Of a stretch of 48,144 nucleotides of DNA, positions 1-48,144 are shown piece after piece. The notes beneath the pieces were generated by a model. That model did no database searches, had not been told where the DNA came from, and saw only the letters and a program-made list of their open reading frames with translations. Source of the DNA: an uncultured Lachnospiraceae bacterium (lineage in GTDB: Bacteria; Bacillota; Clostridia; Lachnospirales; Lachnospiraceae); NCBI GenBank assembly GCA_951800145.1, contig CATOJE010000022.1:1-48144 (forward strand), read 5' to 3'. The position numbers and the translations under genes are program-made. The stretch's first letter is position 1, and every line of letters begins with the position of its first letter.

Positions 1-110
1 GTTCTGAATTTTTCTCAAATCCAAGGCCAAACCACAGGCCTTGTTTTCTTGAATTTTCAGGGTTTGTGTATTGTTCAGTCTTTAATTTTCAAGGTTCGTT
101 TTATAAATAG
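1..110 (-). other. Possible rRNA-operon leader or spacer at window edge
   Basis: On the minus strand, downstream of the two tRNA-Ser genes, the sequence reads ACCTTGAAAATTAAAGAC followed by a TGAACAATAC-like run. This resembles the ACCTTGAAAACTGAAC element commonly found just before 16S or between 16S and 23S rRNA genes in Clostridia. No mature rRNA sequence lies inside the window, so the call is inference from resemblance only. No protein gene is visible here. Confidence 0.3.
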
Positions 111-133
111 ATATGATATCTGGCGATATCAAA

Positions 134-222
134 CGCAGAAGGAGGGATTTGAACCCTCGCGCCGCTATTAACGACCTACTCCCTTTCCAGGGGAGCCCCT
201 TCAACCACTTGGGTACTTCTGC
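134..222 (-). tRNA. tRNA-Ser (anticodon GGA)
   Basis: Read on the minus strand, this 89-nt segment forms a cloverleaf: a 7-bp acceptor stem GCAGAAG/CTTCTGC, an anticodon stem CTCCC/GGGAG with loop CTGGAAA, a long serine-type variable arm, and a T arm with GGTTCAAATCC. The discriminator base is G, as usual for tRNA-Ser. CCA is not encoded; the next bases are TTT. It decodes UCC/UCU and lies 48 nt downstream of the other tRNA-Ser, probably in the same transcript. Confidence 0.95.
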
Positions 223-270
223 AATGGTTGATTCAACACTTTTATTTAAATTTATCATCCTTTGTCCAAA

Positions 271-356
271 CGGAGAGAGTGGGATTCGAACCCACGCGCC
301 CTTGCGGACAAACGGTTTTCAAGACCGCCTCGTTATGACCACTTCGATATCTCTCC
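271..356 (-). tRNA. tRNA-Ser (anticodon TGA)
   Basis: Minus-strand cloverleaf of 86 nt: acceptor stem GGAGAGA/TCTCTCC, anticodon stem GCGGT/ACCGT (one G-T pair) with loop CTTGAAA, a long class II variable arm typical of serine tRNAs, and T arm GGTTCGAATCC. The discriminator is G and CCA is not encoded. It decodes UCA and wobble serine codons. A strong promoter sits 15 nt upstream, and tRNA-Ser(GGA) follows downstream. Confidence 0.95.
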
Positions 357-370
357 AAATGTGCTTTCAA

Positions 371-399
371 ATTTTATCAAAGAATTTCACATTTGTCAA
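371..399 (-). promoter_or_regulatory. Sigma-A promoter for the tRNA-Ser pair
   Basis: On the minus strand TTGACA (399-394) and TAAAAT (376-371) are separated by 17 nt, ending about 15 nt before the mature tRNA-Ser(UGA) 5' end. Confidence 0.8.
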
Positions 400-575
400 G
401 AACTTTTTTCTCTTAATTTACCACTTTTTCGGCAAGAAATCTTAGATTCTACAGCATTCCCTACACTCTGTTTTCTCAGAGCGACTTGATTATTCTAGCA
501 TACCTTTCCAGTTCTGTCAACCGCTTTTTTCTATTTTTTTCACACTTTTTTGCAGCGGCTGTATCCCTTCAGATA

Positions 576-1283
576 TCAGCCTAAAAGCGCCTCTGCCACC
601 ATCAGATCCTCTGGTGTTGTCACCTTGATATTCCGATAGTCTCCCTCCACCAGCTTCACTGAATGGGTTGCCATCTTCTCCACGACCATGGCATCATCGG
701 TAATTCCCTCCTGGAATTCTGACTGGCTCATCATCCTTTCATATGCCTGGAAAATCAGCTCAAAGAGGAATGCCTGAGGTGTCTGAATCTGCCACAGCTG
801 CTTCCTGTCCGGGGTCCCGGCCGCAAATCCATTTCCATCACTGACCTTGATGGTATCCTTTACTGGCATTCCCGCCACACAGGCCTGGAAATCCGCTGCG
901 CCCTGGATCGCCCTCCGGATCACTGCTTCCGAAACCAGCGGGCGGGCCCCATCATGAATCAGCACATACTCCGGCGCCGCCCCCGGTTCCCTTCCAAATT
1001 CCTTCAGCCCCTCATACACCGAATGGTATCGCTCCCTGCCTCCGCAGACAACTGCTTTTACCTTAGAAAAGCCATAAGCTTTCACAATCTCTCTCTCGCA
1101 GTATCTAAGCTCCTGCTCCCCGGTAACTAAGACAATTTCTTCCACAGGGCTGCTCTGAAAAGCCTCCAGGGAATAACATACCAGCGGCTTTCCCTTCAGC
1201 TCCAAAAACTGCTTTGCCACCGCTGCATGCATCCGTTTCCCCTGGCCGGCAGCTAGCACCACTGCCCCAATCTTCCCTTTCAT
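576..1283 (-). CDS. ispD: 2-C-methyl-D-erythritol 4-phosphate cytidylyltransferase
   Basis: 235 aa, the usual IspD length. The enzyme joins CTP and MEP to give CDP-ME in the cytosolic MEP pathway to isoprenoids. The N-terminus carries the CTP-binding glycine-rich loop LAAGQGKRM (residues 10-18); the HDGARPLV segment in the middle holds the Asp-Ala-Arg cluster used in substrate binding; TPQAF, TDDA and the C-terminal NIKVTTPEDL (with the conserved Lys) complete the family signature. It is the last gene of the minus-strand operon, starting 13 nt after tsaD. About 90 nt of T-rich sequence follows it before the tRNA promoter; no clear intrinsic terminator is seen. Confidence 0.95.
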   Translation of the reverse strand: MKGKIGAVVLAAGQGKRMHAAVAKQFLELKGKPLVCYSLEAFQSSPVEEIVLVTGEQELRYCEREIVKAYGFSKVKAVVCGGRERYHSVYEGLKEFGREPGAAPEYVLIHDGARPLVSEAVIRRAIQGAADFQACVAGMPVKDTIKVSDGNGFAAGTPDRKQLWQIQTPQAFLFELIFQAYERMMSQSEFQEGITDDAMVVEKMATHSVKLVEGDYRNIKVTTPEDLMVAEALLG

Positions 1284-1296
1284 TCCTTGCCTCCTG

Positions 1297-2319
1297 CTAT
1301 CTCTGCCCCAGCTTTAAATTAGGGACTGCATTCAGATCCCATCCGCTGATATTTCCTTTCTGGTACTCGTAATATCCGGCCACCCCGATCATCGCCGCAT
1401 TATCGGTACAGTAAATCGGCGATGGATAATAAAAGGTAATCCCTGCTTTCCTGCAGGCCTCCTTCATCCCTGCCCGCAGCGCTGTATTAGATGCTACGCC
1501 TCCAGCGATGGCAAGCTTATCATAGCCATATTCCAGAGCCGCCGCTACTCCGCGGCTGACCAAGGAGTCCACTACTGAATTCTGGAAGGATGCCACTAAA
1601 TCCGGCACACAGATCTCCTCTCCTGTCATTTTGGCATGATTAATATAATTTAATACGCAGGATTTTAAGCCGCTGAAGCTGAAATCATAGGGAGAGCCCT
1701 CCACCTTCCCCCGCGGGAATTCAATGGCATGGGGATTCCCCTCCCTGGCTGTCTTATCCACCTTTGGTCCACCGGGATATCCAAGGCCCACGGCTCTGGC
1801 CACCTTATCAAAGGCCTCCCCCGCCGCATCATCTCTGGTCCGGCCCAGGATTTCAAATTCTCCATAATTCTTTACAATTACCAGATGCGTATGGCCGCCG
1901 GAAACAATCAGGCACACAAACGGCGGCTCCAAATCCGGATGCTCGATAAAGTTAGCAGAGACATGACCCTCGATATGGTGAACGCCGATCAGCGGCTTCT
2001 TTGCCCCATAAGCGATAGCCTTAGCCTCCGCTACCCCCACTAAAAGAGCCCCCACCAGACCAGGGCCGTAGGTTACCGCGATGGCGGTCATCTCCTCTAA
2101 TTTCATCTGTGCCTCTGTAAGAGCGCTTTCAATTACCTGATTTATCTCCTCGATATGCTTTCGGGAGGCAATCTCCGGCACCACTCCGCCATACAGGGTG
2201 TGCAGATCAATCTGAGAAGAAATCACATTCGAGAGAACCGTCCGCCCATTCTTCACCACAGACGCCGCCGTCTCATCACAGGAGCTTTCAATCCCTAAGA
2301 TATACACATCTTCCTTCAT
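1297..2319 (-). CDS. tsaD: tRNA N6-adenosine threonylcarbamoyltransferase TsaD
   Basis: 340 aa from the ATG at 2319. TsaD transfers the threonylcarbamoyl group from TC-AMP to A37 of ANN-decoding tRNAs, working with TsaB and TsaE, both encoded in this operon. The start GIESSCDET and the metal-binding HIEGH motif are diagnostic, as are SGGHTHL and the C-terminal GGVASN and DNAAMIG segments. An in-frame GTG at 2331 would add MWKG, but it is only a few bases from its GGAAG sequence, while the same GGAAGG is about 11 nt from the ATG at 2319, so the ATG is preferred. It follows rnz within a few bases. TsaC/Sua5, needed to make TC-AMP, is not in the window. Confidence 0.95.
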
Positions 2320-2337
2320 ACCCTTCCACACCTTCCA

Positions 2338-3252
2338 TCACTGCTCATCTTCAAATCTAAGCTCCAGGCTCCATCCATCTCTGGCTGCCTTGGCAGCCGG
2401 AAAGATTTCCCGCACCTCATCCATATACTCCTCCGGCCTTGTTAAAGAAGGGCTGTAATGAGTCAGCCACAAAGCCTTTGGATTCGCCTCCTTCGCCAAT
2501 GCCGCCGCCTCATAAAAGGTCATATGCTTATATTCCCTGGCTTTCGCCGCCTTATCTTTTTCCCCGTACATCCCTTCACATACCATCAGATCCGCATCCC
2601 TCGCATACTCTGCAATCACTGGAACCGGGCGGGTATCCGTGCAATATGTCACCTTAATCCCCTTCCGCGCAGGTCCAAGGACCATATCCGGTGTGTACCT
2701 TTTTCCCTCTGCTTCAATGATCTCCCCCTTCTGAAGGCGGGACCAGAATCTCTGGGGAATTTCCTGCTCTCTGGCCCGCTCTACGCAAAACCTCCCGGCC
2801 CGGAGAATGGAAATCCCATATCCATAGCAGATCACATTGTGGTTCACCCGGTATGCATCTACTGCATACGGCCCTAATCGAAGGCGATAGCGGGGTTCCG
2901 TTAATTCGATAAAGCGCAGCTCAAAGGGCAGCTCCGGAGCTATGGTGCGAAGAGCTCCCACCACCTTCTCCAGCCCTTTAGGGCCTATAAGAGTCAGAGG
3001 CTCGGTCCTCTCTGCATTTCCCATAGTTAGGAGCAGCCCCGGCAGCCCGCTGATATGATCTGCATGATAGTGGGTAAAGCAGATGAAGTCAATGGGCTTC
3101 GGACTCCACCCCTTTTCCTTAAGCGCCACCTGTGTCCCCTCACCGCAGTCGATCAGCAGATTGCTTCCCCCGCAGCGGGTCATGAATGATGTCAGCCAGC
3201 GATATGGCAGCGGCATCATCCCCCCTGTCCCCAACAGACAGATATCTAACAT
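2338..3252 (-). CDS. rnz: Ribonuclease Z (tRNA 3'-processing)
   Basis: 304 aa, the normal short-form RNase Z length. A metallo-beta-lactamase fold enzyme that cuts the 3' trailer from tRNA precursors. The zinc-binding HxHxDH motif is present as THYHADH, with downstream conserved histidines in NHNVICYGY, the aspartate in YCTDTRP and a late TFYEAA/WLTHYSPS segment. RNase Z matters most for tRNAs whose CCA is not encoded, as with both tRNA-Ser genes in this window. It lies between an 80-aa zinc-ribbon protein and tsaD, in a run of tRNA-related genes. Confidence 0.93.
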   Translation of the reverse strand: MLDICLLGTGGMMPLPYRWLTSFMTRCGGSNLLIDCGEGTQVALKEKGWSPKPIDFICFTHYHADHISGLPGLLLTMGNAERTEPLTLIGPKGLEKVVGALRTIAPELPFELRFIELTEPRYRLRLGPYAVDAYRVNHNVICYGYGISILRAGRFCVERAREQEIPQRFWSRLQKGEIIEAEGKRYTPDMVLGPARKGIKVTYCTDTRPVPVIAEYARDADLMVCEGMYGEKDKAAKAREYKHMTFYEAAALAKEANPKALWLTHYSPSLTRPEEYMDEVREIFPAAKAARDGWSLELRFEDEQ

Positions 3253-3331
3253 AATATGTCCTCTCTTTTTCTATATTCCTGTGAGGGAAGCTCTGCATAC
3301 TTTGGAATATGCCGAATCCGGCTGATTCAAA

Positions 3332-3574
3332 TCACAAATATTCCGTCTGCTCCTCCACCTCTACAGCAATTCTAAACTGGTTTACCCAGTCATCATAGCA
3401 ATTCTCGCATAAATCAAAATGGTGGATTTCCCCATCCTTTTCCGAGAAGAAATCCCAGCTGTGATCAAACAGCAGTCCGCCCTCCCGCAAAATTCCATTC
3501 TCAACCACCATTTTCTTTCCGCATTTGTTGCAGATCACAGTCTCCAGCTGTCCGTTTTTACTGATACGTCTCAT
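3332..3574 (-). CDS. Small zinc-ribbon-like protein, function unknown
   Basis: 80 aa. Not recognised beyond a likely zinc site: CNKCGKKM near residue 15 and CENCYDDW near residue 57 give two CxxC pairs suited to one Zn ion. The rest is acidic and soluble, with no signal peptide or membrane segment. The start codon is preceded by a GAGGATGTT-like sequence. It sits 79 nt before rnz and 121 nt after rimI on the same strand, so it is likely a passenger of the tRNA/ribosome modification operon. Such small zinc ribbons can bind RNA or protein, but nothing here shows which. Confidence 0.7.
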   Translation of the reverse strand: MRRISKNGQLETVICNKCGKKMVVENGILREGGLLFDHSWDFFSEKDGEIHHFDLCENCYDDWVNQFRIAVEVEEQTEYL

Positions 3575-3695
3575 AACATCCTCACCTTTCTTAAAATCAG
3601 CAGTCGCTTCTGCATTTCAGGAAACCATACATTTCCCATGAGCCAAGTATAACGCAGATTTTGTCGATTTTAAGTGGTAAATGTTTCATAGTACC

Positions 3696-4133
3696 CTAAA
3701 GCCTTCGGTTCCACATGATGATAGCATCCTCTTTCGGATTCCTGTAATAGTCCTTCCTGCGGGCCTCCTCCAGAAAACCCGCGGAAATATAAAGCCTTCT
3801 GGCCGGAAGATTGGACTCCCGCACCTCCAGCGTTATAGCCCCAGCCCCTCTGTCCTTTGAAAATTTTACCAGAGCTTCCAGCAGTTTTCTTCCCCGGCCC
3901 ATCCCCCGAAAGGCCTCCAGAACAGCGATTCTCTGGATCTCTCCTTCCCCCGCGATTACGCAGGCAGCTCCATAGCCTGTCAGTATCCCCTCCTCCTCTG
4001 CCGCCAGGAGGATATTCCAGGGACTTTTCAGGCTTTCCTCTAAAAGCCTTCGCGACCAGCTCTCTCGAAAGCAGGAGGCATCTATAAGCGATGCCAGTTC
4101 TAAGTCTTCCTCACACATCAGCCGGATGTTCAC
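3696..4133 (-). CDS. rimI: Ribosomal protein bS18 alanine N-acetyltransferase RimI
   Basis: 145 aa GNAT enzyme. The acetyl-CoA pyrophosphate loop is RGMGRG (motif A, near residue 78). The tail LYISAGF, RRKDYYRNPKEDAIIM matches the RimI subgroup, in which the Tyr-Tyr and Asp-Ala motifs are typical. RimI acetylates the N-terminal alanine of ribosomal protein S18 in E. coli; other targets are possible in Clostridia. Its ATG overlaps the tsaB stop by 4 nt, indicating translational coupling. The tsaB-rimI-tsaD neighbourhood is widely conserved in Gram-positive bacteria, which supports the name. Confidence 0.9.
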   Translation of the reverse strand: MNIRLMCEEDLELASLIDASCFRESWSRRLLEESLKSPWNILLAAEEEGILTGYGAACVIAGEGEIQRIAVLEAFRGMGRGRKLLEALVKFSKDRGAGAITLEVRESNLPARRLYISAGFLEEARRKDYYRNPKEDAIIMWNRRL

Positions 4134-4828
4134 AGCAAAGTCCCTTCTCTCTCCCGCTCCGCCTGAGGCTTTCTGAGATATTCCGGCTTATGCTCTGCGG
4201 CAGTCTCCATCCTTCCGGCTTCCATATAAAGCATGCCAAGGGCTGCCACCGATGCCGCCCTCTGGCGGCTGCTCTGAGCCGGGGCAAAGGAATAAGGGGC
4301 AGCAAGTCTCTCCTGGATGGTATCTCGATATACAGGAACCCCATCCCCTAGAAAGATTACCCTTTCTCCTCTGTCATTCAGCTCACCTAACAGCTGGTTC
4401 ATATCCATGGCGCACTGCTCCTTTACCACATCCAGCTCCTGCTCTACATAATAGAGCCCGGTATATACCTGATTTCTCCTGGCATCCATAATCGGGCAGA
4501 TCAGTGCACTGCTTCCCCATAAGTTATAGGCCATGGCATCTACTGTAGGAATGTGTAGCAACGGCTTTTTTAATGCCAGTCCCAGCCCCTTGGCAGTGGC
4601 TGAACCGATCCGCAGCCCGGTAAAGGAGCCTGGCCCTGCTGAAACTGCAATCCCGTCAATGGTTTCCAATTCCAGCTCCAAAAGTCTTACCATCTCATCC
4701 AGCATAGGCAGAAGGGTTTGAGAATGAGTTTTTTTATAATTTACCGTATATTCTGCTGTAAGGATCCCATCGGTCACCAGTGCCACACTGGCTACCAGAG
4801 AGGAGCTCTCGATCCCCAATATTCTCAT
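4130..4828 (-). CDS. tsaB: tRNA threonylcarbamoyladenosine biosynthesis protein TsaB
   Basis: 232 aa, ASKHA-fold paralogue of TsaD that acts as the non-catalytic dimer partner of TsaD in t6A synthesis. The N-terminus MRILGIESSS and the segment GPGSFTGLRIG are family hallmarks; the metal-binding histidines of TsaD are absent, as expected. It overlaps tsaE upstream by 4 nt and rimI downstream by 4 nt, so the three are translated together. Confidence 0.93.
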   Translation of the reverse strand: MRILGIESSSLVASVALVTDGILTAEYTVNYKKTHSQTLLPMLDEMVRLLELELETIDGIAVSAGPGSFTGLRIGSATAKGLGLALKKPLLHIPTVDAMAYNLWGSSALICPIMDARRNQVYTGLYYVEQELDVVKEQCAMDMNQLLGELNDRGERVIFLGDGVPVYRDTIQERLAAPYSFAPAQSSRQRAASVAALGMLYMEAGRMETAAEHKPEYLRKPQAEREREGTLL

Positions 4829-5301
4829 ATCCTGCCTCCCTCTGTCGAAGCTGCATCAAAGGCTGCCCCCGGCTCCCCATAAACTATGGTGATCCTTCGA
4901 TAGTCAAAGCCCTGCTCCAGATCCTTTTCTATGGTAATCCAAACTGCCTGCGCCGGTATCAGCTCGCGGATAAGCCCTGGCCATTCCACCAGGCAGACGC
5001 CTTTTCCATAAAAGCAATCCTCATATCCGATCTCCTCCATCTCCTCCACATCACTAATACGGTATACATCAAAGTGATAGAGGGGAAGCCTTCCCTCCTC
5101 ATAGGACTGCAGGATGGTAAAGGTGGGGCTGTTTACCGGCTCCCGGATCCCAAGCCCCCTGGCAAAGCCCTGGGTAAATACCGTCTTTCCCACTCCCAGA
5201 TCCCCATTCAGGCAGTAAATCTGGCCTGGGGCCGCCCCTTTCCCCAGCGCTTCCCCCAGGAGGAAGGTATCCTCCGGGCTCTGTGTTATCATCGTTTTCA
5301 T
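4825..5301 (-). CDS. tsaE: tRNA threonylcarbamoyladenosine biosynthesis ATPase TsaE
   Basis: 158 aa P-loop ATPase that binds the TsaB-TsaD complex and resets it during t6A formation. Walker A is GDLGVGKT (about residues 29-36); NSPTFTI is the switch I region; YHFDVYR and the later LVEWP are conserved TsaE blocks. It starts 21 nt after the YcxB-like gene and its stop overlaps the tsaB start (4 nt). Confidence 0.93.
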   Translation of the reverse strand: MKTMITQSPEDTFLLGEALGKGAAPGQIYCLNGDLGVGKTVFTQGFARGLGIREPVNSPTFTILQSYEEGRLPLYHFDVYRISDVEEMEEIGYEDCFYGKGVCLVEWPGLIRELIPAQAVWITIEKDLEQGFDYRRITIVYGEPGAAFDAASTEGGRI

Positions 5302-5322
5302 GCTTTGCTCCCTTTAACATAG

Positions 5323-5832
5323 TTACACGCCTCTGCAGCGGGCCTTCGGCAGCTTCTCCCGGACCAGCTTCCGAAATGCCTCTTCCTCACTGCCCATAGA
5401 ACTTCGGGGGATCAATGACGCATGGGCCCTGTCGCCATAAATGATCACCATATCCCCCACCATCTCGATCCGGCTGATATCCTCCCAGGGAATCTGTCCG
5501 CCTTCCCCGCCCTGGGCAACCTCCACCCCTTCCTCTGAAAAGGTCAGCTGGAGAGGAGGCTGCTTTTCCAGCTCCTTCGCCTGGCGCAGCGCCTTCGGAT
5601 ACAGCATGGCAGGCTGCCAGATTACAAATAAAAATATAATAAACACTAATAACAGTCTCTGGAACAGCTCCAGCATATCCCACCGGGTAAGCAGAAGGAA
5701 TGCGGATCCGCCCACTAATATCAAGTTGACGCCGCCCCGGATCCCTTTATTGGCATAGATCATTGAAAACTTCCATAGCTCCTTTGCCGTGGGCTTTGTG
5801 GTAAATGTAAGGCTAGTCTTTCTGTCTTCCAT
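5323..5832 (-). CDS. YcxB-like membrane protein
   Basis: 169 aa. Two hydrophobic segments at about residues 36-50 and 58-75 are joined by a short turn, followed by a soluble C-terminal domain of about 90 residues containing LTFSEEGVEV and IPWEDISRIE. This layout, two helices then a beta-rich tail with a WEDI motif, is that of the YcxB-like family of unknown function. It lies between tex (13 nt upstream) and tsaE (21 nt downstream), so it is co-transcribed, but the operon does not reveal its role. Confidence 0.75.
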   Translation of the reverse strand: MEDRKTSLTFTTKPTAKELWKFSMIYANKGIRGGVNLILVGGSAFLLLTRWDMLELFQRLLLVFIIFLFVIWQPAMLYPKALRQAKELEKQPPLQLTFSEEGVEVAQGGEGGQIPWEDISRIEMVGDMVIIYGDRAHASLIPRSSMGSEEEAFRKLVREKLPKARCRGV

Positions 5833-5845
5833 GGTTTATCTCAGC

Positions 5846-8233
5846 TCAATCCTTTCTGGAAAGATTTCTCCCCATCCCGGCGAAAATCCCGCTGTTGGGG
5901 ATATAGACATTCCCCTCCTGGCGGCGCTCCCTTTTTTTATTCTGTGATTTCCCGGAAGCCGCCCTTTCCGCCGTATTTTTATGATTTTGAGAGCGGCCTT
6001 CCTTCCCGGTTCTCTTTCCCGCTTCCTGAGAGCGCCCGACACTGTCAGGCTTTTTCTTCCCTTCCCGCGGCTTTCCAAAGGCTCCCTTTTCCCCTTCCTC
6101 CTCCAGCTTCATAGACAGGCTGATCCGCTCCTTCGCCACATCCACAGAGAGCACGCGCACATCCACGATATCCCCTACGCTGACTGCCTCCAGGGGATGC
6201 TTGATAAAGCGTGTGGTAAGTTCCGAAATATGAACCAGCCCGTCCTGGTGCACGCCGATATCTACAAACGCGCCGAAGTCAATCACATTCCGCACCGTCC
6301 CCTTTAAGATCATCCCAGGCTTCAAATCCTTCAGATCCATCACATCCGTCCGCAGAATGGGCTTAGGCATCTCATCTCTCGGATCCCGGCCCGGGCTGGA
6401 AAGCTCCTTCACAATATCCCGAAGTGTGGGCTCCCCGACTCCCAGCTCCTCGGCCATCCTGCCATAATCCCGGATGGAAAGATGGCTGGGGCCTTTTAAG
6501 ATCGCTTCTGCGGTCATTCCCATTTTCTCCAAAAGCCTTTCTGCGGCATGATAGCTCTCCGGATGGACTCCCGTATAATCAAAGGGGTTCTCCCCATTCT
6601 GAATCCGGAGGAAGCCGGCGCACTGCTCAAAGGCCTTTGGCCCCAGCTTCGCCACCTTTAACAGCTGCTTCCGGTTCGTAAAGGCGCCATTTTCTTCCCG
6701 ATAGGCTACAATATTTTTTGCCAATGCCTTGCTGATGCCGGAAATGTATTCCAAAAGGGCGGGGGAGGCAGTATTTAAGTCCACCCCTACCCGGTTCACA
6801 CAGTCCTCCACCACACCGCCCAGGGTCTCGCTTAAGTGCTTCTGGTTCATATCATGCTGATACTGGCCCACGCCAATGGCCTTAGGCTCGATCTTTACCA
6901 GCTCTGCAAGGGGATCCTGGAGCCGGCGGGCGATGGAAGCCGCGCTTCTCTGGCCCACGTCAAACTGAGGGAATTCCTCTGTGGCCAGCTTGCTGGCAGA
7001 ATAGACAGAGGCTCCCGCCTCATTGACGATCACGTACTGAACCTTTTGCGGAATCTCCTTTAGCAGCTCTACTATAATCTGCTCCGATTCTCTGGAGGCT
7101 GTACCGTTCCCCACGGAGATCAGCGTGATGTTGTATTTCTCAATCAGCTTCTTCAAAATCCTTTTGGACTCTTCTACCTTATTCTGAGGGGCTGTGGGAT
7201 AGATCACCACTGTATCCAGCACCTTGCCTGTCGGATCCACCACTGCCAGCTTACAGCCGGTCCGGAATGCGGGATCCCAGCCTAATACCACCTGGCCGGC
7301 AATGGGCGGCTGCATCAAAAGCTGCTCCAGGTTCTTCCCAAATACCTTAATCGCGCCTTCCTCTGCCCGCTCTGTCAGCTCATTGCGGATCTCCCGCTCA
7401 ATGGCAGGAGCTATCAGGCGGCTGTAGCTGTCCTCAATGACAGCTGAAAGAATCGGCGCAGTGTACTGGTTTTCCTCTGGTATCACCTGCTTCTCCAGAT
7501 AGCGTAAAATCCGCTCCTTGGGCGCGCTTATCTTCACAGTCAGCACCTTCTCCGCCTCTCCCCGGTTCAATGCCAGGATCCGGTGCCCCGCCGCCTTAGC
7601 CACCGGCTCCTCAAAATGATAGTACTGCTCATATACGGTCTGTGCCTTATCGTCCTTGGCCTCAGATAAAATCACCCCTTCCTGCATGGTGATATCCCGT
7701 ATGTACGTCCGGTATCCGGCATGATCCGATATCTGCTCAGCGATAATATCCTTCGCTCCCCCGATAGCTTCCTCCGGGGTACTTACTCCCTTTTCCTCAT
7801 CCACAAACTCCCAGGCCTTCTCCTTTGCCGGAATATCTGCTGTGCCATCCATCAGCCACTGGGCCAGGCCCTCTAAGCCCTTTTCCTTGGCAATGGTGGC
7901 TCTGGTGCGGCGCTTCGGACGGTAAGGGCGATATAAATCCTCCACAGCTACCAGCGTCTTTGCCTCCAGGATTTGCTTCTCCAGCTCTGGCGTCAGCTTT
8001 TCCTGCTCTCGTATGGTGGAAATCACCTGCTCCTTTTTCTCCTCCAGATTCCGCAGATACTTCAGACGCTCATCCAGCTTGCGCAATATCTCATCATTAA
8101 GAGAGCCAGTGGCCTCCTTCCGGTATCTGGCAATAAAGGGGATGGTATTTCCTTCATCAATCAGCTTCACTGCTGCTTCCACCTGGCCGCGTCCGATCTG
8201 CAGCTCTTCCTGTAACGCATTTATAATATCCAT
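5846..8233 (-). CDS. tex: Tex-family RNA-binding transcription accessory protein
   Basis: 795 aa. Tex proteins bind nucleic acids and are linked to transcription and RNA turnover. Domain order: N-terminal helical HTH-like region (1-200), YqgF/RNase H-like domain around residues 325-450 (beginning LGWDPAFRTGCKLAVVDP), helix-hairpin-helix region around 490-560 (GVDLNTASPALLEYI), and a C-terminal S1 domain near 640-715 (GTVRNVIDFGAFVDIG, VHQDGLVHIS). After S1 there is an unusual 70-residue basic low-complexity tail rich in Lys, Arg, Gly and Ser, likely disordered and RNA-binding. First gene of the operon; a promoter lies 38 nt upstream. Confidence 0.93.
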   Translation of the reverse strand: MDIINALQEELQIGRGQVEAAVKLIDEGNTIPFIARYRKEATGSLNDEILRKLDERLKYLRNLEEKKEQVISTIREQEKLTPELEKQILEAKTLVAVEDLYRPYRPKRRTRATIAKEKGLEGLAQWLMDGTADIPAKEKAWEFVDEEKGVSTPEEAIGGAKDIIAEQISDHAGYRTYIRDITMQEGVILSEAKDDKAQTVYEQYYHFEEPVAKAAGHRILALNRGEAEKVLTVKISAPKERILRYLEKQVIPEENQYTAPILSAVIEDSYSRLIAPAIEREIRNELTERAEEGAIKVFGKNLEQLLMQPPIAGQVVLGWDPAFRTGCKLAVVDPTGKVLDTVVIYPTAPQNKVEESKRILKKLIEKYNITLISVGNGTASRESEQIIVELLKEIPQKVQYVIVNEAGASVYSASKLATEEFPQFDVGQRSAASIARRLQDPLAELVKIEPKAIGVGQYQHDMNQKHLSETLGGVVEDCVNRVGVDLNTASPALLEYISGISKALAKNIVAYREENGAFTNRKQLLKVAKLGPKAFEQCAGFLRIQNGENPFDYTGVHPESYHAAERLLEKMGMTAEAILKGPSHLSIRDYGRMAEELGVGEPTLRDIVKELSSPGRDPRDEMPKPILRTDVMDLKDLKPGMILKGTVRNVIDFGAFVDIGVHQDGLVHISELTTRFIKHPLEAVSVGDIVDVRVLSVDVAKERISLSMKLEEEGEKGAFGKPREGKKKPDSVGRSQEAGKRTGKEGRSQNHKNTAERAASGKSQNKKRERRQEGNVYIPNSGIFAGMGRNLSRKD

Positions 8234-8270
8234 ATAATACCTCTCATTTTTGCGGATTGTTTTACGCCTT

Positions 8271-8299
8271 ATTATAATTCATCTGGGCAGCTTTGGCAA
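8271..8299 (-). promoter_or_regulatory. Sigma-A promoter for the tex-ispD operon
   Basis: Minus strand TTGCCA (8299-8294), 17-nt spacer, TATAAT (8276-8271). The ATG of tex is about 30 nt from the expected start site. It is back to back with the promoter of the DUF4190 gene. Confidence 0.75.
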
Positions 8300-8306
8300 G
8301 CCCGTC

Positions 8307-8335
8307 TGGACAAGTCGCGGATTTCGTGCTACAAT
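8307..8335 (+). promoter_or_regulatory. Probable sigma-A promoter for the DUF4190 gene
   Basis: TGGACA (8307-8312), 17-nt spacer, TACAAT (8330-8335). This would give a leader of about 160 nt before the gene at 8503. The leader contains a perfect short hairpin at 8414-8434. Confidence 0.55.
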
Positions 8336-8413
8336 CGTTACTATTCACGGCCAGCAGCCCGCCAGGCGTTTCATGTGAATGAAAGTCACGTGCCCCCAGG
8401 GCAGCGGCGCCAG

Positions 8414-8434
8414 AATGGTCAAAATGACCATTTT
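8414..8434 (+). promoter_or_regulatory. Leader hairpin, possible attenuator
   Basis: AATGGTCA and TGACCATT flank a three-base AAA loop, giving an 8-bp stem followed by TTCTG. It lies in the untranslated leader between promoter and gene. As a DNA palindrome it could equally be a dimeric repressor site; the T-run is too short for a confident terminator. Confidence 0.35.
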
Positions 8435-8502
8435 CTGTGCACCTTGTTGCTGTAAACAGCAGGGCCGAAAACAGTAACAATACGGAAGCAGGAGGATAAC
8501 TC

Positions 8503-9138
8503 ATGGACGAATATAACCAAAATCAAGCACTGGAGGATGCTCCCCAAAGATCCCAGGATGAAGGGAGGGAATCACCTCCAAATCAAGACGCAGACCGCCC
8601 CTTTTCCCCATACCAGGAAGATGGCGGCCAGGCATCCCGGCCCGAGGACCAGGCGCAAAGCAGCCCGGAGCCAAAGCCCCAGCCGCCCTACTACCAGCAT
8701 CCCGCGCCCGGGCAGCCCGCAGCCTGGCAGGATCAGCCGCCCAGGCAGAATCCGAACGAGAATTACTATTACTATGGCCAGACTCCCCCGCCGGAGCAGG
8801 GGCGCGGCTACCAGCCAAAGCCCCCGGTAAACAACATGGCTGTCACCTCTATGGTGTTAGGACTTGTCTCTGTCTTAATCAGCTGCTGCTGTTTTCCCAT
8901 CGGCTTTATCTTAGGCTTTGCCTTAGGCATGGGCGGATTGGTACTGGCGATCCTGTCGAAAAAGGGACAGCCCTTCTCTCCTTATGCCATTGCCGGGTTA
9001 ATCCTGTCGATTCTGGGAATCTGCGAAAGCCTGTTCTTCTTCGGCTGCTATCTTCTGACCTCCTATATGATGCGGGATCCCAGATATTCTGCATTATTTA
9101 AGGAAATTCTTGAGCAATACTATAACGGAACGAAATAG
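8503..9138 (+). CDS. DUF4190-type membrane protein with Pro/Gln-rich N-terminus
   Basis: 211 aa. Residues 1-105 are low-complexity, rich in Pro, Gln, Asn and Asp with a Tyr-rich NENYYYYGQTPP stretch, and likely disordered in the cytoplasm. Two to three membrane helices follow (about 111-150 and 163-190), with the MAVTSMVLGLVS start and YAIAGLILSILG repeat typical of DUF4190 proteins. The start ATG has AGGAGG 6 nt upstream. It is a single-gene unit, divergent from tex and convergent with the DUF2752 gene. Function unknown; similar proteins are often read as sensors or scaffolds, but that is not shown here. Confidence 0.75.
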   Translation: MDEYNQNQALEDAPQRSQDEGRESPPNQDADRPFSPYQEDGGQASRPEDQAQSSPEPKPQPPYYQHPAPGQPAAWQDQPPRQNPNENYYYYGQTPPPEQGRGYQPKPPVNNMAVTSMVLGLVSVLISCCCFPIGFILGFALGMGGLVLAILSKKGQPFSPYAIAGLILSILGICESLFFFGCYLLTSYMMRDPRYSALFKEILEQYYNGTK

Positions 9139-9157
9139 TCAGGCCACAGCCTATGCC

Positions 9158-9200
9158 AAATGCTGCTGCAGGAGCCAAATAGTCTCCCACAGCAGCATTT
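9158..9200. terminator. Probable bidirectional terminator
   Basis: AAATGCTGCTG (9158-9168) pairs with CAGCAGCATTT (9190-9200) between two convergent genes, with A-rich and T-rich flanks on either side. The T-run is short, so termination strength is uncertain. Confidence 0.5.
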
Positions 9201-9219
9201 TATCTGTCAGACCAGTCAT

Positions 9220-9594
9220 TTACAAGGGCAAAAGCAGATCGATCCCCATTAGCAGGCAAACATTTTTCACCACCCAGTTTACCATCACAATCACGACTCC
9301 CATCACTGTCCACAGCCGGTACCGCTCCGCTCGTCCCTGGGTGTATGGCCGCCTCCCCTCCCTTTTCCAAAGGGCTCCTGCCAGATACAGCAGGGCTTCT
9401 AGGAGAAGCACTGCCGCCAGATAAAGAACAAACGGGTGATACTGGAAGCTTTTCGCCACCTTCCCCTGAAGAAGAAGCCGCACCGCCCTGGTTCCCCCGC
9501 AGCCCGGGCAGTAGAAGCCTGTAAGGAAATGAAACAGGCAGGGAAAGCCCTGCCCGTTTAACAAGGATTTAATCCGCAAGGTCAAAGGCATCAT
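9220..9594 (-). CDS. DUF2752 small membrane protein
   Basis: 124 aa. The motif CPGCGGTRA near residue 30 is the DUF2752 signature (CPxCGxTRA), followed by three hydrophobic segments at about 50-70, 92-110 and 113-124. Its start overlaps the 3' end of lysC by 26 nt, so it is translationally linked to the hom-lysC operon. Function is unknown; the paired cysteines in a membrane setting could be redox-active or metal-binding. An MM start gives two possible first codons three bases apart. Confidence 0.75.
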   Translation of the reverse strand: MMPLTLRIKSLLNGQGFPCLFHFLTGFYCPGCGGTRAVRLLLQGKVAKSFQYHPFVLYLAAVLLLEALLYLAGALWKREGRRPYTQGRAERYRLWTVMGVVIVMVNWVVKNVCLLMGIDLLLPL

Positions 9595-10777
9595 GGACCG
9601 TCCTTACCGCCCGGTTGGCATCCGCCTCGTCGATCAGTACTGTAATGCGGATCTCCGAGGTAGCTATCATTTTAATATTAATATTGGCGCTGTAGAGAGA
9701 TTCGAACATCTTCGCCGCCACACCTGGATTACTCAGCATCCCTGCACCGATGATGGAAACCTTAGCCACTCCATCCTCACAGGTGATATTCTGGGCAGTA
9801 ACTGCCTCCCGGTTTTCATTCAGCAGGGTCATAGCCTCCTGAAGGTCGCTCCGGGCCACTGTAAAGGAGATATCCTTCCGGTCTTCCCGGCCCACAGACT
9901 GGAGAATGATGTCAACATTAATATGGTTCCTCGCCAGCATATTAAATATTTTAAATGCAATGCCAGGCTCATTCTTCACGCCAATCACAGAAATCCTGGC
10001 CGTATTCTTATCGGCAGCCACACCGCTGACCAACATACGTTCCATCTTAGTCCCCTCCTTTACCACAGTTCCCTCTGCTCTGGTCAAGCTGGACAGCACC
10101 ACCATCTGTACCCCGTACTTTTTCGCCATCTCCACAGAACGATTATGGAGAACCTTGGCCCCTACAGAGGACATCTCCAGCATCTCATCATAAGACACCT
10201 CTGAAAGCTTTCTGGCATCGGGGACAATCCGGGGATCTGCGGTATATACCCCCTCCACATCTGTGTAAATCTCACACCGGTCCGCATGGAGCACCGCTGC
10301 CAGGGCTACTGCCGTGGTATCCGATCCGCCTCTTCCCAGAGTGGTCATGTCCTCATATTTATTAATTCCCTGAAAGCCGGTAATGATCACAATTCTCCGG
10401 TTCTCCAGCTCATTTCGAATCCGTTCTGTCTGAATCCTTTTCAGCTTTGCCATCCCGTAGGTAGAGGTGGTCCGCATCTCCACCTGGGCGCCATTCAATG
10501 AAATAGAGGGCACTCCCAGTACATGAAAGGCCATGGCCATCAGCGATACGGAAACCTGCTCCCCGGTTACAAGAAGCATATCCAGCTCCCGCTTCGGAGG
10601 GTTGGGGTCGATCTCGTGGGCTTTTGCGATAAGTCCGTCTGTGGTTTTTCCCATGGCTGAGAGCACCACCACCACCTGATGTCCCTTCTCATAATCCTCC
10701 ACACAGCGCCTGGCAGCATGGAAAATCCGTTCTTTATCTGCTACAGAGCTTCCTCCAAATTTTTTAACAATTAACAT
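9569..10777 (-). CDS. lysC: Aspartate kinase
   Basis: 402 aa monofunctional aspartokinase that phosphorylates L-aspartate, the first step to lysine, threonine, methionine and diaminopimelate. The kinase domain begins VKKFGGSSVAD (residues 4-14), with GRGGSDTTA near 150 and YTDVEGVYTADPRIV near 172. Two ACT domains follow from about residue 265 (VIGVKNEPGIAFKIF and SIIGAGMLSNPGVAAKMF), so it is expected to be feedback-regulated by lysine and/or threonine. Sixteen nt separate it from hom upstream, and it overlaps the DUF2752 gene downstream. Confidence 0.95.
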   Translation of the reverse strand: MLIVKKFGGSSVADKERIFHAARRCVEDYEKGHQVVVVLSAMGKTTDGLIAKAHEIDPNPPKRELDMLLVTGEQVSVSLMAMAFHVLGVPSISLNGAQVEMRTTSTYGMAKLKRIQTERIRNELENRRIVIITGFQGINKYEDMTTLGRGGSDTTAVALAAVLHADRCEIYTDVEGVYTADPRIVPDARKLSEVSYDEMLEMSSVGAKVLHNRSVEMAKKYGVQMVVLSSLTRAEGTVVKEGTKMERMLVSGVAADKNTARISVIGVKNEPGIAFKIFNMLARNHINVDIILQSVGREDRKDISFTVARSDLQEAMTLLNENREAVTAQNITCEDGVAKVSIIGAGMLSNPGVAAKMFESLYSANINIKMIATSEIRITVLIDEADANRAVRTVHDAFDLAD

Positions 10778-10793
10778 TGGTTCCTCCTGGCTG

Positions 10794-12008
10794 CTACAGC
10801 TCCACCCGGATCACACTCCGGATCCCCTCCAGGCCTGACACTGCTTCCTTGAAATCTGCTTCCGGCATCTCCTTGGATATAATCGCAAATTCGTTCAGCT
10901 TTCCGATGGAAACCACCTCCCGGGGGCCAAAGACCATCAGCTTTGCAAGACACTCCTCCGGTTGCCCTGCCATGCGGATAAAATACCGAAATGCATTCAC
11001 TCCCATGGGCGCCACCGCCTGCTTCTCAGCACTCCAGCCCAGCTTTACATTCCTCCCGGCATTCTTCGCCCCGTGAATCATATCTGCCACCACTGCACTG
11101 GCGGTGGGGAGCTTTCCCGCCCCGCTTCCATAATACATGGAGGTGCCCAGCATATTTCCTTTTACTAAAATGCCATTAAACACATCATTCACTGAATAAA
11201 GGGGATGATCTCGAGAAATCATCAGAGGCAGCACATAGGCGCTGACCATACCGTCTGTCCGGATCCTGCTGGTCCCGGTCAGCTTAATGGACATACCTAG
11301 CTTTTCTGCATATTGAAAGTCTGTATCTGTAATTCGGGTAATTCCCTCTGTATAAATCTCCTCATAATTCACTTCTTTTCCCACGGTCATAGAGGTAAGG
11401 ATGGCAATCTTGCGGCAGGTGTCATGTCCTTCCACATCCGCCTCCGGATTTCGCTCCGCGTAGCCCAGGCGCTGAGCCTCCTTTAAGGCTTTATCAAAGG
11501 CCCATGCCTCCTTATCCATCTTAGTCAGGATAAAGTTTGTGGTGCCATTTAAAATACCAGTGATCTCCTGGATTTCCTCCCCCATCAGACACTCATACAA
11601 AGTCCGGATAATGGGGATCCCGCCGCCCACACTGGCCTCAAAAAAGAAATTCACCTGCTTTTCCTTGGCAATGGCTAACAGCTCTGAGCCATGGGCAGCC
11701 ACCAAAGCTTTATTGGAGGTCACCACATGCTTTCCCGCCAAAAGACAGGCCTTCACAAAGGGGTAGGCCGGGTTTAAGCCGCCCATGGTCTCCACCACCA
11801 GCTCCACATCCCGATCCTGCTCAATCACTTTAAAATCGTGAATCAGCTTGTCCTCCACCGGGCTGCCGGGAAATTCTCTTAGGTCCAGCACATACTTCAG
11901 CCGGATCTCCTCCCCTGCTGCCCTGGCGATTGCGTCCTTATTTTCCTCCAGAATCTCGGCTACACCAGAGCCGATAGTACCATATCCCATAATTGCTGCA
12001 TTTTTCAT
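10794..12008 (-). CDS. hom: Homoserine dehydrogenase
   Basis: 404 aa. It reduces aspartate semialdehyde to homoserine, the branch point to threonine and methionine. The N-terminal NAD(P) loop is GYGTIGSGV (residues 8-16); the substrate domain includes TSNKALVAAHG, GILNGTTNFIL and EADVEGHDTCRKIAIL. Residues 320-404 form a single ACT domain (IRMAGQPEECLAKL to the end), suggesting threonine feedback; the protein is slightly shorter than the 430-aa B. subtilis enzyme. It lies 6 nt after the ACT/HTH protein and 16 nt before lysC. Confidence 0.95.
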   Translation of the reverse strand: MKNAAIMGYGTIGSGVAEILEENKDAIARAAGEEIRLKYVLDLREFPGSPVEDKLIHDFKVIEQDRDVELVVETMGGLNPAYPFVKACLLAGKHVVTSNKALVAAHGSELLAIAKEKQVNFFFEASVGGGIPIIRTLYECLMGEEIQEITGILNGTTNFILTKMDKEAWAFDKALKEAQRLGYAERNPEADVEGHDTCRKIAILTSMTVGKEVNYEEIYTEGITRITDTDFQYAEKLGMSIKLTGTSRIRTDGMVSAYVLPLMISRDHPLYSVNDVFNGILVKGNMLGTSMYYGSGAGKLPTASAVVADMIHGAKNAGRNVKLGWSAEKQAVAPMGVNAFRYFIRMAGQPEECLAKLMVFGPREVVSIGKLNEFAIISKEMPEADFKEAVSGLEGIRSVIRVEL

Positions 12009-12014
12009 AATCCT

Positions 12015-12458
12015 CTACTCCCTGGCTAATATTTTCACATGGTGGATGCCTTCCATCTCCTCCATATCTTCCACCATCTTGGAGACATTGCCTGTGTCCT
12101 TGCGCACTTCCACACTTAAGGTAAGAGTGGCGATCCCATTCACCGGAATACTCTGATGAATCGTCAGGATATTGGCCCTGCACACAGCGACTACGTGAAG
12201 CAGATCGGACAACAGGCCCTGCCTGTCATCCATCTGGACTGTGAGCGTGATGGTCTTTCCCTTCGCATTATCATAAAAGGGAAATATGTCATCCTTATAT
12301 TTATAAAAGGAACTGCGGCTGATTCCCACCTGGTCAGCTGCCTCCTGGACCGTAATCGCTCGTTCAGCAGCCAGAAGCCGCTTGGCCTCCACCACCTTCA
12401 GCAGTACCTCCGGCACAGCCTTCTGCTTCACAACAAAATACTTGTCCTTCTCTTCCAT
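12015..12458 (-). CDS. UPF0735-type ACT domain protein with HTH, likely pathway regulator
   Basis: 147 aa from the ATG at 12458, which has GGAGG about 6 nt upstream. A longer reading from 12554 is ruled out because it would begin inside the -35 box of the promoter found at 12526-12554. Residues 30-55 (ITVQEAADQVGISRSSFYKYKDD broken into helix-turn-helix) resemble a DNA-binding HTH, and residues 70-147 form an ACT domain (LTVQMDDRQGLLSDLLHVV). Family members are UPF0735, usually beside hom or thr genes. First gene of the hom-lysC operon; an amino-acid-responsive autoregulator is the natural inference, not proven. Confidence 0.85.
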   Translation of the reverse strand: MEEKDKYFVVKQKAVPEVLLKVVEAKRLLAAERAITVQEAADQVGISRSSFYKYKDDIFPFYDNAKGKTITLTVQMDDRQGLLSDLLHVVAVCRANILTIHQSIPVNGIATLTLSVEVRKDTGNVSKMVEDMEEMEGIHHVKILARE

Positions 12459-12525
12459 GGTTTCCTCCACTGCTGTCCTGGAAGCGTCTGTCCGCTTTCC
12501 AAAAACATTTGTGCTCACGAGGAAG

Positions 12526-12554
12526 ATATTAGCACATTTGGCGCAGGTTTGCAA
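12526..12554 (-). promoter_or_regulatory. Sigma-A promoter for the ACT-hom-lysC operon
   Basis: Minus strand TTGCAA (12554-12549), 17-nt spacer, TAATAT (12531-12526), giving a leader of about 60 nt before the ATG at 12458. Confidence 0.65.
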
Positions 12555-12621
12555 CCTTTTTCGTCATGGTCCCTGTGTGTTCACAATGGCGGAGAGGCCG
12601 TCTGGCAGGGAGGCTCTCTGC

Positions 12622-13753
12622 CTAATCCTGAGCATGCTTATCCGGGCAGCCCAGACTAAGCCACTTTAAATACGCACTGATAAAGGGGTCTATTCCTCCA
12701 TTCAGCACTGCGTCCGTGTTCCCGCTCTCCTCCCCGGTCCGGTGATCCTTCACCATGGTGTAGGGCTGGAGCACATAGGAGCGGATCTGGTTCCCCCAGC
12801 CGATCTCCTTCACATCCCCCCGGATGTCCGAGATCTTTTCCGCGTTCTCCTGCTGCTTTAATAAAAGAAGCTTCGTCTTCAGCATCTGCATGGCCTTGTC
12901 TTTATTCTGAAACTGAGAACGCTCGTTCTGGCAGGTCACCACGATTCCTGTAGGAATGTGGGTGATCCGGATGGCGGATGAGGTTTTATTAATATGCTGG
13001 CCCCCAGCGCCGCTGGAGCGATAGGTGTCAATGCGCAGATCATCCATATTAATCTCCACATCCAGATCCTCCTGGATATCCGGCATCACATCGCAGGACA
13101 CAAAGGAGGTCTGCCGCTTCCCCGCCGCGTTAAAGGGGGAGATGCGGACCAGCCGGTGTACCCCCCGCTCAGACTTCAGATAGCCGAAAACATTCTCCCC
13201 ATTAATCTGGATAGTAACTGACTTTATCCCTGCCTCCTCACCGTCCAAAAAGTCCAGCACCTCTGTGGAAAAGCCCCGGCTGTCCGCCCACCGGCAGTAC
13301 ATCCGGTAAAGCATGCTGCACCAGTCGCAGGACTCGGTTCCCCCGGCGCCGGCATTTAACCGCAGGATGGCATTACAGTTATCGTACTCTCCTGTTAACA
13401 GGGTGCTGATCCGCATCTGATCCAGCTTCTCTGTAAATTCCTCCAGCATCCCCTGAATCTCCGGGATCAGCTCCGGATCATTCTCCTCGTAGCCCATCTC
13501 GATCATCAGCCCGATCTCCTCATAGGCTGTCTCCAGCTTCTGGAAATCCTCCACGGCATCCTTCAGATTCTTCGCTTCCTTCATCAGCTTGGTGGAGCGC
13601 TCCGCGTCATTCCAGAAGTCCGGCTCCTCCATGCTCTTGTCTAATTCGTCGATCCGCCTTAACTTATGATCTAAGTCAAAGTGAATCCCTCACTTCCACT
13701 AATGGTTTTTCATACGTTGATAACGTATATTTGAATTGATCTAATTCAACCAC
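12622..13753 (-). CDS. prfB: Peptide chain release factor 2, with programmed +1 frameshift
   Basis: 376 aa assembled from two frames. A 25-codon first frame starts at the GTG at 13753 (AGGTGA 5 nt upstream) and ends CTT TGA at 13681-13676. Skipping one T at 13678 puts the ribosome into the second frame (GAC at 13677) that runs to 12622. This is the autoregulatory RF2 frameshift: UGA is itself read by RF2. The internal SD-like GAGGGA sits just upstream of the slip codon. The protein has the tripeptide anticodon region ISPFN and the catalytic GAGGQ motif, and terminates at UGA/UAA codons. It releases nascent chains on the ribosome. Confidence 0.95.
13679..13695 (-). promoter_or_regulatory. RF2 recoding site with overlapping inverted repeat
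   Basis: The slip site CTT-TGA-C (13681-13675) is preceded by GAGGGA. AAGTGA (13695-13690) and TCACTT (13684-13679) form a perfect 6-bp inverted repeat that encloses the SD-like element and includes the slip codon. Confidence 0.7.
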
Positions 13754-13891
13754 AAGCTTCACCTGCTTTCTTTTTATTATTTTAGCGAGGATTCGGCCCA
13801 GCCTTGCCCTCAGGTTTTATCATACAGGAAAAGAGGTGGGGTGGCAAGGGAATTTTTTGCACGGCTTCCCCGCATAATATTTGATAACTGC

Positions 13892-13936
13892 AAAAAAGAT
13901 GCGCACTTTCTGTTGCACAGAAAGTACGCATCTTTT
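13892..13936 (-). terminator. Intrinsic terminator of secA
   Basis: On the minus strand AAAAGATGCGTACTTTCTG pairs with CAGAAAGTGCGCATCTTTT across a short loop, with one mismatch-type pair, and is followed by a T-run. It lies about 45 nt downstream of the secA stop. Confidence 0.9.
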
Positions 13937-13982
13937 CATATACTAACTTGCACTCTATCCGTTTCCTCAGCCGCCAGGACAC

Positions 13983-16562
13983 TCACCCCTTCAAAGGCTT
14001 CCTCCCGCAGCACTGCTTATATTTCTTCCCGCTGCCGCATGGACAGGGATCGTTTGGATAAATCTTCTGCACGTCCCGCTTTTTCGGTGCCTTAGCCAGA
14101 CTGGTGTCCTTGTTTGTCCCGGTCACCTTTGCTGCCGGCTCACGCTCCACCTTCTGCTCCACCCGGATATGGAAGAGGATACGAACCGTCTCCTCCCGGA
14201 TAGCAGCCGTCATGCCATCAAACATATCGAAGGCGCCCATCTTATACTCCACCACCGGATCCCGCTGGCCATAGGCCTGGAGGCCGATGCCCTCACGAAG
14301 CTGATCCATATCATCGATGTGGGCCATCCACTTATTATCGATCACCTTCAGAAGGATCACCCGTTCAATCTCACGCATCTGCTCAGCTTCCGGGAACTGC
14401 GCTTCCTTTGTTTCGTAGAGCTTGATGGCCTGCTCCTTCAGGGTATGCTTCAGCTCATTCTTCTTCATACCCTTCAGCTCATCCGTCATCACAATGGGCT
14501 TAAGAGGAATCACAGGAAGCAGCAGGGAATTCAGCTCCTTTAAATCCCAGTTCTCATAGTCCGCTTCATCTGAAATAGACATATCCACCGCATTCTCCAC
14601 AATGTCGGTCACCATCTTGAGAACCACGTCCCGCATATTATCACCGTCCAGCACCTTCCGGCGCTCTGCGTAGATTACCTCCCTCTGCTCATTGTTAACT
14701 TCATCATATTTTAGCAGATTCTCGCGGATTCCGTAGTTGTTATTCTCGATCTTCATCTGAGCCTTCTCGATGGCATTGGAGAGCATCTTATGCTCGATCT
14801 GCTCGCCCTCGGGAACCCCCAGAGCCTCAAACATCTTCATCAGACGCTCCGAGCCGAACAGGCGCATCAGATCATCCTCCAGGGACAGATAGAACCGGGA
14901 CTCTCCCGGGTCGCCCTGACGGCCGGAACGGCCTCGCAGCTGATTATCGATCCGGCGGGACTCATGGCGCTCTGTACCGATAACCTTTAATCCGCCTAAT
15001 GCCCTGGACTCCTCATCCAGCTTTATATCTGTACCACGGCCAGCCATATTGGTAGCGATGGTCACGGCGCCGTGAAGTCCGGCATCGGCCACGATCTCCG
15101 CCTCCAGCTCATGGAACTTTGCATTTAACACCTTGTGGGGGATCCCTCTCCTGCGAAGCATCCCGCTGAGCATCTCTGAGGTCTCGATGGTGATGGTGCC
15201 TACCAGCACCGGCTGTCCCTTCTTGTGGGCTGCCTCGATCTCATCCACCACAGCCTTAAACTTCTCCTTCTTGGTCTTATAAACCGCGTCATTAAGATCC
15301 ACACGGGCGATGGGCATATTCGTGGGAATGGCGATCACATCCATGGCATAGATGTTCCGGAATTCCTTCTCCTCTGTGAGCGCTGTACCGGTCATACCCG
15401 CCTTTTTCGCAAACTTATTAAAGAAGTTCTGGAAGGTTATGGTGGCCAGTGTCCGGCTCTCCCGGCGCACATTCACATGCTCCTTCGCCTCAATGGCCTG
15501 ATGAAGGCCGTCAGAGTAACGGCGTCCCGGCATAATACGTCCCGTGAACTCGTCTACGATCAGAACCTCATCATCCTTTACCACATAGTCCTTGTCGCGG
15601 TGCATCAGGTTATTGGCGCGGAGGGCAAGGATAATATTATGCTGTATCTCCAGATTCTCCGGATCGGCCAGATTTTCTATATGAAAGAACTGCTCTACCT
15701 TATGGACGCCCTGCTCTGTCAGGTTGACCACCTTATCCTTTTCATTCACAATGAAATCCCCGGTCTCCTCGATCACCTCTCCCAGAATGGCATTCATCTT
15801 GGAGAATTCTGCCGACTCCTCCCCCCGCTCCAGCTGCCGGGCCAGGATGTCGCAGACCTCATAAAGCTTGGTAGACTTACCGCTCTGTCCAGAGATAATA
15901 AGGGGTGTGCGGGCCTCGTCGATGAGTACAGAGTCCACCTCATCGATAATGGCATACTCCAGTCCCCTGAGCACCATCTGTTCCTTATAGATGGCCATGT
16001 TGTCCCTTAGATAATCGAAGCCCAGCTCATTATTCGTCACATAGGTAATGTCGCATGCATAGGCCGCCTTTCTCTGCTCTGAAGTCATGTCATTTAAAAC
16101 AACGCCCACGGAAAGCCCCAGAAAGCGGTGCACCTGCCCCATCCATTCCGCATCACGCTTGGCCAGATAGTCGTTTACCGTAACGATGTGGACGCCCTTC
16201 CCTGCCAGAGCATTTAAATAGGCAGGAGCCGTGGACACCAGCGTCTTTCCCTCTCCTGTACGCATCTCAGCGATACGCCCCTGATGGAGTACAATGCCGC
16301 CGATCAGCTGCACGCGGAAATGTTCCATATTTAATGTTCTCTTGGCCGCCTCGCGAACTGCGGCAAATGCCTCCGGAAGAATATCGTCTAATGTCTCACC
16401 ATTCGCCAGGCGCTCTTTAAAAATCCGCGTCTTATCCCGCAGCTCCTCATCAGACAGCGCCCCCATCTCCGGGCGAAGGCTTTCTATTTTATCCACAATC
16501 GGGCTGATCAGCTTTAATTCCCGCTCACTATGGGTTCCAAACACTTTTTCGATAATGTTCAT
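13983..16562 (-). CDS. secA: Preprotein translocase ATPase SecA
   Basis: 859 aa motor of the Sec pathway, which pushes unfolded preproteins through SecYEG at the membrane. Walker A is MRTGEGKT (residues 100-107), the DEAD-type box is [14 protein letters not shown], and the second nucleotide domain contains [11 protein letters not shown] and [13 protein letters not shown]. The C-terminus carries the zinc SEC-C motif [13 protein letters not shown], which binds SecB or ribosomes. Strong promoter 46 nt upstream and strong terminator downstream: a single-gene unit. Confidence 0.97.
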
Positions 16563-16592
16563 CGGTAATCTCCTAACTTCTTTCTCGCTGAC

Positions 16593-16615
16593 GATACAAT
16601 CTTTTTTATTGTATC
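16593..16615. promoter_or_regulatory. Perfect inverted repeat over the secA -10 box
   Basis: GATACAAT and ATTGTATC, 8 bp each, flank a 7-bp T-rich centre. The repeat covers the secA -10 element and the likely start site, so it could be an operator or form a 5' RNA hairpin. Confidence 0.45.
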
Positions 16616-16636
16616 ACTAAGTTTCCTTTAATTCAA
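16608..16636 (-). promoter_or_regulatory. Sigma-A promoter for secA
   Basis: Minus strand TTGAAT (16636-16631), 17-nt spacer, TACAAT (16613-16608), followed by a leader of about 40 nt to the ATG at 16562. Confidence 0.75.
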
Positions 16637-16729
16637 TGCATTCATAAAAAATTAATAACCTTGTTACCATAACATGTCGAATTATGGTTAACTATGCAAT
16701 TTGCACAAAAACTATGTTCGTTTTTTTAC

Positions 16730-16855
16730 TTATCCACATTATCCACATTTTTTATCCCCGATTTTCCTATTTTTTATCCACATAAAAAAGTCCGGTTTTC
16801 CGGCAAATCCGACTTATACACCGAGTTATCCACATTATCCACATTTTTTATCCCC
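16730..16855 (+). other. Cluster of five perfect DnaA boxes in a duplicated 30-bp unit
   Basis: TTATCCACA, the consensus DnaA box, occurs at 16730, 16739, 16774, 16826 and 16835, all in the same orientation. Near-matches occur at 16814 (TTATACACC) and as TTATCCCC after each pair. A 30-bp unit made of two abutting boxes plus a T-run and ATCCCC is repeated exactly at 16730-16759 and 16826-16855, 96 bp apart. The 540-bp secA-hpf gap that holds it is very AT-rich at both ends and contains no credible gene. dnaA is not in this window, so this may be an off-origin DnaA cluster or a DnaA-controlled promoter region. Confidence 0.85.
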
Positions 16856-17037
16856 TGGTTTAAGGAAATCCACTTTGCTTTTCCCCAAGGTAAAACTTTG
16901 TACACATGTCATAAACCGCCAAAATTCGGGGAATTTTCCCTTAATTTTCTGAATTTATTCAATGTCATTTTTTCCCCGCCATATAAAAAATTCACAAATG
17001 AAACCACAAAATTGTCTTTGCAATTTAAGAGTATTCC

Positions 17038-17066
17038 TTGTCTTTTTCAAATAAATATGCTATACT
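17038..17066 (+). promoter_or_regulatory. Sigma-A promoter for hpf
   Basis: TTGTCT (17038-17043), 17-nt spacer, TATACT (17061-17066), about 33 nt before the ATG at 17099. Confidence 0.8.
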
Positions 17067-17098
17067 AAAACCATCTCAAATTAGAAGGAGTTGATTTT

Positions 17099-17629
17099 AT
17101 GCGTTATACGATCGTTGGAAGGAATATCGAGGTAACCCCTGCCCTAAAGGATGCTATCACCGATAAGATCGGAAAGCTGGACCGTTACTTTACCCCGGAC
17201 ACGGAAGTGAATGTAACCTTAAGCGTCCAGAAGGGACGTCAGAGCATCGAAGTAACCATCCCCATTAAGGGAACCATCATCCGTGCCGAGGAGTCCAGCA
17301 GCGACATGTATGTGTCCATTGATCTGGTAGAGGAGATCATCGAGCGTCAGATTTTGAAATATAAGAAAAAGCTGGTTGACCGCAAGCAGTCTTCGCCCTC
17401 CTTCTCAGAGGCCTTCCTCCAGGAGGAGAACCCCATCACAGAAGAGGAGATCAAGATCGTCAAGACGAAAAAATTCGCCATTAAGCCCATGGATCCGGAG
17501 GAGGCCTGCCTCCAGATGGAGCTTTTAGGCCATAATTTCTACGTATTCTTAAACGCCGAAGACGATCAGGTCTGTGTGGTATATAAGAGAAAGGGCGGAA
17601 CCTACGGGCTGATCGAACCAGAGTTCTAA
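17099..17629 (+). CDS. hpf: Ribosome hibernation promoting factor, long form
   Basis: 176 aa, the long HPF of Gram-positive bacteria. Residues 1-95 are the ribosome-binding S30AE/HPF-N domain (MRYTIVGRNIEVTPALKDAI onwards); an acidic linker at about 105-120 leads to the C-terminal dimerisation domain (VKTKKFAIKPMDPEEACLQM, LGHNFYVFLNAE). Long HPF dimers join two 70S ribosomes into inactive 100S particles in stationary phase or stress. SD AGAAGGAG lies 9 nt before the ATG. The single-gene unit is bounded by its own promoter and a strong terminator, just downstream of the DnaA-box cluster. Confidence 0.96.
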   Translation: MRYTIVGRNIEVTPALKDAITDKIGKLDRYFTPDTEVNVTLSVQKGRQSIEVTIPIKGTIIRAEESSSDMYVSIDLVEEIIERQILKYKKKLVDRKQSSPSFSEAFLQEENPITEEEIKIVKTKKFAIKPMDPEEACLQMELLGHNFYVFLNAEDDQVCVVYKRKGGTYGLIEPEF

Positions 17630-17653
17630 TTTATGAAATCGTTCTTCATACAG

Positions 17654-17683
17654 GAAGCATCCCTTTGGGGATGCTTCTTTTTT
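17654..17683 (+). terminator. Intrinsic terminator of hpf
   Basis: GAAGCATCCC pairs perfectly with GGGATGCTTC across a TTTG loop, followed by seven bases of almost pure T. Confidence 0.93.
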
Positions 17684-17727
17684 ATCTTGTATTTTTTTAT
17701 GTGCATTGGGTATTTTTCACAGTTTTA

Positions 17728-17756
17728 TTGAATTTCTCCTGTCAAAATGCTATAAT
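17728..17756 (+). promoter_or_regulatory. Sigma-A promoter for the DUF1576 gene
   Basis: TTGAAT (17728-17733), 17-nt spacer, TATAAT (17751-17756), about 31 nt before the ATG at 17787. Confidence 0.8.
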
Positions 17757-17786
17757 TTATACAGAATTTTAACACAGGAGGAAGCT

Positions 17787-19241
17787 ATGAAAAAGCAGCC
17801 CTTTACCAACAGCCAGATTATTAACGGAACTGCCTTTGGCTTTTCCGCAGCCTTTCTCATCTCTGCCTGGGTCGCCGCCATTTATACCGGAGAATGGGGC
17901 AGTGTCTTTCATAACTGGTATTTGATTATGATATCCCCCTGTCCTCTTGTGACGGATTATCTGGCCATCGGCGGCCTGGCCAGCGCCATGTTAAATGCCG
18001 GCGCCTGCGGGATGGCTTGCTTTTTCTTTATGACCGGGCTGACGGGGGATTCCCATCCGAATACCCTGGCAGGCTACTTTCTGGTTGTAGCCCACTGCTT
18101 CTATGGGTTGAATTTCTTAAATATGTGGCCATGCTTTCTGGCCCCCATGCTCTATCTTCATAGCCGAAAGCTCAATGTAAAGCAAAATCTTCAGGTGTGT
18201 ATGTTCGCCACCTCCTTCGCGCCGTTTATCAGCGAATTTTTATTCCGTTATACCCAAAAGGGGAGCTATGTATTCGGGCAGCTCCATCTGACCGGATCCG
18301 GCGTTTTGCTGACAATTATTTTCAGCCTGATGCTGGGCTTTATTGTTCCGGCTATCCTTCCCGGAGCCCAGGCCTGGCATAAGGGCTATAACCTTTATAA
18401 CGGCGGTCTGGCCTTCGGCATCTTTGGCTTTTTTGTATACAATTTTATGTACAAGACCATGGGGATCCTCTCTATGGGACCAGTCTACCATAATAATGTT
18501 ATCTATAACCGGTTCAACCATTCCTACCGCCTCTATGCCACCTGTTTTTTTCTGGCTGTTTTTCTGGCCTGCTTCCTGGCAGGATACCTGCTGAATGGCC
18601 GAAGCGTCAAGGGCTACCGCCGCCTTTTAAAAGACACCGGGCACGGTAGCAATTTCGCTGAAAAGTACGGGATGCCTCTCTGCCTGATCAATATCAGCTG
18701 CTATGGCTTCCTCTTTCTCCTTTATTTAAATCTTGTGATTTATTTTACTCAGGGAGCAGGCTTCACCGGCCCTACCATCGGTGTGATACTGGCAGCCCTC
18801 ACTTTCACTGCCATGGGGCAGCATCCGAAAAATGTGTGGCCCATTATCGCAGGCTATCAGATTCTTTACCTGGTTACCGCCTTCTTCTGCCACATTAACG
18901 GGAGAACCATCACCTGGTCGATTACGACACAGGGCTATATTAACGGGGTGGCCTTTGCCACAGGGCTCTGCCCCATTGTAGGGCGCTATGGAATCCGCTC
19001 CGGCTTCGTGGCCGGCTTTCTCTGTGCTTCCATGTGCACCGCCACCAGCGCACTTCACGGCGGCTTCGTCCTGTATAATGGAGGATTTACCGCCGGCATC
19101 ACCGCGCTGATCCTTCTTCCTATTTTAGAGCATTACATCCCTGTGGTCCGGGAGGAGATCAAATCCCAGACTCCTTCTGTTTCCAATATGATTACATTAG
19201 TAGAAACCATCTCCCCTTCCATGAAAAACAGGCAGCGCTGA
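17787..19241 (+). CDS. DUF1576 multi-pass membrane protein
   Basis: 484 aa from the ATG at 17787, which has AGGAGG 7 nt upstream; the open frame extends 27 codons further but crosses the promoter. About ten or more hydrophobic segments span the whole chain, with glycine- and phenylalanine-rich helices (ISPCPLVTDYLAIGG, LASAMLNAGACGMACFF, GGLAFGIFGFFVYNF). The two halves look alike (SPCPLVTDYLAIGG and TGLCPIVGRYGIRSG regions), hinting at an internal duplication as in transporters. The family is DUF1576; no substrate is known. It stands alone between hpf and a convergent cell-wall hydrolase. Confidence 0.8.
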   Translation: MKKQPFTNSQIINGTAFGFSAAFLISAWVAAIYTGEWGSVFHNWYLIMISPCPLVTDYLAIGGLASAMLNAGACGMACFFFMTGLTGDSHPNTLAGYFLVVAHCFYGLNFLNMWPCFLAPMLYLHSRKLNVKQNLQVCMFATSFAPFISEFLFRYTQKGSYVFGQLHLTGSGVLLTIIFSLMLGFIVPAILPGAQAWHKGYNLYNGGLAFGIFGFFVYNFMYKTMGILSMGPVYHNNVIYNRFNHSYRLYATCFFLAVFLACFLAGYLLNGRSVKGYRRLLKDTGHGSNFAEKYGMPLCLINISCYGFLFLLYLNLVIYFTQGAGFTGPTIGVILAALTFTAMGQHPKNVWPIIAGYQILYLVTAFFCHINGRTITWSITTQGYINGVAFATGLCPIVGRYGIRSGFVAGFLCASMCTATSALHGGFVLYNGGFTAGITALILLPILEHYIPVVREEIKSQTPSVSNMITLVETISPSMKNRQR

Positions 19242-19252
19242 TGCGCTGCCTG
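19229..19252 (+). terminator. Possible terminator overlapping the DUF1576 stop codon
   Basis: CAGGCAGCGC pairs with GCGCTGCCTG around a TGAT loop that contains the stop codon; the following T-run (CTGTAATTTTATT) is interrupted. Confidence 0.5.
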
Positions 19253-19301
19253 CTGTAATTTTATTCCTCCGCCCGAAGGCTCTGGAACAGGGTACGATAC
19301 A

Positions 19302-20633
19302 CTAATCTAAGTAAGAAACTGCCTTACAGGGAGTCCGGTAGTTGGATGGGCTGATAATAATCCCTGTCTTGGAGCTGGCCGCATGGATCACCTGGCCGCC
19401 GCCGATATAAATGGCCACATGATTAATATAGTCCCCGCTGGCATAAAAGAGCAGATCTCCAGGCTGTACTGCGTCAATGGCGATGGTCCGCCCTCCCGCC
19501 GCCTGATCCCGGGAGCTTCTTCCGGTGCTGATCCCAAAATGGGCAAAAATCTGCATTACAAAGCCAGAGCAGTCCACACCACTTGTCAGGCTGGTTCCTC
19601 CATACACATAGGCGCCCCCTAAAAATTGCTTAGCATAGGCAGTGACCGCAGTTCGTGTAGCCGAAACAACTGCCGTCGACGCATTCCCTCCCGGGCCGTA
19701 GGTAATGCTCCCCGGGGTTGGAGCCACCGGGCCATTCCCACTGCCGGATACGCCTCCTCCTCCCTGACTTCCACTGTTAGAAGCGCCTGTGCCAGGCGCT
19801 GCCACGCCAGGATTGTCCCCGCCCCCCAGAGGATTCGCCGCAATCAGCTGACTTGAACCCCCGGCTCCGGACTGGGCCGTGCTGCCTGGTGCCGCGGCCT
19901 GTTCCGGCGAGGTGGAGCCAGAGTCTGCTTTCGCTTCCACCAGCTTAACCGCCTCCAGCTGCTGGAGTGCAGCAGCAGCCTCCTGCTTTCTTTTAGCATC
20001 CTCTGCCTGCTTTGCCGCCGCCTCCTCCAGGGAAACCGCCTGTTGAAACTGAATCCTGGTCTTTATGTAGTCTAAAGAAGCATATCCGGTCAAGTCCTCG
20101 TCAACTGCCAGCTTTGCAAAATTACCTGTCTCCTCCAAAACCACATACTCCGCCCCCTGGGTCAGCATAGTAAGCACCTGGCTGTTAAGGTTCGGCTCCG
20201 CCCGCAGCCGCAGGGAAGTCGCGCTGATGGTAGCATACTCAATTCCTATCTCCTTCGCAATGGCCTCTGCCTGGGCGCCGGTGATAAAGTACTGGGCTTT
20301 TATGTAGCCGCTTACACTTCCTGACTGGATCTGATACCAGGCGCCCCCTTCTCCGGCCACGGTCTGAAGGATCGTGGCTGCACAGTTATTATAAATTTTC
20401 CCAACCACCGCGCTGGAGGTACTGGGCGCCTGACGAATATTCACATAGCCGGTTACCTGGGAAACTGCCACATTAGCATAATCCTCCGGCACAGTCACCA
20501 TTTCCCGCACCGGCTGGCTTTTCCCCAGCTCCGGCACCGCCTGGGCCGCCGCGGCTGGAAGCCATACGCTCCCCAGGCAGGCACAAAGGCAATATCCCAG
20601 CACAGCTGTTATCATCCATCCTTTTCTCTTCAT
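19302..20633 (-). CDS. Secreted SH3b - NlpC/P60 cell-wall endopeptidase
   Basis: 443 aa. A signal peptide occupies residues 1-31 (MKRKG, hydrophobic core, AAAAQA cleavage region). Two SH3b domains lie at about 52-117 and 134-190, an Ala/Glu/Lys-rich coiled coil at 195-235, a Gly/Ser/Pro linker at 236-318, and an NlpC/P60 domain at 325-443. The catalytic residues are visible: Cys355 in DCSGF, His405 in NHVAI and His417 in VIHAAS. It probably cleaves D-Glu to diamino-acid bonds in peptidoglycan stem peptides outside the cell. It begins 5 nt after trxB and shares its transcript. Confidence 0.9.
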   Translation of the reverse strand: MKRKGWMITAVLGYCLCACLGSVWLPAAAAQAVPELGKSQPVREMVTVPEDYANVAVSQVTGYVNIRQAPSTSSAVVGKIYNNCAATILQTVAGEGGAWYQIQSGSVSGYIKAQYFITGAQAEAIAKEIGIEYATISATSLRLRAEPNLNSQVLTMLTQGAEYVVLEETGNFAKLAVDEDLTGYASLDYIKTRIQFQQAVSLEEAAAKQAEDAKRKQEAAAALQQLEAVKLVEAKADSGSTSPEQAAAPGSTAQSGAGGSSQLIAANPLGGGDNPGVAAPGTGASNSGSQGGGGVSGSGNGPVAPTPGSITYGPGGNASTAVVSATRTAVTAYAKQFLGGAYVYGGTSLTSGVDCSGFVMQIFAHFGISTGRSSRDQAAGGRTIAIDAVQPGDLLFYASGDYINHVAIYIGGGQVIHAASSKTGIIISPSNYRTPCKAVSYLD

Positions 20634-20638
20634 GTATT

Positions 20639-21565
20639 CTAAACCTTTCCCTGTTGTGTCAGATACCGCTCCGCGCTCACAAGAGCGTTCGCTCCGTCTG
20701 CTGCGGCTGTCACGATCTGGCGCAGCTGCTTGGTACGCACATCTCCTGCCGCAAAGATGCCGGGAACTGATGTGGCTCCCTCCTCCCCTGCAGCCAGATA
20801 TCCGTTTTCCATCTCTATCAGGCCCTCATAAGCCTGGGTATTAGGAGTAATTCCCACTGCGATAAATACGCCGTCCACCTCCAGCATAGAGCCGGTCTGG
20901 TTCTTTACATGCCGCAGCTTTAAGCGCTCCACCCGGTTCTCTCCCTCGATGGACTCCACCACAGTGTCCCAAATCACCTCCACATTATCCAGGGAAAGCA
21001 GTGATTCCTGCAGGCTCCTTGCCCCCCGCAGCTGGTCCCTCCGGTGAATCACATAAACCTTCCTGCACAGCCTGGCAAGAACGATGGCATCCTCCAAAGC
21101 CACATCACCGCCGCCTACCACTGCCGTCACCTTATTCCGGAAAAAGGCGCCGTCACAGGTGGCGCAATAGGAAACTCCCTTTCCTCCTAAGCGCTCTTCT
21201 CCAGGTACACCCAGCTTCCGGTGAACCGCCCCGGAGGCGATAATCACCGCCCTGGCCTTATAGCTGTCCTTTTTTCCCTTCACTATCTTAAGGCTTCCCT
21301 CAAGGGAAATGCCCTCCACATCATCCTCCACAAATACCGTTCCCAGCTGATCCGCATGCTCTCGAAACCTGCTTCCCAGCTCAAAACCGCCGATCCCTAT
21401 CAATCCCGGGTAATTATCCACAGCCTCCGTAGTCAGCACCTGACCTCCGCTGATCATCTCCTTCTCCAGCACCACTGCGTGCAGACGGGCTCTCTGGGCA
21501 TAAATTGCCGCGGTCAGGCCCGCCGGGCCAGAACCGATAATAATTAAATCATAGCACTCGTTCAT
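20639..21565 (-). CDS. trxB: Thioredoxin reductase
   Basis: 308 aa flavoprotein that passes electrons from NADPH to thioredoxin. FAD-binding GSGPAGLTAA at residues 11-20, redox pair Cys134-Ala-Thr-Cys137, NADPH loop VGGGDVALEDA, and the closing GIFAAGDVR of the FAD domain are all present. Size and order match the low-molecular-weight bacterial TrxB. No thioredoxin gene adjoins it. It is followed 5 nt later by the secreted NlpC/P60 protein. Confidence 0.93.
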   Translation of the reverse strand: MNECYDLIIIGSGPAGLTAAIYAQRARLHAVVLEKEMISGGQVLTTEAVDNYPGLIGIGGFELGSRFREHADQLGTVFVEDDVEGISLEGSLKIVKGKKDSYKARAVIIASGAVHRKLGVPGEERLGGKGVSYCATCDGAFFRNKVTAVVGGGDVALEDAIVLARLCRKVYVIHRRDQLRGARSLQESLLSLDNVEVIWDTVVESIEGENRVERLKLRHVKNQTGSMLEVDGVFIAVGITPNTQAYEGLIEMENGYLAAGEEGATSVPGIFAAGDVRTKQLRQIVTAAADGANALVSAERYLTQQGKV

Positions 21566-21625
21566 TTGTCTTCTCCCAGTTATTTTAAATTGTCTCTTGT
21601 TTTACCTTGCCTTTTCATTTTGTTT

Positions 21626-21634
21626 AGTATAACA
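21626..21634 (-). promoter_or_regulatory. Extended -10 promoter for trxB
   Basis: Minus strand TGTTATACT (21634-21626) gives an extended -10 element. No good -35 box is found 17 nt upstream; the sequence there is AT-rich. Confidence 0.5.
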
Positions 21635-21706
21635 TATTTTTATGAATTAATTCTACCTTATTTCTTACAATTCTGTTACACAGGATAGAGAATGGAGGCA
21701 ACTACC

Positions 21707-22450
21707 ATGACAACAACAAAAACCCCAAAGACTGTTCTGGTTACCGGGGCATCCCGGGGCATTGGAAAAGCCATTGCCCTGGCCTTCGCCCGTCAGGGCT
21801 GGCAGACGGTTATCACCTGTATTCATAATGAAAAAAAGCTTCAGGAGGTGGAAGCCCTGATTCAATCCTGGGGAACTCCCTGCCTTTCCTTTGTGGGGGA
21901 TATGGGAGACTTTTCCTGCTGCCAGTCTCTTTTCTCCCAGATCGAGAACCGGTTCGGCGCTTTGGATGTGCTGGTAAATAATGCGGGGATTGCCAGAATC
22001 GGCTTATTCCAGGATCTGACTATAGAAGACTGGGAGCAAATCTTAAGAAGTAACCTCACCTCGGTCTTCTGCTGCAGCAAGCTGGCAATTCCCATCATGC
22101 TTCGCCGCCACGAAGGAACGATTATCAACATTTCCTCCGTCTGGGGTGTCACTGGCGCCTCCTGTGAAGCAGCCTACTCTGCCGCAAAGGGCGGGGTCAA
22201 TGCCTTTACCAAGGCTCTGGCTAAGGAGCTGGCCCCCAGCAATATCCAGGTAAATGCCATCGCCTGCGGAGCTGTGGATACGGAAATGAACCAGTGGATG
22301 AGCCCGGAAGAAAAAAACGCCCTGCTGGAGGAAATTCCCGCAGGGCGTATGGGGCAGCCGGATGAGGTGGCGGATCTGGTACTCCAGCTGGCCCAGGGTC
22401 ATCCCTACCTCACAGGACAGATCATCTGCCTGGATGGGGGCTGGATATAG
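21707..22450 (+). CDS. Short-chain dehydrogenase/reductase (FabG/YmfI-like)
   Basis: 247 aa from the ATG at 21707, which has GGAGG 8 nt upstream; an in-frame ATG at 21692 is the alternative. Classical SDR: the NAD(P) motif is TGASRGIGKA near residue 11, NNAG follows near 85, and the catalytic Ser-Tyr-Lys appears as NISSVWG, then AYSAAKGG. The C-terminus AIACGAVDTEMN, EIPAGRMGQPDEVA, TGQIICLDGGW resembles FabG and also the YmfI-type elongation factor P 5-aminopentanone reductases of Bacillota. The stand-alone setting, with no fatty-acid genes nearby, favours a YmfI-like or unknown substrate. It converges on the MATE gene with a 2-nt gap. Confidence 0.85.
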   Translation: MTTTKTPKTVLVTGASRGIGKAIALAFARQGWQTVITCIHNEKKLQEVEALIQSWGTPCLSFVGDMGDFSCCQSLFSQIENRFGALDVLVNNAGIARIGLFQDLTIEDWEQILRSNLTSVFCCSKLAIPIMLRRHEGTIINISSVWGVTGASCEAAYSAAKGGVNAFTKALAKELAPSNIQVNAIACGAVDTEMNQWMSPEEKNALLEEIPAGRMGQPDEVADLVLQLAQGHPYLTGQIICLDGGWI

Positions 22451-22452
22451 GA

Positions 22453-23811
22453 TCAGGTGATAATCTGCTTCCGGCTCCACCGCCCAGTGCGGTACCAGCT
22501 ATAGGAAATCAGGAAATTCACGGCCCAGCCCAGGGGAATGGCGGCCCAGACAGCCTCCATCCCCCACACCGGCGCACACAGATTCGCCACCAGAACCCGG
22601 ATCCCTAGGTTTACTAGATTTACCGCCATATAGACATTCACATCCCCAGAGCCTCTCAAAACCCCGTCTGTCGCCGCCTTAAATCCGATAAGGACGAAAA
22701 ACCACTTAATAAAGGATACAAAAGCATTTCCCGTCTCATAAGCCACTCCCCCTCCCTCTGCATCAATAAACGCCGCGATAATCTGACCATGGAACTGATT
22801 CAAGATCAGCCAGATCCCTGCGCCGAAGCAGAGTATCATAAGAAAGCTGCTTTTTAGCCCCTGACGCACCCTCTGGGTCTGCTTAGCCCCCAGGTTCTGG
22901 GCCGTAAAGGTGGAGACCGCGTTTCCTGTGGCAATCATGGGCACGATGCAGATAGATTCCACCCGGCTCCCGGCAGAATACCCTGCCAGCACCGAGGAGC
23001 CGAAGCCATTCACCACCGACTGCACCAGCAGCATCCCAATGCTGACAATGGACTGCTGAATAATCGAGGGAATGGCAATCCTGGTTCCCTGGAAAAGCAT
23101 CTCCCGGTCATACAGCCTCAGAGGCGTCCCCTCCGGCTGTGGATACTGCTTTAATTCCCAAAGCAGCACAAAAAAGGAGGCAACTGCCGACAGCCCCTGA
23201 GCCGCCACCGTAGCGATGGCCACCCCGGCCACTCCCATGTGCCATCCCAGCACCATCCACAAGTCCAGGATAATATTCAGCACTGAGGAAAAGATTAAAA
23301 AGTACAGCGGGATCCGGGACTTCCCAAGGGCATTAAAGGTAGCAGAAAGTACATTATACATAAAGAGAAAGGGCAGGCCGGTAAAATAAATCTGCAGATA
23401 CAGCACTGCATCATCAAAAATATTTTCCGGCGTTTTAAGCGCCCGCATAATCTGCGGATTCATAAAAAATCCAAAGCACGCCAAAGCTATGCTCACCACC
23501 AGAAAATTAATCAGCGCAGTATAGGCTGAGGTGCGCATCCGCCCATACTCCCCCGCCCCCAGATACTGGCTGGTAAGAACTGAGGCGCCCATGCCTCCGC
23601 CTATGGCGATCATAATAAATACATTGGTAAAGGAGTAGGAGGCCCCCACGGCCGCCAGGGCGTCCTCCCCCACAAACCGGCCCACAATCATGGTGTCGGC
23701 CATATTATAAAACTGCTGAAACAGATTTCCGACGATCATAGGAAGGGCAAAGAAAAACAAGGTGCTGCCCACAGCTCCGTCCAGCATCCGATTTTGCTTC
23801 ATCACAGACAC
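22453..23811 (-). CDS. MATE family efflux transporter
   Basis: 452 aa with about 12 membrane helices. The opening LFFFALPMIVGNLFQQFYNMADTMIVGRFVG is the standard MATE/NorM-like start, repeated in the second half (about residue 240, AIPSIIQQSIVSIGMLLVQ). MATE proteins export cationic drugs or metabolites using Na+ or H+ gradients; the substrate is unknown here. It begins 6 nt after the orphan hicB and may be part of a GTPase-NYN - hicB - MATE transcript. Confidence 0.9.
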   Translation of the reverse strand: MSVMKQNRMLDGAVGSTLFFFALPMIVGNLFQQFYNMADTMIVGRFVGEDALAAVGASYSFTNVFIMIAIGGGMGASVLTSQYLGAGEYGRMRTSAYTALINFLVVSIALACFGFFMNPQIMRALKTPENIFDDAVLYLQIYFTGLPFLFMYNVLSATFNALGKSRIPLYFLIFSSVLNIILDLWMVLGWHMGVAGVAIATVAAQGLSAVASFFVLLWELKQYPQPEGTPLRLYDREMLFQGTRIAIPSIIQQSIVSIGMLLVQSVVNGFGSSVLAGYSAGSRVESICIVPMIATGNAVSTFTAQNLGAKQTQRVRQGLKSSFLMILCFGAGIWLILNQFHGQIIAAFIDAEGGGVAYETGNAFVSFIKWFFVLIGFKAATDGVLRGSGDVNVYMAVNLVNLGIRVLVANLCAPVWGMEAVWAAIPLGWAVNFLISYSWYRTGRWSRKQIIT

Positions 23812-23817
23812 CTCTGT

Positions 23818-24093
23818 TTATTCATATCCCGGAACAAGCTGGATGGTCATGGTCAGATATTTCACCACATCTCCCTCCTTAAGCTCCAGATCATCTGCAT
23901 GGCTCAGCTCTGGAAGGTCATTCCCCTCCTCCATCTCCACCAGAATCCAATCCGTCGCTGCTTCTCTGGCCTGGTCCGCTGCATCCTCCAGCTCCATCCC
24001 CTCTGCCCTGCAGCCCTCCAAATCAGGAAAATACGCCTGATAGCCGCTCCCGTCTTCTTTTTTTGAAAATATTGCCGGATATACAATCTTCAT
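23818..24093 (-). CDS. HicB-like protein without a HicA partner
   Basis: 91 aa. The N-terminus has the degenerate RNase H fold of HicB antitoxins (YPAIFSKKEDGSGYQAYFPDLEGC), followed by the helical EDAADQAREAATDW segment. HicB normally neutralises the HicA mRNA-cleaving toxin and carries a C-terminal DNA-binding domain; here no hicA is adjacent and the C-terminus is a short beta strand (VVKYLTMTIQLVPGY), so this is a HicB-like orphan. It lies 15 nt after the GTPase-NYN gene and 6 nt before the MATE gene. Confidence 0.8.
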   Translation of the reverse strand: MKIVYPAIFSKKEDGSGYQAYFPDLEGCRAEGMELEDAADQAREAATDWILVEMEEGNDLPELSHADDLELKEGDVVKYLTMTIQLVPGYE

Positions 24094-24108
24094 TTTCGTC
24101 CTCCATTT

Positions 24109-26829
24109 TTATCTATTTTGCTCTTTTTTCTCGTTCCCCACAGTCTCCAGAAAAGCCGCTGTCTCCCCGTCCACATCCTGAAACAAAAGGTTCTGCTTTC
24201 GCCGTGGCTTTTCCAGGTATTCCTCCCGAAGCCTTTGACTGGCACTCTGGATCTCCTCCTTTAACTCCATGGCTGACATCCGAAGTCCGCCCTGGCCCAG
24301 GATAATCACCTGCTCCAGCCCGTCGGATGTAGCTACGGTTACCCGGTATTTTTTCCCCAGCTCGTGGACAGTCTTTTCGATGTATTGGTCCGCCGTCTCC
24401 GCCTCCTTTGTATAAACCACATATATATTGTGATATTTAAGGATCTCACATCGGTGGCCCTCCACACGGTACGCGTCAAAAACCAGTATCACACGGCACT
24501 GCTTCATCCCCTGATAGTTAGAAAGAATCTCCATCAGACGGCTGCGCGCCCCATCCATCGTGGTCTTAGACAGCTCCTTTAATTCTTCCCAGGAAAAGAT
24601 AATATTATATCCATCTACCAGAAGATATTCTTCTTCTGGCTCCCGCTTCTCCCAGCTCCGCTTGGAAAGGGAGCTGGAAGACTGAGGCATCGGCCTCCTT
24701 CCTCCGGATTTTTGGTACCGCGGCTTATCCTGATTTTTCTTATAGGTTCTCTGGAAAATCTCCTCCAGCTCCTTATCCATCGCCAGGCCTCCAAGATAGC
24801 TGTCCGGATAGCGGCTGTCCTTTGCCTCAGCGCTTCTTTCCTGCCAGGGACGTCTTTCCTCCTGCCCCCCTTGCTCTTCCTCTTCCGGAGCCGGAAGCGC
24901 TGCACTGCAGTCTACATGCATATATTCCTCCACCTGATACCAGGGAACGGTAAATCCGGCCCCGTGGGAACAGAAAACCGAATCCCCAGTATGCTCCAGA
25001 TCCAGCTCCGGATCATACCGGGAGGACGCCAACACCGCCTCCTCATTATGGCAGGGCTGGTATCCCTTCATGGTGCAGAAAATCCGGCCCAGCCCTCTGG
25101 AATAAGAGGCAACCGCTATGGGATATCCTCCCATTTCTGATACAGGGGCACTGCCTGTGAGAACCGCCGTCTCCCCCTGGATTTCCGGGCCTTCAAATAC
25201 CCCGCTCATCATCTGAATGTCTGACATGGCCCGTCCCACCACATCTACTGGAATTTCCAGACGGAACTCATAGTAGGGCTCTAAGAGCATGCTCCTGGCC
25301 TTCATCATTCCCTGGCGTACAGCCCGGTAGGTGGCCTGGCGGAAATCCCCGCCCTCTGTATGCTTTTGATGGGCGCGGCCACCGATCAGCGTAATCCTCA
25401 TGTCCGTAAGGGGCGCGCCTGTTAATACGCCTCTATGGCTTCGCTCCTCCAGGTGGGTCAGAATGAGCCGCTGCCAGTTCCGATCCAGCACATCCTCGCT
25501 GCATGCAGCGCCAAACTGCATCCCGCTTCCTCTTTCTCCCGGCTCCAGCAGCAGATGTACCTCTGCATAGTGGCGCAGAGGTTCGAAATGCCCCACGCCT
25601 TCCACTGGCTCCAAAAGCGTCTCCCGGTATACGATCTGTCCCTGCCCCAGCTCCACCTCTGTATCAAATCGCTCACTTATCAGACTTTTCAGTACATCGA
25701 TCTGAACCTCTCCCATAAGCTGGGCATAAATCTTCTGGGACTGCTCCTCCCACAAAATATGGAGCAGGGGCTCCTCCTCCTCCAGCTGCTGGAGCTTAGG
25801 CAGCATATCATGTACCCGGCAGCCTTCCGGGAATAAAATCTGATACGACAGCACCGGCTCCAGCACTGGCTCCAGCGAGGATATCTCCTCTCCCAGTCCC
25901 TGTCCTGCCCGTGTTCTGGTAAGCCCGCATACTGCACAGACCTCCCCTGCCCCCGCCTCTCCCACTGCTTCGTACTTTTCACCAGAATACATGCGGATCT
26001 GATTTACCTTTTCCTCCCAGGGCTCTTCCCCTCCCCCCTCCAGAGAATCCTTTACCTTCAGCCTTCCGCCGGTAATCTTCATAAAGGTAAGGCGGTTCCC
26101 CTGGGCATCCCTGGAAATCTTAAATACTTTTGCCCCAAAAGCTTCCGGGTAGCACTTGGGCTTTGTATATCCATCCAGGGCCTCCAAAAATTCCTTTACC
26201 CCAGTCATCTTAAGAGCCGATCCAAAATAGCAGGGAAATACCTTCCGCTCTGCAATCAGCCTCTGTATTTCCTCCTCCCCTATAGTTCCTGACTCAAGGT
26301 ACTGGTCTAATAGCTCCTCATCACATACTGCCAGATTCTCATAAAAGGAATCATCCGGCTGGGAGAAATCCACACAGCGTTCATCCAGTCCGGATTGCAG
26401 CTGCGCCAGAAGTGCCGCTTGATCCGCTCCTTCCTGATCCATCTTATTCACAAACACAAATACCGGGATCTGATATCTGGCAAGAAGCTTCCACAAGGTG
26501 AGCGTATGTCCCTGGATCCCGTCTGCCCCGCTCACCAGCAGGATCCCATAATCCAGCACCTGCAGGGTCCGCTCCATTTCCGCCGAAAAGTCTACATGCC
26601 CGGGCGTGTCTAACAGTGTTACCTCCATCTCCCCAAAGGAGAGCCTGGCCTGCTTCGAAAAAATAGTAATCCCTCTATCTCGTTCCATCTGGTAGGTGTC
26701 CAGAAATGTATTTCCAGAATCTACCTTTCCCAGCCTTCGGATACTTCCGCTTAAGTACAGCATTCCCTCTGAAAGAGTTGTTTTCCCTGCATCCACATGG
26801 GCCAGCATGCCTATTACCAGCTTCTTCAT
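24109..26829 (-). CDS. TetM-like translational GTPase fused to a YacP/Rae1-type NYN domain
   Basis: 906 aa. Residues 1-640 follow the EF-G/ribosomal-protection architecture: G1 AHVDAGKTT (10-18), DRGITI (51-56), G3 DTPGH (74-78), G4 NKMD (128-131), then domains II-V. The domain IV tip corresponding to TetM SPVSTPADFR reads AHQKHTEGGDFR, so the drug-displacing residues are not conserved. A charged linker (about 645-730) leads to a NYN/PIN domain at 733-870 with acidic residues D739 (LLVDGYN), D785 (LVFDAY), D814 (ETADQYIE) and D836 (ATSDG). YacP/Rae1 is a ribosome A-site mRNA endonuclease in B. subtilis. Inferred role: a ribosome-docked nuclease. Not a confident tetracycline-resistance gene. 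Confidence 0.88.
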   Translation of the reverse strand: MKKLVIGMLAHVDAGKTTLSEGMLYLSGSIRRLGKVDSGNTFLDTYQMERDRGITIFSKQARLSFGEMEVTLLDTPGHVDFSAEMERTLQVLDYGILLVSGADGIQGHTLTLWKLLARYQIPVFVFVNKMDQEGADQAALLAQLQSGLDERCVDFSQPDDSFYENLAVCDEELLDQYLESGTIGEEEIQRLIAERKVFPCYFGSALKMTGVKEFLEALDGYTKPKCYPEAFGAKVFKISRDAQGNRLTFMKITGGRLKVKDSLEGGGEEPWEEKVNQIRMYSGEKYEAVGEAGAGEVCAVCGLTRTRAGQGLGEEISSLEPVLEPVLSYQILFPEGCRVHDMLPKLQQLEEEEPLLHILWEEQSQKIYAQLMGEVQIDVLKSLISERFDTEVELGQGQIVYRETLLEPVEGVGHFEPLRHYAEVHLLLEPGERGSGMQFGAACSEDVLDRNWQRLILTHLEERSHRGVLTGAPLTDMRITLIGGRAHQKHTEGGDFRQATYRAVRQGMMKARSMLLEPYYEFRLEIPVDVVGRAMSDIQMMSGVFEGPEIQGETAVLTGSAPVSEMGGYPIAVASYSRGLGRIFCTMKGYQPCHNEEAVLASSRYDPELDLEHTGDSVFCSHGAGFTVPWYQVEEYMHVDCSAALPAPEEEEQGGQEERRPWQERSAEAKDSRYPDSYLGGLAMDKELEEIFQRTYKKNQDKPRYQKSGGRRPMPQSSSSLSKRSWEKREPEEEYLLVDGYNIIFSWEELKELSKTTMDGARSRLMEILSNYQGMKQCRVILVFDAYRVEGHRCEILKYHNIYVVYTKEAETADQYIEKTVHELGKKYRVTVATSDGLEQVIILGQGGLRMSAMELKEEIQSASQRLREEYLEKPRRKQNLLFQDVDGETAAFLETVGNEKKEQNR

Positions 26830-26889
26830 CTTAGATCCCTGCTCCTTCTATCCTTCATCCCGAGTCCTGGCCTTTCTTAATCTCCCAAG

Positions 26890-26922
26890 CAAAAACCTCC
26901 CGGGAGCTCCCTGAGAGGTTTT
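26890..26922 (-). terminator. Intrinsic terminator of the hybrid kinase gene
   Basis: Minus strand AAAACCTC and GAGGTTTT flank an inner GGGAGCTCCC palindrome, followed by a T-run. Located 26-60 nt past the kinase stop. Confidence 0.75.
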
Positions 26923-26948
26923 CAGCAAAAGGTATCTCATCCTTGTGT

Positions 26949-29498
26949 TCACTTCAAATACTTCTTCAACTGCTGCATCAGCAGATTCACATCAATCGGC
27001 TTTGCCACGTGGGCATTCATACCGCACTCCAGGCTGTGCTGGATATCTTCAGAAAAGGCATCCGCTGTCATGGCGATAATCGGCAGATTCGCATCCTCCC
27101 GATCCAGTGCGCGGATAGCCTTCGCTGCACTGTATCCGTCCATCACAGGCATCCGGATATCCATCAGAATCACATCATATGTCCCTACTGGCGCTGCCTG
27201 GAACTTCTCCACACAAAGCTTTCCATTTTCTGCCCTCTCTAACGTAAAGCCAGCTTCTGAAAGAAGCTCCTCTGCAATCTCCCAGTTCAGGTCATTATCC
27301 TCTGCCAAGAGGATGTGCTTTCCGGAAAAGTCCAGTATTTCCTTTTCCTTCTGCGGAGTTTCCTCTGTGGTCTTCCCGGTAAAGGGGCTGAGGCCCAGAT
27401 ACAGGTTGGAGCGGAACAGAGGCTTCGAGATGAAGCCATGGGCGCCGGCATCCCGCGCTTCATCCTCGATATCACTCCAGTCATAGGCTGAGATAATAAG
27501 GATAGGAATCTCATCTCCCACCTGTCTGCGAATCTCCCGGGTGGTCTGAAGTCCATCCATCCCCGGCATCTTCCAGTCTAATAAGACTACCTGATAATCA
27601 TCATGAAGATTATGGCGCTTCACCACCATCTCCACCGCGGAAGCGCCGTCCGTGGCGCATTCTGCATTCACACCGATGGCCTTAAGCTCTGCCGCCGCAC
27701 TGTGACACAGGTCCTCATTATTATCCACCACCAGGATATTCCACGGAGGCAGGATCATGTCTGCCACCTGCACCCTGGATTTCTCCAGATCCAGGGTAAT
27801 ATGGAATTCACTTCCCTCCCCTGGGGTGCTCTCCAGCTGGATACTTCCCTTCATAGCGTCCACGATACATTTTGTGATTGCCATCCCAAGGCCGGTTCCC
27901 TCTGTTCTCTGTACCTGCCTGGTATTGTCCCTGGTAAAGGTCTCGAAGATCTTCTCCTGGAACTCCGCCGACATCCCGATGCCATTATCCTTCACCCGGA
28001 AATGGCACTGCACGTAATCATCTCCCAGAGGAGAGGGATTCTGAGAAAGGAAGACATTAATACGTCCGCCCTCCGGGGTAAACTTCACTGCATTGGACAG
28101 CAGGTTGATTAAGATTTGATTCAGCCGCACATAATCACAGTTTACATATTCTGTTTCAATCTCACGGATAAAAATGTCAAAATGCTGATCCTTCGCCTTG
28201 ATCTGAGGCTGTACAATATTAACAATGCTGTCCATGGTTTCCCGCAGAGAAATCTGATCCATGTTCAGGGACAGCTTGCCATTTTCAATCTTGGACATAT
28301 CCAGTACGTCATTAATCAGCCCTAAAAGATGCTTGCCAGATAAGGCAATCTTCTTTAAGCAGTCCTGGACTCGATCCATATCGTGAATATTCGTCAAAGC
28401 AATGGTGGTCATCCCCACGATTCCATTCATCGGGGTTCGGATGTCATGGCTCATATTCGAAAGGAACTCACTCTTAGCCTTATTTGCCCGGTCAGCCTCC
28501 CATCTGGCAGCATCCAGCTCCCGCATCTGCTGCTGGGAAATCCTCAGATACAGCGCAAATACAATCAGTATGCCTACTACGATCACACTGCTGGCGGCCA
28601 CCATGGTATAAATCCGCTGTGCGCCCAGATGGTTAATCGCATCATCCAATACCCCGTAGGGCATCACACTAATTAAATACCAGGCAGACCCCGGCAGGGC
28701 AGAACCGTATAAATGGCGGTGGGTATTATCTTCTTTAAAAAGAAGCAAAGCGGAATAGTCTTCTTCTGTATCCATAGCCCGCTGTAATTCGTCCACATAC
28801 TGCTTATCCTCTGCATCGTCAAAGCTCTGGGCCACATCCTCCAGCCGGTTGAAGTAATTATCGCGAAATGCATCTCCGCTGCGGATGACAAAGCTGCCGT
28901 CATCCCGAATAATGTGGGAATATACCAGTGCATTATCCTCTTCCAGCACCAGAGCATCCTGCAGGTATTCCATGGGAATGCCTGCAACAACTGCTACGCT
29001 GCGCTTCCCCCCTACCATCTCATACTCTGCATCCTTAATTAATAGAAGAAGCTTCTTTCCAGACTGACTGTATGCGCTGGATACCTTCTTATCCGGGCTG
29101 GCAAGTGCCTCCTGAAACTCCTTTTCATCAATAATTACAATAGGCTCCCCATAGACCGTCTCGCACTCTCCGTCCTGGGAGTAAAGCCCCAGAAATTCAA
29201 AAGACCTGACGCTGGCGCTTAATGCCAGCTCCTCCAGCATCCTGGCCCCATGATGGCTGGCCTCTGACGGAGTCCGCCGCACCAGACCCTCCAGCTGGGA
29301 CAGCCACAGACCAGTAACTGCATTAAACTTCTGCTTCAGCTGAGTGCTCATCTCTGACATATAAATCATGCCAATGTCACTGATGGCGCCCTCGCTCTTT
29401 CTGCTCATCGACGAGATAACCCAGGCAAAAACTGTCACCAGCAGGATCAACATACAGCTAAGGCTTGTTACTAAAAAGCGTTTTGTTTTTTTCATCAT
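26949..29498 (-). CDS. Hybrid sensor histidine kinase with two receiver domains
   Basis: 849 aa from the ATG at 29498 (GGAG 6 nt upstream); longer readings begin inside the promoter at 29605-29633. Membrane helices at about 7-30 and 296-318 bracket a roughly 265-residue extracellular sensor, probably Cache-like. The kinase core has H351 in SHDIRTP, N box NLLSNAVKFT, G1 KDNGIGM and G2 GTGLGMA. Two receivers follow with phosphoacceptor Asp in LLDWKMPGMDG and LMDIRMPVMDG, the first with a degenerate acidic pocket (VVDNNED). No output domain or adjacent regulator is seen, so signalling must pass to a partner elsewhere. Confidence 0.9.
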   Translation of the reverse strand: MMKKTKRFLVTSLSCMLILLVTVFAWVISSMSRKSEGAISDIGMIYMSEMSTQLKQKFNAVTGLWLSQLEGLVRRTPSEASHHGARMLEELALSASVRSFEFLGLYSQDGECETVYGEPIVIIDEKEFQEALASPDKKVSSAYSQSGKKLLLLIKDAEYEMVGGKRSVAVVAGIPMEYLQDALVLEEDNALVYSHIIRDDGSFVIRSGDAFRDNYFNRLEDVAQSFDDAEDKQYVDELQRAMDTEEDYSALLLFKEDNTHRHLYGSALPGSAWYLISVMPYGVLDDAINHLGAQRIYTMVAASSVIVVGILIVFALYLRISQQQMRELDAARWEADRANKAKSEFLSNMSHDIRTPMNGIVGMTTIALTNIHDMDRVQDCLKKIALSGKHLLGLINDVLDMSKIENGKLSLNMDQISLRETMDSIVNIVQPQIKAKDQHFDIFIREIETEYVNCDYVRLNQILINLLSNAVKFTPEGGRINVFLSQNPSPLGDDYVQCHFRVKDNGIGMSAEFQEKIFETFTRDNTRQVQRTEGTGLGMAITKCIVDAMKGSIQLESTPGEGSEFHITLDLEKSRVQVADMILPPWNILVVDNNEDLCHSAAAELKAIGVNAECATDGASAVEMVVKRHNLHDDYQVVLLDWKMPGMDGLQTTREIRRQVGDEIPILIISAYDWSDIEDEARDAGAHGFISKPLFRSNLYLGLSPFTGKTTEETPQKEKEILDFSGKHILLAEDNDLNWEIAEELLSEAGFTLERAENGKLCVEKFQAAPVGTYDVILMDIRMPVMDGYSAAKAIRALDREDANLPIIAMTADAFSEDIQHSLECGMNAHVAKPIDVNLLMQQLKKYLK

Positions 29499-29604
29499 CC
29501 AGCACTCCGTCTCTTCTTCTACAGCACCACCGGGCAGCCCGGTTTCATCTTGCCCTATCCATTCCGGACCTTCACCATTTGCACTGCGTTTCGCTTTCGT
29601 GAAC

Positions 29605-29633
29605 ATTATACCATCCGCCTACAAAAAAAGCAA
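29605..29633 (-). promoter_or_regulatory. Sigma-A promoter for the hybrid kinase
   Basis: Minus strand TTGCTT (29633-29628), 17-nt spacer, TATAAT (29610-29605). It fixes the kinase start at 29498, giving a leader near 100 nt. Confidence 0.75.
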
Positions 29634-29649
29634 CTTCCCAAGAAAATAC

Positions 29650-29678
29650 TTGCAAAGAAAAATGTTCTGATATAGAAT
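29650..29678 (+). promoter_or_regulatory. Sigma-A promoter for the 159-aa membrane protein
   Basis: TTGCAA (29650-29655), 17-nt spacer, TAGAAT (29673-29678); the gene starts at 29754. Confidence 0.7.
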
Positions 29679-29753
29679 AATAGCGATTCGATTACATATC
29701 TGCCCGATTATCTATATCAAGTACTAACGCGGGCAACCCCAGGAGGTATAATT

Positions 29754-30233
29754 ATGGATAGCAGTTTTAATCTCTTTACTGGTGCAATTATCATGGTGAT
29801 TGGCCTGATTATGGCAGGCGCTGCCTGGACCTTCTTCCGCCGCTTTAAGAATCTCAGCTCTGCACTAAACCGTGCGCATGAGATGACCCAGACTGCCAAT
29901 GGCTCCATCAGCGAGCTGGTAGCTGTAAGGCGCCGCAACCGCTCCTTCCGCTGGACGAATGAATACCCGGTGGTATCCTTCCCAGCCAATGGAAAGCAGT
30001 ATAATGTTCAGCTGAGCTTTGCTGAGAAGCGGGCAGGCCACTATACTCTGGGAAGCGGATGCCGTGTGTGCTATGTCCCCCACGATCCTCAGTGCTGTGT
30101 GGTAGAGGAATTCCGTAAGCCGATGCAGCGCGCTCGTACCCAGTACCTGATCTGGACCATCGTCCTCTGCTTCTTCACCTTAAATTGTATTACAGGCGGT
30201 ATCGGAGCCTTTTTAACCGCCTTTATCGGGTAG
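29754..30233 (+). CDS. Small two-helix membrane protein, DUF3592-like layout
   Basis: 159 aa. Helix 1 at about residues 8-27 and helix 2 at about 132-156 enclose a soluble domain with a beta-rich stretch (YPVVSFPANGKQYNVQLSF, GSGCRVCYVPHDPQCCV). The pattern, one helix, an extracytoplasmic or cytoplasmic beta domain with PVVxF and a DP-containing loop, then a second helix, is that of DUF3592-type proteins. AGGAGG precedes the ATG by 8 nt. It diverges from the hybrid kinase and has its own promoter and a terminator shared with the convergent permease. Function unknown. Confidence 0.65.
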   Translation: MDSSFNLFTGAIIMVIGLIMAGAAWTFFRRFKNLSSALNRAHEMTQTANGSISELVAVRRRNRSFRWTNEYPVVSFPANGKQYNVQLSFAEKRAGHYTLGSGCRVCYVPHDPQCCVVEEFRKPMQRARTQYLIWTIVLCFFTLNCITGGIGAFLTAFIG

Positions 30234-30239
30234 TAAAGT

Positions 30240-30274
30240 GGCTGCCATCCTGGTTTCCTGCCAGGATGGCAGCC
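30240..30274. terminator. Terminator between convergent genes
   Basis: A perfect 14-bp stem GGCTGCCATCCTGG/CCAGGATGGCAGCC with a 7-nt loop lies just after the 159-aa gene and before the permease stop. The T-run on the plus side is delayed and interrupted. Confidence 0.7.
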
Positions 30275-30279
30275 ATTCT

Positions 30280-32193
30280 CTATCTTTTTTCATTTTTCCT
30301 GTATCCCTGTCCATAGGCCTGTACGGACAGCAGATACCAAATCAGCAGAATCCCAAATACTACCCCTGCGCTCACCAAGTTCACCGCCGTCAGATCGGTA
30401 AACATCATATTCCCCAAAGCCCTTACTGAAAATACAGAAGAGATGGCCATCACAAGGAAGGTCAGTCCATAAGCAGTCCCCAGCTCTGCTGCCGCTGCCC
30501 GCTTCAAAAGCCCCGGGTCAAAGCCTAATTTTAATATTACCTGTGACCGCTCCCTTTCCTCCCATGTATCATGGGACAGCTTCATAAACATAATACTCCC
30601 GCCAGCCAGGACAAACACCTGAAACAAAAAAATACAGATGGTGTAAAGCATCTTTACCCAGTCCAGCTCATTGCTGTTTGGATCCATTGCGATCCTGGCT
30701 GTTTTATTCTCCGGGGTATTCTCAACCAGCTGATCCAGCCGGTCCCTGATTTTTGCAAAATTCTCTGTATCCTGGATCCGGTAATTATAAACATATACCT
30801 CCTCTCCCAGAGAGCGCAGCCTCTCATAAGCCTGGTCATTCACGATATAATAGCCGCTGCTTTCCTGGAGATACCCCAGGTACGGAATGCTGGTGTCCTG
30901 GATCTGATGGTATGTTGTTCCATGGATTCGGATGTCCACATCCTCCCTGGCTGTGATCATTGACAAAAGGTACTGATGGGACGCCTTAATCACCTCATCC
31001 TCTGCCAGCTCCTGAAAGGGAAATTCCAGACCGGTTCTCTGGGCCAGCTGCTTTACCTGAGAATATGCCAGTATCCCGAACCGGCTGTAATAGGCATCTG
31101 CCTCCAACACCGATTGATCCAGATACAGAAGAGAAAGCCTGGCATCAAACAGGATCTCGCTGTGCTCTTCAATCAGCTCCCTGGCCGGCCCCTCCAAATC
31201 ATCCCTGCTGCTTAACAGCTGGAAGGTATACGTATTTTCAAACTGAACAATGGTTTCATACCGCCCCTTTAAGGCAAAGCCTGTGGCCAGTGTTGTCACT
31301 GAGCAAAGCATTAGAATACACACAATCGCATAGGTACGGTAATTTCTCCTGAGCCGGAAAATAAAGGAATTCACCCACAGAATTCTCTGACCTCGGTACA
31401 GGAACCGCTTATTACCTGCCAGGGCCTGGAAGCCTGCCGGGATCATCCCTCCAAAGAGCAGATATACCCCGCCAGTCACCAGGATCACCGCTAACAGCGC
31501 ATTGCCCATCACACTGTCCCGTCCTTCCTTGCAGGCCAGATAATACCCTGTTACCAAAAGGGCGGTCCCCAGAACGGCTTTTGTCGCCAGCCAACCCTGC
31601 TTCTGCTGTACATACTCATTCTGCTTTGCAGCAGATATCATACTCAGTACACTGCTCCTTACAATGTCTATATAACCCTTTGCCATAAACACCAGATAAA
31701 TCATCCCGTATACAAGGGTTGTGGTCAGGACCGGCCGAAGGCCCGGGGTAAACTGAATCTCCACTGCCAGATCCGACAGCTTTCGCAGGATCATTTGAAA
31801 CAGGCCCGTTCCCAGCGTCCCAAACCCCAATCCCAGGGCCCAGGCCGCCGCTCCTATAAGGATTGCTTCTATCAGGTACATTTGTCCGATCTGTTCATTG
31901 GAGAGGCCCATAAATACATAAATGCCAATCTCTCTCTTCCGCCTTGTCAAAAAGACATTCGTAGAATACCAGATAAAAAAGAACATAAAGCAGCCCAGCA
32001 CAAAGGAGGTCATCTGAATCAGCAGCTCGATATATTCTTTATTTCTGGTTCCAAGTACGTCAAAGCCGCTGGAATACAGAAGGGTCTGGAAGTGAAACAG
32101 AATCATCACTGAAAAGGCCAGAGAAAGAATCAGGATCAGATAATGCCGAAGGCTGCTTTTAAAATTCCGAAAGGCAAGCTTTGCCATGCTCAT
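30280..32193 (-). CDS. BceB-type FtsX-family ABC transporter permease
   Basis: 637 aa, the size of BceB/VraG-type permeases. Ten membrane helices are expected: one near residue 17-37, three at 55-170, two at 195-250, one near 285-305, then a large extracellular domain of about 200 residues (about 310-510) between helices 7 and 8, then three more. These transporters remove peptide antibiotics such as bacitracin or lantibiotics from their lipid targets and also act as the sensor that activates the partner kinase. The start overlaps the ATPase stop by 4 nt. Confidence 0.9.
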   Translation of the reverse strand: MSMAKLAFRNFKSSLRHYLILILSLAFSVMILFHFQTLLYSSGFDVLGTRNKEYIELLIQMTSFVLGCFMFFFIWYSTNVFLTRRKREIGIYVFMGLSNEQIGQMYLIEAILIGAAAWALGLGFGTLGTGLFQMILRKLSDLAVEIQFTPGLRPVLTTTLVYGMIYLVFMAKGYIDIVRSSVLSMISAAKQNEYVQQKQGWLATKAVLGTALLVTGYYLACKEGRDSVMGNALLAVILVTGGVYLLFGGMIPAGFQALAGNKRFLYRGQRILWVNSFIFRLRRNYRTYAIVCILMLCSVTTLATGFALKGRYETIVQFENTYTFQLLSSRDDLEGPARELIEEHSEILFDARLSLLYLDQSVLEADAYYSRFGILAYSQVKQLAQRTGLEFPFQELAEDEVIKASHQYLLSMITAREDVDIRIHGTTYHQIQDTSIPYLGYLQESSGYYIVNDQAYERLRSLGEEVYVYNYRIQDTENFAKIRDRLDQLVENTPENKTARIAMDPNSNELDWVKMLYTICIFLFQVFVLAGGSIMFMKLSHDTWEERERSQVILKLGFDPGLLKRAAAAELGTAYGLTFLVMAISSVFSVRALGNMMFTDLTAVNLVSAGVVFGILLIWYLLSVQAYGQGYRKNEKR

Positions 32194-32960
32194 GAGAAAT
32201 CACCTCCCAGCGTCGCCTGCACATCGATAATCCGGTCATAAAATTCCTTCCGATCCGCGCCCCGGCTGATCCGGCAGGTGATCCTTCCATCCGCCAGCAG
32301 ATATACATCCTTAGCATAGGATGCGCAGAATGGATCATGGGTCACCATAAGAATGGTAGCCTGCCCATTCTCATTCACAGCCCGCAGGCACTCTAATAGC
32401 TCCCGCCCGGACTTGGAATCCAAAGCGCCGGTGGGCTCATCTGCAAAAATAATCTCCGGTCCGGTGATCAGCGCCCGGCAGGCAGCTCCCCTCTGTTTCT
32501 GTCCCCCGGACAGCTGGTATGGGTATTTCTTTAAATGCTCCTTCAGGCCAAACATAGCCGCCTTCTCCTGCACCTGCTGGACACAGTCCTTCCCAGGCAC
32601 TCCATTTAAGGATAGGGGCAAAGCAATATTATCCTCCAGGGTCATGGTGTCCAGAAGATTATAATCCTGAAAGATGAAACCGATCTTATCTCTCCGAAGT
32701 GCAGATAATTCCTTATTACTCATCCTGGTAATATCCTGCCCGTCCAGAATCACCGTCCCCTGGGTCGGCTTATCGATGGTAGACAGCAGGTTCAGCAGCG
32801 TTGTCTTTCCAGAGCCGGACGGCCCCATAATCGCGATAAAATCATGACGGTAAACCGTAAGCTCTATCCCCTTCAGCACCTGGGTTAAAAATCCCCTGGC
32901 TCCATACTCCTTGGTCAGATTCTTTACCTCTGCGGCCACCTTGCGGCTGTTATGATTCAT
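32190..32960 (-). CDS. BceA-type ABC transporter ATP-binding protein
   Basis: 256 aa from the ATG at 32960, preceded by AGGAG at 9 nt; an upstream in-frame ATG at 32981 would place the SD inside the gene. Walker A GPSGSGKT, Q-loop FIFQDYNLLD, signature LSGGQKQRG and Walker B IIFADEPTGALDSKSG are complete. It powers the permease encoded downstream (4-nt overlap). The 104-nt gap after the kinase gene carries candidate response-regulator sites. Confidence 0.93.
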   Translation of the reverse strand: MNHNSRKVAAEVKNLTKEYGARGFLTQVLKGIELTVYRHDFIAIMGPSGSGKTTLLNLLSTIDKPTQGTVILDGQDITRMSNKELSALRRDKIGFIFQDYNLLDTMTLEDNIALPLSLNGVPGKDCVQQVQEKAAMFGLKEHLKKYPYQLSGGQKQRGAACRALITGPEIIFADEPTGALDSKSGRELLECLRAVNENGQATILMVTHDPFCASYAKDVYLLADGRITCRISRGADRKEFYDRIIDVQATLGGDFS

Positions 32961-33043
32961 AATGTATCTCTCCTTCCTCATTCATTTCTTCTTGATTCTT
33001 GTTATGCTTCCTACAAGTTTAAAACGATTGAGGAAAAAAATCC

Positions 33044-33059
33044 TTACATCTGCATTACA
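33044..33059 (-). promoter_or_regulatory. Candidate response-regulator direct repeat before the transporter genes
   Basis: On the minus strand TGTAA occurs twice with an 11-bp period (33059 and 33048), with a third TGTAAGG about 20 bp further upstream inside the end of the kinase gene. OmpR-family regulators typically bind direct repeats spaced by one helical turn, and this is the expected place for BceR-type autoregulation of the transporter. Confidence 0.35.
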
Positions 33060-33063
33060 AAAT

Positions 33064-34074
33064 TCATCCCAGCCTTACAGTTTCCGGGAAATAATAAGGC
33101 TCCTGAAGGAATACAATGCAAAAACGGGTGTAGCTTTTATACCGGCTCTCTACATGGATGGGATGCCCCAGCTGCTTTAGCACCCTGGAAACCATGTAAA
33201 GCCCCATACCAGTGGATTTATGCTGGCCGTTGTGATGATTTCTTCCGGTAAACCCTTTTTCAAATATCCTGCCCATATCCTCCTCCCGTATGCCCTCACC
33301 ATGATCCTCTATATAAAGCCTTGTCTCCATGCCCTGAGTCTCGCTCCACAGGTGAAGCAACGGCGCTTCTCCCTCTGACCTTGTGTACTTTACCGCATTG
33401 CTGATCAGCTGATCCAGCACATAGATCAGCCAGTCTGGATCTGTAAATACCTCCAGATGCTCTACCTGCATCTCCAGGGCAAATCTTTTTTGTATCAGGA
33501 AAAAGCGCTGGTTTCGAATGGATGCTTTTACCATCTCCTCCAGCGACACCGGCCGGATCTGCAAATCCAGCAGGGGACTCTGGAGCTTACAGCCCAGCAG
33601 CATGGACTGAAGCTGCTGGTTGATCTTCTCCCACTGCTCCCGCATAGACTGCTTTAGCTCCATGTCAGTCATCCTCTCTGTCATAAGGAGAGCGGCTGAT
33701 AAAGGGAGCTTCACCTCGTGGCACCATTTCGCCACATAATCCTGCAGCTCGCAGTTTTCATCAAACTGCTGCTTAAGCTGTTTCTCCAGTATGCTGACGT
33801 CGTGCTCTGCCATATCACGATTCTCAAAAGGAAAGGCTCCGCGGCAGATCAGCTCCTCCCTTGCCATATGGAGCGCTTTCTCTCCTTCCCTCCTGTGAAA
33901 GCTGACATAATCAGCCACCCCCCACAAAAAGGATGGGACAAGAAAAAGGATATCCATGTATCCCAGATATCCCCAGCCCTCATCCTGAATAAAAAGGTAA
34001 AAATATAAGTTGAACAAAAGAATCACCACTGCCCAGGTAAGCACTGGCTTCCATCGCCTTTTTACATAGCTCAT
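33064..34074 (-). CDS. BceS-type intramembrane-sensing histidine kinase
   Basis: 336 aa. Two N-terminal membrane helices (about 12-30 and 38-57) are joined by only a few residues, so there is no extracellular sensor: the intramembrane-sensing type that depends on a BceAB transporter for input. The H box is WCHEVKLP, followed by N box ISNAVKYT, G1 EDHGEGI, F box IFEKGF and G2 STGMGL. Its start overlaps the regulator stop by 4 nt. Confidence 0.92.
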   Translation of the reverse strand: MSYVKRRWKPVLTWAVVILLFNLYFYLFIQDEGWGYLGYMDILFLVPSFLWGVADYVSFHRREGEKALHMAREELICRGAFPFENRDMAEHDVSILEKQLKQQFDENCELQDYVAKWCHEVKLPLSAALLMTERMTDMELKQSMREQWEKINQQLQSMLLGCKLQSPLLDLQIRPVSLEEMVKASIRNQRFFLIQKRFALEMQVEHLEVFTDPDWLIYVLDQLISNAVKYTRSEGEAPLLHLWSETQGMETRLYIEDHGEGIREEDMGRIFEKGFTGRNHHNGQHKSTGMGLYMVSRVLKQLGHPIHVESRYKSYTRFCIVFLQEPYYFPETVRLG

Positions 34075-34751
34075 GGCAGAAAATACCCTTGTCCTTTCTT
34101 TGTGCCGATTACCTCGCTGCCGCAGACTCCCTTCAGTTTATTCCGCAGCCGGCAGATCATAGTGGTCAGCGTCCCGTCTGATACATACTCATCGGTCTCC
34201 CATAAATTCATCATCAGCTCTTCCCTGGTCACTACCTGCGGCCGGCTTTCTGCCAGCCTGGTGAGCACCCGCCGCTCCGATTTCGTCAGTTCGATCTCCT
34301 GCCCACCCAGATACAAGGCCTGCTGTTCCTGATCAAACCGAAGCGCTCCGCCCAAAAATACAGGTTCTCTAACCTGGTATTCATATGTCCGCCGCAGAAT
34401 CGCCTGGAGCTTCGCCTTTAGCAGCTCCAGCTGAAAGGGCTTCTCGATATAATCGTCGCCGCCCTGTGCCACTGCCATGATTTTATCCCGGTCATCACCC
34501 CGGCTGCTGATAAAAAGCACCGGCACCTGAGAAATCTGGCGAATCTGGCCGCACCAGTAAAAGCCATCATAAAAGGGAAGATTAATATCCATCAGAACCA
34601 GCTGGGGGCGGTATTCCTTAAACGCCTCCAGAACCTGGCTGAAATCACCGGCCTGCCTTACCCCATATCCCCACCGAAGAAGAAATTCGCCCATTTCCCC
34701 TGCCAGGGCCTGGTCATCCTCCACGATCAGGATCCGTCTCTTCCCGTCCAT
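34071..34751 (-). CDS. BceR-type OmpR-family response regulator
   Basis: 226 aa from the ATG at 34751; an open frame continues 26 codons upstream into the NUDIX gene but lacks conservation. The receiver has acidic pair EDD near residue 10, phosphoacceptor Asp in LMDINLPFYDG, Ser in FISSRGDD and Lys in YIEKPF. The C-terminal winged helix (about 125-226) has the TKSERRVLTRLAE and TMICRLRNKL blocks. It should activate the downstream transporter genes when the kinase senses peptide antibiotic through the transporter. Confidence 0.9.
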   Translation of the reverse strand: MDGKRRILIVEDDQALAGEMGEFLLRWGYGVRQAGDFSQVLEAFKEYRPQLVLMDINLPFYDGFYWCGQIRQISQVPVLFISSRGDDRDKIMAVAQGGDDYIEKPFQLELLKAKLQAILRRTYEYQVREPVFLGGALRFDQEQQALYLGGQEIELTKSERRVLTRLAESRPQVVTREELMMNLWETDEYVSDGTLTTMICRLRNKLKGVCGSEVIGTKKGQGYFLP

Positions 34752-34809
34752 TCTCCTCGACTTCCTTTCCCATCCCCTCTGTCTCACAACAGAGCCCTCT
34801 GCCAGCTTC

Positions 34810-35307
34810 TCATTCATTTCGCCCATCAAGCTCTAAGGGCTTCCCATTTAATGCAGCGCTTACTAAGCCGCTGTGACCGTCATAAACCAGCTTCAGGGAA
34901 AAGAAGGGAACATCCGCTCTAAGCAGCCGGAAAAAGATCTTATCTCCCTCCCAGATATTTAACTCCTCCACCTTATCGATGTCTACCCATTCCAGCTGGC
35001 CTTCATCGCAGGGAATCCCTTCCCCCTCGAAGCCGTCTGCGGTAAATAAGGACATGTACTCCGTCACTCCGCTGCCGGATACAAAGGTGACCAGCCCCCG
35101 GAACTGATATGAGGTAAGGGTGTATCCCGTCTCCTCCTTTACCTCCCGGAGCACACACTCCTCCGGGCTTTCCCCCAGCTCAAAGTGGCCGCCCACGCCG
35201 ATCCATTTATCCTGATTTACATCGTTTTTCTTCACAGTCCGGTGAAGCATCAGGTATGCATGATCCCTTTGTATGTAGCATAGAGTGCTGAAATTTTTCA
35301 TTGCCAT
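34810..35307 (-). CDS. NUDIX hydrolase (MutT-like)
   Basis: 165 aa. The Nudix box is complete: GGHFELGESPEE followed by REVKEETGY (about residues 40-62), giving the GX5EX7REUXEEXGU pattern that binds Mg2+ and cleaves nucleoside diphosphate derivatives. The N-terminus STLCYIQRDHAYLMLHR resembles MutT/8-oxo-dGTPase-like proteins of Bacillota. AGGAGG precedes the ATG by 7 nt. It lies just upstream of the Bce-like two-component genes on the same strand, with a 58-nt gap, but no functional link is evident. Substrate uncertain. Confidence 0.88.
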   Translation of the reverse strand: MAMKNFSTLCYIQRDHAYLMLHRTVKKNDVNQDKWIGVGGHFELGESPEECVLREVKEETGYTLTSYQFRGLVTFVSGSGVTEYMSLFTADGFEGEGIPCDEGQLEWVDIDKVEELNIWEGDKIFFRLLRADVPFFSLKLVYDGHSGLVSAALNGKPLELDGRNE

Positions 35308-35428
35308 TTGATCGCCTCCTGCACGATTTCATTATCGATATTGATTCTCCCATGTCTCTCTGCTGCATCATTGCCATAACCATTGATTATTCTTTGTTAA
35401 AATTTGAATTTGTCTTTGATGATGTCTT

Positions 35429-35452
35429 AAAAAGCACCTCCGAAGAGGTGCC
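35429..35452 (-). terminator. Intrinsic terminator of the DUF4180 gene
   Basis: Minus strand GCACCTC pairs with GAGGTGC across a stable TTCG tetraloop, followed by TTTTT. Confidence 0.9.
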
Positions 35453-35500
35453 TTTCACGCTGAATCCATCCACGGAAAAACTGGAATCTGTATGTGCCTG

Positions 35501-35869
35501 TCATTGTGTCTCTGTTAATTTCTGTACTGCCTCTTCCTTTGTTGACACAAAGAAAAAGTCCTTCCCATGGTTTGCTTCATAAATAAAATCCCTCAGTGGC
35601 TTACTGGTATAATGTGAATAATCTCCGTAAACAGCTACCTTCACATGATAGTTTATAAACTTCTGGAGAATCTCACCCGCCATTCCTGTGCTGAGGATGA
35701 AAAAATCCCCGGATACCACATCTTTATCAATGGCAATTCTCTGTGCACCTGTCTCATACTTCACAGTCATCACCAGGTCCAAAGCGGATTGTGTGTCAAC
35801 AATTACCATCTCATCACTGGAAACGACTGCAATATCCATTCCCTTATCCTTTAAATGTTCAATATTCAT
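35501..35869 (-). CDS. DUF4180 protein
   Basis: 122 aa soluble protein matching the DUF4180 pattern: IAVVSSDEMVIVDTQSALDLVM near residue 13 and the segment DFFILSTGMAGEILQKFINYHVKVAVYGDYS near residue 55, ending ANHGKDFFFVSTKEEAVQKL. The family is of unknown function and often sits by small regulators. It has its own consensus promoter (35918-35946) and a UUCG-loop terminator, so it is a single-gene unit. AGGAGG lies 5 nt before the ATG. Confidence 0.8.
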   Translation of the reverse strand: MNIEHLKDKGMDIAVVSSDEMVIVDTQSALDLVMTVKYETGAQRIAIDKDVVSGDFFILSTGMAGEILQKFINYHVKVAVYGDYSHYTSKPLRDFIYEANHGKDFFFVSTKEEAVQKLTETQ

Positions 35870-35917
35870 GATGTCCTCCTAGCTTAAATCTGCAGTACAA
35901 ATTCCAGTTAAAGATAG

Positions 35918-35946
35918 ATTTTACCGTACAACATATAAATTGTCAA
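35918..35946 (-). promoter_or_regulatory. Sigma-A promoter for the DUF4180 gene
   Basis: Minus strand TTGACA (35946-35941), 17-nt spacer, TAAAAT (35923-35918). Confidence 0.8.
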
Positions 35947-35968
35947 GTGCCGACTTAGGGGCTTGGCC

Positions 35969-36426
35969 CTACATAATAGATTCATCATCCATAAAATCTT
36001 TCTCAATCCGCATTGACTTTCTTCTTATTCCTTCGATTTCAAAACCGTTTTTTTCATATAAGTGTATTGCTGCTTTATTATGGCATTCAACTGTAAGCTC
36101 TAAACGCAGAATGTCATTTTCCTTAGCCCACTGATCTAAATTTTCAAAAAAGGTTGTTCCAATACCTTTTCTGTTGTAATCCTATTAAATCACCCCCTCT
36201 CTGCTCGGATATATCCGACAATTTTATAGTCCTCTATGGCAATTTGTAAGAAATCATTTCCGTCAACTACATTACTCTAAATATCAGCTTTCAATTCCTG
36301 AACATTTGTACGCTGTTTTCTTTCGTTTGGTTCGTACATCATACAGTTTGTTTCGATATCAAGCGGATTTAGGAAATTCCAAAAATGATTAATTTCTTCA
36401 ATGCATAATTCTTTGAATACTATCAT
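35969..36426 (-). pseudogene. Decayed GNAT acetyltransferase
   Basis: Minus-strand remnant. From the ATG at 36426 (GGGGAG 7 nt upstream) 78 codons can be read (MIVFKELCIEEINHFW...), but codon 50 is TAG (36279-36277). After VGYIRAERG the frame hits TGA at 36192 and the rest of the protein continues in another frame from 36181: DYNRKGIGTTFFENLDQWA, then LELTVECHNKAAIHLYEKNGF to the TAG at 35969. The second half has the GNAT acetyl-CoA loop (RKGIG) and the NxxAIHLYEKNGF block. One stop plus an internal deletion with frameshift make it inactive. It is AT-richer than its neighbours. Confidence 0.85.
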
Positions 36427-36519
36427 CGTACTTCTCCCCAAAATTCCGATTGTGATTTACTGATTTTTAAGGGAACTGTCCCTGCCTTATGAAAGCTGCC
36501 GTCCAAATTTCTTTAATAC

Positions 36520-36548
36520 TTGCAAAATCCAAAGGCATAGTATATAAT
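36520..36548 (+). promoter_or_regulatory. Promoter of the antisense RNA
   Basis: TTGCAA (36520-36525), 17-nt spacer, TATAAT (36543-36548), pointing towards the toxin gene from its 3' side. Confidence 0.75.
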
Positions 36549-36559
36549 GAACGTAGAAA

Positions 36560-36588
36560 GAGCACCCACTCCAAAGCGGATGCTCCTG
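36560..36588 (-). terminator. Probable terminator of the toxin mRNA
   Basis: Minus strand GAGCATCCGCT pairs with AGTGGGTGCTC (with G-U pairs) around a TTGG loop, then TTTCT. It lies just inside the 5' end of the antisense RNA, so the two transcripts overlap tail to tail. Confidence 0.5.
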
Positions 36589-36617
36589 AAAAGGTTACTT
36601 ACCTCTCTGCGAGAGGC

Positions 36618-36657
36618 GCCTCTCCTGTGGGCTAGACAGGGGAGGCATTATTTTTTT
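36618..36657 (+). terminator. Terminator of the antisense RNA
   Basis: GCCTCTCCTGT (36618-36628) pairs with ACAGGGGAGGC (36636-36646), followed by ATTA and seven T residues. Confidence 0.85.
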
Positions 36658-36773
36658 CGCCTGTTCTTTCTATCTCTGTCGAGAAAGGCAAGCAACGCCA
36701 CAATCAAGCTGCCAAAGGACATCAGCAAGGCTAATATCCCTATGAAAATCGAGGTGATCTCATAAGCCGTCAT
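36648..36773 (-). CDS. TxpA/BsrG-type (holin-like) type I toxin peptide
   Basis: 41 aa: begins MTAYEITSIFIG, has one membrane helix (about residues 7-31), and ends in a basic tail (DRDRKNRRKK). The M-S/T-x-Y-E start, single helix and Lys/Arg tail match the putative holin-like toxin family that includes TxpA, BsrG and BsrE, which damage the membrane when overproduced. GGGAGG sits 8-9 nt before the ATG. A longer reading from 36962 is rejected because it crosses the promoter at 36865-36893. A convergent antisense RNA overlaps its 3' end. Confidence 0.82.
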   Translation of the reverse strand: MTAYEITSIFIGILALLMSFGSLIVALLAFLDRDRKNRRKK

Positions 36774-36864
36774 AAGCGCCACCTCCCTTCCTATGTATTC
36801 CGGCATGCCGGTTTCATTGGCTCGGGAGGCTACCACCCTGTCATGGGTACTCTTCCATGAGGGA

Positions 36865-36893
36865 ATTATATCAGAGATATGCAGAATTGGCAA
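36865..36893 (-). promoter_or_regulatory. Promoter of the toxin mRNA
   Basis: Minus strand TTGCCA (36893-36888), 17-nt spacer, TATAAT (36870-36865), giving a leader of about 85 nt before the toxin ATG at 36773. Confidence 0.8.
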
Positions 36894-36964
36894 CCAGGCT
36901 TTTATGCCCCCTGGCTCTACACTGGCTCTGAAAAATAATGTCATAATAATGTCACGGTGCAAAG

Positions 36965-37006
36965 AAAAAGCCCGGAAAGCCGCATAGACACTGGCTTCCC
37001 GGACTT
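36965..37006 (-). terminator. Intrinsic terminator of the first guaA-like gene
   Basis: Minus strand AAGTCCGGGAAGCC pairs with GGCTTTCCGGGCTT over 14 bp (two G-U), then TTT. It starts about 8 nt past the stop codon. Confidence 0.85.
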
Positions 37007-37013
37007 TAGAGCG

Positions 37014-38306
37014 TTATTCGAACTCAATGGTCGCCGGCGGCTTCGGGCTCATATCGTAGCACACCCGGTTCACATGATCCACCTCTGTTAATATCCTGTC
37101 CGTAATTCTCCCCAGCACATCCCAATCCACCCGCTCGATGGTAGCGCTCATGGCATCGACGGTGTTGATGGCGCGAATGATGACCATGTAGTCAAAGCAT
37201 CTGGCGTTATTCTTCACGCCCACGGACTTAAAGTCCGGTACTACAGCAAAATACTGCCATACCTTCTTATCCAGTCCTGCCTTCTCGAATTCCTCCCGAA
37301 GAATCGCATCCGCCTCCCGCACAGCCTCCAGCCGGTCTCTGGTGATCGCCCCCAGACAGCGGACGCCCAGGCCCGGGCCCGGGAAGGGCTGACGGTAAAC
37401 CATGGTGGATGGAAGTCCCAGCTCTAAGCCGCAGGCCCGTACCTCATCCTTAAACAGCTGCTTTAGAGGCTCTACCAGTTCAAATTTTAAATCCTCCGGA
37501 AGCCCGCCTACATTGTGATGGGATTTTACCATCTTGGCAGTTTTGGTTCCGCTTTCGATGATATCCGGATAAATAGTTCCCTGTCCCAGGAAGTCGATCC
37601 CCTCCAGCTTCCTTGCCTCCTCTTCAAATACCCGGATAAACTCGCCGCCGATTATCTTCCGCTTCTGCTCCGGATCTGCGACTCCCTCCAGCTTTCCCAG
37701 GAAGCGTTCCACCGCATCCACATAGATCAGATTCGCCTTCAGCTGGTTCTGGAATACTTCGACGACGCTTTCTGACTCATTTTTCCGCATCAAGCCGTGA
37801 TTAACATGGACACATACCAGCTGCTTTCCAATGGCTTTAATCAGCAGCGCCGCTACCACCGAGGAATCCACACCGCCGGAAAGAGCCAGCAGCACCTTTT
37901 TATCCCCTACCTGCTGCCGGATCCGCTCCACCTGATCCTCAATAAAATTCTTCATATTCCAATTTGCCTGTGCCTGGCAGGTATCAAACACAAATTCCTT
38001 TAACAGGGCTATATCCGGCAGTGCAGGCAGCTTCGCTTCACACTTGGCCGTGGGATGATCGATGGCCAGCATAGGATACCCGCAGTGATACAAGGCAGGG
38101 TCAATCTCCACAGCAACGCCGTCCACAATGCGGTTTTCCCCGCCATTCAGTATGATTCCCTTCACATTCTGCAGTTTTTCCAGCTCCTTTGGGGTAATAT
38201 CGTGAGGATGGATCTCGCTGTACACCCTCAGCTCCCGAATCTGGCGGGCAAGTTGAGCATTCTCCGTGCTGCCCAAATCAAGAATAACGATCATATCCTG
38301 CTTCAT
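37014..38306 (-). CDS. GMP synthase with a gutted glutaminase domain
   Basis: 430 aa, about 85 shorter than the second GuaA in this window. Residues 1-115 align with the start and last helix of the GATase domain, but about 90 residues between are missing: the nucleophile Cys of GICYG is Asp83 in LAIDHP, and the His-Glu pair (FHPE) is gone. The ATP pyrophosphatase domain is intact (ALSGGVDSS at 141-149) and so is the dimerisation domain ending PKPPATIEFE. It should convert XMP to GMP only with free ammonia or with an amidotransferase supplied in trans. SD AAGGAG lies 8 nt before the ATG. No guanine riboswitch is seen. Confidence 0.9.
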   Translation of the reverse strand: MKQDMIVILDLGSTENAQLARQIRELRVYSEIHPHDITPKELEKLQNVKGIILNGGENRIVDGVAVEIDPALYHCGYPMLAIDHPTAKCEAKLPALPDIALLKEFVFDTCQAQANWNMKNFIEDQVERIRQQVGDKKVLLALSGGVDSSVVAALLIKAIGKQLVCVHVNHGLMRKNESESVVEVFQNQLKANLIYVDAVERFLGKLEGVADPEQKRKIIGGEFIRVFEEEARKLEGIDFLGQGTIYPDIIESGTKTAKMVKSHHNVGGLPEDLKFELVEPLKQLFKDEVRACGLELGLPSTMVYRQPFPGPGLGVRCLGAITRDRLEAVREADAILREEFEKAGLDKKVWQYFAVVPDFKSVGVKNNARCFDYMVIIRAINTVDAMSATIERVDWDVLGRITDRILTEVDHVNRVCYDMSPKPPATIEFE

Positions 38307-38410
38307 GGTTCTTCTCCTTCCGTAGTGCCTCTCTTGAGGTCACAAGACAGACTGCTTATTTTATACATTAATACTCTATCATATTTCCTCGTCCGCCGCT
38401 ACCAAAAAGA

Positions 38411-38439
38411 TTGATTTTTCAAAACGCACGCGCTACAAT
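38411..38439 (+). promoter_or_regulatory. Sigma-A promoter for the AraC gene
   Basis: TTGATT (38411-38416), 17-nt spacer, TACAAT (38434-38439); the leader is about 90 nt. Confidence 0.65.
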
Positions 38440-38537
38440 GGTGATGCCTGGGCGGCTTCCGGCAGCAGCTAACCCTGCCGCACAAGCAAGAAAATCAAAA
38501 CTCAGCTCTCCACTCCAGCATTCAAGAAAGGAACCTC

Positions 38538-39404
38538 ATGGAAAACTCTCTTTCAATTAATATTCCGGTTTATGAGAAGCAGCAGCTCTGTGTCAATGCC
38601 TTTGGCCACTCTGTCACCATGCCATGCCACAAATACGGTCCTGCAGTTCGTCCTTACTATCTGATCCATTATATTTTGGAGGGGAAGGGAGAATTTGTAG
38701 TAAATGGCACCCGCTATAAGCTTTCCGCCGGGAAGGGCTTTTTGATTGAGCCGGACTACCAGACCATCTACATGTCTGACTCCCAGGAGCCCTGGACCTA
38801 TCTGTGGGTGGGGTTTTCCGGGATTGATGCGAAAAAATGCATCTCCTCCCTGGGACTGTCCCAGGAACAGCCAATTTTTAAAAGTCAGGAAAAGGATATG
38901 CTGAAGCACTGTATTTTTGGAATGCTTCAGCACAACCACGGCAATGCGGCAGATAGGTTCTATACGCTGTCCATGCTGTATCTTTTCTTAAGCACAGTGG
39001 CGGCTGCAGACCCGGATAATTCTTCCCACGGCGAAAGCAATATTTATGTAAGCCAGGCCGTGGACTATATCCGCGATCATATCGCGGAGCCGCTGCAGGC
39101 AGATGCAGTAGCGAAATATGTGGGCTTAAACCGAAGCTATTTAAGCGTGTTATTTAAAGAGCACACCGGCATGTCCCCATTAAAATATATCCAGAAATTC
39201 CGGCTGACGAAGGCGCAGCATCTGCTGGAATCCTCCCGGCTCTCCGTGTCCGCCATCGCTTACGCCTGCGGCTATCAGCAGCCGGAATCGCTGATTAAAA
39301 TCTTCCGTCAGCAATATGGCGTATCCCCTGCCGCTTACCGGAAATCCATTATGGAGCAAAACATCTCCGCCCAGGAGAAACAGAAGGGAGACATTCTTTT
39401 ATAA
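38538..39404 (+). CDS. AraC-family transcriptional regulator
   Basis: 288 aa. An N-terminal cupin-like sugar-sensing domain (about residues 20-160; YYLIHYILEGKGEFVVNG, LIEPDYQTIYMSD, WTYLWVGFSG) precedes two helix-turn-helix motifs at about 185-283 (VAKYVGLNRSYLSVLFKEHTG and VSAIAYACGYQQPESLIKIF). This is the MsmR/RafR-like layout that controls sugar use. It faces the alpha-galactosidase - YczE pair, overlapping the YczE gene 3' end by 6 nt, so activation of alpha-galactoside use is a reasonable inference. Confidence 0.9.
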   Translation: MENSLSINIPVYEKQQLCVNAFGHSVTMPCHKYGPAVRPYYLIHYILEGKGEFVVNGTRYKLSAGKGFLIEPDYQTIYMSDSQEPWTYLWVGFSGIDAKKCISSLGLSQEQPIFKSQEKDMLKHCIFGMLQHNHGNAADRFYTLSMLYLFLSTVAAADPDNSSHGESNIYVSQAVDYIRDHIAEPLQADAVAKYVGLNRSYLSVLFKEHTGMSPLKYIQKFRLTKAQHLLESSRLSVSAIAYACGYQQPESLIKIFRQQYGVSPAAYRKSIMEQNISAQEKQKGDILL

Positions 39405-40031
39405 TTTATGCCCATATAGAAACGGCTCAGAAACATTGGTATTAAACCACTGCACCACAGGCCCCATGAACAGGGCGGTGATCACTGTCCCGATCCCGAT
39501 GGTCACATGGAAAATCAGTCCCGTTATCACGCAGACAGAATCGCTGAGGATCCTGCATAAGCGGAAGGGAAGAAGCTTATACTTATTAGCCGCGATCAGG
39601 GACCAGGCGTCATAAGCTGATACCCCCAGATCCGCGGTAAAATACACCGAGGCGGCAAAGCAGGTCCCAAAGATCCCAAACAGCATCATCACAATCCTTG
39701 CGGCCATCCCCGGCGCCGGGAAGAGACCATCCAGTATATTCTGCATAAAATCTGCAGCCATTCCTGTAAAAAACAAGTTAATTACTGTAGCTATTCCGAT
39801 ATAATGCTTCTCCACAAAGAATACACCCACCAGCAGGGCGCCGGTAACGATGATGTAAAAGGTACTGTAGGTGGAGTGAAATATATTTGCAATGCCTGTG
39901 ACAAAGCAGGTAAAGGGATCTGCTCCCAAATTCGCCTTCTGAAAGGCGCCAATGCAAAATCCGGTAACAATAACTCCGAAAAAGGACATGGCAATCCGTT
40001 TCCACTTTTGTGAAGCTTCCTTCTTTTCCAT
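39399..40031 (-). CDS. YczE/YitT-like integral membrane protein
   Basis: 210 aa with about five membrane helices. The opening FFGVIVTGFCIGAFQKANLGADPFTCF and the later SVYFTADLGVSAYDAW repeat the GxDP/GxSxYD-type pattern of YczE/YyaS membrane proteins. The role of the family is unknown. Its start codon touches the stop of the alpha-galactosidase gene upstream, so the two are translated from one mRNA. A sugar-related role is possible by context but it lacks the features of a known sugar carrier. Confidence 0.75.
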   Translation of the reverse strand: MEKKEASQKWKRIAMSFFGVIVTGFCIGAFQKANLGADPFTCFVTGIANIFHSTYSTFYIIVTGALLVGVFFVEKHYIGIATVINLFFTGMAADFMQNILDGLFPAPGMAARIVMMLFGIFGTCFAASVYFTADLGVSAYDAWSLIAANKYKLLPFRLCRILSDSVCVITGLIFHVTIGIGTVITALFMGPVVQWFNTNVSEPFLYGHKL

Positions 40032-42262
40032 TATTCTGCCTCCAATACGATGATTCTGGACCAGAAGTCACTGCAGGGCTCTTCCCCCCGAGGCAGCTCT
40101 CCGGCAGCATTGTCCGTGGTCACCATTCCAATGTTCACCAGCTCACTGCCATAGAAATCGCCTTTTCCTTCTCCGTCCTCGCTTAAGTGGTATAAAAGTT
40201 CCTGATCCAGTCCGTGGAGATGAAGCCTGCGGAATTCCCGGTTTACATCATTTAAGGTCTTAAAATATGCTACGATGGCCTGCTTCTTATCCTCAGACAC
40301 TACCATCCAGGCGGTAAAGTTACCCTCAAAAGGACTTAAAAGCCGGTAAAAGGTACCGGTGTGAATCAGCTTCCGGTACTTCTTTACAAAGCGGATCTGC
40401 TCCTTAACCATCTGACGCTCCTGGGCTGTCAGCCTTGCCAAGTCCAGCTCGTAGCCAAAGGCTCCGAAGGCAGCCACATTCCCTCTGGTTTTCAGCGGCG
40501 TGCTGCGGTTCAGCTGATGATTCGGGGTAATGGATACGTGCGCCCCCATGGAGCTTACAGGATAGGCGTAGGAGGTTCCATACTGAATCTTCTGACGTTC
40601 TGCTGCATCGGTGTCATCGCTGGTCCAGCACTGAGGCGCATAGTACAGCAGACCTGGGTCAAATCTCCCGCCGCCGCTGGCGCAGGACTCAAAGAGAATC
40701 TCCGGAAACTCCGTGTTCAGCCGGTTATATAAGTCATACAGCCCCAGAATGTACCGGTGGAAAATCTCTCCCTGGTGCTCCGCCCCGTATCCTTCGGAAA
40801 AGCATTCGGTGATATTCCGGTTCATATCCCATTTAATGTAAGAAATTTTCGATTCCCTGAGAAGCTTCGCCACCATCTCATAGATATAGTCTACGACTTC
40901 CCTTCTGGAGAAATCCAGAACATACTGCTTTCTTCCGTGGGATTCATGCCTGTCAGGAGTATGGATGATCCAGTCCGGATGGTTCCGGTACAGCTCACTG
41001 TCCTTATTAACCATCTCCAGCTCAAACCAAAGCCCAAACTTCAGCCCCAGTGCCTCGATGGATTCAGAGAGTCCCTTTATCCCTCTGGGCAGGCGATCCA
41101 TATTAGGCCACCAGTCGCCCAGGCCGCTGGTCTCACTGCAGCGGGTGCTGAACCAGCCGTCATCCAGGACAAATAATTCGACTCCGTCTTCCTTGGCAGT
41201 CTTTGCGATCTCAATCAGCTTTTCCTCAGTAAAATCAAAATAGGTAGCCTCCCAGTTATTTAACAATACCGGGCGCTCCTTGTCCCGCCAAAAGCCTCTG
41301 GCCAGTCTGGTGCGGAAAAGCCGGTGGAAGGTCTGGCTCATGCTATTCATACCCTCTGCGGAATAAACCATCACTGCCTCCGGAGTCTGGAATTCCTCAC
41401 CAGGCTTCAGACACCAGGAAAAGCCAAAGGGATGGATGCCCAGCATCATCCGGGTAACCTTGTAGGTGTCCACCTCAGCCTGCGCCAGAAAATTACCGGA
41501 ATAGATCAGAGAAAAACCCATTACCTCCCCCTGAAATTCATCTGCAGTGGGACGCTTCAGCATCACAAAGGGATTGTGATGATGGCTGGAGGCGCCTCTT
41601 GTGCTGCCCACAGACTGGATTCCCTGCTGCAGCATCCTTGTCTTAACATACCGCTCCCGGCCCCATGCGCCGGAAAATTGAATCCATTCATACTCATCGT
41701 CTGGTAAATCCAGGGACAGGCTCATGGCTCTGGTAAGCTGGTATGCCTCCCCTCCCTTATTTTCAAAGCGGACACTTCTGGCAATGGCATCCTCCTTTTG
41801 GAAAACCGTATAGAGAAGGGTCATTTCCACCTGAAGCAATTCATCCCGCAAAAGCAGCTCCAGGGTATCCGCCTCCTCCTCGGATTCCGTATAAGTAGCA
41901 GGCAGTCCCTTAAGGGCTGGTTTGCCTTTATAAATCTTATGGGAAACATACTGGAAGTCGGTGATTCTGCTGCCGTTAGGCTGGAAAAGCTCCAGGGCCG
42001 GCATGCGGTAATCCGTGGTGCCGTATGCTGGATATTCCTGCTTTAAATGCTCCAGTGAGAATGAATATTCATTGTCAAATACATAGGAGCTTACCGGGCG
42101 ATACCGATTTTCCATAAGATATCCGTGGTCTGCCTTCTGAGGGATACGCTTTCCAAAATATAGCTGTCCCATCTGGCCATTTCTCATAACCTTCATCAAA
42201 TAACTGATATTGTCGTTAAACAAATGAAATTCCTTTGTGCTTTCGCTAAAAATAATTCCCAT
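40031..42262 (-). CDS. Alpha-galactosidase, GH36 family
   Basis: 743 aa from the ATG at 42262 (AGGAGG 6 nt upstream), the usual GH36 tetrameric enzyme length. It hydrolyses terminal alpha-1,6-galactose from melibiose, raffinose and stachyose. An N-terminal beta domain (1-330) is followed by a TIM barrel with LNNWEATYFDF, the DDGWF motif, nucleophile Asp in YIKWDMNR, the FESCASGGGRFD block and acid/base Asp in CWTSDDTDA. No signal peptide, so it is cytoplasmic and needs a sugar importer not seen here. It is co-transcribed with the YczE-like gene. Confidence 0.93.
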   Translation of the reverse strand: MGIIFSESTKEFHLFNDNISYLMKVMRNGQMGQLYFGKRIPQKADHGYLMENRYRPVSSYVFDNEYSFSLEHLKQEYPAYGTTDYRMPALELFQPNGSRITDFQYVSHKIYKGKPALKGLPATYTESEEEADTLELLLRDELLQVEMTLLYTVFQKEDAIARSVRFENKGGEAYQLTRAMSLSLDLPDDEYEWIQFSGAWGRERYVKTRMLQQGIQSVGSTRGASSHHHNPFVMLKRPTADEFQGEVMGFSLIYSGNFLAQAEVDTYKVTRMMLGIHPFGFSWCLKPGEEFQTPEAVMVYSAEGMNSMSQTFHRLFRTRLARGFWRDKERPVLLNNWEATYFDFTEEKLIEIAKTAKEDGVELFVLDDGWFSTRCSETSGLGDWWPNMDRLPRGIKGLSESIEALGLKFGLWFELEMVNKDSELYRNHPDWIIHTPDRHESHGRKQYVLDFSRREVVDYIYEMVAKLLRESKISYIKWDMNRNITECFSEGYGAEHQGEIFHRYILGLYDLYNRLNTEFPEILFESCASGGGRFDPGLLYYAPQCWTSDDTDAAERQKIQYGTSYAYPVSSMGAHVSITPNHQLNRSTPLKTRGNVAAFGAFGYELDLARLTAQERQMVKEQIRFVKKYRKLIHTGTFYRLLSPFEGNFTAWMVVSEDKKQAIVAYFKTLNDVNREFRRLHLHGLDQELLYHLSEDGEGKGDFYGSELVNIGMVTTDNAAGELPRGEEPCSDFWSRIIVLEAE

Positions 42263-42371
42263 ATTATTCCTCCTGAATCTCACACTCGATTCCATGTGTC
42301 ATTTATGGTTTTATTTTATCGTTTTCTTCCCTTCTTTCCATGGAGAGATGCAGCAAAAAGCTGTCCATTTG

Positions 42372-44051
42372 TTAGATATTCGCTGCAGACCTCCTTCCAG
42401 CTATTTTGCGGCTGTCTTTCGATAGCTGGATCACCCTTGTGGCAATCTGTTGCTGAAACCGCACATCGTGATCCACAATAAGCATCGTTGGCTTATAGGC
42501 CAGCAGCAGCTCCTCGATCTGCATCCGGGAAAACAGGTCAATATAATTCAGCGGCTCATCCCACAGATACAGGTGGGCCGGCGTCAGCAGGCTGGCTGCA
42601 ATCAATACCTTTTTCTTCTGCCCTTCAGAATAATTCTCCATATTCTTCTCAAATTGCACCCGCTCCATATCCAGCTGCCGGAGAATCGCGCAAAATACGC
42701 TTTCCTCCAGCCCTTGCTTCCAGCAAAAATCCTTCACACTTCCCTGGAGAAAGGAGGTATCCTGATTAATATAAGAAATAATCAATCCAGAAGCCAGCTT
42801 CAGCTCTCCCTGCTCCAGGAAATGTATTCCCTCCTCTTGGGAACCAGGCTTATCTGCCTCTCCAGCGAACGGACTGGTACTGCTTTGCAACCATGGAAGC
42901 CTCTTTTGCGCCGTATCCTTACAGGCAGGTGCTTGCTGCCTCTGGAGTCTTTGGGTTTGGAGTATTGCTTTCAGCAGACTGGATTTTCCGCAGCCATTTG
43001 CTCCCTGAATAAAAATTCGTTCTCCCTGACTGACTGAAAAGCTTAAATCCTCAAACAGCAGCTTCTCTCCGTCCGGATACCCCAGCCCATAGTGGCTGGC
43101 AATGATACAGGTATTCTTTTCATGCCTCAAGGGATTCAGCTTTAGGCTGACAGGGGTTTCTATATCCTTTAGCAGTCCCTCCTTCTCATGAATTTCCTGC
43201 TGGATGCGGTTCTCCATCTGCTTTACCCGGCTCTGCATCTTCTTCGTCTTTGCGCCGATATAAGGCCGGGTGCCGATAAAGCGGTCATGCTCCTTTGATG
43301 GGTTAAACCCGATCTTCATGCCCTCATTCTTATCCGCCCACTGCCGGGCCTGCTTTGAGGCTGCCTTCAGCTTGGAAATTTCCTTCCGGTGCTTCTCATT
43401 TTCCTTTTGGGCAAAGGCATCCTTTCTCTGCTTGTTCTCCTGCCAGCTGGAAAAGTTCCCTGCCTGCACCTCGATGGTTTGACGATTTAATACCAGCACA
43501 TGATCGATGCATCCGTCCAGAAAGTCCCGGTCATGGGACACCAGAATAAATCCCTTTTTTCTGGCCAGATACTCCTTAACCGTTTCTCTGGCCTCCTGAT
43601 CCAGATGATTGGTGGGTTCATCAATCAACAGGAAATGGTTCTCCCCGGAAAACAGCAGCGCCAGCAAAATCTTCGTCCGCTCGCCGAAGCTTAAGGTGCC
43701 AAAGGGACGATACATCACATCGCCTTCCAGCCCTAATTGATTCAGCTCGCAAAAGATACGCCACTCCTCCCATCCTGGCTTCAGCTCCTCTGCAAATTCT
43801 GCTGCCGGTCTTTCCAGATATTCCCTTGGAATCCCATAGGGAAAATACTCGAATTCCACACTGGACTGAATGGAGCCAATGTATTCATACTTTCCCAGCA
43901 GCAGATTTAAAAATGTTGTCTTTCCTTTTCCATTTCTCCCAATAAAGCCTAATTTCCAGTTGGTATCAATGGAAAATGAAGTATTGTCAAAAATATTGTC
44001 AAAGCTCCCTTCATAATAGAAGGTGAGATTATTAACACGGATCTGAGACAT
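42372..44051 (-). CDS. Lsa-type ABC-F ribosomal protection protein
   Basis: 559 aa from the ATG at 44051, 7 nt after AAGGAGG. Two ABC domains without membrane segments: Walker A1 GRNGKGKT, signature LSFGERTKI, Walker B1 LIDEPTNHLD; a charged linker at about 195-300; Walker A2 GANGCGKS, signature YSEGQKKKV, Walker B2 LWDEPLNYID. The N-terminus and the LNYID element match Lsa(A)-like proteins, which displace lincosamides, streptogramins A and pleuromutilins from the ribosome. An unusual 40-residue insertion follows Walker A2. Its 270-nt leader holds a terminator hairpin with a three-codon ORF, so antibiotic-induced expression is likely. Confidence 0.9.
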   Translation of the reverse strand: MSQIRVNNLTFYYEGSFDNIFDNTSFSIDTNWKLGFIGRNGKGKTTFLNLLLGKYEYIGSIQSSVEFEYFPYGIPREYLERPAAEFAEELKPGWEEWRIFCELNQLGLEGDVMYRPFGTLSFGERTKILLALLFSGENHFLLIDEPTNHLDQEARETVKEYLARKKGFILVSHDRDFLDGCIDHVLVLNRQTIEVQAGNFSSWQENKQRKDAFAQKENEKHRKEISKLKAASKQARQWADKNEGMKIGFNPSKEHDRFIGTRPYIGAKTKKMQSRVKQMENRIQQEIHEKEGLLKDIETPVSLKLNPLRHEKNTCIIASHYGLGYPDGEKLLFEDLSFSVSQGERIFIQGANGCGKSSLLKAILQTQRLQRQQAPACKDTAQKRLPWLQSSTSPFAGEADKPGSQEEGIHFLEQGELKLASGLIISYINQDTSFLQGSVKDFCWKQGLEESVFCAILRQLDMERVQFEKNMENYSEGQKKKVLIAASLLTPAHLYLWDEPLNYIDLFSRMQIEELLLAYKPTMLIVDHDVRFQQQIATRVIQLSKDSRKIAGRRSAANI

Positions 44052-44203
44052 ATTCATTCCTCCTTCCGTCCCCTTGTCCGCTGAGGGCAGCCTCACCGCG
44101 ACAAGTATACAGACCTGTGGGAACAACTCTGTTTCATCCTGCAGTCAAAGAAGAAGGATCTCAAAACTCGCTTTCTGTTATCAAAACTCCGAATTTTTCC
44201 AAC

Positions 44204-44310
44204 AAAAAAGAGAGGGTTATGAGAACATAATCCACTTTTGGCAGCACAAAACAAAGGTTCGTGTTTCATGCATACAAAAGTAAATTATCTCCTCATCTTT
44301 TCACCTCTCT
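44204..44310 (-). promoter_or_regulatory. Ribosome-controlled attenuator of the ABC-F gene
   Basis: On the minus strand three helices stack into one long hairpin: 44310-44304 with 44215-44209 (7 bp), 44296-44284 with 44231-44219 (12 of 13), and 44283-44275 with 44240-44232 (9 of 9, two G-U), then six T. The 5' arm contains the SD and all codons of the MRR leader ORF. A ribosome stalled on the leader would open the arm and prevent termination. Confidence 0.75.
44285..44296 (-). CDS. MRR leader ORF of the ABC-F gene
   Basis: ATG AGG AGA TAA: a three-codon ORF encoding Met-Arg-Arg, with AGAGAGGTG ending 5 nt before the ATG. It lies 26 nt after the expected transcription start and inside the 5' arm of the attenuator hairpin. 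Its size and place fit a sensor of ribosome stalling or slow start. Confidence 0.6.
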   Translation of the reverse strand: MRR

Positions 44311-44328
44311 CAGTATTTGCTAGAGCTC

Positions 44329-44357
44329 ATTATATAACGACACCTGTGATTTGTCAA
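44329..44357 (-). promoter_or_regulatory. Consensus promoter for the ABC-F gene
   Basis: Minus strand TTGACA (44357-44352), exact 17-nt spacer, TATAAT (44334-44329): a perfect sigma-A promoter, as expected for a gene controlled after initiation. Confidence 0.92.
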
Positions 44358-44410
44358 TTAGCTTTTTGAGGACGCTTTAATAGCAACATCTGGAATTTCG
44401 ACAAAAAAGC

Positions 44411-44439
44411 TTGCTATTTGCGGGACAATTCGCTATAAT
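44411..44439 (+). promoter_or_regulatory. Sigma-A promoter for the second guaA
   Basis: TTGCTA (44411-44416), 17-nt spacer, TATAAT (44434-44439). Transcription would start near 44446, leaving a leader of about 390 nt. Confidence 0.75.
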
Positions 44440-44445
44440 GTGTTC

Positions 44446-44836
44446 ATACATAAGAGGAAACAGATTTTAACCCGCTGGGTTTGCCCTTGAAAGGCACAAA
44501 GGATACTGGCAGGCGCGCACATAAGAAAAGGCAGCGAGATACAAAAGACAGCCCTAACGTCCTCCTCAGGAGGAGCGTTCACCCCAGTTGCGTTACAAAA
44601 GATGTCGCGGTCGATATCGCAAATACCTCTTCAAAAGATAGACGCCTGTCACAATAAGAAGTACATAAGCAAACAGCCGGATTCAATCTTGATGATGGCA
44701 GAATGAATGAGGGTGTACCTGGAACATGGAAGCATGGGAAGGGTACCCCTTCATTTCCGTAATCAGGCATAAGCTCTGTGCCAACACGGGATTCGATTCA
44801 CTTGCACAAATGATGAATAAAGTAAAGGAGTTGACT
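44446..44836 (+). promoter_or_regulatory. Long structured leader of guaA, class unknown
   Basis: About 390 nt without a convincing ORF. Visible elements: a strong hairpin AACG-TCCTCC/GGAGGA-CGTT at about 44557-44581, a small AACCC/GGGTT hairpin at about 44470, AAGAGG (44452) able to pair with CCTCTT (44627) and so enclose the first half, and GGGTGTACC with GGTACCCC near 44711-44750. No purine riboswitch core, T-box or ykkC motif was recognised. It may be an unlisted cis-regulatory RNA or a separate small RNA. Confidence 0.45.
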
Positions 44837-46378
44837 ATGAATCGCGAGCTAATCCTTGTCCTGGATTTCGGCGGTCAGTATAATCAGCTGATCGCGCGCC
44901 GCATCCGGGAATGCAATGTCTACTGTGAAGTTCAACCATATACCATAGGTCTGGATCAGATTAAAGCCATGAAACCCAAAGGGATTATCTTTACCGGTGG
45001 CCCCAACAGCGTATATTTGGAGGAATCCCCACACATCTCACAGGATATCTTTGATCTGGGCATCCCGATTCTGGGAATATGCTATGGCTCCCAGCTGATG
45101 GCCTACACCCTGGGCGGACAGGTGGACACAGCGCCGGTAAGCGAATATGGAAAAACAGAAGTTGAGCCGGACCATACCTCTGTTCTTTTCAGACAGGTGG
45201 CACAGACTACCATCTGCTGGATGAGTCACACCGATTATATCGCCTCAGTTCCCCAGGGCTTCCGAATCACTGCCCACACCCCGGTATGTCCGGTGGCGGC
45301 GATGGAATATCCGGAGAAAAAGCTGTATGCCACCCAGTTTCATCCAGAGGTAATGCACACAGCGGAAGGCATGAAAATGCTTCACAGCTTTGTATACCAG
45401 GTCTGTGAATGCAGCGGCAGCTGGAAGATGGATTCCTTCGCCCAGGCTGCAATCCAGGAGCTTCGGGAAAAAATCGGTGATGGCAAGGTACTATGCGCTT
45501 TGTCCGGCGGTGTGGATTCCTCGGTAGCTGCTGTGCTTCTGTCAAAGGCGGTGGGCCGGCAGCTCACCTGTGTATTCGTTGACCACGGCCTTCTGCGGAA
45601 AAATGAGGGCGACGAGGTGGAAGCGGTCTTCGGCCCAGATGGACCTTACGAGCTAAATTTCATCCGTGTCAATGCCCAGGAGCGGTTTTACCGCAAATTA
45701 GCCGGAGTAGAGGAGCCTGAGGAAAAGCGGAAGATCATTGGCGCTGAGTTTATTCAGGTATTTGAGGAGGAGGCGAATCGGATCGGCGCTGTGGACTACT
45801 TAGTTCAGGGCACCATCTATCCTGATGTAATTGAGTCCGGGCTGGGCAAGTCTGCTGTGATTAAATCCCATCACAATGTAGGAGGCCTTCCGGACTGTGT
45901 GAATTTTAAAGAGATCATCGAGCCCCTGCGCCTTCTCTTTAAGGATGAAGTCCGCAAGGTGGGCCTGGAGCTGGGGATTCCTGAATACCTGGTATTCCGC
46001 CAGCCCTTCCCTGGTCCTGGCCTGGGAATCCGGATTGTGGGAGAAGTAACTGCAGACAAGGTTCGGATCGTCCAGGAAGCGGATTTTATATATCGTGAGG
46101 AAATCCGAAAGGCCGGGATTGATATGAACCTGGGACAGTATTTTGCTGCTCTGTCTAATATGCGGTCTGTGGGCGTGATGGGAGATTTCCGTACCTATGA
46201 TTATGCAGTGGTGCTGCGGGCAGTGGAGACCTCGGATTTCATGACCGCAGAGGCGGCGAACCTTCCCTGGGAAGTACTCCAGAAGGCCATGAACCGGATT
46301 GTCAATGAGGTCAAGGGGGTAAATCGGGTGCTTTATGACCTGACCTCGAAGCCGCCGGGGACCATTGAGTTCGAGTAA
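44837..46378 (+). CDS. guaA: GMP synthase (glutamine-hydrolysing), complete
   Basis: 513 aa from the ATG at 44837, 6 nt after AAAGGAG; upstream in-frame ATGs lack an SD. It makes GMP from XMP, ATP and glutamine. The GATase class I triad is intact: Cys82 in GICYGSQ, His169 and Glu171 in FHPEV. The PP-loop is ALSGGVDSS near residue 219, and the C-terminal dimerisation domain ends KPPGTIEFE. It has a long leader and a hairpin terminator. The paralogue at 37014-38306 lacks the triad. The 3' end of guaA is a known integration site for genomic islands. Confidence 0.95.
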
Positions 46379-46385
46379 CGGATAA

Positions 46386-46430
46386 AATCCCGGAAATGCT
46401 GATAAAATGGGCGTTTCCGGGATTGCTTTA
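46386..46430 (+). terminator. Terminator after guaA
   Basis: AATCCCGGAAATGC pairs with GCGTTTCCGGGATT (one mismatch pair) around a 11-nt loop, followed by GCTTTATG. The stem is strong, the T-run weak. Confidence 0.6.
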
Positions 46431-46437
46431 TGCCGTT

Positions 46438-46457
46438 TGGCTCTAAAATGGCTCTAA
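46438..46457 (+). repeat. Short tandem repeat after guaA
   Basis: TGGCTCTAA occurs twice with an 11-bp period (46438-46446 and 46449-46457), directly after the guaA terminator and where base composition turns AT-rich. It could be a recombinase arm or att-type site. Confidence 0.35.
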
Positions 46458-46506
46458 TTATTTGAGGAATACTGGATTTTGGGCGGGTATCATGATACCT
46501 GTTTTT

Positions 46507-46974
46507 TTAATACAGAGGAATTTTGCCCTCATAATTGTCGGCTCTTTCCAACAGAGGACCGGTTGCGCCCATTGTGAAAGCTATATCACTGCTTCGGATA
46601 GACAATAGTTCCGTTCCAATCTTCAGATTAAGAAAATCTAATATCTGCTGATTAAGCTGAATTACACCATTCTCTGAAATATTTACCCAACAGTATGACC
46701 GCCCTTTGTATTTGACAAATTCGCCCTCTGTGGTCTGATAATTCTGTAAAGCTGGATTATCAGTAAGAATGTGTCCTAATTTTGACGGTTCTAACAATCC
46801 TTTTGTTGTCACGCAAAATCCGCCAGTGACCTTGCTTCCAGTAAAAAGATAGACTTTTCCCTCTGCTGTGGCGTTGTACCCTGTAAGAGCCTGTGTTGGG
46901 AGATAGATTGTCAAATCATCTCGTATCAGTGATTTTCCGAAAATAAATTTACCGCCTTTGTTCATTTGTGGCAT
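46507..46974 (-). CDS. Unknown protein with two AbrB-like halves
   Basis: 155 aa. Not assigned to a named family. The two halves look alike: about residues 14-55 (SLIRDDLTIYLPTQAL, then EGKVYLFTGSKVTGGF) and about 98-140 (VNISENGVIQLNQQIL, then IGTELLSIRSSDIAFTMG). Each has the strand - L-P/N-x-x-x-L helix - G-x-x-L strand order of SpoVT/AbrB swapped-hairpin domains, so a pseudo-dimeric AbrB-like fold is plausible. AAGGAG precedes the ATG by about 10 nt. It lies in the AT-richer tail downstream of guaA. Confidence 0.55.
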   Translation of the reverse strand: MPQMNKGGKFIFGKSLIRDDLTIYLPTQALTGYNATAEGKVYLFTGSKVTGGFCVTTKGLLEPSKLGHILTDNPALQNYQTTEGEFVKYKGRSYCWVNISENGVIQLNQQILDFLNLKIGTELLSIRSSDIAFTMGATGPLLERADNYEGKIPLY

Positions 46975-47116
46975 ATATCATCAACTCCTTTTCCTAAAAG
47001 TGGAAGTCCACTATATCATAAGAAAATTGAAATGTCACTAAGGCTCTCTAAAGTGTGGCAGATTTCATATCGTTTCTTGATTGTAATAAGACGATGTATA
47101 CTTTATTTGATATGTA

Positions 47117-47719
47117 TTAAAATATAACATTACAAGGAGTTCTCTTTTGCTGCAAATTCATATTGTTATATGAATTTACCTCAAAATACATAGTTTCGCC
47201 TAAATATCCGGCATTTAATTCTGTTAAACGTCCATTTGCCCAATTATTGGTGCTTCGCTTATCAAACCAATTCAGCCATTCGCAGTCAGTTTCATAAATT
47301 ACGCCAAAATAATATTGACAATCATAATTTAGACTGCGAACATATTCTTTCAATTTTGGCATATCGGTTTTGATGTAATCAGATGTTGACATGGCATTTC
47401 CACCATCATATTTTAATTCTATAATAGCAGCTATATCAGTCATTTTTTCAGACAACCATTTCTTTTCTAACGTCATATCCATTTCAACAATAACTAAATC
47501 TGCAAAAAATTTTAGTTCCTTAAAATAAAATTCGGGATAAATATATAGGTGATTTTGTTGAAGCAAAAGGTTTAATTCGTTTTGCAAGTGGTGGTATAAA
47601 CTGCATTGAAGGCTTGCTTCTTTTATTAGAAAGCCATTACCATAATCAGTGCAGATATTACGGAGCCAAATATTTTTTATTACATTATCAATTTCTTTTC
47701 GGATACTCTTTTTTATCAT
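47117..47719 (-). CDS. PD-(D/E)XK nuclease-like protein
   Basis: 200 aa, strongly AT-rich coding. Residues 60-106 carry a PD-(D/E)XK-type core: Glu in YPEFYFKELKF, Asp in FADLVIVEM and the ExK pair in AIIELKYDG, in the right order and spacing. The C-terminal half (YYFGVIYETDCEWLNWFDKR) is helical/beta and unassigned. Such folds occur in restriction and defence nucleases and in mobile-element proteins; the target is unknown. AAAGGAG lies 6 nt before the ATG. It follows the partial gene at the window edge by 32 nt, likely one transcript. Confidence 0.6.
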   Translation of the reverse strand: MIKKSIRKEIDNVIKNIWLRNICTDYGNGFLIKEASLQCSLYHHLQNELNLLLQQNHLYIYPEFYFKELKFFADLVIVEMDMTLEKKWLSEKMTDIAAIIELKYDGGNAMSTSDYIKTDMPKLKEYVRSLNYDCQYYFGVIYETDCEWLNWFDKRSTNNWANGRLTELNAGYLGETMYFEVNSYNNMNLQQKRTPCNVIF

Positions 47720-47751
47720 TGTGTGCTCCTTTTGGTGGATATAGCTTTTGT

Positions 47752-48144
47752 CTATTCATTTTCGGGATATATTTTGACGGAGATACCTCTAACACCTTTT
47801 TTCACAATCTTGCTGTCATCAAGAATACTCTGCTTAACAGCGTCCAAATCCTTTGAGAGTGCTTCAATCGCCCGTTGGTGTTCTTCCTCCGATGAGAAGC
47901 GTTCCGTATCATTCAAAAGGTTCTCCTGCAATTCCCTTGCTTTCATGTATACGCCCAGCTTATGATTGAGCAGAGAGTTCTTGAAGGATATTTTGATTGT
48001 AGCGGGATTGAAACTTCCGTCCTCGTATTTCTCTGCTTCAAAGTTCATATCTAATTGCTCGTCCATTTTCAAAATCAAAGACAATACATCTGATACTGTT
48101 TCTATATCAAAATCCATGAAAACATTGATACTGATACCCAAAGC
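47752..48144 (-). CDS. Unknown protein, 5' end cut by the window
   Basis: At least 129 aa; the frame stays open to the last base, and the only upstream start inside the window is a TTG at 48141, so the true start is probably outside. Visible: acidic N-terminal part (FDIETVSDVLSLILKMDEQL), a beta-type segment (NPATIKISFKNSLLNHKLGVYM) and a helical, probably coiled-coil stretch (SSEEEHQRAIEALSKDLDAV) before a C-terminal strand. No family recognised. It lies 32 nt before the nuclease-like gene on the same strand. Confidence 0.55.
   Translation of the reverse strand, partial: ALGISINVFMDFDIETVSDVLSLILKMDEQLDMNFEAEKYEDGSFNPATIKISFKNSLLNHKLGVYMKARELQENLLNDTERFSSEEEHQRAIEALSKDLDAVKQSILDDSKIVKKGVRGISVKIYPENE

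Follow-up and report, generated by a model that had tools for sequence, protein, structure and literature searches.

Fusion of a Rae1-type nuclease domain to a distinct EF-G-related translational GTPase in the Lachnospiraceae

EF-G-like translation factors occupy the same region of the ribosome as the mRNA nuclease Rae1 (YacP), and we know of no settled account of how Rae1 gains access to the ribosome. In the available text of PMC6613710, which cites Leroy 2017, Rae1 is described as an endoribonuclease acting on mRNA in the ribosomal A site, and its gene is adjacent to and co-transcribed with yacO, the rlmB homologue. Atkinson 2015 (PMC4342817) reported Tet proteins with a NYN domain from ten Clostridiales species and, in the part of the article available, suggested RNase-based resistance. 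Those proteins have the same architecture as the one analyzed here and, likened by their description in that part, very probably belong to the same protein family; they were called Tet and tied to antibiotic resistance, whereas the proteins described below form a separate clade, have loops of their own, occur family-wide and apparently replace yacP. No other account of the fusion was found in the open-licence literature searched, which leaves room for an earlier one elsewhere. The available portions of PMC12904643 and PMC11737165 contain nothing on the GTPase–NYN subfamily, and none of the six ribosomal protection genes tested in Escherichia coli in PMC7725328 could be tied to it from the portion available. 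New, as far as the literature searched shows, are a clade of its own, distribution across the family, an origin from NYN-less GTPases and a yacP slot that is empty or in decay.

Architecture of the fused protein

The window (the whole stretch of DNA analyzed, 48,144 nucleotides from an uncultured Lachnospiraceae bacterium) encodes the fusion in a single 906-aa frame. The initial annotation gave its coordinates correctly but did not mention that the coding strand is the minus strand; on translation of the window, the plus strand of 24109-26829 is full of stops. The features are as follows, Rae1 residue numbers being counted along the profile alignment.

24109..26829, minus strand: whole fused gene, 906 aa, ATG start (ORF translation and Pfam)
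26161..26817, minus strand: GTPase (G) domain, residues 5-223, with all G motifs and His78 (Pfam GTP_EFTU, motif alignment)
25894..26133, minus strand: EF-G domain II, residues 233-312 (Pfam EF-G_D2)
25642..25860, minus strand: EF-G domain III, residues 324-396 (Pfam EFG_III, 24.7 bits, just under the 27-bit cut-off)
25297..25641, minus strand: EF-G domain IV, residues 397-511 (Pfam EFG_IV)
25342..25380, minus strand: domain IV tip loop III, residues 484-496, GRAHQKHTEGGDF (alignment)
25042..25287, minus strand: EF-G C-terminal domain, residues 515-596 (Pfam EFG_C)
24916..24981, minus strand: subfamily C-terminal hallmark, residues 617-638, SVFCSHGAGFTVPWYQVEEYMH (alignment, pattern counts)
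24640..24885, minus strand: flexible linker, residues 649-730 (AlphaFold pLDDT <50 except around 689-693)
24742..24786, minus strand: predicted short linker helix, residues 682-696, consensus KELExIFxRTY (AlphaFold, mostly low confidence)
24145..24624, minus strand: NYN_YacP (Rae1-type) nuclease domain, residues 736-895 (Pfam, 176.7 bits against a cut-off of 24.6)
24613..24615, minus strand: D739, aligned with D7 of Rae1
24475..24477, minus strand: D785, aligned with D53 of Rae1
24388..24390, minus strand: D814, aligned with D81 of Rae1
24322..24324, minus strand: D836, aligned with D104 of Rae1

The Pfam search bears out the earlier description of one 906-aa chain joining an EF-G-type GTPase to a C-terminal NYN domain: the GTPase spans residues 5-596 and is followed by a disordered linker and then the NYN domain. 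The G motifs, described as intact, are indeed so in the motif alignment (AHVDAGKTT, RGITI, DTPGHVDF with His78, NKMD and GSALK), and with EF-G-like domains II–V, of which III falls just under the Pfam cut-off, they place the protein by sequence in the translational GTPase superfamily. It shares the G motifs and domains I–V with EF-G, which gives the best structural fit over residues 1-617, whereas EF-G residues 168-214 are skipped in the alignment, the tip loop reads VDSSEMAF in EF-G and KHTEGGDF here, and the fusion adds the C-terminal hallmark, the linker and the NYN domain. By the NCBIfam model TIGR00484 the protein lies outside the EF-G family (302.6 bits vs 659.4).

Four conserved acidic residues had been noticed in the NYN domain from the sequence, and D739, D785, D814 and D836 proved invariant in all 79 NYN domains of the alignment, which include 45 from fused proteins; L045 and L050, each with a longest NYN match below 110 residues, were left out of it. 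A 13-row NYN profile matched the solved B. subtilis YacP/Rae1 chains 5MQ8 and 5MQ9 at ~7e-39, and the resemblance extends over 144 residues and the same four acidic positions; B. subtilis Rae1 differs in being a standalone protein without a GTPase, encoded next to rlmB (yacO). On the curated model and the acidic residues, the NYN domain is assigned by sequence to the Rae1/YacP family. AlphaFold modeling of the whole chain predicts an alpha/beta NYN region with block-mean pLDDT of 77-95 (residues 731-830) and 68-90 (831-870). The VIA-align fold comparison covered residues 1-617; there was no YacP chain among the matches listed, the GTPase filling the list. In one relative (L045, genome G130), the fused frame is 1095 aa long and matches NYN in two separate segments, as though the domain were interrupted by an insert.

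Distribution and origin of the fusion

NYN_YacP profiles were searched against 535 distinct genomes in three overlapping samples (150 from the family, 146 from the order and 249 from the phylum), and the domain was present in 135, 123 and 134 of them, respectively, with one phylum match below the family cut-off. It lay in frames of at least 848 aa in 119 family, 48 order and 16 phylum genomes, 174 distinct genomes altogether, all of which (174/174) also match the GTPase profile. Because so many of the 535 genomes carry the domain in long GTPase-matching frames, the join is real and no assembly accident. The fusion is the normal state in the Lachnospiraceae, since 119 of the 135 NYN-bearing family genomes have the domain in a frame of at least 848 aa with the GTPase; neither half is present in 15 of the 150 family genomes. 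The best 80 of 584 loci in a named collection are mostly from Lachnospiraceae (for example Blautia, Roseburia, Mediterraneibacter, Robinsoniella and Eisenbergiella) and comprise 74 full fusions and 6 NYN domains without an in-frame GTPase, some of these contig-cut or split. One fused homologue bears the RefSeq name “translation factor GTPase family protein.”

Spread by phages or plasmids was considered and set aside: two plasmid and two phage records hold at least 80% of the query, and the plasmid record inspected (517 kb, with secA and spore-coat genes nearby) looks chromosome-like. The records MT835563 and MT835514 (H41 and H42), unannotated faecal “Bacteriophage sp.” entries with nearly the whole fused gene, may be bacterial contigs.

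To place the GTPase, its domain IV loops were aligned with six TetM/O/S rows. One loop is of the type GRAHxKHTEGGDF here and YYSPVSTPADF in the Tet rows, which upholds the initial observation that the TetM loop is not conserved, and all three tip loops differ from both Tet and EF-G. Tip loop III is of a type common to the fused proteins and their NYN-less relatives and unlike TetM or EF-G. Under a strict pattern, the C-terminal hallmark occurs in 40 of the 47 fused rows, in 17 of the 20 NYN-less ones and in none of 30 Tet, EF-G-like and other rows; a looser pattern matches 120 of 121 fused rows. A metal site in this hallmark was rejected, its Cys and His varying in wider sampling.

In a 61-row tree chosen from 97 rows, with the long-branch L170 omitted, the fused and NYN-less GTPases form one clade (100/99), sister to a group of TetM/O/S and uncharacterized relatives (99/95). 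Comparison with TetM and TetO, part of the checks proposed at the outset, thus puts the GTPase in a clade of its own outside TetM/O/S; uniting the subfamily with TetM/O/S alone was rejected (AU p 0.00027). Within the clade the fused GTPases arise once (100/99); one NYN-less Ligilactobacillus salivarius plasmid protein is nested among them, probably through loss of the NYN domain. The NYN tree, built on 180 columns, joins fused and standalone rows at a fork that it does not resolve and shows no single origin of the fused NYN domains, and a single origin of the fusion is therefore read from the GTPase half: the fused GTPase appears to have arisen once, from within an older NYN-less GTPase clade. 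Both GTPase trees omit the duplicates L112-L117, L120-L128, L130 and L131, the contig-cut fusions L118 and L119, the broken or partial genes L129, L160, L161 and L180, and, by the coverage filter, L048. Matched change of the two halves was also considered; their identities correlate (Spearman 0.59, 44 fused rows), but shared descent alone explains this.

A group of fused proteins in the other GTPase tree (L033, L052-L054, L061, L062, L064-L071 and L102) are closely similar across several families of the phylum, suggesting that the fusion may have spread horizontally and that the native yacP was lost afterwards. This group includes both genomes with yacP relicts described below (L054 = G199, L062 = G170).

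The yacP slot and NYN-less GTPases

Standalone yacP lies directly after rlmB (identified with TIGR00186) in 27 of 32 loci, and a sigH-like gene stands one or two genes beyond it in 24 of the 32; the names sigH, mrnC and cysS are presumptive, assigned from sequence and the B. subtilis gene order. We viewed the surroundings of rlmB in 28 genomes with the fusion and, as controls, in two with standalone yacP. In the controls, yacP is found between rlmB and the sigH-like gene (G205) or directly after rlmB (G024). A sigH-like gene is visible in 18 of the fusion genomes, 17 of which have no yacP in between (gaps of 18-341 bases), and the slot of the remaining one (G199) holds a relict of yacP that is broken by in-frame stops and lacks a stretch. 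Neither yacP nor a sigH-like gene lies within the ~1.5 kb viewed in the other 10, which include the genome of the window, and their slot is unscorable (in one, G527, the rlmB match is below cut-off). A further genome, G170, checked separately for its second short NYN match, retains only about the first 30 yacP codons in the slot. Second NYN pieces are also present in the fusion genomes G039 (139 aa, at a contig start) and G076 (56 aa, below cut-off). As to a separate yacP in fusion genomes, which the initial annotation had raised, the fusion is the sole NYN_YacP match in the genome of the window (86% complete), and the slot is mostly empty in the genomes where it could be scored. Read most simply, these gene orders mean that the fusion took over from the separate yacP, which then decayed, and replacement of standalone yacP by the fusion appears well supported by them.

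NYN-less GTPases of the subfamily are ~640-690 aa long and score 588-808 bits in the GTPase profile search, compared with ~374-394 bits for proteins with Tet-like scores, up to ~504 for related uncharacterized proteins and ~125-253 for EF-G pieces. Among fusion-free genomes they occur in 19 of 201 with standalone yacP versus 1 of 152 without (pooled Fisher p 2e-4, stratified p 0.003; family p 0.003, order p 0.29, phylum p 0.50; relatedness ignored in all of these). The carriers nearly all have an unlinked yacP, the exception being G161 (77% complete), in which no yacP was found. The pattern at most suggests a dependence between the two proteins. Since 182 of the 201 standalone-yacP genomes are without the GTPase subfamily, NYN action does not need it. 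These counts exclude G232 (contig-cut fusion), do not take G516 (504 bits) as subfamily, its protein L162 falling with the other clade, and include G173 and G099 though their GTPase genes look broken; G042, G095, G128, G140, G006, G098, G135 and G188 (split, partial or contig-cut) were taken as neither intact fusion nor standalone, and G326 (below family cut-off) as standalone. G164 is in both the order and phylum samples, so that the 152 yacP-less genomes amount to 151 different ones. The apparently broken NYN-less genes, L161 (G099) and L160 (G173), have an in-frame stop or run in two frames, and standalone yacP is present in both genomes.

An operon partner was sought and rejected, as no neighbor has a fixed place among 46 fusion loci; the commonest neighbors, in clusters named by eye, are ABC-type ATPases (11 members from fusion loci) and MATE-like proteins (9), at scattered positions. 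In the window, a HicB-like antitoxin gene (23818-24093, minus strand; Pfam PF15919) starts 15 bases after the fused-gene stop, and among the immediate neighbors listed such a gene was otherwise recognized only behind L041, a same-genus copy. Rfam at the gathering threshold over the whole window returned, in place of any regulatory RNA, only two tRNAs. The window also encodes prfB (release factor 2; 12625-13632; TIGR00020, 500 bits), preceded by a CTT TGA site (13676-13681, minus strand) at what we take to be the position of the programmed prfB frameshift, and an ABC-F protein (42372-44126, minus strand) related to the Lsa type, at 613.8 bits below the 750 cut-off of that type and above the general ABC-F cut-off. 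A 430-aa protein with the C-terminal part of GMP synthase (560 bits) has a second, longer GMP synthase-like frame near it (frames 37014-38306, minus strand, and 44726-46378, plus strand).

Proposed role at the ribosome

It seems to us somewhat likely, judging from the sequence comparisons, that the fusion represents Rae1 (YacP) as it occurs in the Lachnospiraceae, tethered to a distinct translational GTPase related to EF-G and the ribosomal protection proteins, and that it serves a housekeeping role in which the GTPase brings the nuclease to the ribosome. When the A site of a ribosome is empty or blocked, the GTP-bound EF-G-like part would dock at its factor site, and the domain IV tip, with its conserved KHT loop, would probe or clear the A site. 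It counts against this picture that EF-G-type domain IV and Rae1 presumably both use the A site and cannot act there simultaneously. After GTP hydrolysis the EF-G-like part would withdraw, and the NYN domain on its ~80-residue disordered tether could reach the A site of that ribosome or a neighboring one and cut the mRNA there, in the manner of B. subtilis Rae1. The protein would then be a housekeeping factor of mRNA decay or ribosome quality and no drug-resistance gene. The GTP gating, the order of events and the trigger we infer. The initial annotation's interpretation is thus borne out in part, in its domains and its doubt about resistance, whereas GTP-driven docking, a stalled or drug-bound target and mRNA cleavage by this protein are presumed. 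A more specific version, which we advance tentatively as possible rather than probable, is a bacterial no-go decay in which the GTPase recognizes and clears a blocked A site and hands the ribosome to the tethered Rae1, which cuts the codon there; the fusion would have replaced free Rae1 across the Lachnospiraceae, and in some relatives the unfused pair would do the same job in trans.

After Atkinson 2015, the protein could be a Tet-type factor that protects against tetracycline or another antibiotic and has gained an RNase. In favor of this, the whole protein is best matched by NCBIfam tet_protect (407.6 bits), TetO is the top PDB match, practically tied with EF-G, and RefSeq names a NYN-less L. 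salivarius relative as TetM-family; the EF-G-like layout, the similar length and ~27-30% identity over residues 1 to ~592 are likewise shared with TetM, TetO and TetS. The tet_protect score is, however, far under the 775-bit cut-off, and TetM/O/S differ in their domain IV tip loops and C-terminal tail, fall in a separate clade and have no NYN domain. The gene is also present family-wide, no shared gene neighborhood was seen across the fusion loci, and at least 14 fusion genomes hold a separate 643-644-aa protein with Tet-like scores, one of which (L175) passes the TetM/W/O/S model and scores 852.6 with tet_protect as comparator. We regard this explanation as very improbable, and tetracycline resistance as the primary role was judged unlikely from score, loops, clade and distribution; the early suspicion that the usual resistance annotation may be wrong gains from the divergent loop and the position outside the TetM/O/S clade. 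The NYN-less L. salivarius relative, encoded by a plasmid gene adjoining rpsN (L182, 5986-7920) and nested in the fused subfamily, carries the RefSeq name “TetM-family tetracycline resistance protein,” possibly a mis-annotation.

Two further explanations were weighed. The NYN domain might cut mRNA as Rae1 does and the GTPase then split or advance the ribosome on the truncated mRNA, without delivering the nuclease, much as EF-G or mitochondrial EF-G2 acts in recycling, so that the fusion would couple two consecutive steps; we think this rather doubtful, and the similarity to the EF-G fold, which stems from common descent and the predicted conformation, does not separate it from delivery. Alternatively, the protein could act in rRNA or tRNA maturation or ribosome assembly, the GTPase checking new ribosomes and the NYN domain trimming RNA. 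Standalone yacP adjoins rlmB and an mrnC-like gene, both of which we take to be rRNA-related from their usual annotation. A role of this kind was proposed earlier for YacP-like NYN domains, as cited in the available part of PMC4342817, but later work, in the available text of PMC6613710, has Rae1 as an A-site mRNA endonuclease, and we consider this explanation very improbable.

The covalent link to the GTPase is kept in most sampled genomes of the family, and the separate gene has disappeared or is in decay. Under the delivery reading we prefer, this points to a partner for Rae1 in gaining access to the ribosome, and the question of that access becomes testable with one protein. Relatives annotated as tetracycline resistance proteins of the TetM family may in fact be ordinary translation factors, and counts of resistance genes in the gut resistome may be inflated by them.
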